Assembly: GCF_000169375.1 (NCBI RefSeq)
Contig: NZ_AAXY01000012.1
Coordinates: 1-64,000 of the forward strand
Length of the DNA: 64,000 nt
Source: Marinobacter sp. ELB17
Lineage (GTDB): Bacteria > Pseudomonadota > Gammaproteobacteria > Pseudomonadales > Oleiphilaceae
Direction: 5' to 3'
The notes under the pieces were generated by a model that saw nothing but the letters and a program-made list of their open reading frames with translations, ran no database searches and was not told the origin of the DNA. Numbering within the stretch: position 1 is the stretch's first letter; every line of letters begins with the position of its first letter. Both the position numbers and the translations under genes were made by a program. This document shows positions 1 through 64,000 of this stretch, one piece after another.

Positions 1-911
<911 letters not shown>

Positions 912-969
912 CTATAAATCGGACTATAAAGCCATTAAATATTGCTAAAACCGAGGTTATTGGCAGAAT

Positions 970-1467
970 ATGCTTAATAAATCCGAAACCCTGATCGCAC
1001 TGGACAAAACCGACCGAAAAATTTTGGACTATCTGCAAAAAGACGGCTCACTCACTAACCAACAGCTGGCTGACAAAGTCGGGCTATCGCCGTCGCCCTG
1101 CCTGCGCCGGGTGCGTGCGCTGGAGCAAAGCGGCGTGATTGTGCGCACGGCAACCATTCTTAATCACAAAAAACTGGGGCTGGCGCTCACCGCCATCATT
1201 CTGATCGGCATGGACCGGCACACACCGGAACGTTTTGCGGCGTTTGAGGAGGCCGTCAGCGCCTATCCGGAGGTGCTGGAGTGCTACCTGATTACCGGCC
1301 ACGATGCGGACTACATGCTCAAAGTGGTGGTGCCGGATATGGACCATTACCATCACTTTTTGCTGAACCAGATAACCCGCATTGCCGGGGTGAGCGGCGT
1401 GCATTCGAGCTTTGTGCTGCGCCGGGTTCTGGATAACACGGCCCTACCCTTAGGCTATTTGTCCTGA
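970..1467 (+). CDS. Lrp/AsnC family transcriptional regulator
   Basis: A 165-residue leucine-responsive-type regulator. Residues 10-60 form the winged helix-turn-helix (LDKTDRKILDYLQKDG, then QQLADKVGLSPSPCLRRV). The rest is the ligand-binding RAM/AsnC domain, including GHDADYMLKVVV. Length and layout match full-length Lrp family members (about 150-165 residues). It lies divergent to leuA, and local feedback members often regulate adjacent amino-acid genes, so control of leuA is a reasonable inference that the sequence does not prove. It may be a specialised paralogue rather than global Lrp. Confidence 0.92.
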   Translation: MLNKSETLIALDKTDRKILDYLQKDGSLTNQQLADKVGLSPSPCLRRVRALEQSGVIVRTATILNHKKLGLALTAIILIGMDRHTPERFAAFEEAVSAYPEVLECYLITGHDADYMLKVVVPDMDHYHHFLLNQITRIAGVSGVHSSFVLRRVLDNTALPLGYLS

Positions 1468-1612
1468 CGTTGCGGACTGTGCGCCTTTAAGCCCGGGCAA
1501 ACCCAACTTTACCGGGCGGGTGTCTGTACCTGCCTGTTGCGGCTCCGTACAATAGAGCCCATTATTTTTGAGGCTGCGGCCTCTCCATGAATCACTCCTG
1601 ACGGAACCCAAA

Positions 1613-3343
1613 ATGCGAGCCAGCCGTTATCTGATTGCCACCCAGAAAGAAACACCCGCCGACGCCGAGATTATCAGCCACCAGCTGATGCTGCGTGCCG
1701 GTTTGATCCGCAAACTGGCCGCCGGCCTTTATACCTGGCTGCCTATGGGCCTGCGTACCCTGCACAAAGTTGAGCGCATTGTGCGCGAAGAAATGGACCG
1801 CAGCGGCGCGCAAGAACTGCTGATGCCCGCGGTGCAGCCGGCAGAACTGTGGCGGGAATCCGGCCGTTGGGACGAATACGGCGGCGAACTGCTGCGCATG
1901 AACGATCGCCACGGCCGCGAGTTTTGCTTTGGCCCTACCCACGAAGAAGTGATTACCGACCTGATCCGCAACGAGCTGAAAAGCTATAAGCAGCTGCCGG
2001 CCAACTTCTTTCAGATTCAGACAAAATTCCGTGACGAACGTCGCCCCCGTTTTGGCGTGATGCGTGCACGGGAGTTCATCATGAAAGACGCCTATTCATT
2101 TCACATCAATGCTGAATCCCTGGACGAAACTTACCAGCTGATGCACCGCACCTACTGCGCCATATTTGATCGCCTGGGCCTGGATTACCGCCCCGTGCAG
2201 GCTGACTCTGGCGCCATTGGCGGCAGTGGCTCCCAGGAATTTCACGTGTTGGCTTCTTCTGGTGAAGACGCCATCGTGTTCAGCACCGGCAGCGACTACG
2301 CGGCGAATATAGAAAAAGCCGAAGCCGTCGCACCCGCCGGCGAGCGCCCCGCGCCCTCCCAGGCGATGACCGAAGTGGCGACGCCGGGCCAACGGACGAT
2401 TGCCGACATTACCAAGTTCCTGAAAGGAGACGCCACCCAAACCGTGAAAACGCTGCTGGTGAAAGCTGAAGCCGGTGCCGAAGAAGGCAGTGACCCAGGA
2501 TTGGTGGCGCTGATTCTGCGCGGCGACCACACCCTGAATGAGATCAAGGCGGAAAATCTGGCCGGCGTGGCCGACCCGTTGACGATGGCCACGGATGAGG
2601 AAATTCAGCGCGCCACCGGTTGCGAACCTGGCTCGATCGGGCCGGTAAATCTGTCGGTGCCGGTGATTGTCGACCGCAGCGCAGCGCACTTGACGGACTT
2701 TGTCTGCGGCGCCAACAAGAATGACGTGCACCTGACCGGCGTAAACTGGCAACGCGACCTGCCACTGGGCCGGGTGGAAGACTTACGTAACGTGGTGGAA
2801 GGCGACGCCAGCCCCTGTGGCCAGGGCACCCTGGAAATTCGCCGCGGTATTGAAGTGGGCCATATCTTCAAACTGGGCAACAAATACAGCAAGGCGCTGA
2901 ACGCCACGGTGCTGGACGAAAATGGCAAAACCGCCACGATCTACATGGGCTGCTACGGCATTGGCGTGTCGCGGATTGTGGCGGCGTCAATCGAGCAAAA
3001 TCACGATGACCGCGGCATTATATGGCCCGACGCCATCGCGCCCTTCCGGGTTGCCGTGGTGCTTCTGAACGGCCATAAGTCACCAACGGTGGCCGAAGCC
3101 GGTGAAAAGCTCTACCAACAGCTGCAAGAGGCCGGTTACGACGTGCTGCTAGACGACCGCAACGAGCGGCCGGGGGTAAAGTTTGCGGATATGGAGCTGA
3201 CCGGTATTCCCCATCGCTTTGTAGTGTCTGACCGCGGGTTGGAAGCCGGAACTCTGGAATACAAGGGCCGCCGTGATGCCGACAAACAGGATGTTGCTCT
3301 GGCGGATGCGATTAATTTCTTGAAGAGCATTTCACCGTTGTAG
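1613..3343 (+). CDS. proS: Prolyl-tRNA synthetase
   Basis: Cytoplasmic class II aminoacyl-tRNA synthetase charging tRNA-Pro; 576 residues, close to the E. coli enzyme (572). The ATG at 1613 gives [19 protein letters not shown], which aligns with the known N-terminus; an in-frame TTG at 1568 would add 15 unconserved residues. Class II motif 2 is in [17 protein letters not shown] and motif 3 in [11 protein letters not shown]. The bacterial-type editing insertion domain lies between motifs 2 and 3, about residues 225-405. The gene ends at a strong bidirectional terminator facing murB. Confidence 0.98.
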
Positions 3344-3360
3344 AACCCAAAACGCTTCGT

Positions 3361-3397
3361 AAAAAACCCTGGCCGCGTTCGCGCACCAGGGTTTTTT
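3361..3397. terminator. Bidirectional rho-independent terminator between proS and murB
   Basis: The 12-bp perfect stem AAAAAACCCTGG / CCAGGGTTTTTT encloses a 13-nt loop. Runs of A and T on the two flanks make it work in both directions, as expected between convergent genes. Confidence 0.9.
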
Positions 3398-3411
3398 AAT
3401 GAACGATCGGG

Positions 3412-4452
3412 TCAGTCAATGGCTGGTCGTGTTAGCGGCTCCTGCTCTAGCTCAACACCAAAGCGTGCCTGAACAGACTCGCGAATTTCCTGAGCCAGCG
3501 CTAGCAGCTGTGCACCGCTGCCGCCGCCGTGGTTGATTAACACCAGAGCCTGGCAATTGTGCACACCTACCCATTGATTGCGGTAGCCTTTCCAACTGCA
3601 CTGTTCAATCAGCCAGCCCGCAGCGAGCTTCACGCCCTGACCGTATGGCAGCGGATAAGCCACCAGGTCTGAAAAACGGCTTTTCAGCTGCTCAAACACC
3701 TTTTGGCTGACCACCGGGTTTTTAAAAAAGCTGCCGGCGTTTGGCAGGCGCTGCGGGTCTGGCAGTTTGCGGCGGCGAACGGCCATTACCGCCTCAGCCA
3801 CGCCTTCAGCGTTTAGTTTTGACACGGGCGTGTCGCCAAAGTAAGCCGCCAGCTCGCCGTAACCCAACTGGAAAGGCTGGCTGCGGGACAGGCGCAGATG
3901 CACGTCCAGAATCAGATACCGTTCGGGCTGCTGTTTAAACAGGCTATCACGGTAGGCGAAATTGCACGCTTCTGCACTTAGGGTAACTGGCTTTCCGCTA
4001 CTGCGATCCAGAGCGGTGACACACACCAGCGTATCTGACAACTCCACGCCGTAAGCGCCAATATTTTGTACCGGTGCGGCGCCGCAGGTACCCGGAATCA
4101 GCGCCAGATTTTCGATGCCGCGATAGCCGCTGCGGGCGGCGTACAAGACCGCGTCATGCCAGTTTTCACCAGCACCCAGCACTAGCGTGGCCGCCTCAAT
4201 GCTAATATCACGCCAGTGCCGCCCTGCCAGAGCCATGTGCACAACCAGGCCATCAATGTCGGCGCGGAATACCAGGTTACTGCCACCGCCGACAATCAGC
4301 ACCGGCAGATTTTTTTCATCTGCCCAAGCCAGCGTAGCGCCAACCTGTTCACGATGGGTAATTCGGGCGAAATAGCGGGCATTGGCTGCAATGGCCAGAG
4401 AGTTATGGGGCGTTAAATCTACCCTTTCCCGTATTTCTGGCAGAGTTTTCAC
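3412..4452 (-). CDS. murB: UDP-N-acetylenolpyruvoylglucosamine reductase
   Basis: FAD-dependent reductase making UDP-MurNAc for peptidoglycan. At 346 residues it is the long type I (E. coli-like) form. The start MKTLPEIRERVDLTPHNSL matches the family N-terminus (T-x-x-N-S/T). The FAD-binding loop is VLIVGGGSNLVF near residue 54, the substrate region is LALIPGTCGAAPVQNIGAYG, and the catalytic serine lies in LPNAGSFFKNP. The start overlaps the end of the upstream phosphatase gene by 4 bases (ATGA), so the two are probably translationally coupled. It ends at the shared terminator with proS. Confidence 0.97.
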   Translation of the reverse strand: MKTLPEIRERVDLTPHNSLAIAANARYFARITHREQVGATLAWADEKNLPVLIVGGGSNLVFRADIDGLVVHMALAGRHWRDISIEAATLVLGAGENWHDAVLYAARSGYRGIENLALIPGTCGAAPVQNIGAYGVELSDTLVCVTALDRSSGKPVTLSAEACNFAYRDSLFKQQPERYLILDVHLRLSRSQPFQLGYGELAAYFGDTPVSKLNAEGVAEAVMAVRRRKLPDPQRLPNAGSFFKNPVVSQKVFEQLKSRFSDLVAYPLPYGQGVKLAAGWLIEQCSWKGYRNQWVGVHNCQALVLINHGGGSGAQLLALAQEIRESVQARFGVELEQEPLTRPAID

Positions 4453-4928
4453 CCCAGTTTCCCGCGAATGTCATTCAGCAGACCTTCACCGGCTTGGTGG
4501 ATCAGTTCGAGCACGTGTTGAAAACCATCGTCTTCACCGAAGTACGGATCTGGCACTTCCTGATCGTCAAAATCAGCAAAGTCCAGGAACAGCCGTGGCA
4601 CGGTGCCGCCGTTCTGATGCCAAATTTCTTTCACGTCTGCCAGATTCTGGCGGTCCATCACTAATACATAGTCAAAACTGCCCAGGTCTTCGACCTCGAA
4701 CTGACGCGCTCTCAGGCCGCTGATATCAATACCGATTCGACCGGCCGCGGTCACCGCGCGCTGATCCGGGCCTTTGCCAATATGCCAGTCACCGGTACCG
4801 CAAGAATCAATACGTACCTGCTGTTCAAGACCGGCGGCCGCTACCTGTTTGCGAAACACGCCTTCGGCGGTGGGTGAGCGGCAAATGTTACCCAGACACA
4901 CAAATAAAACGCTAACAGAGGCTGCCAT
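4449..4928 (-). CDS. Low-molecular-weight protein-tyrosine phosphatase
   Basis: A 159-residue cytoplasmic phosphatase. The active-site loop CLGNICRSP (CX5R; Cys11, Arg17) is at the N-terminus and the general-acid motif DPYF is in the last third, both diagnostic of the family. The family dephosphorylates tyrosine, and in some species arginine, on proteins including envelope polysaccharide kinases. No kinase partner is visible here. Its ATG overlaps the kdsB stop by one base (TAATG), and its end overlaps murB by 4 bases. The same order kdsB-phosphatase-murB is known in Pseudomonas. Confidence 0.94.
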   Translation of the reverse strand: MAASVSVLFVCLGNICRSPTAEGVFRKQVAAAGLEQQVRIDSCGTGDWHIGKGPDQRAVTAAGRIGIDISGLRARQFEVEDLGSFDYVLVMDRQNLADVKEIWHQNGGTVPRLFLDFADFDDQEVPDPYFGEDDGFQHVLELIHQAGEGLLNDIRGKLG

Positions 4929-5737
4929 TAATTTGTCTCCTGCTTGTTCAAAAAAGCCCTTACCCGTTGCAGATCCGCTTCGGTGTCTACCCCGGCTGGC
5001 GGACTGACGGCCGCCAAATCGACATGAATGCGAGCGCCGTTATAAAGCGCACGCAGCTGTTCCAACGCTTCAACCTGTTCGGCGGGCGCCGGTGGCCAGC
5101 ACACAAAATCGGCCAGTACGCCGGCGCGATAACCATAAATGCCGATGTGGCGAAAATAACCAAAATTGTCCGGCAGATCCCGATTTACAGTGCGGTCTGC
5201 CCCGACCGCCGTAGCCGCGGCCCAGCCATCGCGATACCAGGGTATGGGCGCGCGGCTGAAATAATGTGCCATCCCCTGCTGGTCGAAAACCACTTTCACC
5301 ACGTTGGGATTAAACACCGACTCAGTGTCGTGAATACGCTCGCACAGAGTGGCAATGGCCGCTTCGGGGTGCAAGTCCAGATTGTCTGCCACCTGATTAA
5401 TCAACACGCTGGGGATCAGTGGTTCATCCCCTTGTACATTGATTACCCGGTGGTCTTCGTCCAAATTCAAGGCCCGTGCCACTTCAGCCAGACGGTCGGT
5501 ACCGCTGACATGACCGGCCAAGGTCATGACGACTTCGGCGCCAAAGCGCTCACAGGCTTGCTGCACCCGCGCGTCGTCGGTGGCAATCACCACTCGCCCG
5601 GCACGGCTTTCCTGCGCCCGCTGCCACACATGCTGAATCATCGGCTGGCCGCCAATGTCTGCCAAGGGTTTGCCCGGCAAGCGGCTTGAGCCGAAGCGCG
5701 CGGGAATCACGACGGTAAAGGGCGTGGTAAAGGACAT
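4928..5737 (-). CDS. kdsB: 3-deoxy-manno-octulosonate cytidylyltransferase (CMP-Kdo synthetase)
   Basis: Activates Kdo with CTP for the lipopolysaccharide inner core. The 269 residues begin with [20 protein letters not shown], the nucleotide-binding signature of the family. VVIATDD and [10 protein letters not shown], a metal/CTP site, follow. Length is slightly above the E. coli enzyme (248), with an extra C-terminal segment of about 15 residues. It lies in a tight operon between the Trm112-like gene and the phosphatase. Confidence 0.97.
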
Positions 5738-5751
5738 GAATGGCTCCTCGC

Positions 5752-5940
5752 TCAGCTTTTGTGCAGGCGCTCATCGGTGCTCAGGGTGCGGGCTTCGGTG
5801 GCCAGCATCACCGGAATACCTTCGCGCAAGGGAAACGCCATGGCGTCCTGATAGCACAACAGTTCGGTTTTTTCGTCGTTAAGCTTAAGCTCGCCTTTAC
5901 ACACCGGGCACGCCAGCAGTGCCAGCAGTTTTTTATCCAT
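5752..5940 (-). CDS. Trm112-like zinc-ribbon protein (YcaR family)
   Basis: A 62-residue protein with start [18 protein letters not shown]; an in-frame upstream ATG at 5964 would add eight unconserved residues. Only one CPVC pair is present, as in proteobacterial YcaR. The second pair of the classic Trm112 ribbon is degenerate ([20 protein letters not shown]). Family members co-occur with lpxK and kdsB, and their bacterial function is not settled. The start region overlaps the lpxK stop by 8 bases. Confidence 0.9.
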
Positions 5941-7018
5941 GATGATGGTCTCGTTCTGTTGCAACGGAAGCAGCCGCCAGCGGGCCGCTTTTATTCGGGT
6001 GCAGCTGGCGCCAACGGGCCAACTGGCTCAGCAGCCGGCGGCCAAATTCGGCGGGCAGCTGGGCTTCAATCATCAGAGCGTAACCGTTGTCGGGTGCAAA
6101 ATCCTGGCACTTCACCGCATCTTTGGCGGTCATTACCAACCATTCACCAGCGTCGGTTTTCAGGTCGCCCGGTTTAAAACGGTGATGGTCGGCAAAAGCC
6201 CGCGGCCTTACCTCTGCGCCCAAGGCGCTGAGGGTGGCAAAAAATCGCGCCGGGTTCCCGATACCCGCCACCGCCAGCAGCTTTTGTCCCGCCAGCTTTG
6301 TCAGCGGTACCTGCGCACCGCTGGCCAGGTGCAGAAGATGCATCGGGCTAAGATTCATGGTGTAGATTGCCCTGTGTTGCACGCCGGCAAATTGGCTGTG
6401 GCGGCGAACGTGCGCTCCGGTAGAGCCATTAAGAATAATATAATCGACCGAGTTCAGCCGTTCTGCCGGCTCCCGTAGCGGCCCCACAGGAATGCTAGCG
6501 CCATTGCCCAAGCCGCGGCTGGCGTCGAATACGGCCAGTTCTATGTCACGGGGCAGAGCGTAGTGCTGAAGACCGTCATCGCACACCAGAACATCGCCCA
6601 ATTTCTGATCAATGGCGTAGTGCGCTGCGCGCAGCCGTTGCGGATCTACCACCACCGGGCAGCCAGTGGCCCGTGCCAGCATAACGGGTTCATCACCGGC
6701 AATGCTGGCGTTGCTATCGGCATTCACAAAAAGCGGGTATTGCCCGGACTTACCACCGTAACCGCGGCTAAGAATGACCGGATGCCAGCCGGCGTTGCGC
6801 ATTTGCGTTACCAGCCAGGCCGTAAGCGGCGATTTACCGGTGCCACCGGCTGTAATATTACCCACTACCACCACCGGAGCCGTTAACGCCGGGGCCCGAT
6901 CTTTCAACGCTTTGCGCCTGCGCGATGAAGCAATGCGCCGGTACAGCCAGGCCAGTGGCGCCAGAAATCCCAGCGGGCGATTTTGGCTATACCACAACCG
7001 ATCTACCAGCGAACTCAT
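5933..7018 (-). CDS. lpxK: Tetraacyldisaccharide 4'-kinase
   Basis: Inner-membrane-associated kinase that phosphorylates the 4' position of the lipid A precursor. It has 361 residues, slightly longer than E. coli LpxK (328). The N-terminal amphipathic membrane anchor ([20 protein letters not shown]) is followed by the P-loop [17 protein letters not shown] near residue 53. [14 protein letters not shown] carries the catalytic-site Asp-Asp. It sits directly downstream of msbA (16-base gap), the classic lipid A synthesis/export pairing. Confidence 0.96.
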
Positions 7019-7034
7019 ACCCGATTACCGCTGG

Positions 7035-8849
7035 TCATGCGTGCTCGCTGAACTGCATCTGATGCAGTTGGGCATAGGCGCCGCCCTGGTCCAGCAACTC
7101 CTGATGGCGGCCGGATTCCACTATGCGGCCATTGTCCATCACCAGTATGCGATCGGCGTTTTCAATGGTCGACAGGCGGTGAGCAATCACCAAGGTGGTG
7201 CGGCCTTTCATCACCGTTTCCATAGCATTCTGGATGTAGCGCTCAGATTCGGTATCCAGCGCCGATGTGGCTTCGTCCAAAATCAGAATAGGGGCGTCTT
7301 TTAGCAGCGCCCGGGCAATGGCCAGACGCTGGCGCTGGCCCCCGGAAAGCATAACGCCGTTGTCGCCAATCATGGTATTCAGGCCCTCGGGCATGCGGTC
7401 GATAAATTCCAGAGCGTGCGCTTTGCCGGCGGCTTCACGGATGGCCTCGGGGCTGCAATCGCGCAGCGCGCCGTAGGCAATGTTCGCTGCAATCGTATCG
7501 TTGAACAGGACTACGCTCTGCGTAACCAGTGCAATCTGAGCGCGCAGGGCCTGCAGCGTAAAGTCTTCCAACAAATGGCCATCAATACGGATTTCGCCGT
7601 CGGTGTAATCGTAAAATCGCGGCAACAGGCTCACCAGCGTGGATTTGCCACTGCCACTGCGACCGACCAGGGCAACGCTCTGCCCCGCTGGAACCGTCAG
7701 TGAAATATTGTTTAACACCTTGTCGAGCTGGTCGCGATAGCTAAAGCCCACGTCACGAAATTCGATGTCGCCTTTAACCCGCTGCGGGGCAAAGATGCCG
7801 GAATCCGGCTCCGGGCGTTCGTCCAGGGTTTCAAACACATCGTAGGCTGCCGCAAGGCCCTTCTGGATTTTTGAATGCACGGAAGTCACTTGGCGAATAG
7901 GCTTGGCCATGGTTGTTGCTGCGGTAATAAAGGCGACTAATTGACCGGTACTCATTTCGCCGCGAATCGTCGGCGACAACATGGTCCACACCAGCGCCGC
8001 AATCGCAATTGCCACCAGAACCTGAATCACAGGCACGCTGATGGCCTGGGTAGATGACATCTTCAAGCTTTGCTTCAGATTGCTTTCGCTGACCTTCTGA
8101 AAACGCTTGCGTTCGAAGTCTTCACCGCCAAAGGTGCGCACCACCCGATAACCGCTGATCGATTCCGACGCAACGTGGGTAATGTCGCCCATGGAGCCCT
8201 GAATGCGTTTGCTGATTTTACGGAAGCGCTTGCTGGCGTAGCTGACCACCGCTCCGATCAGCGGCCCTACCGCCAGAAATACCAGCGTGAGTTTCCAGTT
8301 GGTGTAGAGCATATAGCCCATCAGCCCGACAATGGTCAGGCCCTCACGGAGAGTAATGGTGATAGCGTCGGTAGCGGCTTCAGCCACTTGTTCCACGTTA
8401 AAGGTCAGCTTCGACACCAATCGGCCGGCCGCGTTGTCATCAAAGTAGCGCGACGGCAAGGTTAGCATGCAGTCAAAGACATCGGTGCGCAGGGCATTGA
8501 TGACGTTACGACCCACGTAACTGATGAAATATTGGCTCATGAAGGTGCCCAGGCCACGAAACGCAAACACCCCGACAATCAGCAGAGTTAAAATCAGCCG
8601 ATTCTGATCGGTCGGATTTTCAATGGCCTTGATGACGTATTCCATGGCCGCCGCCATGCCGGTCGACGCCGCGGCGTAGATAACGTTGCCGATTATCGCC
8701 AGGGTAAACGCTATCCAAAAAGGTTTCACATAGCGTAAAAGGCGCTTGTAGGTGTGCCAACTGCCCTCTGGCATCTTACCCGGGCTTTCATGCTCTGGGC
8801 CTGGGGAGATTTTTGGGATTGTCGGGCCTGGTGAACTTGCTGCACTCAC
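7035..8849 (-). CDS. msbA: Lipid A export ABC transporter, fused permease/ATPase
   Basis: Flips lipid A-core across the inner membrane. The 604 residues comprise a hydrophilic N-terminal extension of about 35 residues, a six-helix ABC exporter domain (about 40-335) and an ATPase domain. The ATPase carries Walker A LVGRSGSGKSTLVSL, signature LSGGQRQRLAIARALL, Walker B LILDEATSALD and the switch histidine in VIAHRLSTIE. The stop lies 16 bases from lpxK, and the start overlaps the exbD end by 4 bases, so the whole run exbB-exbD-msbA-lpxK-... is probably one transcript. Confidence 0.97.
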   Translation of the reverse strand: MSAASSPGPTIPKISPGPEHESPGKMPEGSWHTYKRLLRYVKPFWIAFTLAIIGNVIYAAASTGMAAAMEYVIKAIENPTDQNRLILTLLIVGVFAFRGLGTFMSQYFISYVGRNVINALRTDVFDCMLTLPSRYFDDNAAGRLVSKLTFNVEQVAEAATDAITITLREGLTIVGLMGYMLYTNWKLTLVFLAVGPLIGAVVSYASKRFRKISKRIQGSMGDITHVASESISGYRVVRTFGGEDFERKRFQKVSESNLKQSLKMSSTQAISVPVIQVLVAIAIAALVWTMLSPTIRGEMSTGQLVAFITAATTMAKPIRQVTSVHSKIQKGLAAAYDVFETLDERPEPDSGIFAPQRVKGDIEFRDVGFSYRDQLDKVLNNISLTVPAGQSVALVGRSGSGKSTLVSLLPRFYDYTDGEIRIDGHLLEDFTLQALRAQIALVTQSVVLFNDTIAANIAYGALRDCSPEAIREAAGKAHALEFIDRMPEGLNTMIGDNGVMLSGGQRQRLAIARALLKDAPILILDEATSALDTESERYIQNAMETVMKGRTTLVIAHRLSTIENADRILVMDNGRIVESGRHQELLDQGGAYAQLHQMQFSEHA

Positions 8850-9271
8850 GGGGATTGGGCCTCACGTTCGGTGGTAATGCTGAGTTTGGCGAAACCCAGG
8901 CGACCGGCCGCATCCATCGCCCGCACCACAAACTCGTGGGGAGTTCGGGCATCGGCGGTGATGATGAACGGCAATGATGTGTCTGCGTCGGCCAACTCCC
9001 GAATGCCTCGCTCCAGCGTTTTGCGGCGATTGTTCACCAGCGGTTTGCCGTTCAGCAGGTACTGGCCATCGGCGCTAATCACCACATCAATCTGTTCCAC
9101 TTCTGCCGGCGGCGCCGGATTACCGCTGGCTTGCGGCAATTCCACCTGAAGATGACTTTCCCGGGTGAACGTTGTCGATACCATAAAAAAAATCAACAAC
9201 AAAAACACCACATCGATCAGCGGTGTCAGGTCCATAGCCACGTGCTGGCTGCGCTGGCGCTTGAACTTCAC
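8846..9271 (-). CDS. exbD: ExbD/TolR family proton-channel accessory protein
   Basis: 141 residues with one membrane helix (DLTPLIDVVFLLLIFFMVST, about residues 15-35). The conserved proton-pathway Asp lies in PLIDVVFLLL, and the rest is a periplasmic domain. With ExbB it forms the proton-driven motor that energises TonB- or Tol-type systems. No tonB gene is adjacent. The position between msbA and exbB is the same as in the Pseudomonas lpxK locus, so a role tied to envelope assembly is possible but is inference only. Confidence 0.93.
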   Translation of the reverse strand: MKFKRQRSQHVAMDLTPLIDVVFLLLIFFMVSTTFTRESHLQVELPQASGNPAPPAEVEQIDVVISADGQYLLNGKPLVNNRRKTLERGIRELADADTSLPFIITADARTPHEFVVRAMDAAGRLGFAKLSITTEREAQSP

Positions 9272-9276
9272 TGGGC

Positions 9277-9921
9277 TCAGGCTCCTTTTACGTCAATTTC
9301 GCGGTCGCCGTGTACCACTTCCACCAGTTTGATGGCCTCTTGCTCCATGTTTATCACCAGGGCGTCTACCCGGCGGATAAAATAGCGATGGGCAATCAAC
9401 GCGGGAATGGCCACACTGAGGCCAGAGGCTGTTGTTATCAGGGCCTCAGAAATACCGCCAGCCAGATTGCCAGCATTGCCCACACCGGCCAACTGAATTT
9501 CCGCAAACACTTTGATCATGCCGATGACCGTGCCCAAAAGGCCCAGCAACGGCGTTATGGTTGCAACGGTGCCCAGTGGGTTCAGAAACCGCTCGAGCTG
9601 GTGAACCACCTGACTGGCTTCGTGCTCGATGCTTTCTTTCATTACCTCACGGCCGTGCTTGGCGTTCAGCAAACCGCTGGCAAGCACACGCCCCATAGGT
9701 GACGACGCTTGCAGGGTTTTCAGACGCTTGCCGTTCAGCTCTTTTTTCTTGATCCAACGCCACAGCTCGTTCAGCACCTCTGGCGGCGCGATCCGGCTGT
9801 CACGCAGACTCCAGAAACGTTCAAGGATGATGGCCAATGCCAACACAGAACAAAACAGTATGGGCATCATCAAAATGCCACCGGCTTTTAAAAGCTCGAA
9901 CACGCTCGGTCTCCTGGTCAA
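9277..9921 (-). CDS. exbB: ExbB/TolQ/MotA family proton channel protein
   Basis: 214 residues. The first membrane helix is at GGILMMPILFCSVLALAIIL. A cytoplasmic segment and two further helices follow (VATITPLLGLLGTVIGMIKVF and EALITTASGLSVAIPALIAHRYF), which carry the family's conserved channel Thr and the GLLGTV motif. It pairs with exbD (5-base gap). This is the short TolQ-like form without the periplasmic extension of some ExbB proteins. Confidence 0.94.
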   Translation of the reverse strand: MTRRPSVFELLKAGGILMMPILFCSVLALAIILERFWSLRDSRIAPPEVLNELWRWIKKKELNGKRLKTLQASSPMGRVLASGLLNAKHGREVMKESIEHEASQVVHQLERFLNPLGTVATITPLLGLLGTVIGMIKVFAEIQLAGVGNAGNLAGGISEALITTASGLSVAIPALIAHRYFIRRVDALVINMEQEAIKLVEVVHGDREIDVKGA

Positions 9922-9971
9922 TTACAAGCCGCGCTACTTTAGCATAGCTGTCGGCATTTTTAGCATAGCGA

Positions 9972-12467
9972 CTATTGTGTGACGTTACGCAACCGTTCGA
10001 GACACCGCGCCCGTGCCAGACCAGGGCCACTGATCCAGAATGGCGCGTTTTGCTGCATCTGGTGGATAACCAGCCCAGCAGATTTTACCTCCATAACCAC
10101 CGCTCCGGCGCAGGCGGTATTGATTTGATGGCTACCCTCCAATTTATAACGGCGGGTTACCTGCGGGTGCGGGTGGCCGTAGCGATGACGGTAGCCGGCG
10201 GTGTAAATGACGGTATCGGGCGAAAGAGCCTGAACCAGAGCGTCGGAAGACGAGCTTTTACTGCCATGGTGGGGCGCCAACAACACCCGGGTAACGGCGT
10301 CACGCGCCTTTTGCACCGGTTGATCATTCAGATAGCTCAGGTATTCGGCTTCTTCCCTGACGGTAATATCACCGGTTAGTAGCCACTCGGTCGCCGAGTC
10401 TGGGTCACGAATGCGCAGCACGCAGGAAGCCCCGTTACCCTCTTTGGCGCGATCTGAGTGCCAGAAATTCAGCTCCAGTCGCCCCAGCATCAGGGTCTGC
10501 CGCCTGCAGTCTGTCACTTTTCTGATCAGCCCGGCCTGCCCCAGGCGATCGGCTGTTTCGGCCGCTTCACCGCCGATCAAGCGCGCTAGCGGCAATTCGG
10601 TGACAAGCTGCTCCAGGCCACCGCTGTGGTCGCCATCGGCATGGCTCACCACCAGCGTATCCAAGCGCTGCACCCCCAGCGCCCGAAGGTTGGGAAGTAT
10701 CACCGACTCTACCGCCGAAAACACACCGGGAATGGCTGGGCCGGTGTCATACAGCAGTGCCTGCTGCTGATGACGTACCAGAACCGAAAGGCCCTGGCCG
10801 ACATCCCATACAATCACCTGCGGCAGAGGTACGAGGCGATTACCAACCGGCGCCTGAAACCGCCCGTGCGACACTAACCAAAGCCCCAGCAACACCGCCA
10901 GCGCCAGGCGGAAGCCCCGCTGCGGATACCACAAAGCCAACAATACGACCGCCGCCAACCCGATGGCAGCGGCAACACCCAGTTGAATTGTCGGGCTGTC
11001 CCAGCCCCCCAGCCACTGCAATCCTTGCCATAAAATTCCCAATACGGTGTCCAGCAGCAGCGTCACCCACACGCTGCTGGCGGGTACAAGCGCCACGAGC
11101 AAAGCGCCGCACAGCAGCAGCGGCATAACGACCATCGACACCCACGGAATGGCAAACAGATTGGCCACAAACCCCGCCAGCGGCTGATTCTGGCCCAGTA
11201 AAAGCAGTCCCGGCCATAATCCGGCGAACATGGCAGTCTGCGCCAGCACCAGCGCCAGCACGCCCTGAACCACGCCAAGGCGCCCTGAGAACACCAGTAT
11301 CAACACCGCCACCGCACAAAATGACAGCCAGAAGCCGGCGTCCAGCGGCGAAAATGGATCGGCAATCAACACCACTGTCAGCGCTAGCAGCAGGCTGCGC
11401 CAGGGCGGAATGTGCCAGCCTTGCAGCAGCGCCCAGCCCAGTACAGCGATCATTAACAGCGCGCGCCGGGTTGGCACGGTAAAGCCGGACATCAACGCGT
11501 AGGCCAAGCAGCCAATCATCACCACGCCAAACACCAGGCGCCGCCTGGCACGTTCAGACAGAATGGATTCGGGTACTCGCACCGCACACCGGCGCGCCAC
11601 ACATCCAATGCCCAGAGCCACCAGGCCCAGATGTAGGCCCGAAATCGCCACCAGGTGAATGGTGCCGGTGGCTTTCAGAGTGTCCCAGTGGGTGGGGGTC
11701 ATGGCGCCGCGATAGCCAATCAGCAAAGACGCCAACAACGGGAAATGCCTGGCTTCGCCAAACTTCGCCGTCACCCAGTTCAGCAGACGGCGGTGCTGGT
11801 AGCGGTAACGGCAGTGCAGGCCACATTCAATACTGGCATCCGGCACTACCGTGCGCACACTTCCGGTGGCGCGGTAACCGTGACGGAACAGCCAGTCTTC
11901 ATAGCGGAAACCGGTCAGGTTCAAGCCACCGTGTGGGCGTTTAAGCACAACCGTTATAGTCAGGGTGTGACCGGGTAACTGGTCCGGATGGTCGCCGTAC
12001 CAGGCCAGGCGCAAGCGGGAGGGTAGAGGGTGCGCCGGTGATGGCGCTTGCACGTTATGCTGGTAAGCGTTTCCCACTAGGCAGAAATCGAACTTTAAAC
12101 TGTTAAAACTGCCCCGGGCGGGAAGACTACAGACATAACCGGACACCTCCAGCGGCACCCTTTCCCATGCCGCCGGCAGGCGCTCATGCAGGCGCTGACT
12201 GGAGTGCCATGAAGCCCAGGCGGTACCCGCTAACAGCGCCGCAAGCAGAATAAAAGCCGTGCGGCCCCAGCGGTGAGGAAGCAACAGCGCCAGCACGCCG
12301 CAACCTGCCATAGCCGCAAGCAGCAATTGCCACGCTGGCAACACCGACAACCGATACAGTAAGATAACGCCGCAACAGAACGCGATTAGCAAAGGCCCGA
12401 CAACTAGGCCTCGCGGGCTGCGAGACAGCGGGCGGTTTGAGCCGCCACTGAAAAAATCGCCGGACAT
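9972..12467 (-). CDS. comEC: ComEC/Rec2 DNA internalisation channel
   Basis: 831-residue inner-membrane protein. An N-terminal DUF4131-type region with membrane helices (about 1-220) is followed by the multi-helix Competence domain (AISGLHLGLVALGIGC, then FTVPTRRALLMI). The C-terminal metallo-beta-lactamase-like domain carries VSHADGDHSGG and LLAPHHGSKSSSS. It imports single-stranded DNA during natural transformation. All three domains are intact, which supports a competent ancestor; other competence genes are not in this window. The gap to exbB is 50 bases. Confidence 0.95.
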   Translation of the reverse strand: MSGDFFSGGSNRPLSRSPRGLVVGPLLIAFCCGVILLYRLSVLPAWQLLLAAMAGCGVLALLLPHRWGRTAFILLAALLAGTAWASWHSSQRLHERLPAAWERVPLEVSGYVCSLPARGSFNSLKFDFCLVGNAYQHNVQAPSPAHPLPSRLRLAWYGDHPDQLPGHTLTITVVLKRPHGGLNLTGFRYEDWLFRHGYRATGSVRTVVPDASIECGLHCRYRYQHRRLLNWVTAKFGEARHFPLLASLLIGYRGAMTPTHWDTLKATGTIHLVAISGLHLGLVALGIGCVARRCAVRVPESILSERARRRLVFGVVMIGCLAYALMSGFTVPTRRALLMIAVLGWALLQGWHIPPWRSLLLALTVVLIADPFSPLDAGFWLSFCAVAVLILVFSGRLGVVQGVLALVLAQTAMFAGLWPGLLLLGQNQPLAGFVANLFAIPWVSMVVMPLLLCGALLVALVPASSVWVTLLLDTVLGILWQGLQWLGGWDSPTIQLGVAAAIGLAAVVLLALWYPQRGFRLALAVLLGLWLVSHGRFQAPVGNRLVPLPQVIVWDVGQGLSVLVRHQQQALLYDTGPAIPGVFSAVESVILPNLRALGVQRLDTLVVSHADGDHSGGLEQLVTELPLARLIGGEAAETADRLGQAGLIRKVTDCRRQTLMLGRLELNFWHSDRAKEGNGASCVLRIRDPDSATEWLLTGDITVREEAEYLSYLNDQPVQKARDAVTRVLLAPHHGSKSSSSDALVQALSPDTVIYTAGYRHRYGHPHPQVTRRYKLEGSHQINTACAGAVVMEVKSAGLVIHQMQQNAPFWISGPGLARARCLERLRNVTQ

Positions 12468-12546
12468 TCCTTGTCCTCCTGAGTTATGGCACCGGTGTTG
12501 TCCCTAACACCGGTCGTTTACACGTCTATAGGCAGAACAACTTCTT

Positions 12547-13065
12547 ATGCCGAAGAGGTTCATGAAACGCTATTTGCCGTCTCCGGAAAGGGTGAGACAA
12601 ATGAAATCGCTGAATTTTCTGGGCGATATCATACAGGAACCCAATCTGTGGCATATCAACCGCCACAGTGTGGCCCGTGCGTTTCTGATAGGCGTGTGGT
12701 TCTGCTTTATTCCGATGCCTTTCCAGATGCTTGCATCGGCGCTGTTCGCGATCTGGTTCAACGCCAACCTGCCGCTGGCGGTGGCGCTGGTGTGGATCAG
12801 CAACCCGGTTACCATGCCCCCGATTTTCTACTTCAACTACAAACTGGGGGCCTGGATGCTGAGCAGGCCACTATTGGATTTTGAATTCTCGCCGTCACTG
12901 GCGTGGATCAGCGAACGCCTGCTGGATATTGGCATACCGCTTTACCTGGGCTCGCTGGTTGTGGCTACGGTGTCTGCCTGCTTCGCTTATTTGATCATTC
13001 AGTTGTTATGGCGCAGAAGAGTCCGCGCCAACTGGCGTCTGCGCCGGGGGCAGCGCCGCCACTAA
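12547..13065 (+). CDS. DUF2062 inner-membrane protein
   Basis: 172 residues. The N-terminus is basic (MPKRFMKRYLPSPERVR). It is followed by helices including ARAFLIGVWFCFIPMPFQML and ALVWISNPVTMPPIFYF, the typical DUF2062 core with its N-P-x-T motif, a last helix near YLGSLVVATVSACFAYLI and an Arg-rich tail. An alternative ATG at 12562 would remove five residues. The function is unknown. It recurs between comEC and the lol genes in Pseudomonas-type genomes, here on the opposite strand and overlapping the lolD stop by 4 bases. Confidence 0.85.
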   Translation: MPKRFMKRYLPSPERVRQMKSLNFLGDIIQEPNLWHINRHSVARAFLIGVWFCFIPMPFQMLASALFAIWFNANLPLAVALVWISNPVTMPPIFYFNYKLGAWMLSRPLLDFEFSPSLAWISERLLDIGIPLYLGSLVVATVSACFAYLIIQLLWRRRVRANWRLRRGQRRH

Positions 13066-13778
13066 CCCTCGTGTACCAAACGCCCCTGCTCCAGCCGCAT
13101 CACCCGCCCCAGACTTCGTGCCATCGACATATCGTGGGTAACCATCACAAACGCCATGCCAAACTGATCGCGCAGCGATTCGATCAATGCGCGCACACCG
13201 GCACCGGTGTGTTCATCAAGATTACCGGTGGGTTCGTCCATCAAAACACAGTCGGGCTCGTTCACCAGGGCCCGGGCTATGGCCACGCGCTGACGCTCAC
13301 CGCCAGACAGTTCGCCCGGCTTGTGCTCCAGGCGTGCGCCCAACCCCACACTGTTGAGCAGAACAGCGGCCTTCTTGCGCGCTGCCGCCACGCTAATACC
13401 ACCCAGCACGCAGGGCATCATCACGTTCTCAAGCGCGGAGAACTCCGGCAGCAAATGGTGAAACTGGTACACAAACCCAAGATGCTTGTTGCGAAAGCGC
13501 GCCCGCGCGGCTTCCGACAGCTTGTAAATTTCCTTACCGCAAATTTCGATATGGCCCGTTGACGGTCGGTCTAGCCCGCCTAGCAAATTCAGCAGCGTAG
13601 TTTTCCCGGAGCCGCTGCTACCGACAATGGCGATGGTTTCACCGGCGGTGACTTGCAACGAGATGTCGGAAAAAATCGTCAGATTTTCCGGGCCCTGGCT
13701 ATAGGTACGGGTCACTTGATTGCAATCAATAACCCAGTTCGCGGGGTTGGTCGTTACGTCTTTTATGCTTTTGCTCAT
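13062..13778 (-). CDS. lolD: Lipoprotein-releasing ABC transporter ATPase
   Basis: 238 residues. Walker A is VGSSGSGKTTLLNLLGG, signature ELSGGERQRVAIARAL, Walker B CVLMDEPTGNLD, and the switch His is in VMVTHDMSMA. It powers release of outer-membrane lipoproteins from the inner membrane to LolA. Downstream of lolC with a 9-base gap, so one operon. Confidence 0.96.
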   Translation of the reverse strand: MSKSIKDVTTNPANWVIDCNQVTRTYSQGPENLTIFSDISLQVTAGETIAIVGSSGSGKTTLLNLLGGLDRPSTGHIEICGKEIYKLSEAARARFRNKHLGFVYQFHHLLPEFSALENVMMPCVLGGISVAAARKKAAVLLNSVGLGARLEHKPGELSGGERQRVAIARALVNEPDCVLMDEPTGNLDEHTGAGVRALIESLRDQFGMAFVMVTHDMSMARSLGRVMRLEQGRLVHEG

Positions 13779-13787
13779 AGGTTGGCT

Positions 13788-15029
13788 CTATTCATATCTA
13801 AGCGCGTCTGCCGGGTCGATACGAGACGCACGCCAGGCCGGGTAAATAGTGGCCAGCAGGCTCATGGCCAGACCACTACCGCTGATGATCATGACGTCTT
13901 CCCATAGCAGCTGGGACGGCAAGTAACTGATAAAATACACGTCGGCACTTAGGAACTGATGGCCCAGTGCGCCCTCCAGCCAGCTGATGAACGCGCTGAT
14001 ATTGAGTGCACCCAGAATACCAAGCGCAGTGCCCACCAGGGTTCCGAAAACGCCGATGACCGCGCCCTGCACAATGAAGATGCGCATGATGCGCGCAGGT
14101 GTCGCGCCCATGGTGCGTAAAATGGCAATGTCTGCGGTTTTGTCGGTGACCACCATGACAAGAGTGGACACAATATTGAACGCCGCCACCGCCACAATGA
14201 ACATCAGCAACAGGCCAATCATGGTTTTTTCCATTCGTATGGCCTGGAATAGATTGCCGTGGGTGCGGGTCCAGTCGGATATGTAATAACGCCCTGAAAG
14301 CAGCTGCGCCGCTTGCTCGGCTACCCGCGGTGCGGCGAAGAGGTCATCAACCAGCAAACGGATGCCTTGGGCTTTACCGTCTGTGCGCATCAGCTTGGCG
14401 GCGTCGTCCATGTGTATCAAAGTGTAGCTGCCGTCTAACTCGGCACCCACGCTAAACACGCCTTTGACGGTAAACCGTTTCAATCGCGGCAATACGCCAG
14501 CCGGCGTTACCGACGCTTCGGGCAGCACCACGGTTATTTTGTCACCCAATTGCAGGCGCAGGCTGGACGCCAAAAAGCGCCCAATAATGATGCCGAACTC
14601 GCCAGACTTCAGATCGTCCAGGCTGCCCTGCTCCATGTGGTCTTCAATAATCGATACGGTTCGCTCCTGGTCTGGCAAAATGCCGTTCAACAACACGCCG
14701 CGCACCTCTCCGCCGCCGGTGACCATGCCTTGGCCCTGAATAAACGGGGCCGCCGCCAACACTCGCGGGTGTTTCTCGACTGCGGCGTCTAGCGCTTCCC
14801 AGTTTTCAATCGGGCCGGAACCCTCGATAATAGCGTGGGGCACCATACCCAGAATTCGCTGCTTCAGCTCGCGATCGAAACCGTTCATGACTGACAGAAC
14901 GATAATCAGCACCGCAACGCCCAGCATCAAGCCGATCATAGAGGTGAGTGAAATAAACGAAATAAAGTGATTACGGCGTTTGGCAGCGATATAGCGCAAG
15001 CCGATATAAAATGATAAAGGTTTAAACAT
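13788..15029 (-). CDS. lolC: Lipoprotein-releasing system permease (LolC/LolE/LolF type)
   Basis: 413 residues. The N-terminus FYIGLRYIAAKRRNHFISF leads into the first helix (SMIGLMLGVAVLIIVLSVMNG). A periplasmic MacB-like domain of about 220 residues and an FtsX domain with three helices follow (MIGLLLMFIVAVAAFNI, IVQGAVIGVFGTLVGTALG, and a third near the C-terminus). Only one permease gene accompanies lolD, so it may act as a homodimeric LolF-type permease unless a lolE lies elsewhere. Confidence 0.93.
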   Translation of the reverse strand: MFKPLSFYIGLRYIAAKRRNHFISFISLTSMIGLMLGVAVLIIVLSVMNGFDRELKQRILGMVPHAIIEGSGPIENWEALDAAVEKHPRVLAAAPFIQGQGMVTGGGEVRGVLLNGILPDQERTVSIIEDHMEQGSLDDLKSGEFGIIIGRFLASSLRLQLGDKITVVLPEASVTPAGVLPRLKRFTVKGVFSVGAELDGSYTLIHMDDAAKLMRTDGKAQGIRLLVDDLFAAPRVAEQAAQLLSGRYYISDWTRTHGNLFQAIRMEKTMIGLLLMFIVAVAAFNIVSTLVMVVTDKTADIAILRTMGATPARIMRIFIVQGAVIGVFGTLVGTALGILGALNISAFISWLEGALGHQFLSADVYFISYLPSQLLWEDVMIISGSGLAMSLLATIYPAWRASRIDPADALRYE

Positions 15030-15148
15030 AAAGCCTTGCCTGCTGCTGGCTGCGACTAATTCGTGATTGATTGAACCCGGTCGTGTTAATGCCGCGCCGG
15101 GAACTGCTAAACTTCACCCTACAAACGAACATCCGTATCGGAGTCCTA

Positions 15149-15775
15149 ATGGCCCAGCGCAACGATGACAGCGCCAATGCGAAGAAACAACGCGAACGGC
15201 GGGATTACTTTAGAATAAACGACTGGATTGGGTTGGAGATGCACAAACTATCCACCAGTACCAAAGACGCTTTCAGCGCCTTCGGAAATACCCCGCTCAC
15301 CAGCTTACAGGCGGAATTCAAACGCCTTGACCAAGACATCAAAACCCAACTTGCCGGCTTAAGCGAGCGCGACCGGGCGTTGCAAAGCCTGTTAAAAGTT
15401 TTCAACTCCAAGCTGGATATTCTGGCGCGCATTATGGCCTTTGAGCAAAATCCGTTGCAACCAGAGCATTGGTACCAAGCCACGCTCAGCGAGGGTGGCG
15501 TTGCCTTTTTTAGCGACGATGACAGCTTGCAGGTGGGTGACCATATTGCCATACGCCTGACTCTGCCGCCGGAACTGTTTCAGCCCCGGGCCGTTGGCGA
15601 AGTAGTAGGCGTTAACACCGAAGACCGCGGCGGCTCACGGATTCACACCCGCTTTGTGCGTTTGGAAGACAGTGATCGCCAACAGCTGGCGCGCCACATC
15701 ATGCGCTGGCAAGTTCGCCAGCGCCAGCAACCGAATACCGGAACTGCCGAGGCAAATGACCAAAGCGCAGACTAA
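15149..15775 (+). CDS. PilZ-like domain protein
   Basis: 208 residues from the ATG at 15149, which has GGAG eight bases upstream; an in-frame TTG at 15071 would add 26 residues. The N-terminus RERRDYFRIND resembles the RxxxR motif by which PilZ domains bind cyclic di-GMP. The middle is helical (about residues 35-105). A beta-rich C-terminal part contains TLSEGGVAFFSDDD, where the usual [D/N]xSxxG has Thr in the first position. Cyclic di-GMP binding is therefore plausible but not certain. Such a gene next to lolC is also seen in Pseudomonas. Confidence 0.75.
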   Translation: MAQRNDDSANAKKQRERRDYFRINDWIGLEMHKLSTSTKDAFSAFGNTPLTSLQAEFKRLDQDIKTQLAGLSERDRALQSLLKVFNSKLDILARIMAFEQNPLQPEHWYQATLSEGGVAFFSDDDSLQVGDHIAIRLTLPPELFQPRAVGEVVGVNTEDRGGSRIHTRFVRLEDSDRQQLARHIMRWQVRQRQQPNTGTAEANDQSAD

Positions 15776-15815
15776 ATTACGTTTTATCCATTTCTCCTGC
15801 GGAGTCACCCTGACC

Positions 15816-16130
15816 ATGAAGACCCATCGCTTTTGGCGCCTATTGCTGCGAGCCGGCCTGTTATCTGTCGCTCTGGCGACGACCTTGTCGGTGATGCCTG
15901 CCAGTACTCAGGAACTGTTTATTCCGCTCGGCCAACAGGGCGACCGCGATGCCATATCACTGCCACAGACCGGTATGAAAGCCGACCGCGTGCGCGAGCG
16001 CTGGGGCTCACCCGAGTCTACCCGCGGCCCGGTAGGCCAGCCGCCCATCAGCCAGTGGCACTACCCGGCTTTTGTGGTGTATTTCGAGAGCGAGCGGGTT
16101 ATTCGCGCGGTTATAAAGCACACGCCCTGA
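15816..16130 (+). CDS. Small exported protein of unknown function
   Basis: 104 residues from the ATG at 15816, with GGAG upstream. The N-terminus MKTHRFWRLLLRAGLL and a hydrophobic core ending at VMPASTQE look like a signal peptide cleaved after about residue 27; no lipobox cysteine is seen. The mature part contains DRVRERWGSPESTRGPVG and SQWHYPAFVVYFE. This pattern recalls the SmpA/OmlA-like fold in which a 'G-x-P' turn follows a helix, but that is only a resemblance. It follows the PilZ gene by 40 bases. Confidence 0.7.
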   Translation: MKTHRFWRLLLRAGLLSVALATTLSVMPASTQELFIPLGQQGDRDAISLPQTGMKADRVRERWGSPESTRGPVGQPPISQWHYPAFVVYFESERVIRAVIKHTP

Positions 16131-16231
16131 CACAGACACAGAAAAGGCCGCAAAGTTTTGCCAGTAGATCCTGACGTGCCGGCGCCTGTCCGTTAGAATG
16201 GTTTTTTCAATAGGGAAAAGGTACTGGCCCA

Positions 16232-17284
16232 GTGAAATCGAAGCCGTTATTACCCGCAGAGTGGGCGCCGCAGAGTGCGGTGATGCTGACCTGGCCCCAT
16301 CAGAACACCGCCTGGGCCAGCCATCTGGCACAGACAGAGCCGGTATTTATGGCGATTGCGCACGCGGTTTTGCGCTTCGAATCCGTATTGATCAGCTGCG
16401 AAGACCCAGAGCAGGCGCAGCGACTGCAGGAACAACTAAACCATTATGTAAAAACCGCTGGTGTGGCATTCTGCGCGCTGGTTCTGGTTGCGCCGTCAGA
16501 CGGCAGCTGGGCGCGCGACCATGGTCCTTTAGCGGTGTTCACTCACCAAGGCTCCAGGCTGGTCGATTTCAGTTTTAACGCCTGGGGCAATAAGTTTCCG
16601 TGGGACAAAGACAACGCCTTGAACAACAGGCTGCTCACGGCCGGTGCGTTTGACGGCAGCACCCTGAAAAGCGTCGAATTCATCCTGGAAGGCGGCGCCA
16701 TCGACACCGATGGCGAAGGCACTCTGCTGACCACCAGCGAATGCCTGCTAAGCCCCAGCCGCAACCCCGATTACAGCCGCAGCGCCATGGAGAAACTTTT
16801 TGGCCAGTTACTGGGCATTCGCCGGGTGCTCTGGCTTAATCACGGTTACCTGGCCGGCGACGATACCGACAGCCATATAGATACTCTTGCGCGGTTTTGC
16901 TCACCCGACCACATCTGTTATGTCGCCTGCCCTGATGAAAGCGACGAGCATTATGGCGCTCTTGGCGCCATGGCCGAAGGCCTGCGCGACTTCCGCCAGG
17001 CCAATGGTGAGTCTTACCGTCTGACACCCCTGCCCTGGCCAGACGCTATCCGTGATGAAAAAGGCCAGCGCCTGCCGGCCACTTACGCCAACTTTCTGAT
17101 CATCAACGGCGCGGTATTACTGCCAGTATACGATGTACCCCAAGATGCCGCAGCGATCGCCACATTGCAGAATCTGTTCCCAGACCGCGAAATCATCGCC
17201 ATACCCTGTCGCCCGCTGCTTCGGCAAGGTGGAAGCCTGCACTGCATGACAATGCAATTGCCTGCGGGCGTAATGACCAAATAG
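16232..17284 (+). CDS. aguA: Agmatine deiminase / peptidyl-arginine deiminase family
   Basis: 350 residues starting at GTG 16232 (MKSKPLLPAEWAPQSAVML). Guanidine-modifying-fold residues are visible: PHQNTAW near the N-terminus, WARDHGPLAVF, LEGGAIDTDGEGTLL, GDDTDSHIDTLARF, and the catalytic Cys in GGSLHCMTM near the end. It would convert agmatine to N-carbamoylputrescine on the way to putrescine. A partner N-carbamoylputrescine amidase (aguB) is not adjacent. Specificity (agmatine versus related guanidines) is inferred from family. Confidence 0.9.
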   Translation: MKSKPLLPAEWAPQSAVMLTWPHQNTAWASHLAQTEPVFMAIAHAVLRFESVLISCEDPEQAQRLQEQLNHYVKTAGVAFCALVLVAPSDGSWARDHGPLAVFTHQGSRLVDFSFNAWGNKFPWDKDNALNNRLLTAGAFDGSTLKSVEFILEGGAIDTDGEGTLLTTSECLLSPSRNPDYSRSAMEKLFGQLLGIRRVLWLNHGYLAGDDTDSHIDTLARFCSPDHICYVACPDESDEHYGALGAMAEGLRDFRQANGESYRLTPLPWPDAIRDEKGQRLPATYANFLIINGAVLLPVYDVPQDAAAIATLQNLFPDREIIAIPCRPLLRQGGSLHCMTMQLPAGVMTK

Positions 17285-17365
17285 CGCCGCACCTGTTCTT
17301 TCCTGAGCGGCCGGCGTATTGCCTTTTGCGCAGACATTTCAGATAGGCAGGAGATTGATCAGAAT

Positions 17366-18280
17366 ATGAACAAAGCGATAAATCAGATCGTCCACGAACT
17401 CAATGGCATTCTGCTGGGCAAAGAACGGCAGGTGCGCCTGGCGCTTTGCAGCCTGTTCGCAGGCGGCCATTTGCTGATTGAAGACATTCCTGGCATGGGT
17501 AAAACCACGCTTGCCCACGCTCTGGCACACGTAATGGGCCTGCGCTATCAACGCATTCAATTTACCAACGATTTGCTGCCGGCGGACGTACTGGGCTATT
17601 CGATTTACGACAAGGCTGCCGGCAGCCTTGTTTTTCATCCGGGGCCGATTTTTGCCCAGTTGATTCTAGCCGACGAAATAAACCGCGCATCGCCGCGTAC
17701 CCAGAGCGCTCTGCTGGAGGCAATGGAAGAACGGCAGGTGTCGATTGAGGGCGAAACCCGGCCCCTTCCCCAACCGTTTTTTGTGATTGCCACCCAAAAC
17801 CCCATCGAGCAAGGTGGCACGTTTGCGCTGCCAGAAAGCCAGCTCGACCGGTTTCTGATGCGCCTGCACCTGGGCTACCCTGATTCCCAGGCAGAACGTC
17901 AATTACTGGAAGGCGAAGACCGTCGCAGCCTGACCCAGCGCCTGCCCACCCTGTTAGCTGAAGACCAATTGACGCGCATTCAACAAACGGTACTGCGGAT
18001 GAGCACCAGCCCCGCGCTACTGGACTACGTACAACGCTTGCTGGAAGCCAGCCGTAACATTCCGGGCCTGCTTTACGGCCTGTCGCCGCGCGCCGGTCTG
18101 GGCCTGCTGCGCGCAGCGAAAGCCTGGGCGCTGATGCAGGGCCGTGATCACGTGCTGCCAGACGACGTACAGGCGGTGTTTGCGGCGGTGGCAGAGCATC
18201 GCCTGGAACAGGGCGAAAGCGGCAAAAGCCGGGAGCGGGTGCAACGCTTGCTGGCCGGCGTATCGGTGCTTGGCGACTGA
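17366..18280 (+). CDS. MoxR-type AAA+ ATPase
   Basis: 304 residues. Walker A is EDIPGMGKTTLAHALA near residue 38, Walker B LILADEINRASPRTQSALLE, sensor 1 FFVIATQNPIEQGGTF, and the C-terminal lid contains LSPRAGLGLLRAAKAWA. MoxR ATPases act as chaperones with DUF58 and VWA proteins that are normally encoded immediately downstream. Here trxB follows instead, after a 223-bp gap with no DUF58 or transglutaminase gene, so the gene appears orphaned in this window. Confidence 0.93.
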   Translation: MNKAINQIVHELNGILLGKERQVRLALCSLFAGGHLLIEDIPGMGKTTLAHALAHVMGLRYQRIQFTNDLLPADVLGYSIYDKAAGSLVFHPGPIFAQLILADEINRASPRTQSALLEAMEERQVSIEGETRPLPQPFFVIATQNPIEQGGTFALPESQLDRFLMRLHLGYPDSQAERQLLEGEDRRSLTQRLPTLLAEDQLTRIQQTVLRMSTSPALLDYVQRLLEASRNIPGLLYGLSPRAGLGLLRAAKAWALMQGRDHVLPDDVQAVFAAVAEHRLEQGESGKSRERVQRLLAGVSVLGD

Positions 18281-18392
18281 GCCTGTTGGGTGCCTGGCGG
18301 CTGAACCCATAGGGCAGGCGTATCAGTAGAATTGGCCAAAACAACTGGCAAGCGCACCGGCTATTCATGATAGCCTTTGTATCTTTCTACTG

Positions 18393-18440
18393 AACTTTCT
18401 AAGCTTTCCAAACTTTCTAAACATTTAAAACTTTTTAAAC
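18393..18440. repeat. AT-rich degenerate direct repeats upstream of trxB
   Basis: AACTTTCTAA occurs at 18393-18402 and 18411-18420. Related AAACTTTTTAAAC follows at 18428-18440. The repeats fill the space between the MoxR gene and trxB and may belong to the trxB promoter region. No terminator is evident here. Confidence 0.5.
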
Positions 18441-18461
18441 TTCGTGCCGCCGCCATAATGA

Positions 18462-19457
<996 letters not shown>

Positions 19458-19490
19458 ACCAACAAAGCCGAGCTGAACAGCGAACACACT

Positions 19491-20207
19491 ATGACGTCTT
19501 TGCCCTGGTTGCCTGAACATGCGCTGTGGTTCCCCTCGCCCGAGAGCGCGATGGTGGAACCCGACGGCCTGCTGGCCGCCGGCGGTGATCTGAGCAGCAA
19601 GCGCCTGGTATTGGCTTATGAAAACGGTATTTTCCCCTGGTACAGCGACGACCAACCCATACTTTGGTGGTCACCCGATCCGCGCTGCGTCATATATCCA
19701 GAAAATATTCACATTTCCCGCAGCCTGCGCCGCAGCCTCAACAAAGGCTATTTCACGGTAACGGCGGACCGTGCCTTCAGCCGGATTATGCGCCTGTGTG
19801 GCTCTACCCGCGCTGAAGGCACCTGGATTACCGAAAACATGCTTCAGGCCTACAACAAGCTTCACCGAGAAGGCATTGCCCATTCTATTGAAATCTGGAA
19901 CCCCCACGGCGAATTGGCGGGAGGCATGTACGGTATAGCGCTGGGCAGCTGTTTTTTTGGCGAGTCGATGTTCTCGCTGGAAACCAACGCGTCCAAGGTA
20001 TTAATGGTGCATCTGGCCAACCAATTGCAACAGTGGGGATATCAGATTATTGACTGTCAGGTAGCCAGCGATCACCTATTGAGCATGGGCGCACAAACAA
20101 TACCGCGAACGGAGTTTCTGGCCATGCTCGGCCGCTATACAAAACAACCACCGGCAGTGGCAGACTGGCAGTTTCAATGGCGCTGGCCGAGCCCGGAGGG
20201 TGAATGA
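19491..20207 (+). CDS. aat: Leucyl/phenylalanyl-tRNA--protein transferase
   Basis: Adds Leu or Phe to proteins with N-terminal Lys or Arg, marking them for ClpS-ClpAP. 238 residues. The family signatures WWSPDPRCVIYPENIHISRS, GGMYGIALGSCFFGESMFS and DCQVASDHLLSMGA are complete. The stop overlaps the bpt start by 4 bases, indicating coupled translation with the second N-degron transferase. Confidence 0.97.
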   Translation: MTSLPWLPEHALWFPSPESAMVEPDGLLAAGGDLSSKRLVLAYENGIFPWYSDDQPILWWSPDPRCVIYPENIHISRSLRRSLNKGYFTVTADRAFSRIMRLCGSTRAEGTWITENMLQAYNKLHREGIAHSIEIWNPHGELAGGMYGIALGSCFFGESMFSLETNASKVLMVHLANQLQQWGYQIIDCQVASDHLLSMGAQTIPRTEFLAMLGRYTKQPPAVADWQFQWRWPSPEGE

Positions 20208-20917
20208 GCAATTTGAGAACACTGGTGTTCTTTGCTACACCCGCTCACGACTGCAGCTATCTGCCGGGCCGCCAGTCCACCACCATGTTTGTCGACCCTA
20301 AAGCAGAGGTTAGCCGCACCCTTTACAGCCAGCTGACGGCTATTGGCTTTCGCCGCAGCGGCTCACACTATTACCGCCCCCACTGTGAAAACTGCCAGGC
20401 CTGTATTCCTGTCAGGGTACCCGTGGCAGAGTTTATCCCCGACCGCAACCAACGCCGGGTCTGGAAAAAAAACGCTGATGTAGCCTGCGCGCTGGTGCCA
20501 GCTGCCTATTCGGAGCAATGGTATCGGCTTTATGCCCGCTACATTGAGCTGCGCCACAAAGACGGCGACATGTACCCGCCATCACGGGAGCAGTTCATGG
20601 CGTTTCTGGTGGAAGGCCAGACCGATTCCTGGTTTCTGGAAATGACCCTGCATGGCGAGCTTATCGGGTTGGCGGCGGTTGACCGTTTGGACGACGGCCT
20701 GTCGGCTATCTATACCGTGTTTGAACCGGACCTGGATCATCGCAGCCTGGGCACCTTCGCGGTACTCTGGCAAATTGAAGAAGCCCGGCGCCAGCAGCTC
20801 AGCCATGTGTATCTGGGTTACTGGATTCTGGAATGTCGCAAAATGAACTACAAAAGCCGCTTCAAACCCATCGAGCAGTTCACGGATAACCGCTGGCAAG
20901 CGCTCGATAGCAACTGA
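20204..20917 (+). CDS. bpt: Aspartate/glutamate leucyltransferase (bacterial arginyltransferase-like)
   Basis: 237 residues homologous to eukaryotic Ate1 but of the Bpt type, which in bacteria attaches leucine to N-terminal Asp or Glu. The N-terminal domain has the conserved cysteines CENCQACIPVRV and an earlier HDCSYLPGR. The C-terminal GNAT-like domain contains SAIYTVFEPDLDHRSLGTFA and YLGYWILECRKMNYK. It is translated with aat, and both feed the ClpS/ClpA genes encoded just downstream on the other strand. Confidence 0.95.
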   Translation: MSNLRTLVFFATPAHDCSYLPGRQSTTMFVDPKAEVSRTLYSQLTAIGFRRSGSHYYRPHCENCQACIPVRVPVAEFIPDRNQRRVWKKNADVACALVPAAYSEQWYRLYARYIELRHKDGDMYPPSREQFMAFLVEGQTDSWFLEMTLHGELIGLAAVDRLDDGLSAIYTVFEPDLDHRSLGTFAVLWQIEEARRQQLSHVYLGYWILECRKMNYKSRFKPIEQFTDNRWQALDSN

Positions 20918-20998
20918 CTTTTGCTAAACGGCTCGAAATCAGGCAGTATTACGCAATTTAAAATTACGGAAAGTATTCCAAAACGAGGTTTTTACTGA

Positions 20999-21217
20999 AT
21001 GGCGAAGACAGATGTCATTGAAATGGAAGGCGTTATTATCGATACGCTACCAAACACCATGTTCCGTGTAGAGCTGAGCAACGGCCACGTTGTGACCGCA
21101 CACATCTCCGGAAAAATGCGCAAGAACTACATCCGCATTCTGACCGGCGATAAAGTCAAAGTGGAACTGACGCCATACGACCTGAGCAAAGGCCGTATCG
21201 TTTACCGCGCCCGTTAA
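20999..21217 (+). CDS. infA: Translation initiation factor IF-1
   Basis: 72 residues, essentially full identity with the E. coli core ([34 protein letters not shown], and [11 protein letters not shown]). OB-fold protein that binds the 30S A site. ATG at 20999, with AACGAGG just upstream. Followed by a strong terminator. Confidence 0.99.
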
Positions 21218-21237
21218 TTTGTCGAGCCCGTATTCAT

Positions 21238-21270
21238 AGAAAAGCCCGCAACTGCGGGCTTTTCTTTTTT
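21238..21270 (+). terminator. Rho-independent terminator after infA
   Basis: 13-bp stem AGAAAAGCCCGCA / TGCGGGCTTTTCT with a 2-nt spacer in the loop, followed by a T run. The A-rich left flank means it could also terminate clpA transcripts reading the other way. Confidence 0.92.
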
Positions 21271-21305
21271 CCTTTCTTTTTTCAGTTCAGGCACTCAGGC
21301 GACGG

Positions 21306-23573
21306 TCAAACCGCTTCTGCGGGTTCCGGCTCGTACTCGAACACCAGCTCGTCGTTTTCAAGGTGCACAAACACTTCACCGCCCTTCTCGGCCAATCGAC
21401 CAAACAGGATCTGCTCAGCCAGCGGCCGCTTGATCTTGTCCTGAATCAACCTCGACATCGGCCTTGCACCCATGGTCACGTCGTAGCCTTTGTCTGCTAA
21501 CCACAGCTTAGAAGGCTCGTCTACGTGCAATACCACGTGCTTGTCGTCCAGCTGTGCCTGCAGTTCGGTGAGGAACTTATCCACCACGTGAGTGATGGTC
21601 TGGCGCTCCAGATCCGCGAACTGAATAATGCCATCCAAACGGTTGCGGAATTCCGGCGTGAAAGTCTTGCTGATGATTTCCATGCCATCGCTGCGGTGGT
21701 TTTGCTCACTGAAGCCCATGGAACGACGGGCCATGCTTTCGGCACCGGCGTTCGTAGTCATCACCAGGATTACATGGCGGAAGTCGGCTTTGCGACCGTT
21801 GTTGTCCGTCAGCGTGCCGTGGTCCATTACCTGCAGAAGCAGGTTAAACACCTCCGGGTGAGCCTTCTCAATTTCATCCAGCAGCAGTACACAGTGCGGG
21901 TGCTTGTTCACCGATTCGGTTAGCAGACCACCTTGGTCAAAACCGACATAGCCCGGCGGTGCACCAATCAGGCGCGACACAGTATGTCGCTCCATATACT
22001 CAGACATATCAAAGCGCACCAGCTCGATACCCAACACCTTGGCCAACTGCTTGGTGACTTCGGTTTTACCCACACCGGTGGGGCCGGCAAACAGGAACGC
22101 ACCTTCCGGTTTTTCCGGTGATTTGAGCCCGGCGCGAGCCAGCTTAATGGCCGTAGACAGGGATTCGATGGCCGGGTCTTGCCCGAACACCACCATTTTA
22201 AGATCCCGCTCCATAGTCCGCAGCAGGTCCTTGTCACTGGTGGACACGCTCTTGGGTGGAATACGTGCAATATTGGCCACGACTTCCTCAATTTCTGCGA
22301 CATCGATCACTTTCTTGCGTTTGTCTTCACTCATCAGGCGCTGATGGGCACCCGCCTCGTCGATCACGTCTATGGCCTTGTCAGGCAGGTGCCTGTCATT
22401 GATGTAGCGTTCAGACAGTTCAGCAGCCACCCGCAGGGCCTGATCGGTGTAGGTCAAATCGTGATGTTTCTCAAAATTTGGTTTCAGACCTTTCAGGATC
22501 AGATAAGTGTCTTCGACGCTGGGTTCGTTGACATCAATTTTCTGGAATCTGCGAGCCAGGGCAGCATCCTTCTCAAATATACCGCGAAATTCCTGATAGG
22601 TGGTCGAGCCAATGCAACGCAGCTCACCCGAGCCAAGCATCGGTTTAAGTAGGTTCGACGCGTCCATCACGCCACCTGATGCCGAACCGGCGCCAATAAT
22701 GGTATGGATTTCATCGATAAACAAAATAGCGTGTTCCTGCTTTTTCAGATCCGACAGCAGGCCTTTCAGACGCTTTTCAAAATCACCGCGGTACTTGGTA
22801 CCTGCCAGCAGCGCTCCCAGATCCAGCGAGTAGACCACCGCATCGGCGATCACTTGAGGCACCTGAGCATCTACAATGCGCTTGGCCAGGCCTTCAGCGA
22901 TGGCGGTTTTACCAACGCCGGCTTCGCCGACCAACAATGGATTGTTTTTGCGGCGACGCACCAGAATCTGCACCACACGCTCGACTTCGTGCTCGCGCCC
23001 GATCAGCGGATCGATCCGGCCTTGGCGCGCTTGCTCATTCAGGTTGGTGGTGTAATTGTCCAGCGGTGTAGACTGCGTCGCTTCTTCGCCGCTCTCTTCC
23101 TGAGCAGCTTCGCGGCCTTCTTGATCCTCGACACCCTGCACTCGGGAAATGCCGTGAGAAACAAAATTGACCACATCAATACGCGCAACATTCTGCTTTT
23201 TCAGCAGGTAAACCGCTTGGCTTTCCTGCTCGCTAAAGATCGCCACCAGCACGTTGGCGCCGGTTACCTCTTTTTTGCCGGAAGACTGTACGTGGAAAAC
23301 CGCACGCTGCAGCACGCGCTGAAAGCCCAGGGTTGGCTGGGTTTCGCGATCGCCGTCAGAATCCGGGATGAGTGGCGTTGTGGAATCAACAAATTCAAGC
23401 AGTTCCTGTCCCAGCGGGCCCAACTCTGCGCCACACGCTTTCAGAACTCCCACCGCCGAATCGTTGTCCAAAAGGGCCAACAGTAAATGCTCTACTGTCA
23501 TGAATTCGTGACGCTTGTCACGGGCATTCTTGAAGGCCGAATTCAATGTAAGTTCAAGATCTTTGCTCAGCAT
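21306..23573 (-). CDS. clpA: ATP-dependent Clp protease ATP-binding subunit ClpA
   Basis: 755 residues. An N-terminal double-repeat domain ([20 protein letters not shown]) is followed by AAA module 1 with Walker [16 protein letters not shown] and module 2 with [14 protein letters not shown]. The ClpP-binding-type loop and the C-terminal D2 small domain also follow. An acidic linker (about residues 150-170) follows the N domain. It unfolds substrates for ClpP; with ClpS it degrades N-degron proteins made by Aat and Bpt. ClpP is not in this window. An 18-base gap to clpS suggests one operon. Confidence 0.98.
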
Positions 23574-23591
23574 GGGCTACTCCAACAGCTG

Positions 23592-23954
23592 TCAATCTGC
23601 ACGTTCAATTTCGCACAACAGCGGGTGATCACATTCTGACGAATAGTGATTCACCTGGGCTGCTTTGGTTTCTGCGATATCCCGGGAATACACACCACAT
23701 ACGGCTTTGCCTTGCGTATGGACGAGAAGCATCACCTGTGTTGCCTTTTCTTCATTCATTCCGAAGAAAGTCGTTAACACCTCCACCACAAAATCCATAG
23801 GAGTGTAGTCGTCGTTTAAAAGAATCACCCGGAACTGCGCAGGCCGCTTCAGGGCTGGCTTTTCCGGCGCCAAACTGAGCTGGTCATGGCGACCCGGCTC
23901 ACTTTCGTCTCCCTGATTCCATACTAGTCGAGAATTTTCAATCATTCGCATCAT
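23592..23954 (-). CDS. clpS: ClpA adaptor protein ClpS
   Basis: 120 residues. An unstructured N-terminal tail of about 38 residues precedes the core with [18 protein letters not shown], the N-degron-binding pocket. The conserved [19 protein letters not shown] and the Cys-Glu C-terminus follow. Starts at 23954, 23951 and 23945 are all ATG in frame; no strong ribosome-binding site separates them, and the tail is poorly conserved, so the exact start is uncertain. Confidence 0.96.
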
Positions 23955-24207
23955 TCTTTACCGAAGTTGTCGGCGCCTTACTAATAATGTGGGTGTGGGT
24001 CACCGCTTTTTCAAGCAGGCCTTCTTTTGTATAAGTACGCACATGATACCGGTTCCGGACTGCCTTCAACCACTCAAAACCTCTACTGCGAGCAGTTGAC
24101 TGCAACTCCGTATTGAACCAAAGTTCATAGCAATGTAAAAAAATGTTGCCCAGCTCCAAAATTCAACAATAATAAACACTGACAGCACAGGTACACGGGA
24201 GTTCAAC

Positions 24208-24441
24208 ATGCCCAGCGGCAAAGTGAAATGGTTCAACAACGCCAAAGGTTACGGTTTTATCATTGAAGACGGCTACAATGACGACCTGTTCGCTCATTTT
24301 TCGGCCATTCAAATGGATGGCTATAAAACTCTGAAAGCCGGACAGGCGGTCAGTTTCGAGAAAAAACCGGTGGATGACGGTGTTCACGCCGTCAACATCA
24401 TGCCGCTGCTGCAAACGAATCACAGTGTCCCGTCTGGCTGA
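24208..24441 (+). CDS. cspD: Cold-shock-like protein CspD
   Basis: 77 residues. The single cold-shock OB domain carries RNP1 [10 protein letters not shown] and RNP2-like [23 protein letters not shown] at the start is diagnostic, and GGGAG lies just before the ATG. It is divergent from clpS, the usual arrangement. The last six codons (HSVPSG) and the stop fall inside a copy of the dispersed TGTCCCGTCTGGC motif (24423-24441), so the native 3' end appears to have been replaced. Confidence 0.94.
24423..24441 (+). repeat. Dispersed TGTCCCGTCTGGC motif at the 3' end of cspD
   Basis: CAGTGTCCCGTCTGGCT matches, base for base over 17 positions, one arm of the palindrome at 33791-33827. It supplies the final codons and stop of cspD. 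Related copies lie at 59417 and 59472. Confidence 0.7.
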
Positions 24442-24547
24442 ACGATAAACCTGCCGAATTTCTGTGCATCCACGGATACTGGCGGTTGCGAAATCCTGTA
24501 TCTGGGGTAGTCTCTGCGGCTAGCCCTACTAGCAACACAGACCACCT

Positions 24548-25207
24548 ATGGCCGAATTAATCCTGTTCAACAAGCCGTTCCAGGTACTCAGCCAGTTTAC
24601 GGATGAACGGCGACCTACCGACAAGCCCCGGCGAGCCACCCTGGCTGACTGGATCAACCAGCCGGGCATATACCCTGCAGGCCGCCTGGATTATGACTCC
24701 GAAGGCCTGCTATTACTGACCTCAGACGGCCAGCTACAACATTGCATCGCATCACCCCGGGGTAAGATGGAAAAAACCTACTGGGTGCAGGTTGAAGGCA
24801 CAATTAACCCCCAAACTCTGCGCCAGCTAGAACAAGGTGTACAGCTGAAAGACGGCCTGACGCGCCCAGCCCTTGCTCGGGCCATGGACGAACCTGTAAT
24901 TTGGTTACGCACCCCCCCTGTGCGTTTCCGCCAGAACATTCCCACCAGCTGGCTGGAACTGACCATCTGTGAAGGCCGTAATCGCCAGGTAAGGCGCATG
25001 ACCGCGGCGCTGGGTTTTCCTACGCTGCGGCTGATCCGCTATCGCATTGGTGACTGGAGCCTTGGCTTACTTGAACCCGGCCAGTACAGCTCAACAACCG
25101 TGACTATGACCGCGACCGCAGCGCCGCGTCGCAAACCCACTGGCAGCCGTCAATCACCAAAGGCAAACCGCGGCCACCGCCCTCACCGGAGTCAAACATT
25201 GTCATGA
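24548..25207 (+). CDS. rluE: 23S rRNA pseudouridine synthase RluE
   Basis: 219 residues of the RsuA/RluE subfamily without an S4 domain. The catalytic motif is GRLDYDSEGLLLLTSDG (Asp near residue 44). The start MAELILFNKPFQVLSQF and LTICEGRNRQVRRMTAALG fit RluE, which modifies U2457 in E. coli 23S rRNA. The C-terminus carries a basic extension of about 35 residues rich in Arg, Pro and Ser. The stop overlaps nudJ by 4 bases. Confidence 0.95.
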   Translation: MAELILFNKPFQVLSQFTDERRPTDKPRRATLADWINQPGIYPAGRLDYDSEGLLLLTSDGQLQHCIASPRGKMEKTYWVQVEGTINPQTLRQLEQGVQLKDGLTRPALARAMDEPVIWLRTPPVRFRQNIPTSWLELTICEGRNRQVRRMTAALGFPTLRLIRYRIGDWSLGLLEPGQYSSTTVTMTATAAPRRKPTGSRQSPKANRGHRPHRSQTLS

Positions 25208-25653
25208 CTTGGACGCCCCACGCAACCGTCGCCGCTATTGTTGAAGATGACCAAGGCCGCCTGTTAATGGTTGAAGAGTCCAGCAACGGCAAAATTGTGT
25301 TCAACCAGCCTGCCGGGCACATTGAAGAAAACGAAACCGTGCTGGATGCGGTGCGCCGGGAAACCTTAGAAGAAACCGGCTGGGACGTAGAGCCAGAGCA
25401 TCTACTGGGCATTTACATTTACAAAGCACCGGCCAACGGCGTTACCTACTACCGCTTCTGTTACAGCGCCCGCGCAGTGCGCAAGATGTCAGAGCAGCTT
25501 GATAGCGACATTATTGCCGCTCACTGGCTCACACCGGAACAGATAGCCGGCCTTGGTGACAAGCTGCGCAGCCCGCTGGTACTTCAGTGCATGAAAGATT
25601 ATCAAAGTGGCAGGCGTCTGCCGCTGGATCTGATTCACGACCCACAGACGTGA
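25204..25653 (+). CDS. nudJ: Nudix phosphatase NudJ
   Basis: 149 residues. The Nudix box is complete: GHIEENETVLDAV then RETLEETGW. TWTPHATVAAIVEDDQGRLL at the N-terminus is typical of NudJ, which hydrolyses nucleoside di/triphosphates and HMP-pyrophosphate. Coupled with rluE and followed after 48 bases by mnmA, the same order as in E. coli (rluE-nudJ-mnmA-hflD-purB). Confidence 0.95.
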   Translation: MTWTPHATVAAIVEDDQGRLLMVEESSNGKIVFNQPAGHIEENETVLDAVRRETLEETGWDVEPEHLLGIYIYKAPANGVTYYRFCYSARAVRKMSEQLDSDIIAAHWLTPEQIAGLGDKLRSPLVLQCMKDYQSGRRLPLDLIHDPQT

Positions 25654-25701
25654 CGACCGCAAGCTGATAAAATGTTCCGCTTTTACTGACACAGAGCCGT
25701 T

Positions 25702-26910
25702 ATGACCGAGTTCCATACAGCCGCAAATACCATCCCGGGCACCGTCCCTAGCACTAGCCCAAACACGAGCCGCGTTATCGTCGGTATGTCCGGCGGTGTC
25801 GATTCCTCCGTTGCCGCCTGGCTGCTAAAAGAACAGGGTTATCAGGTAGAAGGCCTGTTCATGAAGAACTGGGACGAAGACGACGGCACCGAATATTGCA
25901 CCGCCATGACCGACCTGGCCGATGCCCAGGCGGTGGCCGACCACATCGGTATAAAGCTGCATACCGCCAGCTTTGCGGCGGAGTACTGGGACCGGGTATT
26001 CGAGCATTTTCTCAGTGAATACAAAGCCGGTCGCACCCCAAATCCAGACATTCTGTGCAACAAGGAAGTGAAATTCCGCGCTTTTCTGGATTACGCGATA
26101 ACACTGGGCGCCGACTACATTGCCACCGGACACTACACTCGCCAATGCCCGCTTGATGACGGTTCCGGCAAAGCTCAGCTACTCAAAGGCCTCGACGACA
26201 ACAAAGATCAAAGCTATTTCCTGCACGCGGTATCCGGCGATCGCATTGCCCGCACTCTGTTCCCGGTGGGCGAACTTGAGAAGCCGGAAGTGCGCCGCAT
26301 TGCCGAGGCGCAAGGGCTTGTTACCCACGATAAAAAAGATTCTACCGGCATCTGCTTTATTGGCGAGCGCAAGTTCACTGACTTCCTGAAGCAGTACCTG
26401 CCAGCCCAGCCCGGCACTATTGAAACACCAGAAGGCGACATTATTGGCCGCCATCAGGGCCTGATGTACCACACCATTGGCCAGCGCCAAGGCCTTGGTA
26501 TTGGAGGATTGAACGGTTACAGCGATGAGCCCTGGTACGTAGCGGAAAAAGACCTGGCACGTAACGTATTGATTGCAGCTCAGGGTAAAAACCACCCGCT
26601 GCTGTTTTCCCGCGGCCTGGTGTCTGGCCCCGTCGATTGGGTTGCCGCTGAGGCTCCAAGCGCAAAGTTTCGCTGCATGGCCAAGACACGCTATCGCCAG
26701 CCTGATCAACTGTGCGAGGTAACCGTCATCGACGGTGGCGTCAAAGTGGTGTTCGACGACGCCCAGCGCGCAGTGACGCCTGGTCAATCGGCGGTATTTT
26801 ACGACGGCGAGATTTGCTTGGGCGGCGGCGTAATTGAACACACCTGGCGCGATGGCGAACCACTGCCAGCACGCCTGACCACTGAGCCAACTGACGGGGT
26901 GCGGTCATGA
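25702..26910 (+). CDS. mnmA: tRNA-specific 2-thiouridylase
   Basis: 402 residues. PP-loop [15 protein letters not shown] near residue 29, catalytic Cys in ILCNKEVKF near 115, and the second Cys in [12 protein letters not shown] near 217. It thiolates U34 of tRNA-Lys, Glu and Gln using sulfur from the Tus relay. About 20 unconserved Thr/Ser-rich residues precede the PP-loop domain; a GTG/ATG nearer the domain is possible but the ATG at 25702 is well placed. Overlaps hflD by 4 bases. Confidence 0.97.
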
Positions 26911-27533
26911 GCCGCACACTTCACGACCAAACCCTGGCCCTGGCCGGCGTTTTTCAGGCCGCGAATCTGGTTACCCAGATTGCCCATGACGGTATTTGCG
27001 ACGCAACCGACCTGGAAACCAGCCTACGTTCACTGTTCGCCACTGACCCGGCAACCACGCTGGACGTTTATGGCGGAGAACTGCGCGACTTGAGCCTGGG
27101 GCTAAATACGTTGATTCGCGTGCTCAGCGAGCAAAGCAAGCCCACCGACATCGAAATACTGCGCTACGTGCTGAACCTGATCCAGCTGGAGTCCAGACTC
27201 AACAGCAGCAAAGACATGATGTCGGTGCTGGGCAGCCGGATTGAGCAGGCACGTCACACTGCCAGTCATTTCGGTTATGTACACAGCAATCTGATTGGCA
27301 ATCTGGCGTCAGTGTATACCGACACCATCAGCACTTACCGCCAGCGCATTCAAGTCGGCGGCACGCCGGCTATTCTGCAGCGGGAAGAAAACGCCGCTAA
27401 AATACGGGCGTTGCTGTTGGCCGGCATCCGCTCTGCGGTGCTCTGGCGGCAGACCGGCGGGCGCCGCTGGCAACTTATCTTTACCCGCAAAAACGTGATT
27501 GCCCACGCCCGCGAATTGCTGAAAACCGGATAG
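26907..27533 (+). CDS. hflD: High-frequency lysogenization protein HflD homologue
   Basis: 208-residue all-helical, membrane-associated protein, with start [19 protein letters not shown] and the family segment [16 protein letters not shown]. In E. coli it lies in the same mnmA-hflD-purB order and affects lambda CII stability; its native function is unclear. Overlap with mnmA indicates coupled translation. Confidence 0.93.
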
Positions 27534-27570
27534 TGCCCTGTTTGGCTGATTCGCAAACCTGTTGAGCTGA

Positions 27571-29016
<1,446 letters not shown>

Positions 29017-29032
29017 ACACCGGAGTAACACC

Positions 29033-30184
29033 ATGGACATGCTTGGCGGAATAACCTCTGCAGAGTTTTTACGAGACTACTGGCAGAAAAAGCCTCTGGT
29101 TATCCGCCAAGCGCTTCCCGGCTTTGAAAGCCCCGTAACCGCCGACGAGCTGGCAGGGTTGGCCTGTGAAGAAACCGTAGAGTCGCGCATCGTGATTGAA
29201 GACGATGCCGGCAAACCCTGGCAAGTACATAACGGCCCGTTCAACGAAGAGCGTTTCAGCAAGCTGCCAGAGCAAAACTGGACCCTGCTGGTGCAGGGCC
29301 TTGACCACTGGGTGCCGGAAGTCGCCGATTTACTGGAGCACTTCCGCTTTGTACCCAACTGGCGGCTGGACGACATTATGGCCAGCTACGCGCCTAAAGG
29401 CGGCAGCGTAGGTCCCCATTACGATCAGTATGACGTGTTCCTGCTACAGGCCCAGGGCAACCGGCGCTGGACGTTCGGCGGTGAATGCGGCTCTAAGTCG
29501 CCGCGCCTGGAAGGCACACCGCTGCGTATTCTAAGTGACTGGCAGGGCCAAGAAACCGTGGTTTTAGAGCCGGGCGACATGCTGTACCTGCCGCCTGCCA
29601 TTGGCCATCACGGAGTGGCCGAAGACGACTGTATTACTCTGTCAGTGGGCTTTCGCGCGCCCACGGTCGACGATTTGCTCACCGGCTTTACCGACTTCCT
29701 GTGCAACCAGCCCAATGCGGCCGAGCACATGAACGACCCGGATCTGGCGGTGCAGGACAATCCCGGCACCATCGCACCGGTGGTGATTGACCGCCTGGAA
29801 GCCTTGATACAGGAAAAAATAGGCGACCGGCGCAATCTCTCACTGTGGTTCGGCCAATTTTCCACCGCTCCAAAGAGCGTTGAAACTGTGGTGCCCGCCG
29901 ATGAGCCTGCCGCCAGCGAAGACCTTCAAGCAGCGATACAGGCCGGGGAACAGGTTCGCTGGAACGAAGGTTCTCGCTTTGCCTTTCATGAACTCGACAA
30001 CGAAACCGCACTGTTTGTAGACGGCGAGCAATACCTGCTGCGCGGCGATGCTCGCCCGTTTGCGCCGCTGCTGTGCGCTGGCGCCAGGGTAAACGTAAAG
30101 GCTTTGGCAGCGTTTGCCGAAGACGACGCTATACTTGGGCTGCTCACCAATCTTTACAATCAGGGTTCGATCTACTTCGAATAA
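29033..30184 (+). CDS. roxA: Ribosomal protein uL16 arginine hydroxylase (cupin/JmjC dioxygenase)
   Basis: 383 residues, homologous to E. coli RoxA/YcfD, an Fe(II)/2-oxoglutarate oxygenase that hydroxylates Arg81 of L16. Start LGGITSAEFLRDYWQKKPLV is typical. The iron-binding HxD is in VGPHYDQYDVFLLQ, with the distal His in PPAIGHHGVAED. The C-terminal winged-helix region is present. 16 bases after purB, so likely co-transcribed. Confidence 0.95.
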   Translation: MDMLGGITSAEFLRDYWQKKPLVIRQALPGFESPVTADELAGLACEETVESRIVIEDDAGKPWQVHNGPFNEERFSKLPEQNWTLLVQGLDHWVPEVADLLEHFRFVPNWRLDDIMASYAPKGGSVGPHYDQYDVFLLQAQGNRRWTFGGECGSKSPRLEGTPLRILSDWQGQETVVLEPGDMLYLPPAIGHHGVAEDDCITLSVGFRAPTVDDLLTGFTDFLCNQPNAAEHMNDPDLAVQDNPGTIAPVVIDRLEALIQEKIGDRRNLSLWFGQFSTAPKSVETVVPADEPAASEDLQAAIQAGEQVRWNEGSRFAFHELDNETALFVDGEQYLLRGDARPFAPLLCAGARVNVKALAAFAEDDAILGLLTNLYNQGSIYFE

Positions 30185-30203
30185 ACGGTCGCACGGGGCT
30201 CCG

Positions 30204-31196
30204 ATGAATCTGCGCATTCGGAAATACAACTGGCACAGTGCACCGCCGCAAATCCGTGGCATTCGCCAGCGTGTATTTGTTGAGGAGCAGAACGTGCCAC
30301 CAGAGCTGGAGTGGGACGTCACCGACCAAAGCAGCGAACACTTTCTGGTGGTGGTGGATGGCAATAAAGCCGCCGCCACAGCGCGCCTGTATGGCATTCC
30401 GGGCGCCACTGGCTTCATCGGGCGCATGGCGGTGCTGCCGCAATACCGCGGCAAACAGATTGGCCAGGCACTGTTGCAGCATCTGATTTGCCAAGGCGCG
30501 GTACACTACTCCCAGCTGCAGCTGTCGGCGCAGCAGCACGCTGTCGAATTTTATCAGCGTGCCGGTTTCCACCTCTGTTCAGACCAATATGACGATGCCG
30601 GCATAGCGCATTTTGATATGCGCTGCCTGGCGCCTTCTGTGCTGGCCGAAGATCTGGCGGCGGAACCGGCCGAGAAACGGCCTGGAATTCGCAAATATCC
30701 AATGAACCTTGGCGACGATTCGCGCAGCTGGCTGTTCGAGCGGCCGCAGCAACTGGTAGAGCTGATGCACAGCCTGGCGGGACAGGCCCGGCAGCGATTA
30801 TGGCTGTACGACAACACGCTGGACTTCGACCTTTACGACCAGCCACGCTTTTGCGAGTTGGTGTCACGGATGGCCAGGCGTCATAGGCTTAGCGATGTCC
30901 GCCTACTGATTCAAGATGACAAAGCCCTGACTCAACGCCGGCACGGGCTGGTTGAGTTAATGCGGCGGCTGCCCAGCCGCATCGAACTTCGGCTGTTAAG
31001 CGATGCAACCCCACCAGAAAAAGAACCCTTTTTGCTGGCCGACCGCCAAGGTGTGCTTTATCGACATGAGTTTGGCGGCAGCCAAGGTTTTGCCAACTTT
31101 TCCGACGGCGGGCGGGTAAAAAGCCTGGAAGAGCGCTTCTTGCAGATGTGGAACGCAAGCCAGCGCTCCATGGAATTGCGGGTGCTTTCTCTCTAG
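30204..31196 (+). CDS. GNAT acetyltransferase with C-terminal phospholipase-D-like (DUF7931-type) domain
   Basis: 330 residues from ATG 30204 (MNLRIRKYNWHSAPPQIRGI). Residues 1-145 form an ElaA-like GNAT domain. The acetyl-CoA loop is RMAVLPQYRGKQIGQALLQ and the substrate side is RVFVEEQNVPPELEWD. The remaining 170 residues (SRSWLFERPQQLVELMHS to the end) look like the PLD-like DUF7931 domain, lacking a clear HxK pair. The substrate is unknown. It follows roxA by 19 bases. The domain naming is from memory of similar Marinobacter/Pseudomonas proteins. Confidence 0.8.
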   Translation: MNLRIRKYNWHSAPPQIRGIRQRVFVEEQNVPPELEWDVTDQSSEHFLVVVDGNKAAATARLYGIPGATGFIGRMAVLPQYRGKQIGQALLQHLICQGAVHYSQLQLSAQQHAVEFYQRAGFHLCSDQYDDAGIAHFDMRCLAPSVLAEDLAAEPAEKRPGIRKYPMNLGDDSRSWLFERPQQLVELMHSLAGQARQRLWLYDNTLDFDLYDQPRFCELVSRMARRHRLSDVRLLIQDDKALTQRRHGLVELMRRLPSRIELRLLSDATPPEKEPFLLADRQGVLYRHEFGGSQGFANFSDGGRVKSLEERFLQMWNASQRSMELRVLSL

Positions 31197-31285
31197 CTTT
31201 TGACTCAGCCACAAGTGCCCTAATCTTTAAGGCAGCCGCGAGCGCTTTAAATCGCAAAACAGCCGTAGGCGCGCCATCTTTTGAA

Positions 31286-32266
31286 TCAGCCGCGCTCGAA
31301 GGGTGTGCCGAACTCGGCAAACTCTGCGTCTACTTCTTCAGCCACCTCAGCGATCAGTCGGCGCAACCATTGGTGGTCGGCGTTGTGTTGCAGCAGAGGG
31401 CTCCAGGCCATTTTCAAATCAAATGGCGGGATGTCGAAGGGCGGCACTTTGGACACCAGGTTCGGGTTGTCGCGCTGGAGCCAAGCCGCCCGTGATGGCA
31501 GCGTGGCAATCAGATCGTGTTGCTCGGCCAGCAGCATGGCCACCTGATAGTGGCGGGTAAACACTGAAATCTGCCGTTTATGGCCAATCTTGGCCAGGGC
31601 CTCATCAACCCAGCCGAGGCGCTGCACATCTTTAGGATTCACCCCTACCCCCACGCCAAACCCGGTCTTACTGACCCAGATGTGGCTGGCCTGAAGATAG
31701 CTTTCCAGGGTAAACGATTGTTTCAAAATCGGGTTTTCAGCATTCATCAGGCAGGCAAAATATTCGCTCCACAGGGTTTTCTGGTGAAACGACTGGGGGA
31801 TCTTGTCGAAGCGGTTAATGGCCATATCCAGCCTGCCCTGCTCCACATCCAGAAAACTGACGTCGCTAGGGGTTAATACATCCAGAGTCACCTGCGGAGC
31901 TTCCTGACGTAAACGCCGCAGTACTCGCGGCATCAGGCAGGACTCAGCGTAGTCACTGGCCATAATACGAAACACGCGCTGGCTGTTAATCGCGGAAAAC
32001 GGGGTTTTATCCTGCATCACCTGCTCGATGCTGGACACAATCGAACGCACCACTGGCTGCAGCTCCCGGGCTCTTTCAGTGGCGGTCATGCCTTCGCTGG
32101 TGCGCACCAGCAAGGGGTCACCAAACAACTGGCGCAACCGTCGCAAGCCGTTACTCATGGCGGGCTGGGTAATGCCCAGATGATTGGCCGCCTTGGTTAC
32201 ATTGCACTCACGCAGCAGCACATCCAGGTATACCAGCAGGTTCAGGTCTACGCGGGAAATATCCAA
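31286..32266 (-). CDS. LysR-type transcriptional regulator
   Basis: 326 residues. The N-terminal winged helix-turn-helix is RECNVTKAANHLGITQPAMS with RVDLNLLVYLDVLL before it, the NodD/NahR/LeuO subtype. A substrate-binding PBP2-like domain extends to the end. The inducer is unknown. Its start lies 108 bases from the divergent unknown gene at 32375, a likely regulatory target because LysR genes usually control their divergent neighbour. Confidence 0.92.
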   Translation of the reverse strand: MDISRVDLNLLVYLDVLLRECNVTKAANHLGITQPAMSNGLRRLRQLFGDPLLVRTSEGMTATERARELQPVVRSIVSSIEQVMQDKTPFSAINSQRVFRIMASDYAESCLMPRVLRRLRQEAPQVTLDVLTPSDVSFLDVEQGRLDMAINRFDKIPQSFHQKTLWSEYFACLMNAENPILKQSFTLESYLQASHIWVSKTGFGVGVGVNPKDVQRLGWVDEALAKIGHKRQISVFTRHYQVAMLLAEQHDLIATLPSRAAWLQRDNPNLVSKVPPFDIPPFDLKMAWSPLLQHNADHQWLRRLIAEVAEEVDAEFAEFGTPFERG

Positions 32267-32374
32267 GGCCTGCTCTCCTTCACATTTAAAAACATTCTTA
32301 AGGCGCTATTTCTGATACCCTTTTTATAACTACTAAACCTGCACTAGCTTGCCTACGGAGTCTCGTCGTAAGTC

Positions 32375-33148
32375 ATGGAACCTTCAACACTTGTCCTGCT
32401 CTTAGCAGCCGTGGTTGCCATTGCGATTACTGTGGTCACCATCAGCCACCTGCGTGAAAAAGCCCGCATTCAGCGCATTCGCCGCATTGCCATGCTGGAA
32501 AAGAGCTACAAACTCGCCAATCGGCTTTTATCGGAACTGCCAGGCCAGTATCTGACCAGTGATTTGAAGCTGATCCTTATCAAACAAATGGAACACAGCT
32601 GCAATGGCCTGGCGACCCTGCACACAGCCCTGCCAATTGATCAACGGCGCGATGCGCTGGGCCAGCTGAAGCAGCAGATACGCGACGGTGCAGACAAAAC
32701 AGTGCAGATGCACATAGATTTACCGCAAAAAGCCACCGCGGTCAAAGATCTACTGCAGAGCCTTTTCGCCCTATTAGAGACGATGCACAAGGCCGGCCGG
32801 TTGGACGCCGCCACAGCGCGGAAGAACCTGAAATACGTGCTGTTTCTGGTGCACAAAACCCATACTGATCTGCATGTTTTTCAGGCTCGGGATTGTGTGC
32901 GCCAGAACGAAATACGTAAAGCCATTCACGCATACCATCTGGCCAGCACCGAAATGGGCAAATCTGCGGATAATCCCGTGGCCATGAAAGCCGTGAAAAG
33001 CTTCCGCACCCGCATCAAGGAACTGGAGGCGCTGACCGGCACAGAGACTGACAACGCAAGCCTTGACGCTCACCGCAAGCAGGATAAAGAGTGGGATAGC
33101 GTTCTGGAAGACGACAGCTGGAAGAAAAAAACCAACTACGACGATTAA
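32375..33148 (+). CDS. Unknown membrane-anchored helical protein
   Basis: 257 residues. One N-terminal membrane helix (STLVLLLAAVVAIAITVVTI, residues 4-24) is followed by a basic stretch (REKARIQRIRRIAMLEKSYK) and a long helical cytoplasmic part with mostly charged heptads. The C-terminus is acidic (DKEWDSVLEDDSWKKK). I do not recognise a known family. Divergent from the LysR gene and convergent with the peroxidase gene, whose stop is only 9 bases away. Confidence 0.8.
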   Translation: MEPSTLVLLLAAVVAIAITVVTISHLREKARIQRIRRIAMLEKSYKLANRLLSELPGQYLTSDLKLILIKQMEHSCNGLATLHTALPIDQRRDALGQLKQQIRDGADKTVQMHIDLPQKATAVKDLLQSLFALLETMHKAGRLDAATARKNLKYVLFLVHKTHTDLHVFQARDCVRQNEIRKAIHAYHLASTEMGKSADNPVAMKAVKSFRTRIKELEALTGTETDNASLDAHRKQDKEWDSVLEDDSWKKKTNYDD

Positions 33149-33157
33149 AAGGGGCAC

Positions 33158-33640
33158 CTAACCCAGCGCCTTTTCGATGTCGGCACGAATCTCGGCAGGC
33201 TTGGTGGTGGGAGGGTAGCGCTTGAGCACCTCGCCGTCGCGATTCACCAGAAACTTGGTAAAGTTCCACTTTACTTGCTTGGACCCCAGCAGCCCCGAGG
33301 CTTCATGCTTTAGATAGCGGTAAAGCGGATGTGTGTTATCGCCGTTTACCTCAACTTTCGCAAACATCGGAAAGCTGACTCCGTAGTTCAGCGAACAAAA
33401 CTGTCCGATGCTGTCGTTGCTGCCTGGATCCTGATTCATAAACTGATTGCAGGGAAAACCCAGCACTTCCAGGCCCCGATCAGCCAGGTCGCTATAAAGC
33501 GACTGCAGACCCTCAAACTGTGGCGTGAAACCGCATTTGCTGGCGGTGTTCACAATCAGCAAGACTTTGCCCTGGTAAACAGCCATGCTTTGGGCGTTAC
33601 CGCGAATGTCTGCTACCTCAAAATCGTATATGCCGGCCAT
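33158..33640 (-). CDS. Glutathione/thioredoxin peroxidase (cysteine type)
   Basis: 160 residues. The peroxidatic Cys is in NTASKCGFTPQFEGLQSLY, Gln and Trp partners follow in GFPCNQFMNQDPG and KVKWNFTKFLV, and the resolving Cys is probably in the CNQF helix. This is the small bacterial BtuE/BsaA form, which usually accepts thioredoxin or glutathione and reduces lipid hydroperoxides. Confidence 0.94.
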   Translation of the reverse strand: MAGIYDFEVADIRGNAQSMAVYQGKVLLIVNTASKCGFTPQFEGLQSLYSDLADRGLEVLGFPCNQFMNQDPGSNDSIGQFCSLNYGVSFPMFAKVEVNGDNTHPLYRYLKHEASGLLGSKQVKWNFTKFLVNRDGEVLKRYPPTTKPAEIRADIEKALG

Positions 33641-33942
33641 CGCGCTGTTCCTTCTATCTGAAATACAGTGGAATATTATCTAAAATACGGTGAACTACTA
33701 GGGAACTTTGTCGAACACCAAGTTTAGCACTCGTTGCCAGCCTGCGGGCAGATTACTATTTCACAAGCAACCGCGGAATCTGCCGTAACCCAGTGTCCCG
33801 TCTGGCTAATAGCCAGACGGGACACTGGCACTATTCATCATAATTCAACTGTTGTTCAGGGCTCCCGCTCCATTAGAATAGAAAGCGACTTCCTGATTTT
33901 TTTATTCGCCGCAACATACGTCAAAGAAAGGATAGACTGGGC
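33641..33942. promoter_or_regulatory. Intergenic region holding a palindrome and the alaA leader
   Basis: About 300 bases between the divergent peroxidase and alaA genes, so two promoters are expected. The only clear structure is the perfect palindrome listed separately. AAAGGA about 15 bases before the alaA ATG may be its ribosome-binding site. No ORF worth calling was seen. Confidence 0.5.
33791..33827. repeat. Perfect 17-bp inverted repeat of the dispersed TGTCCCGTCTGGC motif
   Basis: CAGTGTCCCGTCTGGCT, then AAT, then AGCCAGACGGGACACTG: perfectly paired arms with a 3-nt loop. No T run follows on either strand, so a simple terminator is unlikely. One arm matches the cspD 3' end (24423) and, less exactly, the two copies near 59.4 kb. 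Confidence 0.85.
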
Positions 33943-35157
33943 ATGCAGAATTATCACAAATCCACCAAACTGGACAATGTGTGCTACGACATACGCGGCG
34001 TGGTTCTGCGTGAAGCGCGGCGCCTGGAAGAAGAAGGCCATCGCGTACTGAAGCTGAATATCGGCAACCCGGCCAGCTTTGAGCTCGATGTACCTGAAGA
34101 AATTCAGCAAGATGTCATCTACAACATGCACCTGGCCCAGGGCTATGTGGAATCCAAAGGCCTGTTTTCCGCGCGCAAAGCGGTGATGCACTATTGCCAG
34201 CAGCGCGGCATCGACAAAGTCGACATTGATGACATTTACCTGGGCAACGGGGTCAGCGAACTGATCGTAATGTCTATGCAGGCCATGCTCAATACCGGCG
34301 ACGAAGTGTTGATCCCGGCACCTGATTACCCGCTGTGGACCGCCGCGGTAGCGCTTTCCAGCGGCAAGCCCGTGCATTATCACTGCGATGAACAGCAGGG
34401 CTGGTTTCCGGATATTGATGACATCCGCCGCAAAATCACCAAACGCACCCGGGCGATTGTGTTGATTAACCCCAACAACCCTACAGGCGCAGTCTATTCC
34501 ACCGAGGTGCTGCACCAAGTGATTGAGCTGGCGCGGGCCCACAACCTGATCATTTTATCTGACGAGATTTACGACAAGATTCTTTACGATGGCGTGACGC
34601 ATGTTTCTACCGCGTCCCTCGCCGATGACGTGCTATTTTTCACCTACAACGGCCTGTCGAAAAATTATCGTGCTGCAGGCTATCGATCCGGCTGGATGAT
34701 CATCAGCGGCGCCAAACACAAAGCCACCGACCTGGTTGAGGGCATCGAAATGCTCTCGAACATGCGCCTGTGCGCCAACGTACCAGCCCAGTTGGCCATC
34801 CAGACGGCTTTGGGTGGCTATCAATCCATCAACGATCTGGTGATTCCCGGCGGCCGCCTGTTCGAGCAGCGCCAGGCGGCGTGGGAATTGCTCAACGACA
34901 TTCCCGGCGTCAGTTGCGTAAAGCCCCAGGGTGCACTCTACTTGTTCCCCAAACTGGATCCCAAGCGCTACCCCATCGTCAACGATGAGAAACTGGTACT
35001 GGACCTGCTGATTCAGGAAAAGATACTGCTGGTGCAGGGTTCCGCTTTTAATGTAAAAGACAGACAGCATCTGCGGGTTGTTTTCCTTCCGCGCAAAGAC
35101 ACTCTGGCCGATGCCGTGGGCCGCCTGGGGCGATTCCTGGAACAATACAAGCAGTAA
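33943..35157 (+). CDS. alaA: Alanine-type PLP aminotransferase (AlaA family)
   Basis: 404 residues, fold-type I class I aminotransferase. LNIGNPASFELDVPEEI at the N-terminus, the PLP-lysine in TYNGLSKNYRAAGYRSGWM, INPNNPTGAVYS and the C-terminal Arg region match glutamate-pyruvate aminotransferase AlaA of E. coli. It makes alanine from pyruvate and glutamate. Immediately upstream of htpX (88-base gap). The substrate is assigned from overall similarity. Confidence 0.93.
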   Translation: MQNYHKSTKLDNVCYDIRGVVLREARRLEEEGHRVLKLNIGNPASFELDVPEEIQQDVIYNMHLAQGYVESKGLFSARKAVMHYCQQRGIDKVDIDDIYLGNGVSELIVMSMQAMLNTGDEVLIPAPDYPLWTAAVALSSGKPVHYHCDEQQGWFPDIDDIRRKITKRTRAIVLINPNNPTGAVYSTEVLHQVIELARAHNLIILSDEIYDKILYDGVTHVSTASLADDVLFFTYNGLSKNYRAAGYRSGWMIISGAKHKATDLVEGIEMLSNMRLCANVPAQLAIQTALGGYQSINDLVIPGGRLFEQRQAAWELLNDIPGVSCVKPQGALYLFPKLDPKRYPIVNDEKLVLDLLIQEKILLVQGSAFNVKDRQHLRVVFLPRKDTLADAVGRLGRFLEQYKQ

Positions 35158-35245
35158 GGCTGTCTCCTCTTCTGGCCGGCCTGATTCACAGGCCTTTTTA
35201 TAGGCACATTCGCAGGCACGGGTCCATTCACAAGAGAAGGAAGCT

Positions 35246-36127
35246 ATGAGAATACTGCTGTTTCTGGCCACCAACCTGGCGGTAATCCTGGTGGCCAGTT
35301 TCACTTTGAGATTACTGGGCGTAGACAACTATCTGGCCCAGAACGGTATTGATTACAGCTCTCTGCTGGTGTTTGCGGCCTTATTTGGCTTTGCCGGCTC
35401 CCTTATATCGCTGCTGATTTCAAAACCCATGGCGAAATGGAGCACCAAAGCCCGGGTGATTGACACACCGCGCGCACCGGTGGAGCGATGGTTACTGGAA
35501 ACCGTAGCGGAGCTGGCCAAAAACGCCGGTGTTGGCATGCCTGAAGTGGCCATTTTCCCCGCCAGCCAGTCCAACGCTTTTGCCACCGGCTGGAATAAAA
35601 ACAAAGCGTTGGTGGCGGTCAGTGAGGGCCTGCTCAGCCGGTTCAGCAAAGACGAGGTTCGCGCTGTGGTGGGCCATGAAATCGGCCACGTAGCCAACGG
35701 CGACATGGTGACCCTGGCGTTGATTCAGGGCGTGGTAAACACCTTTGTTATTTTCGCAGCGCGAGTTATTGGCTCCTTTGTCGACCGCGTGGTGTTCAAG
35801 AATCAAAGCGGCCACGGTATGGGCTTCTTTATTGTCAGCATGGTGGCAGAGCTTGTTTTAGGCATCCTGGCCAGCACCATTGTGTTCTGGTTCTCCCGCC
35901 GCCGGGAATTTCGCGCCGACATCGCCGGCGCCCAACTGGCAGGCCGCGCAGCCATGATCAGTGCCCTGAGACGACTGAAACAGGAAAGCCAAGTACCAGA
36001 CCAGATGCCCGATACCCTGCAGGCGTTTGCCATCAACCGGGCCCATCGGAGTGGCCTGAGTGCTTTGTTCATGACCCACCCGCCGCTAGAACGGCGCATC
36101 GAGGCGTTACAGCAGGCCAAACTTTAA
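35246..36127 (+). CDS. htpX: Protease HtpX
   Basis: 293-residue inner-membrane zinc metalloprotease of the M48B family. The HEXXH motif is [13 protein letters not shown]; the third ligand Glu lies in [15 protein letters not shown]. Two N-terminal helices ([18 protein letters not shown] and [20 protein letters not shown]) and two more after the motif are visible. Quality control of membrane proteins together with FtsH. Confidence 0.97.
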
Positions 36128-36147
36128 AAAAAGTATAAATACTCCCT

Positions 36148-36338
36148 ATGCTCAACAAGCGGGGCGTGAACAGTAAAAGCAGTAAAGACCCGTTGATAAG
36201 CCACGACGAGATACCAGCAGGCAGCGACGACCCGCGGCTGAACGTGTTGCACAAGTCGATCCGCTTTGGCTACGTGTGCTGGCAATACTGATAGACGTGG
36301 AAGACATTCTCAGGCGTTTGGTGCGTATCAAAACCTGA
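36148..36338 (+). other. Possible small or broken ORF between htpX and the LysR gene
   Basis: An ATG at 36148 opens a 47-codon frame ending at 36291 (C-terminus IRFGYVCWQY). The next frame reads on across that stop as VLAILIDVEDILRRLVRIKT and ends at 36338. The two halves look protein-like and could be one gene split by a frameshift, or chance. No good ribosome-binding site precedes the ATG, and I do not recognise the product. Confidence 0.25.
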
Positions 36339-36357
36339 CCTTACAGCGGAGGCAACT

Positions 36358-37275
36358 CTGAACAATCTGAATCTGCGCCATCTGCATTATTTTTGGGTGA
36401 TTTCCCGCCTGGGCTCTGTGGTAGCCGCAGCCGATCATCTTGAGCTGACACCGCAAACGCTCAGCGGCCAACTGGCAAGCCTGGAGGCACAGCTGGGCGG
36501 TGCTCTGTTCCACCGCGCCAACCGGGCTTTGCAACTCACCGATTTTGGACATACCGTGTTCAGCTACGCCGACGAAATGTTCAAGACTGCACAGGCGCTG
36601 TCTGATCTGGTGAGCAAGCCTGCCCAGGATCGCCCGCTGCGACTGACAGTGGGTATCTGCGCCTCGATTCATAAGTTGATCGCCTATCGTTTGCTGAAAC
36701 CGGCGCTGGAACTGCCGCGCACTGTAAAGCTGCGCTGCCAGACCGGTGACCTCTCACAACTTTTGAAATGCCTGCACCAGCGCTCTCTTGACGTCATACT
36801 CAGCGACCGCCCGCCTGCGGATAAAGACGCGCCCCAGGTGCGCTGCTACGCATTAAGCCGCTCCTCCATGTCGCTGTTTGCGGTACCCGAGCTGGCCCTA
36901 CGTCTGGCCAGTGATTTTCCCCAAAGCCTGAATCATCAGCCGTTTTTGGCCACCGCTCTGGATGCACCTTACATCACTGAGCTGAAAAACTGGTTTGCCA
37001 GTCGCAACATCGCGGTCAATGTCGTGGCAGAAGTTGACGACAGCGCCCTGATCAAAGTCTTCGGCCACCAGGGTGTGGGCTATTTCGCTGCACCTACGGC
37101 GATCTGCGACGAAGTATGCCGGCAATATCGGGTTGCTCACATTGCCACCATTAACGAGGTTCAGGACACGCTGTTCGCCATCACCCGCGACCACGGCAGC
37201 CACGATGCCGCGGTGCAGGCCATTATTGAAGGACCTATGGCCACCGTGGAAAGCATCGAAAATTCCGATGCATAA
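36358..37275 (+). CDS. LysR family regulator resembling NhaR, probably starting at CTG
   Basis: About 305 residues. The family N-terminus NLNLRHLHYFWVISRLGSVV is readable only if translation starts upstream of the GTG at 36397. In that frame no ATG, GTG or TTG occurs between the upstream region and 36397. CTG 36358 has GCGGAGG six bases before it and would give (M)NNLNLRHLHYFWV, exactly where NhaR homologues begin. The HTH is LTPQTLSGQLASLEAQ. NhaR activates sodium/proton antiporter genes in enterobacteria; the target here is unknown. Confidence 0.85.
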   Translation: MNNLNLRHLHYFWVISRLGSVVAAADHLELTPQTLSGQLASLEAQLGGALFHRANRALQLTDFGHTVFSYADEMFKTAQALSDLVSKPAQDRPLRLTVGICASIHKLIAYRLLKPALELPRTVKLRCQTGDLSQLLKCLHQRSLDVILSDRPPADKDAPQVRCYALSRSSMSLFAVPELALRLASDFPQSLNHQPFLATALDAPYITELKNWFASRNIAVNVVAEVDDSALIKVFGHQGVGYFAAPTAICDEVCRQYRVAHIATINEVQDTLFAITRDHGSHDAAVQAIIEGPMATVESIENSDA

Positions 37276-37365
37276 GGCCGAAGAAACTTTATTTTTTTCG
37301 AGTCGTACTTAATGGATGATCAAGTCGTACACCATGCAACGTGCACCACACCAGGAGTGGCGATC

Positions 37366-37707
37366 ATGAAAACGATCCATAAGTTTCGACTTGAAGGCGG
37401 TAAGGTTATCAACACCCTGAAATTGCGGGAGGGCTACAGAGCGGTGCGCTGCGAGTACGTAGTGCCCGACAAGTGCGTATACCTGTGGGTTGAACAGCCA
37501 TTGAATGTTGACATTGCAACGGTGGTGCGGCAGTTCGTTGTGACGTTTTCAGGAGACCCGGTACCCATCCACTACAGCTATGTAGACACCGCCATCGACA
37601 CGCTGGGCGCCGAAGCCTATCACGTGTTCGAAGTGTCCGGGGCGGCTACCGGCGAGATGCTGGCCAAGGGAGAAGTGCACGCCGAACCTCAGGCTGCCGC
37701 GCGCTAA
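37366..37707 (+). CDS. Small conserved protein, DUF7352-like
   Basis: 113 residues from ATG 37366, with AGGAG eight bases upstream; an ATG at 37312 would add 18 unlikely residues. MKTIHKFRLEGG and CVYLWVEQP resemble short phage and plasmid proteins annotated DUF7352. The function is unknown. Ends near a strong terminator shared with convergent pdxB. Confidence 0.75.
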   Translation: MKTIHKFRLEGGKVINTLKLREGYRAVRCEYVVPDKCVYLWVEQPLNVDIATVVRQFVVTFSGDPVPIHYSYVDTAIDTLGAEAYHVFEVSGAATGEMLAKGEVHAEPQAAAR

Positions 37708-37761
37708 GGCGCCGCTTTTAAACAGTGGCCGTCGGGATTGGTCTGCAGGATTCGACCTTAG

Positions 37762-37801
37762 CAAAACCAAAACAGGACTTAATGAGCCTGTTTTGGTTTT
37801 G
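37762..37801. terminator. Bidirectional terminator between the DUF7352-like gene and pdxB
   Basis: Perfect 15-bp stem CAAAACCAAAACAGG / CCTGTTTTGGTTTTG with a 10-nt loop, located between convergent genes. The stem itself supplies T-rich ends on both strands. Confidence 0.8.
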
Positions 37802-37817
37802 AGCGGTAAAGCGGACG

Positions 37818-38984
37818 TCAGATATTGACTTTGAATCCCAGCGAGCGAAACTGCTCTCCCATGGATTTACTGCTGCCCTTAAGCTGGATTTTCAGACTGG
37901 AACATTCACGGCGCACCGGATATTCCTTGCGAAGCCGATCAAAGGCTTGGGCGCGCTGCTGTTCGTCGCCCGCCATGCTCAGCCGTAAGCGAGCGTCGTC
38001 ACGGCGCGGATCGTAGCAGTTATGCAAAGCCAGCTGTATCGCATCATCGCCGGCGCTGCTGGTGAATGCCAGCTTACTTAGGGGAGGCTGGGGCAAATAC
38101 TGGCCTGCCTGTTTGCGCACGGGCAGGCCAAGAAAGCGGGACAGCGCCCGGTATATGGTTTCGGTGCCATGCACTTTGCCTTCCAGGCTGTAACCGGCAA
38201 TGTGCGGCGTGCCCAACCAAACCTGCTGCAGCAGCTGCGGGTCTATCTTAGGTTCATTTTCCCACACGTCCAGCACGACCGTGGGGGCATCTGGCTGCTG
38301 CAGCCGGGCAAGCAAAGCTGCGTTGTTGATCACTTCACCTCGCCCGCTGTTGATCAGTAGTTGACCGGACCCTAGTGTCGCAAGCTCTTGCGCACCCAAC
38401 AGGTGATAGGTTGGGTGCTCTCCATCGCGGGTTAGCGGGGTGTGCAGCGTTACCAAATCACACTCAAGCGCCTGCTCAAGGCTGGAAAATTCGGTCGCGC
38501 TTGGCTCGTCCAGCCCGTCGAACTGGGCCTGCTGCCTTGGCGGATCGCACAGAACAACGGTAAAGCCCAAGCGTTCCAGCCTTTGCGCCAGTAACCCGCC
38601 AACGTTGCCAGCCCCCACAATACCAACACTCTGGCGCGCCCAGTTGCTAAGCCCGCGCCTAGATGCGTGCAACGAAGCTACAGCCAGAACGTACTCAACC
38701 ACGCTGTTGGCATTGCAGCCGGGGGCGGCGCAAAAATGGATGCCCTGGGATTCTAGCCAGAACTGATCAACATGGTCGGTACCAATGGTGGTGGTACCCA
38801 CAAAACGCACCCGGCTGCCTTCCAGCAAGTCGCGATTTACCCGGGTAACCGAACGCACCAGCAACACATCGGCGTCGCGCACCTGGTCAGGGCTGAGCTC
38901 TCGGCCGTTGACCCGGCGAATGTCACCAAAATCGGAAAAAAACGAGTCCAGTAACGGAATGTTTTCGTCTGCAACAATCAACAT
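37818..38984 (-). CDS. pdxB: Erythronate-4-phosphate dehydrogenase
   Basis: 388 residues; second step of the DXP-dependent pyridoxal phosphate pathway. The start MLIVADENIPLLDSFFSDFG, NAD-binding GIVGAGNVGGLLAQRLERLG, and catalytic Arg/Glu/His in NSGRGEVIN, WENEPKIDP and GTPHIAGYSLEGK are present. The C-terminal DUF3410 dimerisation domain is complete, distinguishing PdxB from SerA. Confidence 0.97.
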   Translation of the reverse strand: MLIVADENIPLLDSFFSDFGDIRRVNGRELSPDQVRDADVLLVRSVTRVNRDLLEGSRVRFVGTTTIGTDHVDQFWLESQGIHFCAAPGCNANSVVEYVLAVASLHASRRGLSNWARQSVGIVGAGNVGGLLAQRLERLGFTVVLCDPPRQQAQFDGLDEPSATEFSSLEQALECDLVTLHTPLTRDGEHPTYHLLGAQELATLGSGQLLINSGRGEVINNAALLARLQQPDAPTVVLDVWENEPKIDPQLLQQVWLGTPHIAGYSLEGKVHGTETIYRALSRFLGLPVRKQAGQYLPQPPLSKLAFTSSAGDDAIQLALHNCYDPRRDDARLRLSMAGDEQQRAQAFDRLRKEYPVRRECSSLKIQLKGSSKSMGEQFRSLGFKVNI

Positions 38985-39115
38985 GCCGGTCGTCCGCCTT
39001 TTTATCTATACTGGTATGTGTCTAAACCGCTGCGTCTAAAACGTTATCTCTGAGCTTTTGTGTCCAGCGTCTCTATCCGAGCTGTGTTCAGGTCTCTCCA
39101 AAAAGTGCGCCTGAA

Positions 39116-40507
39116 TCAGCTTCTGCGCGGCCGGCTATTGCCACTGCGGTTGCCACTGCTACGGTTACCGGTCGGGCGCGTGCCCTGTGGCCGACGACCG
39201 CGTTTGCGGGCGATCGGGGCGTTGTCCATCGGCACCATCAAAGCTTCGTCCGGAACCTCGTTGGCAAGCTTCTGACCGATGTACTTTTCAATCGCCGGCA
39301 GGGCGAAGGAATCGTCTTCGCCGGCAAAGCTGATAGACACACCGGTGCTGCCGGCACGACCGGTACGACCGATACGGTGTACGTAATCTTCGGCGTTATC
39401 TGGCAGGTTATAGTTGAACACATGGGTTACGCCGTTAACGTGAATACCACGGCCTGCGACGTCTGTAGCCACCAGCACCTGAATGCTGCCGGCCTTGAAC
39501 TGCTCAAGGGTTTTCAGGCGTTTGGCCTGGGCAATCTCGCCAGACATCAGCGAAACAGATACCCCCTGATTGCGCAGGTCTTCTTCCAAATCACGGCACT
39601 GGTCACGGCGATTGGCGAACACCAGTGCCTTGTCCACTTCCGGGCGTTTCAGATAATTCACCAGCACCCTCAGTTTTTCATCATCGCCGACCAGGTACAC
39701 GGTCTGTTCAACCCGCTCGGCGGTTTTCTGCTCCGGCTCAATTTCCACAAACTCGGCGCTTTGGGTCCACATAGATGCAAGATTCAGTACATCCTGGTTA
39801 AACGTCGCGCTGAACAACAGCGTTTGGCGATCTTCCTTTGGCGTACACTTGCGGATGATGCGTTTAACATCCGGAATGAAGCCCATGTCGAGCATGCGGT
39901 CGGCTTCGTCAAGAATCAGAATATCGATTTGGTCGAGAAACACGTCCTGGGAGCCCAGAAAATCGATCAGCCGGCCTGGCGTTGCCACCAGAATATCCAC
40001 GACTTCGTTCTGTAACTGATCACGCTGCTTGTCGTAGTGCATACCGCCAACCACGGTCACGACTTTATGGCCGGTGTGGGCACACAACTGCTCAGCGTCT
40101 TTGGCGATCTGCATCGCCAACTCGCGGGTGGGCGCCAGCGCCAGAACCCGCGGCTCCGAGGCAAAGCGTTTGCTGTCTTCAATCGGGGTTTCCAGCATGG
40201 TCTGGATCGCGGTAATCAGAAATGCTGCGGTTTTACCGGTGCCGGTCTGGGCCTGGCCGATCAGGTCCTGGCAGGCCAGGGTCCAGGGCAGGGTTTCGGC
40301 CTGTATCGGGGTGCAGTATTCAAAGCCTATGGCGGCAATGGCCTGCTGCAGGCGATGATCCAGATTCAGATCGCTAAAACGCAAATCAGAGGTGTGGCTT
40401 CGATCAGTAGTAGGACTGTCAATAACGGGACTGTCACTAGCACTGGATATGTCGTTATCAACAGTAGACGTCGGGTTGCTGTCAGTAGGATTATTATCAA
40501 TGGTCAT
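39116..40507 (-). CDS. rhlB: DEAD-box ATP-dependent RNA helicase RhlB
   Basis: 463 residues. A low-complexity Asp/Ser/Thr-rich N-tail of about 40 residues is followed by motif Q (FEYCTPIQAETLPWTL), motif I AQTGTGKTAAF, Ia PTRELAMQI, II LDEADRMLDMG, III SAT, V TDVAGRGIHV and VI HRIGRTGRAG. The C-tail is Arg/Gly/Ser/Asn rich (RSSGNRSGNSRPRRS), suited to RNA binding. RhlB works with RNase E in mRNA decay. Its start overlaps the epmC stop by 4 bases. Confidence 0.94.
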   Translation of the reverse strand: MTIDNNPTDSNPTSTVDNDISSASDSPVIDSPTTDRSHTSDLRFSDLNLDHRLQQAIAAIGFEYCTPIQAETLPWTLACQDLIGQAQTGTGKTAAFLITAIQTMLETPIEDSKRFASEPRVLALAPTRELAMQIAKDAEQLCAHTGHKVVTVVGGMHYDKQRDQLQNEVVDILVATPGRLIDFLGSQDVFLDQIDILILDEADRMLDMGFIPDVKRIIRKCTPKEDRQTLLFSATFNQDVLNLASMWTQSAEFVEIEPEQKTAERVEQTVYLVGDDEKLRVLVNYLKRPEVDKALVFANRRDQCRDLEEDLRNQGVSVSLMSGEIAQAKRLKTLEQFKAGSIQVLVATDVAGRGIHVNGVTHVFNYNLPDNAEDYVHRIGRTGRAGSTGVSISFAGEDDSFALPAIEKYIGQKLANEVPDEALMVPMDNAPIARKRGRRPQGTRPTGNRSSGNRSGNSRPRRS

Positions 40508-41160
40508 ACAGTTTCGGTGTCCTTGGTATTCCGGGAGTCAGAACCGACAGCCGCCCATAATGGCGCAACTCGCCGTGCATCTTTTTGCAAGGCCTCTGTA
40601 AGCGAGCCCTCGGTTCCATAAAAACGCATTAGCGCGTGTAAAAAATCCGCTGCACGGCAGGGTATGCTGCTGTTGAAGCCGCTCAGGGGTATATTCTTAA
40701 ATCCGCCCGCACCGGCATCAGAATCATCCTGTGCAAGATACGCTATCGCCTGGCAAGCAACCCGGCGGGCAAACAGTTGCGGGTCGGCCGCGCCCTGCCC
40801 CGCCAGGTTGTCAACGCTGATATGAAAGCGCCAGTCACAGGCCAAAGCAAACAGCCATTCCAAAGCCTGGGGTTTTACCTCAACCTGTTCGAAAGCGCAC
40901 TGCTGCACACGACTGCGACCGTCAGGGCAATACCAGTAGCCGTAATCTTGCAGTGTGCGGCGGTATTCACCGGCAATGCACCAATGACTGATTTCGTGCA
41001 AGGCGCTGGAAAAATAACCGTGGGCAAAGATCACCTGTGCCGGGCCTGGGCCAGCAGGCAAATACTCCGGTTCGTTGTCGCCACGCACCAGAGTAGTCTG
41101 GCAAGGCTGACCGAACAAACCATTAAATAGCATGATAATATCGTTTGAGCAGTGCATCAT
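40504..41160 (-). CDS. epmC: Elongation factor P hydroxylase EpmC
   Basis: About 218 residues. FAHGYFSSALHEISHWCIAG and YWYCPDGRSRVQQ are the family signatures; the HE..H motif probably binds iron. It hydroxylates beta-lysylated Lys34 of EF-P. Start candidates at 41193, 41160 and 41157 lack a clear ribosome-binding site; 41160 gives MMHCSNDIIMLFNGLF, close to homologues. The presence of epmC implies epmA/epmB elsewhere. Confidence 0.9.
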   Translation of the reverse strand: MMHCSNDIIMLFNGLFGQPCQTTLVRGDNEPEYLPAGPGPAQVIFAHGYFSSALHEISHWCIAGEYRRTLQDYGYWYCPDGRSRVQQCAFEQVEVKPQALEWLFALACDWRFHISVDNLAGQGAADPQLFARRVACQAIAYLAQDDSDAGAGGFKNIPLSGFNSSIPCRAADFLHALMRFYGTEGSLTEALQKDARRVAPLWAAVGSDSRNTKDTETV

Positions 41161-41324
41161 TGGGGAGCTATTGTGCGACTTTAACAGCCCCAATGCCAGC
41201 GTGATCTTGAGCCTGCGTCAAGGTGTAAAATGCTGCGTCGGCAAACACCAGGGGAACTTGGCGCAACATTTACCCTCTACACCGCTGTTGGTTTCCACTC
41301 ATTCGTTTGCAATTAAGGCTCAAC

Positions 41325-43256
41325 ATGACTGTTACTGCCACAGCCCGGCAACGCCCTCGGGCTTTTTGCCAGCTTAGCGCTCTTGTCGCATCGATGGTTT
41401 TTTTGCTGGCGCACAACACCGCGTTCGCGCAGCAGGATGCCACCTTCTCAAGCTGGTTTGGCGGCAATTCCGCTGGCCAAGGCGAATTTCTTCCTGTCGA
41501 TCAGGCGTTGCCTTTTAGTTACCGCACCGACGGTGACGCGCTCATACTAGAATGGGACATTGCACCGGAACACTATCTTTATAAAAGCCGAATTGTCGTA
41601 ACCCCGGTCAGCGCGGGCATCAACCTCGGAGAGCTTGAGTTTGAACGCTCTGGCGTTATCACCAACGACGAGTTTTTTGGTGAGATGGCAGTGTTTTACG
41701 ACCCTATCCAGGTTCGGCAACCCATCCGGCTGCCCGCCGGGGTCACCGAAGCCGAGCTTCAAGTCAGCTATCAAGGCTGCGCCAGTGCCGGTTTGTGCTA
41801 CCCGCCGCAAACCCGCGACCTGCTGTTTTACGCCAACAGTAATGGCTTAAGCAGTGCTGCGCCCGGCGAGGCGATCAATTCCAATGCCACGTCTGACGCC
41901 AGCAACAGCCGCCCCAACCCGGCGGACGCTGTGTCCGATACTCGCAGCGCCAGTGGGCTTGCCGGCTTTATGAGCCAACAGCCAACCTGGTTGATCGTTG
42001 GCGTATTTTTCCTGCTGGGCCTGGGGCTGACTTTTACTCCCTGCGTGCTGCCCATGATACCCATTATTTCCTCACTGGTGTCTGGCCAGAATACCCGCTC
42101 CAGCGCCCATGCTCTGGCGCTTGCCTCTAGCTACGTGCTGGGCATGGCGCTGACCTACGCCGCAGCCGGCGTGGTAACCGGTTTGCTGGGGGCCAGCTTT
42201 AACCTGCAAGCACAACTCCAGTCGCCCGTGGTACTGGGCGTATTCGCCGCGCTGTTCACTGTGTTTGCGCTGGCCATGTTTGACGTTTTTGAATTACAAC
42301 TACCGGCGTTTATCCGCAACCCACTCAGCAATGCCAGCCAAAACCTGTCCGGTGGGCGCATAGCCAGCCTGTTTGGCATAGGCGCGCTGTCGGCGCTGGT
42401 GGTATCGCCTTGCGTGTCGGCGCCGCTGGCAGGCAGCCTGCTGTACATTTCTGCAACCCAGGACGCGGTCATCGGCGGTCTGGCACTGCTGGCCATGGGC
42501 CTGGGCATGGGCGTGCCGCTGATTGCTGTGGCGGTGGGTGGGCGCAAAATTCTGCCGACATCGGGTGCATGGATGACAACGGTCAAGCACGGTTACGGCA
42601 TTATGCTGCTGGCCGTTGCTATCTGGCTGCTGGAACGGATGCTTGCGCCCGGGCTTACTCTGACTCTGTGGGGCTTGCTGATTGCCTTGGTGGGCGTTCA
42701 ACTGGGCGCCTTCGACGCCGCCAAAGCCGGCTGGCAGCGCACCCGGAAAGGGTTTGGACTAGTGGCCTTTGCTTGGGGTATGGCTCTGTTGGCAGGTGCA
42801 CTGGCAGGTGCCAACGATCCGCTGCAGCCGCTGGCGCCGTTCACGGCTGGCAACCCGGGCAGCGGCGCCGGCAGTGCCGCCAGCCACGCCAACTTCCAGC
42901 GCACCAACGAACCGCAGCAGATACGCCAGCTTTTGCAACAAGCACAAGCCGCTGGCAAACCCGCGCTGCTGGATTTCTACGCCGACTGGTGCATTGCCTG
43001 TAAGGTTATGGAGCGCAATGTGTTCAGCGATGCCGAGGTCGTTCAAGCCCTGGCGCCTTACAGTCTGATACAGCTTGATATGACGGCTAACACACTGCAG
43101 CAGCAGGCCCTACTTGACGAGCTAGGTCTTTTCGGGCCGCCGGGCATCCTGTTTTACAACGTTAGTGGTCAGGAAATCGGCCACCAACGTATTCTGGGGG
43201 AGATGAACCGTGGCGAGTTTCTGCAGCACCTAAACGGCGTTGATACTCGCGGCTAA
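41325..43256 (+). CDS. dsbD: Thiol:disulfide interchange protein DsbD
   Basis: 643 residues from ATG 41325. Signal peptide (LVASMVFLLAHNTAFA) is followed by the periplasmic alpha domain with its Cys pair (GCASAGLCYPP). Eight membrane helices hold FTPCVLPM and VVSPCVSAP, and the C-terminal thioredoxin-like gamma domain has YADWCIACKVME. It moves electrons from cytoplasmic thioredoxin (trxB is in this window) to periplasmic DsbC/DsbG and cytochrome c maturation, relevant to the cbb3 cytochromes encoded downstream. Confidence 0.96.
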   Translation: MTVTATARQRPRAFCQLSALVASMVFLLAHNTAFAQQDATFSSWFGGNSAGQGEFLPVDQALPFSYRTDGDALILEWDIAPEHYLYKSRIVVTPVSAGINLGELEFERSGVITNDEFFGEMAVFYDPIQVRQPIRLPAGVTEAELQVSYQGCASAGLCYPPQTRDLLFYANSNGLSSAAPGEAINSNATSDASNSRPNPADAVSDTRSASGLAGFMSQQPTWLIVGVFFLLGLGLTFTPCVLPMIPIISSLVSGQNTRSSAHALALASSYVLGMALTYAAAGVVTGLLGASFNLQAQLQSPVVLGVFAALFTVFALAMFDVFELQLPAFIRNPLSNASQNLSGGRIASLFGIGALSALVVSPCVSAPLAGSLLYISATQDAVIGGLALLAMGLGMGVPLIAVAVGGRKILPTSGAWMTTVKHGYGIMLLAVAIWLLERMLAPGLTLTLWGLLIALVGVQLGAFDAAKAGWQRTRKGFGLVAFAWGMALLAGALAGANDPLQPLAPFTAGNPGSGAGSAASHANFQRTNEPQQIRQLLQQAQAAGKPALLDFYADWCIACKVMERNVFSDAEVVQALAPYSLIQLDMTANTLQQQALLDELGLFGPPGILFYNVSGQEIGHQRILGEMNRGEFLQHLNGVDTRG

Positions 43257-43268
43257 CAGTCTCAAACA

Positions 43269-43508
43269 TTAGCCGCCGCGGCGAATCATAAAATGGAACT
43301 CGCCATTGGGTTGGTCCTGAGCCAGAAGTTCGTGGCCGAGAAACTGACAAAATCGGGGAATGTCCCGCACAGTGGAAGGGTCGGTTGCCGTTACCCGAAG
43401 AATGCCGCCCGCCGGCACGTCCAAAATACGACTGTGCAGCATCATTACCGGTTCTGGGCAGTACAGGCCCCGGGCATCGAGTTCTGCATCAAATTCTGGA
43501 TTTTCCAC
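43269..43508 (-). CDS. tusA: TusA/SirA-like sulfurtransferase
   Basis: 79 residues. The active-site motif CPEPVMML (CPxP) near residue 17 and LDARGLYCP just before it define the family. TusA relays persulfide sulfur towards tRNA 2-thiolation by MnmA, also encoded in this window. Paralogues exist that serve sulfur oxidation, so the exact member is uncertain. Confidence 0.85.
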
Positions 43509-43605
43509 GGCTTAGCTCCTGAGAATGGGTCGATTCTACCTGTAAATCTGTTAACTTACTGTTTATTGGACACCAGAATTCGAACCACAACAACCGAGGC
43601 ACGCC

Positions 43606-43896
43606 ATGATCCGAGTATTAATTGAACGGCATATTGCCGAATCCCTGGAAGTCGCTTACGAAACCCGCTCGCGCAAGGTTTTGCAAAACGCGGTTGCTGC
43701 CCCAGGCTTTATATCCGGTGAAGCCCTGAGCAATCGAAACGATCCAAACAACCGCTTTATACTTTCGAATTGGCGCTCGGTCAGTCACTGGGACCGATGG
43801 TACCGATCTAAAGAGCGCAAAGAGCTGATGGCAGAACTGATACCGATGATGGATCGCGAGGAAATAATAACCATACTCGAGCAGGGCGGATCCTAA
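43606..43896 (+). CDS. Antibiotic-biosynthesis-monooxygenase (ABM) domain protein
   Basis: 96 residues. MIRVLIERHIAESLEVAYE and the pattern APGFISGEAL ... NNRFILSNWRS ... HWDRWYRS fit the dimeric ferredoxin-like ABM fold. Members range from small monooxygenases to heme-degrading or regulatory proteins; no substrate can be assigned. Divergent from the tusA-like gene. Confidence 0.82.
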   Translation: MIRVLIERHIAESLEVAYETRSRKVLQNAVAAPGFISGEALSNRNDPNNRFILSNWRSVSHWDRWYRSKERKELMAELIPMMDREEIITILEQGGS

Positions 43897-43910
43897 TTAC
43901 CCAGTAAGAG

Positions 43911-44621
43911 TCAGCGTTCAGCGATGATTCTGTTTGCGAATTGCCGAGTCAATTGCGCCGCCTGGCGAATTAAATCGTTTTGGGTTTCTGGCTGGCGCGC
44001 GAAGGGCTGGAAGTCATGATTGCCACCCTCCAGCCAACGCAACTCGCAGTTGGCCAGAGCGGCGCTTTGAGTTACAAGCTCTGCCGGTTTGCCAAACGGG
44101 TCGCGAGTACCCTGAACAATCAGCAGCGGGCAGGTAATGTGCGCCAAGTGCTCAGTGCGCCAGCGGTCGAGCTTGCCCGGCGGATGAAATGGATAGCCGT
44201 AACAGACCACCGCATCCATCAAGTTGCTCGTTAAAAGGTTGCTATTAAAACTCGGGTCAGAACTTTCCCGTATATTGGCAGGTTGAGCCAGTAAGCTGGC
44301 CATACGCCCGCCCATGGATTTCCCACCCGCCATCACAAAGCAATCAGGCGGCAGCTCGTCTTTTGCACGCTTAAGCGCCTGAGCGAAGCTGTCCAGCAAG
44401 CCCGGTTGCCGACCGGGCGGGCGTTTACGTCCGTCAAAGCGGCGCTGTTGCATGTAGGGAAATTCGAATCTAACGCTAGATATACCTACGCCATCCAACG
44501 CCATAACCAGTTGCTCCATATAGTGAGAATCCGCCGGTGCTCCGGCACCGTGAGCAATCACCATAGCGATCTTGGGAGCATCGTAGAAATCAGCGCTGGG
44601 CAACCATGTAGTTTTGTTCAT
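43911..44621 (-). CDS. Alpha/beta-hydrolase of the KANL3/Tex30 type
   Basis: 236 residues. The nucleophile elbow is FVMAGGKSMGGRMASLL (G-K-S-M-G), the oxyanion region IAMVIAHGAGAPADSHYME, an acid in VQGTRDPFGKP and the final His in LEGGNHDFQPF. It is a cytoplasmic enzyme of unknown substrate, often annotated as dienelactone-hydrolase-like. Confidence 0.88.
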   Translation of the reverse strand: MNKTTWLPSADFYDAPKIAMVIAHGAGAPADSHYMEQLVMALDGVGISSVRFEFPYMQQRRFDGRKRPPGRQPGLLDSFAQALKRAKDELPPDCFVMAGGKSMGGRMASLLAQPANIRESSDPSFNSNLLTSNLMDAVVCYGYPFHPPGKLDRWRTEHLAHITCPLLIVQGTRDPFGKPAELVTQSAALANCELRWLEGGNHDFQPFARQPETQNDLIRQAAQLTRQFANRIIAER

Positions 44622-44749
44622 GTTTCTCTCCGAAGAAACGCTTTAAGGGGGCACAAACACAATGCGGAATTAGTCAATCCTGATTACCACGTAATTACTT
44701 AACTCCTTGCCGCGTATCCATTTCCGCTACTTTTAGTGCATGCCAGGAG

Positions 44750-44763
44750 TTGACCTGAATCAT
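44750..44763. promoter_or_regulatory. Candidate Anr/FNR binding site upstream of ccoN
   Basis: TTGACCTGAATCAT matches the FNR consensus TTGAT-N4-ATCAA at eight of ten defined positions, with correct 4-base spacing. It lies about 70 bases before the ccoN start. cbb3 operons are commonly activated by Anr/FNR under low oxygen, so the context supports it. Confidence 0.6.
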
Positions 44764-44831
44764 TGCAAAGGCCTAATGCTTTCCTCATAATTACGTCCGC
44801 ATAAACCCCTTTTCAACCCAATGGTAAGGCT

Positions 44832-46262
<1,431 letters not shown>

Positions 46263-46276
46263 CGGAGAGATATTAG

Positions 46277-46885
46277 ATGAAACATGAAATAGTTGAAAAA
46301 AACCTTGGCCTGATGATTGTCTTGATCATGCTGACCATCAGTGGTGGCTTTCTGGCCGAAGTGGTTCCGTTGTTTTTCCTGAAGAGCGTTAACGAACCCA
46401 TCGATGGCCTTGAACCTCTGTCAGCGCTGGAACTGGAAGGTCGTGACATCTACATTCGCGAAGGTTGTCATGTATGCCACACCCAACAGATCCGCCCGTT
46501 CCGTGCGGAAACAGAGCGCTATGGCCACTACTCCGTTGCGGGCGAGTTCGTTTACGACCGTCCGTTCCTGTGGGGTTCCAAACGTACCGGTCCTGACCTG
46601 GCCCGCGTTGGCGGTCGTTATTCCGATGCCTGGCAGCGCCAGCACCTGTATAACCCGCGCAGTGTGGTTCCTGAATCTAACATGCCAGCATTCCCTTGGC
46701 TGTTCGAAGATCTTGTCAATCACAACGGTACCGCAGCCAAGCTGACGGGGCTGCAAACCTTGGGTGTTCCCTACACTGACGAGCAAATCGCATACGCTGC
46801 CGCCTCAGTAGAGGGCAAGTTTGAAATCGAAGCTTTGCTTGCATACCTTCAGCAGCTTGGCACCGTTCTTCCAAACAAACGGTGA
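46277..46885 (+). CDS. ccoO: Cytochrome cbb3 oxidase subunit II (monoheme cytochrome c)
   Basis: 202 residues. One N-terminal membrane anchor ([20 protein letters not shown]) and the heme c motif [13 protein letters not shown] are present. The axial Met is probably in [10 protein letters not shown]. Passes electrons from CcoP to CcoN. 14 bases after ccoN, with GGAGAG as ribosome-binding site. Confidence 0.97.
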
Positions 46886-46889
46886 TCTA

Positions 46890-47075
46890 ATGGACATTAA
46901 CGAGTTACGCGGCATTCATACCCTTATCATAATGGCGATGTTTATCGGCATTATCTGGTGGGCGTACAGCGCCCACCGCAAGAAGGCGAACGAAGAAGCA
47001 TCGCACCTTCCGTTTGATGACGACGAGATCGAACAGCGTACTCTTGAACGGGAAAAAACGGAGAAAAAACAATGA
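46890..47075 (+). CDS. ccoQ: Cytochrome cbb3 oxidase subunit CcoQ
   Basis: 61 residues from ATG 46890 (MDINELRGIHTLIIMAMFIG); an ATG at 46821 lies inside ccoO and would add 23 unlikely residues. One membrane helix is followed by a charged tail (KTEKKQ). CcoQ stabilises the complex. Overlaps ccoP by 4 bases. Confidence 0.93.
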   Translation: MDINELRGIHTLIIMAMFIGIIWWAYSAHRKKANEEASHLPFDDDEIEQRTLEREKTEKKQ

Positions 47076-47962
47076 GTACCTTTTGGAGCATTTGGGTCAC
47101 TGTGATTGTGCTCGGTACTATTTTCGGTTGTACCTGGTTGCTGCTTTCGACTCGCAAAAGCCAGACCTCCGATGTGGAAACCGACCGTACTATGGGTCAT
47201 TCCTTCGATGGCATCGAAGAATATGACAATCCGCTGCCGAAGTGGTGGTTCTATCTGTTCATGTCCACCATTGTGTTCGCGCTGGGCTATCTGGCGCTCT
47301 ATCCCGGCCTCGGTAACTACAAGGGCCTGCTGGGCTGGACGTCTGTCAACCAGTGGGAAGCAGAAGTTGCCGAAGCCGATGCACTTTACGGCCCGATCTA
47401 CGCACAGTATGGCAAAACAGCGGTACCCGAGCTGGCCAAGGTAGGCGATGCCATGAAGCTTGGCCAACGTCTGTTCGCCAACAATTGCGCAGTGTGCCAC
47501 GGTTCTGCGGCGCGCGGCCAAGTGGGTTTCCCTAACCTGACCGACACTGACTGGCTGTACGGTGGTTCACCGGAAGCCATTCTGTATACCCTGAACAACG
47601 GCCGCATGGGCGCTATGCCGGCCAAAGGCGTGATGCCCAACATGACCGACACCCAGGTCGATCAGGTGGTCAACTACGTGTTGAGCTTCAGTGACCGTGC
47701 CAAAGATCCAGCATCTGTTGAAGCTGGCAAGGCGGTGTTCATGCAGGCCTGCACGGCGTGTCACGGTGTCGACGGTAAGGGTATGCAAGCCCTGGGCGCG
47801 CCCAACCTGACTGACAACGTGTGGCTGTACGGCTCTACCTTCGACTGGATCCGTCAAACGGTCATCCACGGTCGGCAGAACCAAATGCCCTCGCAGAGTG
47901 GTCGTTTATCTCAAGATCAGATTCAGATACTCGCCGCCTACGTTTACAGCATGTCCAACTGA
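47072..47962 (+). CDS. ccoP: Cytochrome cbb3 oxidase subunit III (diheme cytochrome c)
   Basis: 296 residues. Two N-terminal helices (WVTVIVLGTIFGCTWLLL and WWFYLFMSTIVFALGYLALY) precede two c-type heme motifs, NNCAVCHGSAARG and QACTACHGVDGKG. Entry point for electrons from soluble cytochromes. Terminator follows within 5 bases. Confidence 0.97.
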   Translation: MSTFWSIWVTVIVLGTIFGCTWLLLSTRKSQTSDVETDRTMGHSFDGIEEYDNPLPKWWFYLFMSTIVFALGYLALYPGLGNYKGLLGWTSVNQWEAEVAEADALYGPIYAQYGKTAVPELAKVGDAMKLGQRLFANNCAVCHGSAARGQVGFPNLTDTDWLYGGSPEAILYTLNNGRMGAMPAKGVMPNMTDTQVDQVVNYVLSFSDRAKDPASVEAGKAVFMQACTACHGVDGKGMQALGAPNLTDNVWLYGSTFDWIRQTVIHGRQNQMPSQSGRLSQDQIQILAAYVYSMSN

Positions 47963-47966
47963 ACAA

Positions 47967-47992
47967 ACCGGCCGGAGTTCGCTCCGGCCGGT
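47967..47992 (+). terminator. Hairpin terminator after ccoP
   Basis: 10-bp stem ACCGGCCGGA / TCCGGCCGGT with a 6-nt loop, followed by CCTTTC. The U tract is weak, so read-through into ccoG is possible. Confidence 0.7.
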
Positions 47993-48055
47993 CCTTTCAA
48001 CTCTGTGTCTGCCGCTGGTGGGCACAGACTTAAAATGATCAAACAGGTGATCCAC

Positions 48056-48069
48056 CTGAGACAAATCAA
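48056..48069. promoter_or_regulatory. Weak candidate Anr/FNR site upstream of ccoG
   Basis: CTGAGACAAATCAA matches TTGAT-N4-ATCAA at eight of ten positions, 60 bases before ccoG. Weaker than the ccoN site in its left half; supported mainly by context. Confidence 0.35.
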
Positions 48070-48128
48070 ACATTCACTTCCAGGACTCCTCGCGCCCTGC
48101 CCCCCGTTTACCTTCATCGGAGAAATCG

Positions 48129-49556
48129 ATGAGCATCAAGATTCCGGTACAACAAATTGACCCGACCAACGAGCCTTCCGACAAGAAAGGGTCTAAATCT
48201 GTTGACCTTTACGCAAGTCGCAACAAGATTTATGTCAAAGAAATAAAGGGCTTTTTCCAGCGTATCCGCACATTCAGCCTGCTGGCGTTGATGGGTATGT
48301 ATTTTTTGTTCGCCTGGCTGACGCTGAACGGCGAGCCGTTGATTCACTTTGATCTGCCAGCCCGCGAATTCCACATGTACGGTGCTACCTTCTTCCCGAA
48401 AGACTTCTTTCTACTGTCAGGCATGTTGATTATCAGTGCTTTCGGTCTGTTTTTTATCACTACCCTTTTAGGTCGCGTATGGTGCGGTTACACCTGCCCG
48501 CAAACGGTATGGACCTTCATCTTCATGTGGGTGGAAGAACGCATCGAGGGTGGCCGCAACAAGCGTATGAAGCTCGACAAAGCGCCCAATTCCCCCTCAA
48601 AAGTCGCCAAGAAAACCGCCAAACATGTCATTTGGCTGCTAATTGCGCTGGCAACGGGTTTGACCTTCGTTGGCTATTTTTATCCAATTCGTGAACTGGT
48701 TGTCGATCTTTTTACCCTGCAGGCCAATGGCTGGGCCTACTTCTGGGTGGCGTTTTTCACTGTCGCCACTTACTTGAATGCCGGCTGGATGCGCGAGCAG
48801 GTATGCCTGTATATGTGCCCGTACGCCCGCTTCCAATCGGTTATGTTTGACCCCAACACCCGTATTGTGTCCTACGACCCTAATCGTGGCGAACCTCGTG
48901 GCGGCCGCAAGAAAGAAGCTAAACCCGATGAAGTCGGCCTGGGTGACTGCATCGACTGCGGCCAGTGCGTTCAGGTGTGCCCGACCGGTATCGACATTCG
49001 TGACGGCCTGCAGTACGAGTGTATCGGCTGCGCCTTATGCATCGATGCCTGCGACGACATCATGGACAAGATGAATTATCCGCGCGGTTTGATTCGCTAC
49101 ACCACCGAAAACGAGTTGGAAGGAAAAACCTCCAAGCTACTTCGCCCGCGCACCTTCGGTTACGGTTTTATGCTAGCACTAATGATTTGCGCTATGGGAT
49201 ACACGGTAGCCACCCGGGTTCCAGCGCAATTAGATGTGCTGCGCGATCGTGGCGCACTGTTCAGTTTTAACGGCCAGGGCCGTATCGAAAATTCCTACAC
49301 CCTGAAGCTGGCCAATATGTCTGAAGCAACGCAAACCTACACCCTGAGCGTAAGTGGCATGGACGACATCCAGATTCTGACGCCGATCCAGATCACCGTT
49401 ACAAGCGGCGAAAAATACTCGCTGCCGACCGTGGTGGACGTTCCGCCGGAATCCATTAGCCAGAGCAACAACGATATTGTCTTCACGGCCGTTTCTGATG
49501 ACGAAATTGTTCTGACGCTTGAAACTGAAAGCCGATTTGTCGGTCCAACGCGCTAA
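48129..49556 (+). CDS. ccoG: cbb3 oxidase assembly protein CcoG (polyferredoxin, Cu reductase)
   Basis: 475 residues. About five membrane helices and two 4Fe-4S motifs (CIDCGQCVQVCPTGID and CIGCALCIDACDD) are present, with an extra WCGYTCPQTVW Cys pair in the membrane part. The C-terminal beta domain is FixG-like. It reduces copper for delivery to CcoN. The adjacent ccoH, ccoI and ccoS complete the maturation set. Confidence 0.96.
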   Translation: MSIKIPVQQIDPTNEPSDKKGSKSVDLYASRNKIYVKEIKGFFQRIRTFSLLALMGMYFLFAWLTLNGEPLIHFDLPAREFHMYGATFFPKDFFLLSGMLIISAFGLFFITTLLGRVWCGYTCPQTVWTFIFMWVEERIEGGRNKRMKLDKAPNSPSKVAKKTAKHVIWLLIALATGLTFVGYFYPIRELVVDLFTLQANGWAYFWVAFFTVATYLNAGWMREQVCLYMCPYARFQSVMFDPNTRIVSYDPNRGEPRGGRKKEAKPDEVGLGDCIDCGQCVQVCPTGIDIRDGLQYECIGCALCIDACDDIMDKMNYPRGLIRYTTENELEGKTSKLLRPRTFGYGFMLALMICAMGYTVATRVPAQLDVLRDRGALFSFNGQGRIENSYTLKLANMSEATQTYTLSVSGMDDIQILTPIQITVTSGEKYSLPTVVDVPPESISQSNNDIVFTAVSDDEIVLTLETESRFVGPTR

Positions 49557-49610
49557 CGGCGGTTGAGCCACAACGCACCGCGTTTGAATTTAAAACCGAG
49601 ACGTAACTAT

Positions 49611-50114
49611 ATGACTGCTGAAACACCCGTTGCACCCTGGTACCGCCAGCCCTGGTTCTGGTTTTTGACCATCGCTCCACTGGCAGCCATTACGTGGAGT
49701 ATGACCATGCTGGTCGTTGCCGTTAACATGGAAGACAGCATGGTATCAGACGACTATTCGAAGGAAGGTCGGGGTATCAACCTTGAATTAGCCCGTGACG
49801 ACAAGGCCACCGAACTGAAACTGGCAGCCGACATCCAGTTTAATGGCCGCCAACTGTCTCTGGACCTGACCTCCACCGAGGATTTTCCGTATTTAGTTTT
49901 GAACTTGTTCCACCCTACCCTGGACAAGTACGATCGGGTGCTACAGTTCCGCCGCGAGAGCTTGGGCCACTATACAGCGCAGATGAATGAAAACATCGAA
50001 GGGCGCTGGTACTACGATTTGCGCGGCCCTACCAACGAATGGCGGCTGAAAGGCGAAGCCTGGCTGCCAGCAGAGAAGGGACTCAAGCTGAAAGCGGGCC
50101 TGGCCAAAGGGTGA
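49611..50114 (+). CDS. ccoH: cbb3 oxidase assembly protein CcoH (FixH)
   Basis: 167 residues from ATG 49611 (MTAETPVAPWYRQPWFWFLT). One helix (WFLTIAPLAAITWSMTMLVV) is followed by a periplasmic FixH domain (RGINLELARDDKATELKL). Its stop TGA overlaps the GTG start of ccoI (GTGA). Confidence 0.93.
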   Translation: MTAETPVAPWYRQPWFWFLTIAPLAAITWSMTMLVVAVNMEDSMVSDDYSKEGRGINLELARDDKATELKLAADIQFNGRQLSLDLTSTEDFPYLVLNLFHPTLDKYDRVLQFRRESLGHYTAQMNENIEGRWYYDLRGPTNEWRLKGEAWLPAEKGLKLKAGLAKG

Positions 50115-52564
50115 CCCCCTTGAATTGCTTCCACTGCGGCGAGCCGGCAAACGGTGAACCGCTTATCACCCTACTTTTGGATGGCGAACAAAGGCGCTTT
50201 TGCTGCCAGGGCTGCAAGGCCGTTTGTGAAACCATCCATAGGGAAGGTCTGACCGGGTTCTACGATTTCCGTACAGCACCTGCTATTACTCCGCGACAAC
50301 TTACCAACGCCGAACTTGGGCGCCTGCGCGAACTTGACCATCCTTTAGTACAACAATCGTTTGTCAGCCCGGTAAAAGCCGGCCAGGAAGCCCAGATCCT
50401 GATTGGCGGCATTACCTGCGCGGCCTGCATCTGGCTGCTTGAAAACCACCTGCAGAGGCAGGCCGGAGTGTTGTCGTTTACCGTCAACCACACCACCCAG
50501 CGCGCGCGACTGGTGTGGGCCTCAGACCAGGTTCAGCTCAGCGACCTTTTGGTAGCGGTGCACCAGTTAGGCTATACCGCCCGGCCCTATCACGCAGATG
50601 AAGTAGAAAGTGCACTGAAAGTAGAACATCGCTCTATGCTGATCCGCCTGGCCGTGGCAGGCATTGGCTCTTTCCAGAGCATGATGCTGGCGTTTCCCAT
50701 GTATTTTGAGATGGTCAGCGACCTATCGTCGGATTTTGTCAGCTTCTTCCGCTGGTTCAGCCTGCTGGTGGCCACCCCGGTGGTGTTTTACAGTGCCAAA
50801 CCGTTTTTCCAGAACGCCAGCCGCGACCTTCGTAGCCGCCACCTGACCATGGACGTGCCGGTCGCTATTGCCATCGGCCTGGCCTACGGCGCCAGTGCCT
50901 GGGTAACGGTAATGGGCGGCGACGAAGTCTATTTTGAATCGGTGTGCATGTTCACCTTTTTCCTGTTGCTGGGCCGTTATATTGAAGTACAGGCGCGTTA
51001 TCGTGCCGGCCTGTCCGGTAACGCTCTGGTGGGCTTTCAGCCCAGGGTGGCCACGATTATTAGCAGTAAAGACAGTGAACCCAGCATTGTTGCCGCCCAC
51101 AGCCTGAAAGCCGGCGACGTGGTGCGCATTCGCCCGGGCGAAACGCTACCCGTCGACGGCGAAATACTCCGCGGCCAGTCTACCCTCAACGAAGCCGCGT
51201 TAACCGGTGAGTATCTTCCAGAAACCCGAATACCCGGGGATACCGTGCACGCCGGCAGCGTTAATGGCGAAAACCCGTTGGACATCAAAGTGGTGAGTGC
51301 AGGCGCGCAAACCCGCCTGTCGAGTATTCTGCGGGTGCTCGACCGGGTGCAGTCGGAAAAGCCAAAAGTAGCCCGCATGGCCGACCGGATGGCTGGCAAA
51401 TTTGTCGGCCGAGTGCTGATTCTGGCGCCTTTAGTGTGGCTGGGTTGGTGGTGGTACGGCGCCGATAACGCGTTTGATATTACTCTGTCAGTGCTGGTGG
51501 TTACCTGCCCCTGCGCGCTGTCGTTGGCGACTCCCACTGCCATTACAGCGGCCACGGTAAAGCTGCGCAAACTGGGTCTGCTGCCCACCCGCGGCCATAC
51601 CCTTGAGTCCATGAACGATGTCGACACCGTGGTGTTTGATAAAACAGGCACCTTGACCCGTGGTGAGCTCAGTCTGGTGAGCCAACACAGCGCTGGCACT
51701 CTCGATGCTGACCAGTGCCTTCGCTTGGCCGCCGGCCTGGAAGCGTTTTCTGAACACCCCATTGCCAGGGTGTTTCACGATTTGCCAAAAGCTCAAATCA
51801 GCAACGTCAAAAATTACTTGGGCGGCGGTTTGTCTGGCCACTGGGGCGAACAAACTTTATACATCGGCCATCCGCAATTTGTCGCCGAGCACAGCGGTCT
51901 GGCCTTGCCAGAGGCACCTGAATGCACAGGTATCGCCATTTGGCTGGCATCAGGCCAGCAATGGCTGGCCCGGTTCCAGCTTGACGACCAACCCCGTGCC
52001 GATGCAGCCAGCGCCATTGCGGCCCTGCACGAGCTCGGCATTCGCACTCTATTGCTCAGCGGTGACCGCTCCGGACACGTGCAGCAGATTGCCCGGCAGC
52101 TGGGTATTGATGAAGCCATTGGCCAGGCCTCGCCGGAAGACAAACTGGCGATGTTACAAAAACTCAATGCCGAGGGCTGCAAGATCATGATGGTGGGCGA
52201 CGGCCTGAACGATTTGCCGTCTATGGCCGGTGCCAGCGTGTCTGTGGCCATGGGCTCGGCCGCAGATCTGACCCAGCTTAAAGCCGACGCCGTACTGCTC
52301 AATGGCCAGCTCATGCAACTGGTAGAAGGGCTGGCCACAAGTCGCCAGACCCGCAAGGTTATTCGCCAGAATTTGTGGTGGGCACTGATTTACAATCTGG
52401 CCGCGCTGCCTTTGGCGGCGGCAGGCCTGGTGCCACCCTGGTTGGCGGCCATCGGTATGTCCGCCAGTTCTCTGGTGGTGGTATTAAACGCGCTGCGCCT
52501 GGGCAAAATGCCAACGCCAGCCCGCGTGTCACGGCCGTTAGTTGGTAGCATGGTGTTACGCTGA
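50111..52564 (+). CDS. ccoI: Copper-translocating P1B ATPase CcoI (FixI)
   Basis: 817 residues from GTG 50111 (VTPLNCFHCGEPANGEP). The N-terminal CFHC and FCCQGC cysteines form a metal-binding region. A heavy-metal-associated domain with ITCAACIWLLENHL follows. Membrane CPC motif in VTCPCALSLATP, phosphorylation DKTGTLTRG and hinge GDGLNDLPSMAGA are present. It supplies copper for cbb3 assembly. Starting at 50039 inside ccoH would add 24 unlikely residues. Confidence 0.96.
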   Translation: MTPLNCFHCGEPANGEPLITLLLDGEQRRFCCQGCKAVCETIHREGLTGFYDFRTAPAITPRQLTNAELGRLRELDHPLVQQSFVSPVKAGQEAQILIGGITCAACIWLLENHLQRQAGVLSFTVNHTTQRARLVWASDQVQLSDLLVAVHQLGYTARPYHADEVESALKVEHRSMLIRLAVAGIGSFQSMMLAFPMYFEMVSDLSSDFVSFFRWFSLLVATPVVFYSAKPFFQNASRDLRSRHLTMDVPVAIAIGLAYGASAWVTVMGGDEVYFESVCMFTFFLLLGRYIEVQARYRAGLSGNALVGFQPRVATIISSKDSEPSIVAAHSLKAGDVVRIRPGETLPVDGEILRGQSTLNEAALTGEYLPETRIPGDTVHAGSVNGENPLDIKVVSAGAQTRLSSILRVLDRVQSEKPKVARMADRMAGKFVGRVLILAPLVWLGWWWYGADNAFDITLSVLVVTCPCALSLATPTAITAATVKLRKLGLLPTRGHTLESMNDVDTVVFDKTGTLTRGELSLVSQHSAGTLDADQCLRLAAGLEAFSEHPIARVFHDLPKAQISNVKNYLGGGLSGHWGEQTLYIGHPQFVAEHSGLALPEAPECTGIAIWLASGQQWLARFQLDDQPRADAASAIAALHELGIRTLLLSGDRSGHVQQIARQLGIDEAIGQASPEDKLAMLQKLNAEGCKIMMVGDGLNDLPSMAGASVSVAMGSAADLTQLKADAVLLNGQLMQLVEGLATSRQTRKVIRQNLWWALIYNLAALPLAAAGLVPPWLAAIGMSASSLVVVLNALRLGKMPTPARVSRPLVGSMVLR

Positions 52565-52601
52565 TAGCCTGATTTTTAACCCCAAACCCCGGGAGTGCAT
52601 T

Positions 52602-52901
52602 GTGGAAATTGTTGTGGTGCTTGTGCCATTGATGTTGATGCTGGTCACTGGTGGCATTGTTCTGTTCAACTGGGCGGTCAAAAACGGACAGTATGACGAC
52701 CTCGAAGGACCCGCCCACCGCATTCTATATGACGACGACAAAGACCGGATTCCGGCAGACGCCATCACCGGGCTGGAAAAAACACGGCGCAGCGCCAGTG
52801 ATGCGCAAGATGAGCCGGAAACCGACACCGACACCGACACTGACGCAGGTACATCGAAAGCCGATGAAGCGGCCAGCAATCGTGGCAATAGCAGCACCTG
52901 A
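52602..52901 (+). CDS. ccoS: cbb3 oxidase maturation protein CcoS
   Basis: 99 residues from GTG 52602 with GGGAG upstream. One membrane helix (VVVLVPLMLMLVTGGIVLF) then FNWAVKNGQYDDLEGPAHRIL, the CcoS signature. Typical CcoS is about 50-70 residues; here the tail is extended by an acidic Thr/Asp repeat (TDTDTDTDA). Overlaps the next gene by one base (TGATGG). Confidence 0.9.
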   Translation: MEIVVVLVPLMLMLVTGGIVLFNWAVKNGQYDDLEGPAHRILYDDDKDRIPADAITGLEKTRRSASDAQDEPETDTDTDTDAGTSKADEAASNRGNSST

Positions 52902-53602
52902 TGGCGGGCGAACTGTACCTTAGCTATTCCAGCGCGTTTCTGATCGGCATCCTCGGCAGCACCCATTGCTTGGCCATGTGTGGTGGAATAAGTGCGTCGC
53001 TATCCATGGCAATGCCAGTGGGCCAGGGTTTTCGCCGGCGCCAGACACTAACGCTGCTGGCGTTCAACGGGGGGCGCATTGGCAGCTATACGCTAATTGC
53101 CACCTTGGTGGCATTACTGAGCACCTCGGCAGCAAGCCAATGGGCGTCCATGGGGCTTGCATTGCGAACTCTGGCAGGGCTGCTGCTGATTTTTATGGGG
53201 CTGTCCATGGGACAGTGGTGGCAGGGCATCCGCTACGTGGAAAAGCTGGGGGCGCCGGTGTGGAAAAAACTGTCGCCGCTAACCCGTAAACTGCTGCCGG
53301 TGCACAACCCCTTGCAGGCTCTGGCGTTGGGCGCTCTTTGGGGCTGGCTGCCCTGCGGTCTTGTATACAGCACTCTTGGCTGGGCAGCACTGCAGCCAAC
53401 CGTGCCGTCAGCGGCACTGACCATGTTCTTCTTTGGCCTTGGCACCTTGCCCTCAATGTTAGCCACCGGCTATGCCGCGCGCTGGGTGCGCGGGCTGCAA
53501 AGCCACCGATTGTTCCGTAAATTCAGCGGCGTGATGCTGATTGTGTTCGGGTTTTGGACCCTGCCGCTGATGGCATTGCTGAGCACCGGTGGCGGACACT
53601 AG
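52901..53602 (+). CDS. TauE/SafE-like membrane protein linked to cbb3 maturation
   Basis: 233 residues with about six helices. The Cys- and His-rich motif STHCLAMCGGISASLSMAM and GWLPCGLVYSTLGWAAL are hallmarks of the 'urease accessory/SafE-like' family found beside ccoS, suggesting a role in copper or heme-oxidase maturation. The last gene of the conserved block; everything after it is decayed. Confidence 0.85.
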   Translation: MAGELYLSYSSAFLIGILGSTHCLAMCGGISASLSMAMPVGQGFRRRQTLTLLAFNGGRIGSYTLIATLVALLSTSAASQWASMGLALRTLAGLLLIFMGLSMGQWWQGIRYVEKLGAPVWKKLSPLTRKLLPVHNPLQALALGALWGWLPCGLVYSTLGWAALQPTVPSAALTMFFFGLGTLPSMLATGYAARWVRGLQSHRLFRKFSGVMLIVFGFWTLPLMALLSTGGGH

Positions 53603-53617
53603 CCAGAACCTGCACCG

Positions 53618-53839
53618 TTACAGATTTTCCTGAACACCGCACAAATTGCAGGGAATAACCGGATAGCCTCGCAGTTCGGCGAAGCCCCCAAGACCCTTCT
53701 CACGGCAATAGGCCAGCGGTTGGATAACCGTATTTCGGCCGTCGTCACGGTGATGGCAAAGGGCAATTTTGGTTACCCCATTGGCCTCGGCGAAGGCATA
53801 AAAAATCCCCCGCTGCAGGCTCATCAGAATGTCCAGCAC
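53618..53839 (-). pseudogene. ttcA: Remnant of ttcA (tRNA 2-thiocytidine biosynthesis protein)
   Basis: 73 codons match separated parts of Ttc[10 protein letters not shown] (the region after the PP-loop), then [24 protein letters not shown], then [12 protein letters not shown] and PVIPCNLCG. From memory of TtcA (about 300 residues), two internal stretches are missing (roughly 50 and 30 residues), and so are the PP-loop start and the whole C-terminus. The frame stays open across the joins. In relatives ttcA lies close to the cbb3/anr genes, so this is probably the decayed native copy. Confidence 0.82.
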
Positions 53840-53862
53840 CGCATAGAAATCCTTCCCTTATA

Positions 53863-55327
53863 GTAACTATTCAGCTCACATCTGCAACGATCATTAAAAT
53901 TGAGTCTCATCGGTATCCATAAACGCAGGGTTTTTCCCCTGAAAGAGTAAAGCCAGCGCCTCTGTGGCTGACATCCCTTGCTTACGGCATGTTGACAGGT
54001 AACTGCGAACGCGACAAAAGATCTTCGCCCCCGTCGTGGATCGAGAACAACCGGATATTTTCTGCTGCACTTTCGTCATGCGCAGGTCGTTCTCCCCCTG
54101 ATTGTTGGTGAAGGGGACGTACTCGACATCCATAAAACGCAGAACGTCGTGCTCAAAGTTGCGCAACCTTTCCAGCAAGTTTCGGGCTTTTGATCGTTTT
54201 AACCTGCCGCGTTTCCCTGCCTCTCGCAGGCTTACATCGGGTGGTGGACATTCGCTATCTGCCTCTTCGAGACGTTGTCGATAGCGCTGTCGCCACCGTT
54301 CAGCGTCAGTGGCTGGCAAGCGGCCACCGGCATCCGCTACCGTTGTGTTCATATCGGTCAGCAGTACTTTCATCGCCTTGACCCAGTGTTGATCGTCCTG
54401 CTCCCATGCCCTCTCCAGCTCCCGAAGAGGGTGCGCATTGCACAGGGAATGGGTGCACGCGTAACGGTAGTACGGCTTTCAATGATCGTGACATAGCACT
54501 CCGCTGAAGAAGGGCAAGACGCCCATCTCGCCCATGGCCTCAATGCCACGCTTGGTGTGGGGATAGAGCAGCGTCAATGCGCTGTTGCATGAGCTCAGAT
54601 TTGGCGAGCTGAGCTTTCGCCCACTGCTCGAAATGATCCAGCTTCTCGTAAGCCTTTTTGTTGAAATTGAAGACAGAGCCGGCACTGACCGGAATACCCA
54701 TCTGCTCCTGAAAGTGGTCACGGATTCGGTCATAGGGCAACCGCTGAAACTGCGACATATAGACCGCATTGGCCTTGATGCCGATGCCATACTGTACAGG
54801 CCGACTGACCCTGTCCGGAAAGGCAGCAACACATCGATTTCCCTGGTCGTCTTTAATAACCTGTGCTCGGTATTCAGTCACGAATCGCGCGATATCAATA
54901 TCGATGACCTGCCGTGTTTCATAACCGTCCTCTTGATACCACCGTCCTTTTGGCAGAGAGCGTCGATCGACTTTCAGCTCTTTCACTGCGTCACGCTCTT
55001 TCTCAAGAAGGTTCTTGACGGAGGCGATTGCCGAATCAACGTCGATATTGTCTATTTTCAATGTCTGCCCACACCGGGATGGCTTTGTAAGACAATCATT
55101 ATCGCACGGGTTTTCAGGGCGACATTTTTGGCTCTGAGCGCTCTTATACGGCGATTAAAAAACCGATGCTGTCCGATGATCGGCATCGGTAATGACAGCC
55201 CGTCAGAAGATCTATGTCGTCGTCTATGGCCTGCGTGGTTGCATCGGTGCGTATGCCGATAAGGTGAAGAGATTCAAGCAAAAACCCTGTCAAGAACTTT
55301 CAAAAGTTTTTTGAGCTGAATAGTTAC
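53863..55327. mobile_element. Decayed IS66-family element with intact terminal inverted repeats
   Basis: Ends GTAACTATTCAGCTCA (53863-53878) and TGAGCTGAATAGTTAC (55312-55327) are perfect 16-bp inverted repeats beginning GTAA, as in IS66. The flanking 8-mers differ, so no target duplication remains. Only a tnpC-type transposase remnant is inside; no tnpA or tnpB. The 250 bases between the transposase start and the right end hold no gene; they contain a short inverted repeat near 55163 (CCGATGC / GCATCGG). Confidence 0.88.
53894..55061 (-). pseudogene. IS66-family transposase, three lesions
   Basis: Reads in pieces on the minus strand. The N-terminal piece (55061-54540) starts at KIDNIDVDSAIASVKNLLEK and jumps to VKELKVDRRSLPKGR, lacking about 70 residues of linker. 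A deletion near 54590 removes the segment expected to hold the first catalytic Asp and shifts the frame. In the second piece the expected Trp after GVLCHDH is TGA (54479-54481). The C-terminal FTNNQGENDLRMTKVQQKIS and IFCRVRSYLSTCRKQG remain. It cannot make an active enzyme. Confidence 0.9.
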
Positions 55328-55686
55328 AAACACTCAAGTATCAGCCAGACTACCCACGACGCTTTGATCATTATGATCACGCCATGCGCTGGTGTAACGA
55401 TTACGTGGAGTGGTACAACCATGTGCACCACCACCGCAGTCTTGAGGGGTTTACGCCCGCACAGGTGTTCACAGGTCGGTACGTAGACATTGCCCGAGTG
55501 CGCCAAAATGCTCTGAATGAAGCTTTTGCCGCGCATCCAGAACGGTTCAGTCGAGGACGCCCACTCGTTAAATTGCCGCCACGAGAAGTAGCTATCAACC
55601 CAATACCGGACGATGCCGAGCCATCCTTTACTGAACAAGGAGTAAACTTCCCGATGTTGCAGAGAGCCATACTGAAAGCAATTTAA
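55328..55686 (+). pseudogene. C-terminal fragment of an IS3-family transposase (orfB)
   Basis: Starts abruptly at the IS66 end and reads TLKYQPDYPRRFDHYDHAMR, then WYNHVHHHRSLEGFTPAQVF and HPERFSRGRPLVKLPP, the usual IS3 orfB C-terminus after the last catalytic Glu. The N-terminal 60-70% is absent. Probably truncated by the IS66 insertion or a later deletion. Confidence 0.85.
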
Positions 55687-55721
55687 TTACTAACGAGTTG
55701 GTTCAAATAAGGTTGACACGT

Positions 55722-55790
55722 TCTGAGTTCATGGGCGATATTGGCGAACAGAATATCGACGCGGCTGTCATCTTGAACACCAGTTCATAA
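55722..55790 (+). pseudogene. Possible orphan C-terminal tail of a lost gene
   Basis: An open frame without a credible start reads SEFMGDIGEQNIDAAVILNT and stops at 55790, 14 bases before a strong hairpin. This looks like the end of a gene whose body was removed when IS elements moved in. The family is not recognised. Confidence 0.3.
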
Positions 55791-55803
55791 ATCCGCATGA
55801 ACA

Positions 55804-55829
55804 ACACAGCCCCCGCACGGGGGCTGTGT
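55804..55829. terminator. GC-rich hairpin upstream of the porin gene
   Basis: Perfect 12-bp stem ACACAGCCCCCG / CGGGGGCTGTGT with a 2-nt loop. No T run follows, so termination may be weak. It could be the terminator of the lost upstream gene or a leader structure of the porin mRNA, whose ATG is 40 bases away. Confidence 0.55.
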
Positions 55830-55868
55830 CATAACAATCATAACAACAACGCAACGTCTGGGAACAAT

Positions 55869-57068
55869 ATGAAAAATAGCAACGATACAAAAATCTCCTC
55901 TGGATTCAGAATAACCACTCACAAGGCTGCACTGGCTACTGCGGTTGCCTTGAGTATGTGCTCTAGCCTTTCATACGCTCAGGCTGAATCAGCAAGCCGC
56001 AATATCCTGTCTGGCTCAGATGCGGTTAAGCTTTCTATCTCTGGACAAATCAACCGTGCTGCTCTGCTGGTCGAGGACGGCGAAGACACCACGCTGCTGA
56101 ATGTTGATAACAACGCCAGCTCTTCACGAGTTCGATTCATTGCTGAGTCCACTGCCAGCGGCCCGTGGTCAGCCGGCGCAGCTCTGGAAACTGAATTTCG
56201 GCTGAACAACAGTTACACCATCAGTCAGTTGGAAGAAAACCAGGACGATTCGTCTGCGTTCCGTAATCGCCGGATTGAAGTCTATTTTGCCAATAAAGAT
56301 TTGGGTAAGGTTTGGCTCGGCCAAGGCTGGACGGCCAGTGAGGGCGTGTCTGAAAATGACCTGTCCGGCACCGCTATCGCCGGTTACTCGGAAGTTAACA
56401 CCACCAGTGGTGGTATTCTTTTCCGGGAAAAAGGCTTTGATGGCGAATTGTCTCCGCGAAGCGGTGGCGGCATTGCCCTCCGGGATGTGGCTACCAACCT
56501 TGATGGCCTGTCACGCAACAGCCGTATCCGTTATGACACGCCGGAATTCAATGGTTTTCAGCTTCGTACATCGGCTGTAAATCAGGGTGGCGTTGACGTT
56601 GCCCTGTTTTATTCAGGCAATGTTGACCGCTTGAAAATTGCTGCAGGTATAGGCTGGGCAAACAGTAACGAAGCCACCGGTAACGACGGCGTAACGGCGC
56701 TGGATGATCAGGTGTCAGGTTCTATCTCTGTGCTGGATACCTCTGGGTTCAGCGCTACGGTAGCTCTTGGTCAGGCGAGCAAGAATGACTCTTCATTGGA
56801 AGACGTCACCTTCTATTATACCAAGTTGGGTTACCAGACCAAGTTGATCGACGCAGGCACCACTCACTTCTCAGTTGATTTTTCCAACACGGATGATCTC
56901 CAACTCAAAGATGATACCGCCGAAGTGGTTGGTTTTCAGGCTCTGCAAAAGATTAACTCAATTGGTACCGAAGTTTACGGTGGCGTGCGTTCCATTTCCC
57001 TGGACCGCACCGGCGTTGATTATGAAGATAATCTAGTTGCGCTCTTGGGTGCACGCGTCAAGTTCTAA
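55869..57068 (+). CDS. Outer-membrane porin (Gram-negative general porin type)
   Basis: 399 residues from ATG 55869. Long signal peptide (TTHKAALATAVALSMCSSL, cleavage after SYAQA near residue 40). The first strand is VKLSISGQINRAALLV, alternating strands follow throughout, and the protein ends in VKF, the terminal aromatic needed for Bam assembly. Predicted 16-strand trimeric porin; substrate unknown. It is the only intact gene in the 53.6-59.8 kb decay zone, with its own terminator, so it may stand as a single transcription unit. Confidence 0.9.
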   Translation: MKNSNDTKISSGFRITTHKAALATAVALSMCSSLSYAQAESASRNILSGSDAVKLSISGQINRAALLVEDGEDTTLLNVDNNASSSRVRFIAESTASGPWSAGAALETEFRLNNSYTISQLEENQDDSSAFRNRRIEVYFANKDLGKVWLGQGWTASEGVSENDLSGTAIAGYSEVNTTSGGILFREKGFDGELSPRSGGGIALRDVATNLDGLSRNSRIRYDTPEFNGFQLRTSAVNQGGVDVALFYSGNVDRLKIAAGIGWANSNEATGNDGVTALDDQVSGSISVLDTSGFSATVALGQASKNDSSLEDVTFYYTKLGYQTKLIDAGTTHFSVDFSNTDDLQLKDDTAEVVGFQALQKINSIGTEVYGGVRSISLDRTGVDYEDNLVALLGARVKF

Positions 57069-57152
57069 GCGTTCTGAAAATTAGGACCCTGTAATACCTT
57101 CAAGGGGCCAGATGAAAAATATAGTAAAAATTGTGTAGTTGCGTGACTGACT

Positions 57153-57194
57153 GAAAGCGCCGTGGGCATTGTGTTCACGGCGTTTCTTTATTTT
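57153..57194 (+). terminator. Rho-independent terminator after the porin gene
   Basis: Stem GAAAGCGCCGTG / CACGGCGTTTC with an 11-nt loop and a T-rich tail (TTTATTTTT). It is flanked by an imperfect direct repeat TGTGTAGTTGCGTG (57132-57145) and TGTGTAATTGCGTG (57202-57215). Confidence 0.8.
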
Positions 57195-57215
57195 TACATA
57201 CTGTGTAATTGCGTG

Positions 57216-57606
57216 TGTAAAAATAGTTCGAATGTGAAATCATAATAAAGTTGGTAACTCACCCTCAGCGGCTATTTTCACCTGCTTTCCGGTCAAAACT
57301 GAAGCTACCAGTCTGGCGCTCAAATTAACGCGACAATAATATGAGCAAAGTTGGCGAAGGCTTTTTGATAAGTATCGTCAATCGCTGCCACCCCCCCGAG
57401 GCCGGTAGACCACCGAGAATTACAAGAATACGCACGAAGATCTGCTTCAAAAATACCCGCACAGACCTAAGCGCGTAGAACTTTCTCTCTGTTCATAAAC
57501 CCTCGCTTTCTCAAAGCTCTAAAACAATCGGTCGTTTTCTGGAGGCTAACCTAACCCCTTAAGAAATCCCGTTTTTACGTCGTTTTATGATCATAAGTTA
57601 TGCACG
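57216..57606. other. Non-coding stretch with no recognised gene
   Basis: About 390 bases between the porin terminator and the IS110 fragment. A 45-codon frame from the ATG near 57341 was seen but is not convincing. Mixed AT-rich and C-rich tracts, and a short palindrome (CTTATGATCATAAG-like) near 57586. Probably IS debris too short to name. Confidence 0.4.
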
Positions 57607-57963
57607 AGTCAGGGCCCTCAAACAGCCGCAATCCTTTTAACCGTTGCCGGCGATAACCCTAACCGACTGAAAAGTGAAGCAGCCTTGGCGTCATTGTGTG
57701 GCGTAAATCCTTTACCCGCATCATCCGGAAAAACCACAAGACATCGCTTGAATCGTGGTGGCAGCAGGACCGCTAACAATGCTCTGTGGACCATCGCCAT
57801 GGTGCGAATGCGGAGCGATCCTCGCACCAAGATCTACGTCGAGCGGAGAACCCATGAAGGTCTGAGTACGAAAGAGATTCACAGGTACCTAAAACGATAC
57901 ATCGTCAGAGAATTGTTCCCGTTAATTACGGAAGATCTTGGGGCATTAGCAGGCGTTCCTTGA
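57607..57963 (+). pseudogene. C-terminal fragment of an IS110-family transposase
   Basis: Reads QTAAILLTVAGDNPNRLKSE then LCGVNPLPASSGKTTRHRLN and ALWTIAMVRMRSDPRTK, the transposase_20 domain with its conserved Ser region. The N-terminal RuvC-like DEDD domain is missing. The frame is open to a natural stop at 57963. It abuts the next IS3 fragment. Confidence 0.88.
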
Positions 57964-57969
57964 CATAGG

Positions 57970-58179
57970 AGCGTCAATTCGCCAATGGAACGGGTGTTCC
58001 GAAGCCTCAAAAGCGAGTGGGTACCGGATTTAGGTTATCGCAGTCTGCCGGATGCCACAAAAGATGTTGGGATTTATCTAATGGACTACTACAACCGACA
58101 GCGGCCTCATACGTTCAATGGCGGGATATCGCCGGTTATGGCTGAAGAAAAACTTAACATACTGTCCGGAATTAGTTGA
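57970..58179 (+). pseudogene. C-terminal fragment of a second IS3-family transposase
   Basis: Reads SVNSPMERVFRSLKSEWVP and YYNRQRPHTFNGGISPVMAE, the part of orfB around and after the last catalytic Glu (in MERVFRSLKSEW). Everything upstream is missing and replaced by the IS110 fragment. Different subgroup from the pieces at 55328 and 58225. Confidence 0.82.
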
Positions 58180-58224
58180 CCACTGCCGGTAACTGTCAAG
58201 CTATCTGTCGCCTATGCTCAATTC

Positions 58225-58959
58225 TTAAGCTGCAACCTCCATGGCAACCAGCGCCTCTTTTCGCTCCGGGTTTAAGGTGACCACCGCTGCCGGTGTCCCG
58301 TTGCGTGTGTTGCCACTCCAGCGCTCTGGTTTTGCGGCTCGTGCGGCCTGATTCAGATTGTGCCGGTGTGCCAGAATCGCCGTGTCCTCACCGGAGTGGC
58401 GCTGTGCCGGTGTGACGTAACGCAGAGCGCTGTGGCGGTGCGTATAGTTATACCACTGGGCAAAGCTATGAACCCATTGTCTGGCTTCGGTCAGGCCGGT
58501 GAACCCACTGGCAAGATAACCCGGCACGTATTTACAGGTTTTGAACAACACCTCAGAAAAAGCATTGTCATTGCTGACGCGGGGCCGGCTAAATGAGGGG
58601 GCGATCTGCAGGTCGCCATGTTTTCTCAACACTCGATAAAAACTGGAGACCGAGGCGAGATAGAGCCGCTCTTCATCCATCAGTCGCACCACGATTTGAT
58701 CCGGGGGCAGGTCCGCAAACTCAGGCCGATGGCACGGTGCAAGTCTGTCCGCTTCTTCCTCGGCGGTCAGCGCGTTCGCAGGCCTGGGGCGCTCGACAAC
58801 AGGGCGCTGGTCTGCGTTGACGCCACCCTCCCGGGTCCAGCGTTGGTGCGTGCGAATGGAGATACCCAGGATTCCACACGCGGCGGTACAAGAGGCGCCG
58901 TGTTGGCAGGCTTCAGCGATCAGTGTCACGGCTTTTTGGCGATCTTCGATACTGATCAT
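58225..58959 (-). pseudogene. IS3-family single-ORF transposase with in-frame internal deletion
   Basis: 244 codons, still open. N-terminal HTH region (MISIEDRQKAVTLIAEACQH and ISIRTHQRWTREGGVNADQR) and LPPDQIVVRLMDEERLYLAS are followed by a jump from FYRVLRKHGDLQ straight into APSFSRPRVSNDNAFSEVLF. From memory of full-length relatives (about 360 residues), roughly 115 residues are missing, including both catalytic Asp residues; the Glu-region and C-terminus remain. It could be expressed as a DNA-binding but inactive protein. Confidence 0.85.
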
Positions 58960-59009
58960 GACTCCCGGCCTCTGGCCGAAGTGGCAAACTTCAACGATTA
59001 GACGTCATT

Positions 59010-59366
59010 ATGCTATATCCAATTGTATTCACTTTGTTTGCTTTATTAGCACTGTATTATTTTTATGCTCAGAGACATTTTCGGAATTCACCGGGGCAAG
59101 GAAACTCTCTGGTGAAAATGTCTTTGTTTTCAAGTAGCTTTCCTTTATATACATTCATCTATTTTAGTTATGTTTTTTTACAGGGTGGATCGTCTGTTGC
59201 TCAATCCAATAGCAGCAGAAACCTCTGGTCATTCTGGCATCAAAGCTGGAACATTCTGGTTCTATTGGCACTGCCATTTGGGATTTTCCTGCCATTGTGT
59301 TCTTTAAAAACCTTAACAGAGATGATAAGTCAGATTCATTCTTTTCAAGGTTATACATATTGCTAG
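59010..59366 (+). CDS. AT-rich ORF for a putative small membrane protein
   Basis: 118 codons with three hydrophobic segments (PIVFTLFALLALYYFYA, SSFPLYTFIYFSYVFLQ, NILVLLALPFGIFLPLC). Base composition is clearly more AT-rich than the neighbouring genes. No good ribosome-binding site precedes the ATG, and I recognise no family. It might be a foreign gene, a fragment, or chance hydrophobic coding in AT-rich DNA. Confidence 0.3.
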   Translation: MLYPIVFTLFALLALYYFYAQRHFRNSPGQGNSLVKMSLFSSSFPLYTFIYFSYVFLQGGSSVAQSNSSRNLWSFWHQSWNILVLLALPFGIFLPLCSLKTLTEMISQIHSFQGYTYC

Positions 59367-59416
59367 CATATCCTATCTGTTATTTTATTCTTTTAACGAC
59401 AATACCTGACGCCTGA

Positions 59417-59491
59417 TGTCCCAACTGGCTAATTCGTCACTCTACGGCTTGGCACTGAGGGTTCCGGGTATTGTCCCGTCTGGCCAATTCG
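59417..59491 (+). repeat. Two direct copies of the TGTCCC..CTGGC motif
   Basis: TGTCCCAACTGGCTAATTCG (59417-59436) and TGTCCCGTCTGGCCAATTCG (59472-59491) are 17/20 identical and 55 bases apart in the same orientation. They match the arms at 33791 and the cspD end over TGTCCCGTCTGGC. The AATTCG extension is absent from the other two sites. Confidence 0.75.
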
Positions 59492-59564
59492 TGGACCTAC
59501 TGAGCTTCTGAGAAGCCAAGGAGCTAGGCGCGGTGGTGAAGGTTTGGTGGTAAAGACGCTGCTC

Positions 59565-59605
59565 AATAAAAAACCGCTGGCAACGAACTACGTCGCTAGC
59601 GGTTT
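59565..59605 (-). terminator. Minus-strand terminator behind the PEP-CTERM fragment
   Basis: On the minus strand AAACCGCT and AGCGGTTT pair around a 19-nt loop (which can pair further) and are followed by TTTTTTATT. It lies about 30 bases after the stop of the PEP-CTERM tail, as a native terminator would. Confidence 0.75.
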
Positions 59606-59632
59606 CTGTTAAACCGTGCTTATGCCGTTTGC

Positions 59633-59827
59633 TCAGGCAGTCATGCCCTTACTTTGGCTGACCAGCATTACACCTAGCCCCGTTGCAAACGGCGCAAGAG
59701 TGCCGGGTTCCGGCACCGCCGCTGTGAAAGGGTTGATGCGCAATGTGAACGAGCTCTGGTCGGCGTAGGGAAGAGCCGATTCAGAAGTTGCCTTAAGGCT
59801 CTTTAACTCAAAAGACGCTCTTTGGCT
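59633..59827 (-). pseudogene. Orphan C-terminal tail of a PEP-CTERM protein
   Basis: A 63-codon minus-strand frame without a start codon reads SFELKSLKATSESALPYADQ, then FTLRINPFTAAVPEPGTLAP, then FATGLGVMLVSQSKG and a stop. VPEP followed by a short hydrophobic segment and Lys is the PEP-CTERM sorting signal recognised by exosortase. The tail has its own terminator. The body is missing: the frame runs into the 3' end of the J-domain gene, so the junction is at about 59803. Confidence 0.65.
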
Positions 59828-60570
59828 TCATTAACACGGGCAGCCAGGTAGTTACTTCCGCCACGGTCCGGATGCATTTTCTGCATCATCCTACGATGAG
59901 CCTGGACGATCTCGTCCCGGTTGGCACCGGCCTCCAACCCCAGAATGTCCAGAGCCTCGCTGTCGGTCAGAGTGCCGCTGCTGTTCGACCTCTCGCGTTC
60001 ACTGTCTTGCGCACCGTTTTGGGCCCTGTCATCGCTAGCCGGATCGTCAATGCGCCAGGAGTCTCCGAAGCGGCGGTCTAAATAGGTTTCTAAAAGCCGG
60101 GCAGAGTCCTCATCCTGGCCCCGGCAATACTGCAGCAACCCGATGAATTCACTCTCGGCCAAATCCGCCAGCGCCCGCCCGGCCATAGGGCCTTTCAATA
60201 TTTCACCGGTCATATCTCCGGAGTCGTGGTCCAGGGTCATCTTGAGGATATCGCTGGAAACATGGGATTGGTTGCCCGGCTGTGCCTTTGCCTGGCCACT
60301 TCCCAAGCCCGACAAACGCCCCATCAATAGCGAAGGTAACACCCGGCGTAACAGGGGGAAAAGGAAAGCCAGCATCGCAAACAAAATGGGCAGGCGACCG
60401 GTAATGGCCATTAGGACCACCGTCACAACACCGGCAATTATTACCAACTTGAGAATAGCCGGTTTCTGCTGGCCGGGCGGCTGGTTACGCAGCCAGACCC
60501 AGGCAACAACGGTCATCACAGCAATCAAAAGCACTAATAGCACTCGGATACCTCGGGCCGATTGACCCAC
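59803..60570 (-). CDS. Membrane-anchored J-domain protein
   Basis: 255 residues. Helices at VLLVLLIAVMTVVAWVWL, LKLVIIAGVVTVVLMAI and LPILFAMLAFLFPLLRRVL. A middle region contains MTLDHDSGDMTGEILKGP. A C-terminal J domain of about 55 residues (EALDILGLEAGANRDEIVQA) carries the Hsp70-stimulating HPD motif in MQKMHPDRGGSNYLA. Layout resembles Tim14/DjlA-like membrane J-proteins. It would recruit DnaK to the inner membrane. The VWA gene lies 20 bases upstream, so they are co-transcribed. Confidence 0.88.
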   Translation of the reverse strand: MGQSARGIRVLLVLLIAVMTVVAWVWLRNQPPGQQKPAILKLVIIAGVVTVVLMAITGRLPILFAMLAFLFPLLRRVLPSLLMGRLSGLGSGQAKAQPGNQSHVSSDILKMTLDHDSGDMTGEILKGPMAGRALADLAESEFIGLLQYCRGQDEDSARLLETYLDRRFGDSWRIDDPASDDRAQNGAQDSERERSNSSGTLTDSEALDILGLEAGANRDEIVQAHRRMMQKMHPDRGGSNYLAARVNEAKERLLS

Positions 60571-60589
60571 CGGTTAATTGAAATAGGCG

Positions 60590-61297
60590 CTAACGGATTT
60601 GTTGAGTCAAGCGCTTAACTTCTGGCGAACTGCGGCTGGAATAGTCTTGCAGCGCTTTGGTTCCCCCGGAAGCATAGACCGCCACAGCGGCCATAAGATC
60701 CTTTAGCATTTGCGGGCTGTTGCTGTTAAAGGGAGCATAGGCGCCACCCGACAGTTTGGCCACCTGCTGAAACACCGCCTTGGCGTGTGCATCGGCACCC
60801 TCAAGGAACATGAACACCGGGGTGCGCAGCATGCCCAGCTCCCCGGCGATGTGGCAAAGCTCGTCTACCGGCTCCTCACAACAATCTCCGATAAACACCA
60901 CGGCTTTTACGGCCTTTGCCCGGGTTTCTTCCCTGGCGTGCGCCAAAACCCGGTGAATCTGAGTACGGCCGCCCAAGCAGGACACGCCGTTCATCAGCTT
61001 AAGTAGTTGACTGGTCTGGTTAACAAACCCCGTGGCCTTAAATTCCCCATAACCGCGGTAGTAACAAAGCTGGATGGCCAGGCCGCCCAAATCCCGGGTC
61101 GCCAGAAAAAGCTCGCTCTGCAAGTGGCAAGCCTGATCCCAGGTAGCCTCTCTGCTGGCGGTGGCATCCAGAGCAAAAATCAGCCGGCCCTGCTCACCAC
61201 TCGGCCCTCCACCTTGCTCAGGCAACTTACGGACTTGGTGGATAAACTGGTCAATCGATTGTTTATCGGATTTTTTACGGAGCTCTTTGTCAGACAT
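60590..61297 (-). CDS. VWA-domain protein
   Basis: About 235 residues from ATG 61297 (a TTG at 61309 would add four). A charged Lys-rich N-tail of about 35 residues is followed by a von Willebrand A fold whose metal site reads FALDATASREATW (D-x-T-x-S; usual D-x-S-x-S). Other elements are GGRTQIHRVLAHA and VVFIGDCCEEPVDEL, with an unusual double Cys. No signal peptide, so cytoplasmic. Function unknown. The J-domain gene follows after 20 bases. Confidence 0.85.
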   Translation of the reverse strand: MSDKELRKKSDKQSIDQFIHQVRKLPEQGGGPSGEQGRLIFALDATASREATWDQACHLQSELFLATRDLGGLAIQLCYYRGYGEFKATGFVNQTSQLLKLMNGVSCLGGRTQIHRVLAHAREETRAKAVKAVVFIGDCCEEPVDELCHIAGELGMLRTPVFMFLEGADAHAKAVFQQVAKLSGGAYAPFNSNSPQMLKDLMAAVAVYASGGTKALQDYSSRSSPEVKRLTQQIR

Positions 61298-61421
61298 ACG
61301 CTTTTGCAAACCGCCTTATTCTGCCAATGTATTAGTGCAAGCTTAGGGTAAAGAATACGCAATTCACAGGCCTGGCAGACCACATTGCCCAATGCTCACG
61401 CGCCCAGAAAGGCACCTCAAC

Positions 61422-61583
61422 ATTCAATTGAACACCTTCCGCGGGGGGACTTCTCCGCCAAACACTTTCATTGCGGACATACGTGCCTTGCCTAATGGTG
61501 CTTTGCTGCTACTATGAAGGTTCAATTGAACATCTTATAACAACAACTTAGCGAAACGGGTCCTTTCAGGATGTTCAATTCAA
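61422..61583. promoter_or_regulatory. Three palindromic TTCAATTGAA-type sites before phnD
   Basis: ATTCAATTGAAC at 61422-61433, perfect palindrome GTTCAATTGAAC at 61520-61531, and half-matching TGTTCAATTCAA at 61572-61583, all between the divergent VWA gene and phnD. The spacing between the first two is 98 bases. They look like operator sites for a dimeric regulator of the phn genes and perhaps the VWA/J-domain operon. I do not see a Pho box. Confidence 0.55.
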
Positions 61584-61628
61584 GGCATGAGGCTCTCATG
61601 CAGGGACCGTTTCCAGTGGAGCATCTCG

Positions 61629-62621
61629 ATGAATATGCAGAAAAAGTTGTTTTCCGGCACCTTGCCTTCCGTCACCCTGGCGGCCTCGGCTTTACTGTTT
61701 GCTTTCAGCAGCCCGGTTCTGGCGGACTGTGAACGAGGCGCACTCGACGCCATGTACTGCGATGCAAACGGCGACATGGTAGCCGACTTGCCAGCGGATG
61801 AGTCAGAGTGGGTTAATCCCGATACCTTGATTTTCGCCTACACGCCCGTTGAAGATCCGGCCATTTATTCGGATATCTGGCAGCCGTTCATTGATCACCT
61901 GGCGAAAGTTACCGGTAAAGATGTTCGCTTCTTCGCCGTGCAATCCAATTCTGCCCAGGTAGAAGCCATGCGCAGTGGACGCTTGCACATCGCCGGCTTT
62001 TCCACTGGCCCAACGCCTTTCGCCGTTAACCTTGCCGGTGCGGTTCCCTTTGCGCTGATGGGGTCAGACACGGGCCAGTTTGGCTATACTTTGCAGGTTT
62101 TCACCCACAGCGATTCTGACATTTATGAAATGAAAGACCTGAAGGGCAAGCGGGTTGCACACACGTCACCAACGTCTAACTCAGGCAACCAGGCACCCCG
62201 GGCGCTGTTTCCGGAAATGGGGATAGTACCGGGCGAAGACTACGAGATTTCATTTTCGGGCAGCCACGATCAATCCATGCTTGGTGTGGTCGCTCGCGAC
62301 TACGATGCCGCTCCAGTTGCCTCAGAAGTGGTAGAACGCATGGCCGCTCGTGGGCTGTATGACGTAGACGATGTGCGCTTAGTGTGGGAATCAGATCGTT
62401 TCCCGACAACGTCTTATAACTATGCACACAACCTGCACCCTGACCTGGTTGAAAAAGTTCGCGAGGCCTTCTACACCTTTAAATTCGCCGGCACCGAGCT
62501 GGGTGACGAGTTTGAAGGCGTCGAAACGTTCATTCCGATCACCTACAAGGACAACTGGCGCGTCATTCGCACCATTCAGGCGTCCAATGGCGTTCAGTAC
62601 ACCCCCGATAATCTTCAATAA
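61629..62621 (+). CDS. phnD: Phosphonate/phosphite-type ABC transporter substrate-binding protein
   Basis: 330 residues from ATG 61629 with TGGAG upstream. Signal peptide (LPSVTLAASALLFAFSSPVLA) precedes a PBP2 fold with IFAYTPVEDPAIYSDIWQPF, VEAMRSGRLHIAGFSTGPT and KRVAHTSPTSNSGNQAPRAL, the anion-binding loop of the PhnD/PtxB/HtxB family. Periplasmic binding of phosphonate or a reduced phosphorus anion; which one cannot be told here. First gene of phnDCE. Confidence 0.93.
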   Translation: MNMQKKLFSGTLPSVTLAASALLFAFSSPVLADCERGALDAMYCDANGDMVADLPADESEWVNPDTLIFAYTPVEDPAIYSDIWQPFIDHLAKVTGKDVRFFAVQSNSAQVEAMRSGRLHIAGFSTGPTPFAVNLAGAVPFALMGSDTGQFGYTLQVFTHSDSDIYEMKDLKGKRVAHTSPTSNSGNQAPRALFPEMGIVPGEDYEISFSGSHDQSMLGVVARDYDAAPVASEVVERMAARGLYDVDDVRLVWESDRFPTTSYNYAHNLHPDLVEKVREAFYTFKFAGTELGDEFEGVETFIPITYKDNWRVIRTIQASNGVQYTPDNLQ

Positions 62622-62674
62622 GAAAACCGGAGCCTCTGGCTAGCCTGTCAGAGGCTCTCTCCGGAGTTAATCAC

Positions 62675-63478
62675 ATGTTAGAGATTACCAACCTCGTCAA
62701 GCGATACGGGCAGAACGACCCCGTGCTCAAAGGTCTTGATTTGACGGTCGATGGCAGCAGTGTTGTTTCCATTGTTGGCGCTTCAGGCGCCGGGAAAAGT
62801 ACCCTGTTGCGCTGCATCAACCGGTTGGTCGAACCGACATCGGGTTCGATCAAGCTAAACGGCCACGAGTTGGTCAATCTTCGCGGAAGTGCATTGCGTC
62901 ATTCCCGCCGACGCATCGGTATGGTTTTTCAGGGTTTTAACCTGATTGATCGTTTAACGGTTATGGAGAACGTGCTGTCCGGGCGCTTAGGTTACGTGTC
63001 TTTTTTCCAGGCTTTAACCCGCCGCTTTCCGCAAACTGACATCGATCGTGCCTTCAACTTTATGGAGCGTGTCGGTATTGCCCAATACGCCGACAAACGC
63101 GCAGACCAGCTATCGGGTGGCGAGCGGCAGCGTGTTGCAGTGGTACGTGCGCTGATGCAAGAGCCGGAGATTTTGCTAGCCGACGAGCCAACCGCCTCGC
63201 TGGACCCAAAAACGTCGCAGCAAATCATGAGTTTGTTGCAAAGCCTGGCGAGTGAAATGTCACTGCCGGTGTTGATCAATATTCACAACGTGACCCAGGC
63301 GCGGATGTATACAGACCGCATTGTGGGTATGCGCCACGGCCAGATGATTTTTGACGGTGAGCCCAAAGATTTCAACCAGGATGCGCTAGACGCCATATAC
63401 GGTGGTATCGAATCACCGGAAGAAGATGGTGAGGACTCAGGAACGCAGGCATCTCAGGATCAGGAGGCTTCGGCATGA
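62675..63478 (+). CDS. phnC: Phosphonate-type ABC transporter ATPase
   Basis: 267 residues. Walker A VGASGAGKSTLLRCINRL, signature QLSGGERQRVAVVRALMQ, Walker B ILLADEPTASLDP and switch His in INIHNVTQARMY. The C-tail is acidic and Gln/Ser rich (SPEEDGEDSGTQASQDQ). CCGGAG precedes the ATG. Overlaps phnE by 4 bases. Confidence 0.95.
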   Translation: MLEITNLVKRYGQNDPVLKGLDLTVDGSSVVSIVGASGAGKSTLLRCINRLVEPTSGSIKLNGHELVNLRGSALRHSRRRIGMVFQGFNLIDRLTVMENVLSGRLGYVSFFQALTRRFPQTDIDRAFNFMERVGIAQYADKRADQLSGGERQRVAVVRALMQEPEILLADEPTASLDPKTSQQIMSLLQSLASEMSLPVLINIHNVTQARMYTDRIVGMRHGQMIFDGEPKDFNQDALDAIYGGIESPEEDGEDSGTQASQDQEASA

Positions 63479-64000
63479 CACGCGTCAAAACCGGAGCCGA
63501 CGCCCCGTCAGGCAGGGTCTGGAAAAAGCCACCGTTCATAGCAAACCCTTGGGTTCGCTATGGCTTGATTGCCATAGCCCTAACCTACCTGTACTGGGCA
63601 TTCTCAACCTTGCCGTTCAATTGGGAGCGGGTTTCTGAGGGATTGCCCCGTGCCGCTCGAATTTTCGGTGGCGCTTTTCCGCCCAGTTTCGAGCGCGGAA
63701 GTTTGTTATGGACCGGGTTCAAGGAAAGTTTCCAGATTGCCTTTCTGGCGACCCTGATGGGTGTTGGTCTGTCGCTGCCCATCGCAGTGATGGCCGCTAA
63801 AAATGTGGCGCCCTTGCCTATTTATCTGTTGGGACGTGCGCTGATCGTAATATCCCGCAGCTTTCATCCGGTCATAGTGGCCATTCTTTTTGTGGCCGCG
63901 GTCGGTTTTGGCCCGCTGGCGGGCATTCTCACCCTAACCCTGTATTCTATCGGCTTTGTGGCCAAGTTATTGGCTGAGGAAATCGAAGAGATCGACTGGG
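63475..64000 (+). CDS. phnE: Phosphonate-type ABC transporter permease (partial, continues past the right edge)
   Basis: About 175 residues are visible from ATG 63475, overlapping the phnC stop (ATGA). A first helix WVRYGLIAIALTYLYWAFST is followed by a loop and the start of the membrane permease domain (FKESFQIAFLATLMGVGLSL). The motif LAEEIEEID just before the window edge corresponds to the EAA loop that contacts the ATPase. Inner membrane. Confidence 0.93.
   Translation, partial: MTRVKTGADAPSGRVWKKPPFIANPWVRYGLIAIALTYLYWAFSTLPFNWERVSEGLPRAARIFGGAFPPSFERGSLLWTGFKESFQIAFLATLMGVGLSLPIAVMAAKNVAPLPIYLLGRALIVISRSFHPVIVAILFVAAVGFGPLAGILTLTLYSIGFVAKLLAEEIEEIDW

Follow-up and report, generated by a model that had tools for sequence, protein, structure and literature searches.

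The described proteins closest to this locus include membrane J proteins and VWA proteins. Tim14 (Pam18) has an N-terminal membrane anchor, and in bacteria, TimB of Caulobacter is reportedly a membrane protein whose J domain resembles that of Tim14. DjlA also consists of a membrane anchor and a C-terminal J domain. The VWA proteins of large machines (Rpn10, a TFIIH subunit, Sec23/24) and bacterial BatB are receptors or scaffolds.

In the window, i.e. the whole stretch of 64,000 nucleotides that was analysed, a VWA gene is followed on the minus strand by the gene of a membrane J protein, here called the long J, with 19 bases between them, see Table 1. The two-gene unit proposed by a reading of the sequence alone, a membrane J protein and a VWA protein, is found as described, with both ORFs present and adjacent. 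The host genome is 4.9 Mb, and the nearest named loci with a VWA gene are from Marinobacter. The parts are of known kinds and their fixed combination appears not to have been named; our searches, in the literature those of open-licence papers, found no named system composed of a VWA protein and a membrane J protein.

In a phmmer search of solved structures, the best match of the J protein is yeast TIM14 (2guz_A, E 1.7e-7, the next 1.2e-4). The same structure is ranked first when the predicted model is compared using VIA (Z 10.8 over 59 residues, the next 8.5), while Foldseek gave no match to the model reaching E 0.001. The likeness to Tim14/Pam18 (PDB 2guz) also includes the C-terminal J domain, ending HPD-x-GGS-x-(Y/F)LA...N-x-AK in the J protein, and an N-terminal membrane anchor according to hydropathy and predicted helices. 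However, the J protein differs by an extra middle domain of about 80 residues, by having two or three hydrophobic helices and by its operon partner, the VWA protein.

As Tim14 ranks first among solved structures in both comparisons, the pair could be a bacterial import motor, in which the J protein drives polypeptides through an inner-membrane channel. We regard this as very unlikely. Tim44 (PF04280) was found in 0 of the 29 relatives that carry the VWA gene, which rules out a Tim44 link for these genomes, and because this partner is absent we do not file the J protein as Tim14. Further, no channel gene was seen by eye among the common neighbour clusters, and we know of no counterpart of the middle domain or of the VWA protein in the mitochondrial import motor. 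Pam16 (PF03656) was found in none of 14 control genomes, Caulobacter among them.

DjlA is the best NCBIfam match of the J region, but with 24.7 bits against a cut-off of 162, and Pfam at E up to 1 reports no TerB domain in the J protein. The VWA protein has its fold in common with Rpn10, the TFIIH subunit, Sec23/24 and BatB (Z about 16-18), but the identity is only 8-15 %, and the D-x-T-x-S site with the GG-x-TQ and GD-x-x-EE blocks marks a family of its own. A likeness to MoxR-VWA systems is seen in a weak CoxE similarity (E up to 0.1), present in 7 of 22 members of the VWA family; in contrast to such systems, the neighbours in the window are phn genes and a transposase-like ORF. This ORF (Pfam rve_3, 58225-58959) is located downstream of the pair, and other ORFs with the appearance of transposases are found at about 53894-55686. 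A MoxR partner was rejected, as tblastn with one MoxR query gave a match in one of 142 wide stretches (L189). In that stretch, from genome G090, a MoxR-DUF58-VWA/TPR group lies upstream of the VWA gene on the same strand.

Table 1. Position of the VWA-J pair, of its protein features and of the palindromes in the window.
Feature	Coordinates	Strand	Basis or remark
VWA protein ORF, 235 aa	60590-61297, ATG at 61297	minus	
MIDAS-like motif D44-A-T46-A-S48	61154-61168	minus	D44, T46, S48 in 150/150
Metal-site T112 (GG-x-TQ motif)	60962-60964	minus	150/150
Metal-site D138 (GD-x-x-EE motif)	60884-60886	minus	150/150; two following residues vary
Membrane J protein ORF (long J), 255 aa	59803-60570, GTG at 60570	minus	
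First hydrophobic stretch of J, residues 7-27	60490-60552	minus	Kyte-Doolittle windows >1.6; model helix 2-28
Second hydrophobic stretch of J, residues 36-57	60400-60465	minus	Hydropathy; model helix 32-57
J middle domain, residues about 100-180	60031-60273	minus	Predicted model, conserved positions
Tim14/Pam18-type J domain, residues 203-254	59809-59964	minus	Match to yeast TIM14 2guz_A
HPD motif, residues 233-235	59866-59874	minus	
Three palindrome copies	61422-61433, 61520-61531, 61572-61583	none	Go with phnD, not with VWA-J

Folds and conserved motifs of the two proteins

The VWA protein is poorly recognised by sequence. Its VWA_2 match is weak (E 0.12, below the Pfam threshold), and the Pfam VWA match is weak in the whole family, where it is found in 15 of 22 members at E up to 0.1. 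An NCBIfam scan at E up to 1 gave no family, the search of solved structures gave no meaningful match, and the PADLOC defence scan gave no match. The predicted structure (pLDDT 84.5, pTM 0.79), in contrast, has a clear VWA (Rossmann-like) fold. Foldseek ranks human CMG2 first, with its VWA domain (E 1.3e-8); next come VWF A3, Rpn10 and integrin I domains. In VIA a TFIIH chain, which we take to be p44, scores highest (Z 18.4, rmsd 2.6 over 172 residues, 13 % identity). By eye, the N terminus has no hydrophobic stretch and the protein is probably cytoplasmic.

Residue conservation was counted over 150 unique VWA sequences, each of at least 190 residues. The MIDAS signature, D-x-S-x-S...T...D, is present as the variant D-x-T-x-S together with T112 and D138, forming a putative metal site. 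The unusual DATAS site pointed out by the sequence-only reading holds across the family, with D-A-T-x-S in 150/150. Besides the metal-site residues, A45, R49, W53, G110, Q113, E141 and E142 are invariant (150/150), and C107 is kept in 149/150. The double-Cys motif, also mentioned in that reading, did not survive the comparison: only 71 of the 150 sequences have CC directly after D138. The metal site is thus fixed, while the double Cys is confined to some members, and we dismissed it as a defining feature.

In the J protein the HPD motif is found, and hydropathy and predicted helices agree on a predicted membrane anchor, in line with the claim of an HPD-bearing J domain placed at the membrane. 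In addition to the two hydrophobic stretches in Table 1, there is a weaker third at about residues 60-83 by hydropathy (model helix 60-88). The middle domain is modelled as three strands (101-124) and several helices from residue 139. The pTM of the whole model is only 0.39, so the relative placement of the domains is not given by it. PADLOC found a single weak match, to a '2TM' effector model (E 0.0026, residues 11-113), which we put down to hydrophobic similarity.

In Pfam the J protein matches DnaJ (E 1.1e-5) and Pam16 (E 5.8e-7) slightly below the gathering scores, and in the genome searches both models pass these scores. Two alignments of chosen sequences were made, A1 with 22 sequences and A2 with 21; A2 omits L040, L046 and L106, which were cut by the choice of start. 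At E up to 0.1, DnaJ is found in 21/21 and Pam16 in 18/21 members of the J family. The HPD motif is invariant in the alignment, and all J rows linked to VWA in which it is covered have it intact (186 redundant rows; six rows do not cover the motif).

Linkage and co-occurrence of the VWA and J genes

Adjacency of the two genes across genomes had been proposed beforehand as a check, and it is borne out by the following counts. Scanning genome_contigs with the VWA protein gave 142 loci, of which 80 were kept. In 79 of these the J gene is downstream of the VWA gene on the same strand; in the 80th, L084, the contig stops 122 bases past the VWA match. The taxa include Marinobacter, Pseudomonas/Halopseudomonas, Natronospirillum, Nitrincola, Marinobacterium and Elioraea, as well as MAGs labelled Nitrospirales and Poribacteria. 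In a draw from the class of the window, 33 of 276 genomes have a VWA match, and for 32 of these, own genome included, a same-strand J gene is found within about 1.3 kb. The remaining match (G296), the one with a low score, lies at a contig edge.

Among 397 Pseudomonadota genomes, 38 have a VWA match, 37 of them high-scoring, and all 37 carry the long J. For 35 of the 37 the distance is within 252 bases. In G675 it is 1163 bases, with an opposite-strand gene in between, and in G449 both genes are kept, unlinked, about 0.95 Mb apart. In G625 a low-scoring VWA fragment lies where a contig begins, and no J gene was found in the 9 kb taken; G625 and G296 are excluded from the counts of full-scoring matches.

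In the class of G545, which we take to be Alphaproteobacteria from its neighbours and from named plasmids of Azospirillum, Microvirga and Methylobacterium, the VWA gene is found in 107 of 289 genomes. Here the neighbours were checked in 20 stretches only (nine long open frames, three low scores, four double copies and four ordinary members), 92 of about 107 matches being left out. A same-strand J gene lies within 331 bases in 18 of the 20. The others are G910 (L269), a congener of G449 (L188, L247), with no J gene beside the VWA gene, and a VWA copy in G777 with an internal stop and no J gene up to the contig end. A fusion of VWA and J was looked for and not seen in these 20 further stretches. 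The assemblies G750 (L263, L264) and G916 (L265, L266) hold two VWA-J pairs each; both assemblies are highly fragmented and might contain mixed strains.

A third conserved partner gene was also considered and rejected. Among the 45 neighbour clusters listed for the 80 loci, with names judged by eye, the commonest besides the pair itself is present at 32/80 loci. The pair is also carried by plasmids, with 12 VWA records (Azospirillum 7, Microvirga 4, Methylobacterium 1); in the two records inspected, a DnaJ-domain gene adjoins the VWA gene. A search for phage carriage of the pair gave no match.

The VWA protein was found in 29 of 58 relatives, and within Marinobacter the occurrence of the pair is patchy. 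The long J (E < 1e-55) is present in all 29, and in one of the 29 relatives without VWA (G042). The relatives and the 80 loci overlap in species, so the locus counts are not independent. Of the 397 Pseudomonadota genomes, 37 have both genes and 15 have J alone (Fisher p 9e-39, uncorrected for shared descent). Common descent accounts for part of the linkage and of the co-occurrence. The dependence is one-way: neither in the 397-genome nor in the 58-genome draw is a full-scoring VWA found without the long J. A strict tie of the long J to VWA is ruled out, as 15 of 52 J-bearing genomes have no VWA. From these genomes and G042 it follows that the J protein has a role of its own, and the genomes with J only are natural comparisons for the pair.

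The one-way dependence is what would be expected if the VWA protein were the client and the J protein its dedicated folding or membrane-targeting chaperone, with VWA working in an unrelated process. A private chaperone encoded just after its protein would also match the gene order. However, there is no sign that the VWA protein needs folding help, and the genomes with J only keep the middle domain and, in 12 of 15, an intact HPD, i.e. the J protein has other work to do. We find this explanation unlikely. In the three other J-only stretches the HPD is altered, to NAD in L235 and L240 and to YPD in L243, which resembles the degenerate J domain of Tim16.

A frequent gene order is DUF1489 - (VWA) - J - D-Ala-D-Ala carboxypeptidase - phasin - ClpS - ClpA. 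The block of DUF1489, ClpS and ClpA, mostly with phasin, is seen with VWA in L190, L193, L198, L199, L202, L204 and L205, and with J only in L233-L235, L237, L240, L242, L243, L245 and L246. Since VWA sits between DUF1489 and J in the same block elsewhere, its loss or gain occurred within the block. A search for DUF1489 in open-licence papers found nothing.

Of the 18 stretches with VWA (L188-L205), 10 contain ClpS and ClpA, as do 11 of the 15 with J only (L232-L246), which could indicate that the pair feeds or regulates proteolysis by handing membrane or damaged proteins to the Clp machine. We consider this quite improbable. Neither Clp gene was seen at the 80 loci L038-L117; the association may therefore be no more than old synteny within a single class, and in L192 the Clp genes are on the other strand with other genes in between.

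The phn genes and their palindromes

In the window the pair is divergent from phnD, with a 331-base spacer between the ATG of VWA and that of phnD (61629, opposite strand). In NCBIfam, PhnC scores above its cut-off, and the substrate-binding protein is accepted by the phosphate/phosphite/phosphonate subfamily model but rejected by the PhnD equivalog; phnE extends beyond the end of the window. The element TTCAATTGAAC is repeated in the spacer. It has five matches in the window with up to one mismatch, both strands counted, compared with a mean of 0.92 in shuffled sequences, 2 of 100 shuffles reaching five.

From this arrangement the sequence-only reading had suggested that the palindromes control the pair and phnDCE jointly, and had proposed to check whether the pair is always found near phn genes. 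Neither a phn link nor shared control is supported by the counts. Apart from the window's own genome (G000), phnD adjoins the pair in G004 and G026, i.e. in 3 of 29 VWA-bearing relatives, and among the 80 loci only in L038, from M. gelidimuriae. A close phnD (E up to 6e-178) is present in 14 of the 58 relatives; in G036 it is some 13 kb from the pair. The palindrome GTTCAATTGAAC, with up to one mismatch, precedes phnD in 14/14 close orthologs (L210-L223), 11 of which have no VWA-J alongside. None of six loci with a more distant PhnD has it. In the 500 bases preceding VWA, it is seen at 3 of 80 loci with up to two mismatches, and with up to one mismatch only at L038.

From its positions in the sequence, we assign the palindrome to the control of phnD, probably as the operator of a regulator of the phn importer. 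A phn link with shared control is ruled out as a general rule by the neighbourhood and palindrome counts. That the VWA-J pair belongs to phosphonate uptake would explain the divergent neighbours in the window, G004, G026 and L038, but against the counts above this explanation has hardly any chance.

A possible role of the pair at the membrane

Pairwise distances were taken over 119 loci thinned at 5 % VWA distance. The VWA distances correlate with those of the J middle domain with r 0.92 (partial 0.77 given the J domain), and with those of the J domain with r 0.81 (partial 0.36). The middle domain gives the higher value in 300/300 draws of 40 random columns each, and also for rate-matched columns (0.72 against 0.47). 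This is a hint from sequence distances, comparing parts of J without an unrelated-gene control, that VWA co-varies best with the J middle domain.

We tentatively favour a membrane-tethered module that recruits DnaK, in which the VWA protein is a metal-dependent receptor or scaffold docked on the J protein. The two genes would encode one functional unit. Anchored in the inner membrane through its N-terminal helices, the J protein would stimulate DnaK there by its Tim14/Pam18-type J domain, presumably on the cytoplasmic side; as the HPD is intact, J most likely recruits DnaK to the membrane. The VWA protein would bind J, most likely through the middle domain. With its metal-site residues kept, it may bind a metal and act as a metal-dependent receptor or scaffold, bringing a client to the membrane-bound DnaK cycle for the process that the pair would serve. 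An Hsp70-linked role in assembly or quality control, as raised by the sequence-only reading, is plausible.

A wider form of the proposed module is more doubtful. Here the pair would be an unnamed, widespread two-part system in which a metal-site VWA receptor sits on a membrane J protein of the Tim14 type, which triggers DnaK at the inner membrane. It would be a bacterial counterpart of the posting of mitochondrial Hsp70 at the import channel, with VWA in place of the channel-bound scaffold. If VWA and J do form a complex, they would constitute an Hsp70 module stationed at the membrane, its receptor carrying a metal site, and would allow the working of a Tim14-type J domain to be studied in bacteria, outside mitochondria.

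The VWA-J pair is tightly conserved, its function has no name, and it is annotated by generic domain names only. On the plasmids the annotations read 'VWA domain-containing protein', 'hypothetical protein' and 'DnaJ domain-containing protein'.

In the own genome, one full-length Hsp70 match adjoins a J protein of DnaJ length, and there is one short partial match. A shorter Tim14-like J protein of about 160-215 aa, with an anchor and a J domain and no middle domain, is present in 34 of 37 genomes of the genus, with or without VWA. In the own genome it has 179 aa and is located at G000:C75:373256-373762 (L187:5239-5778).
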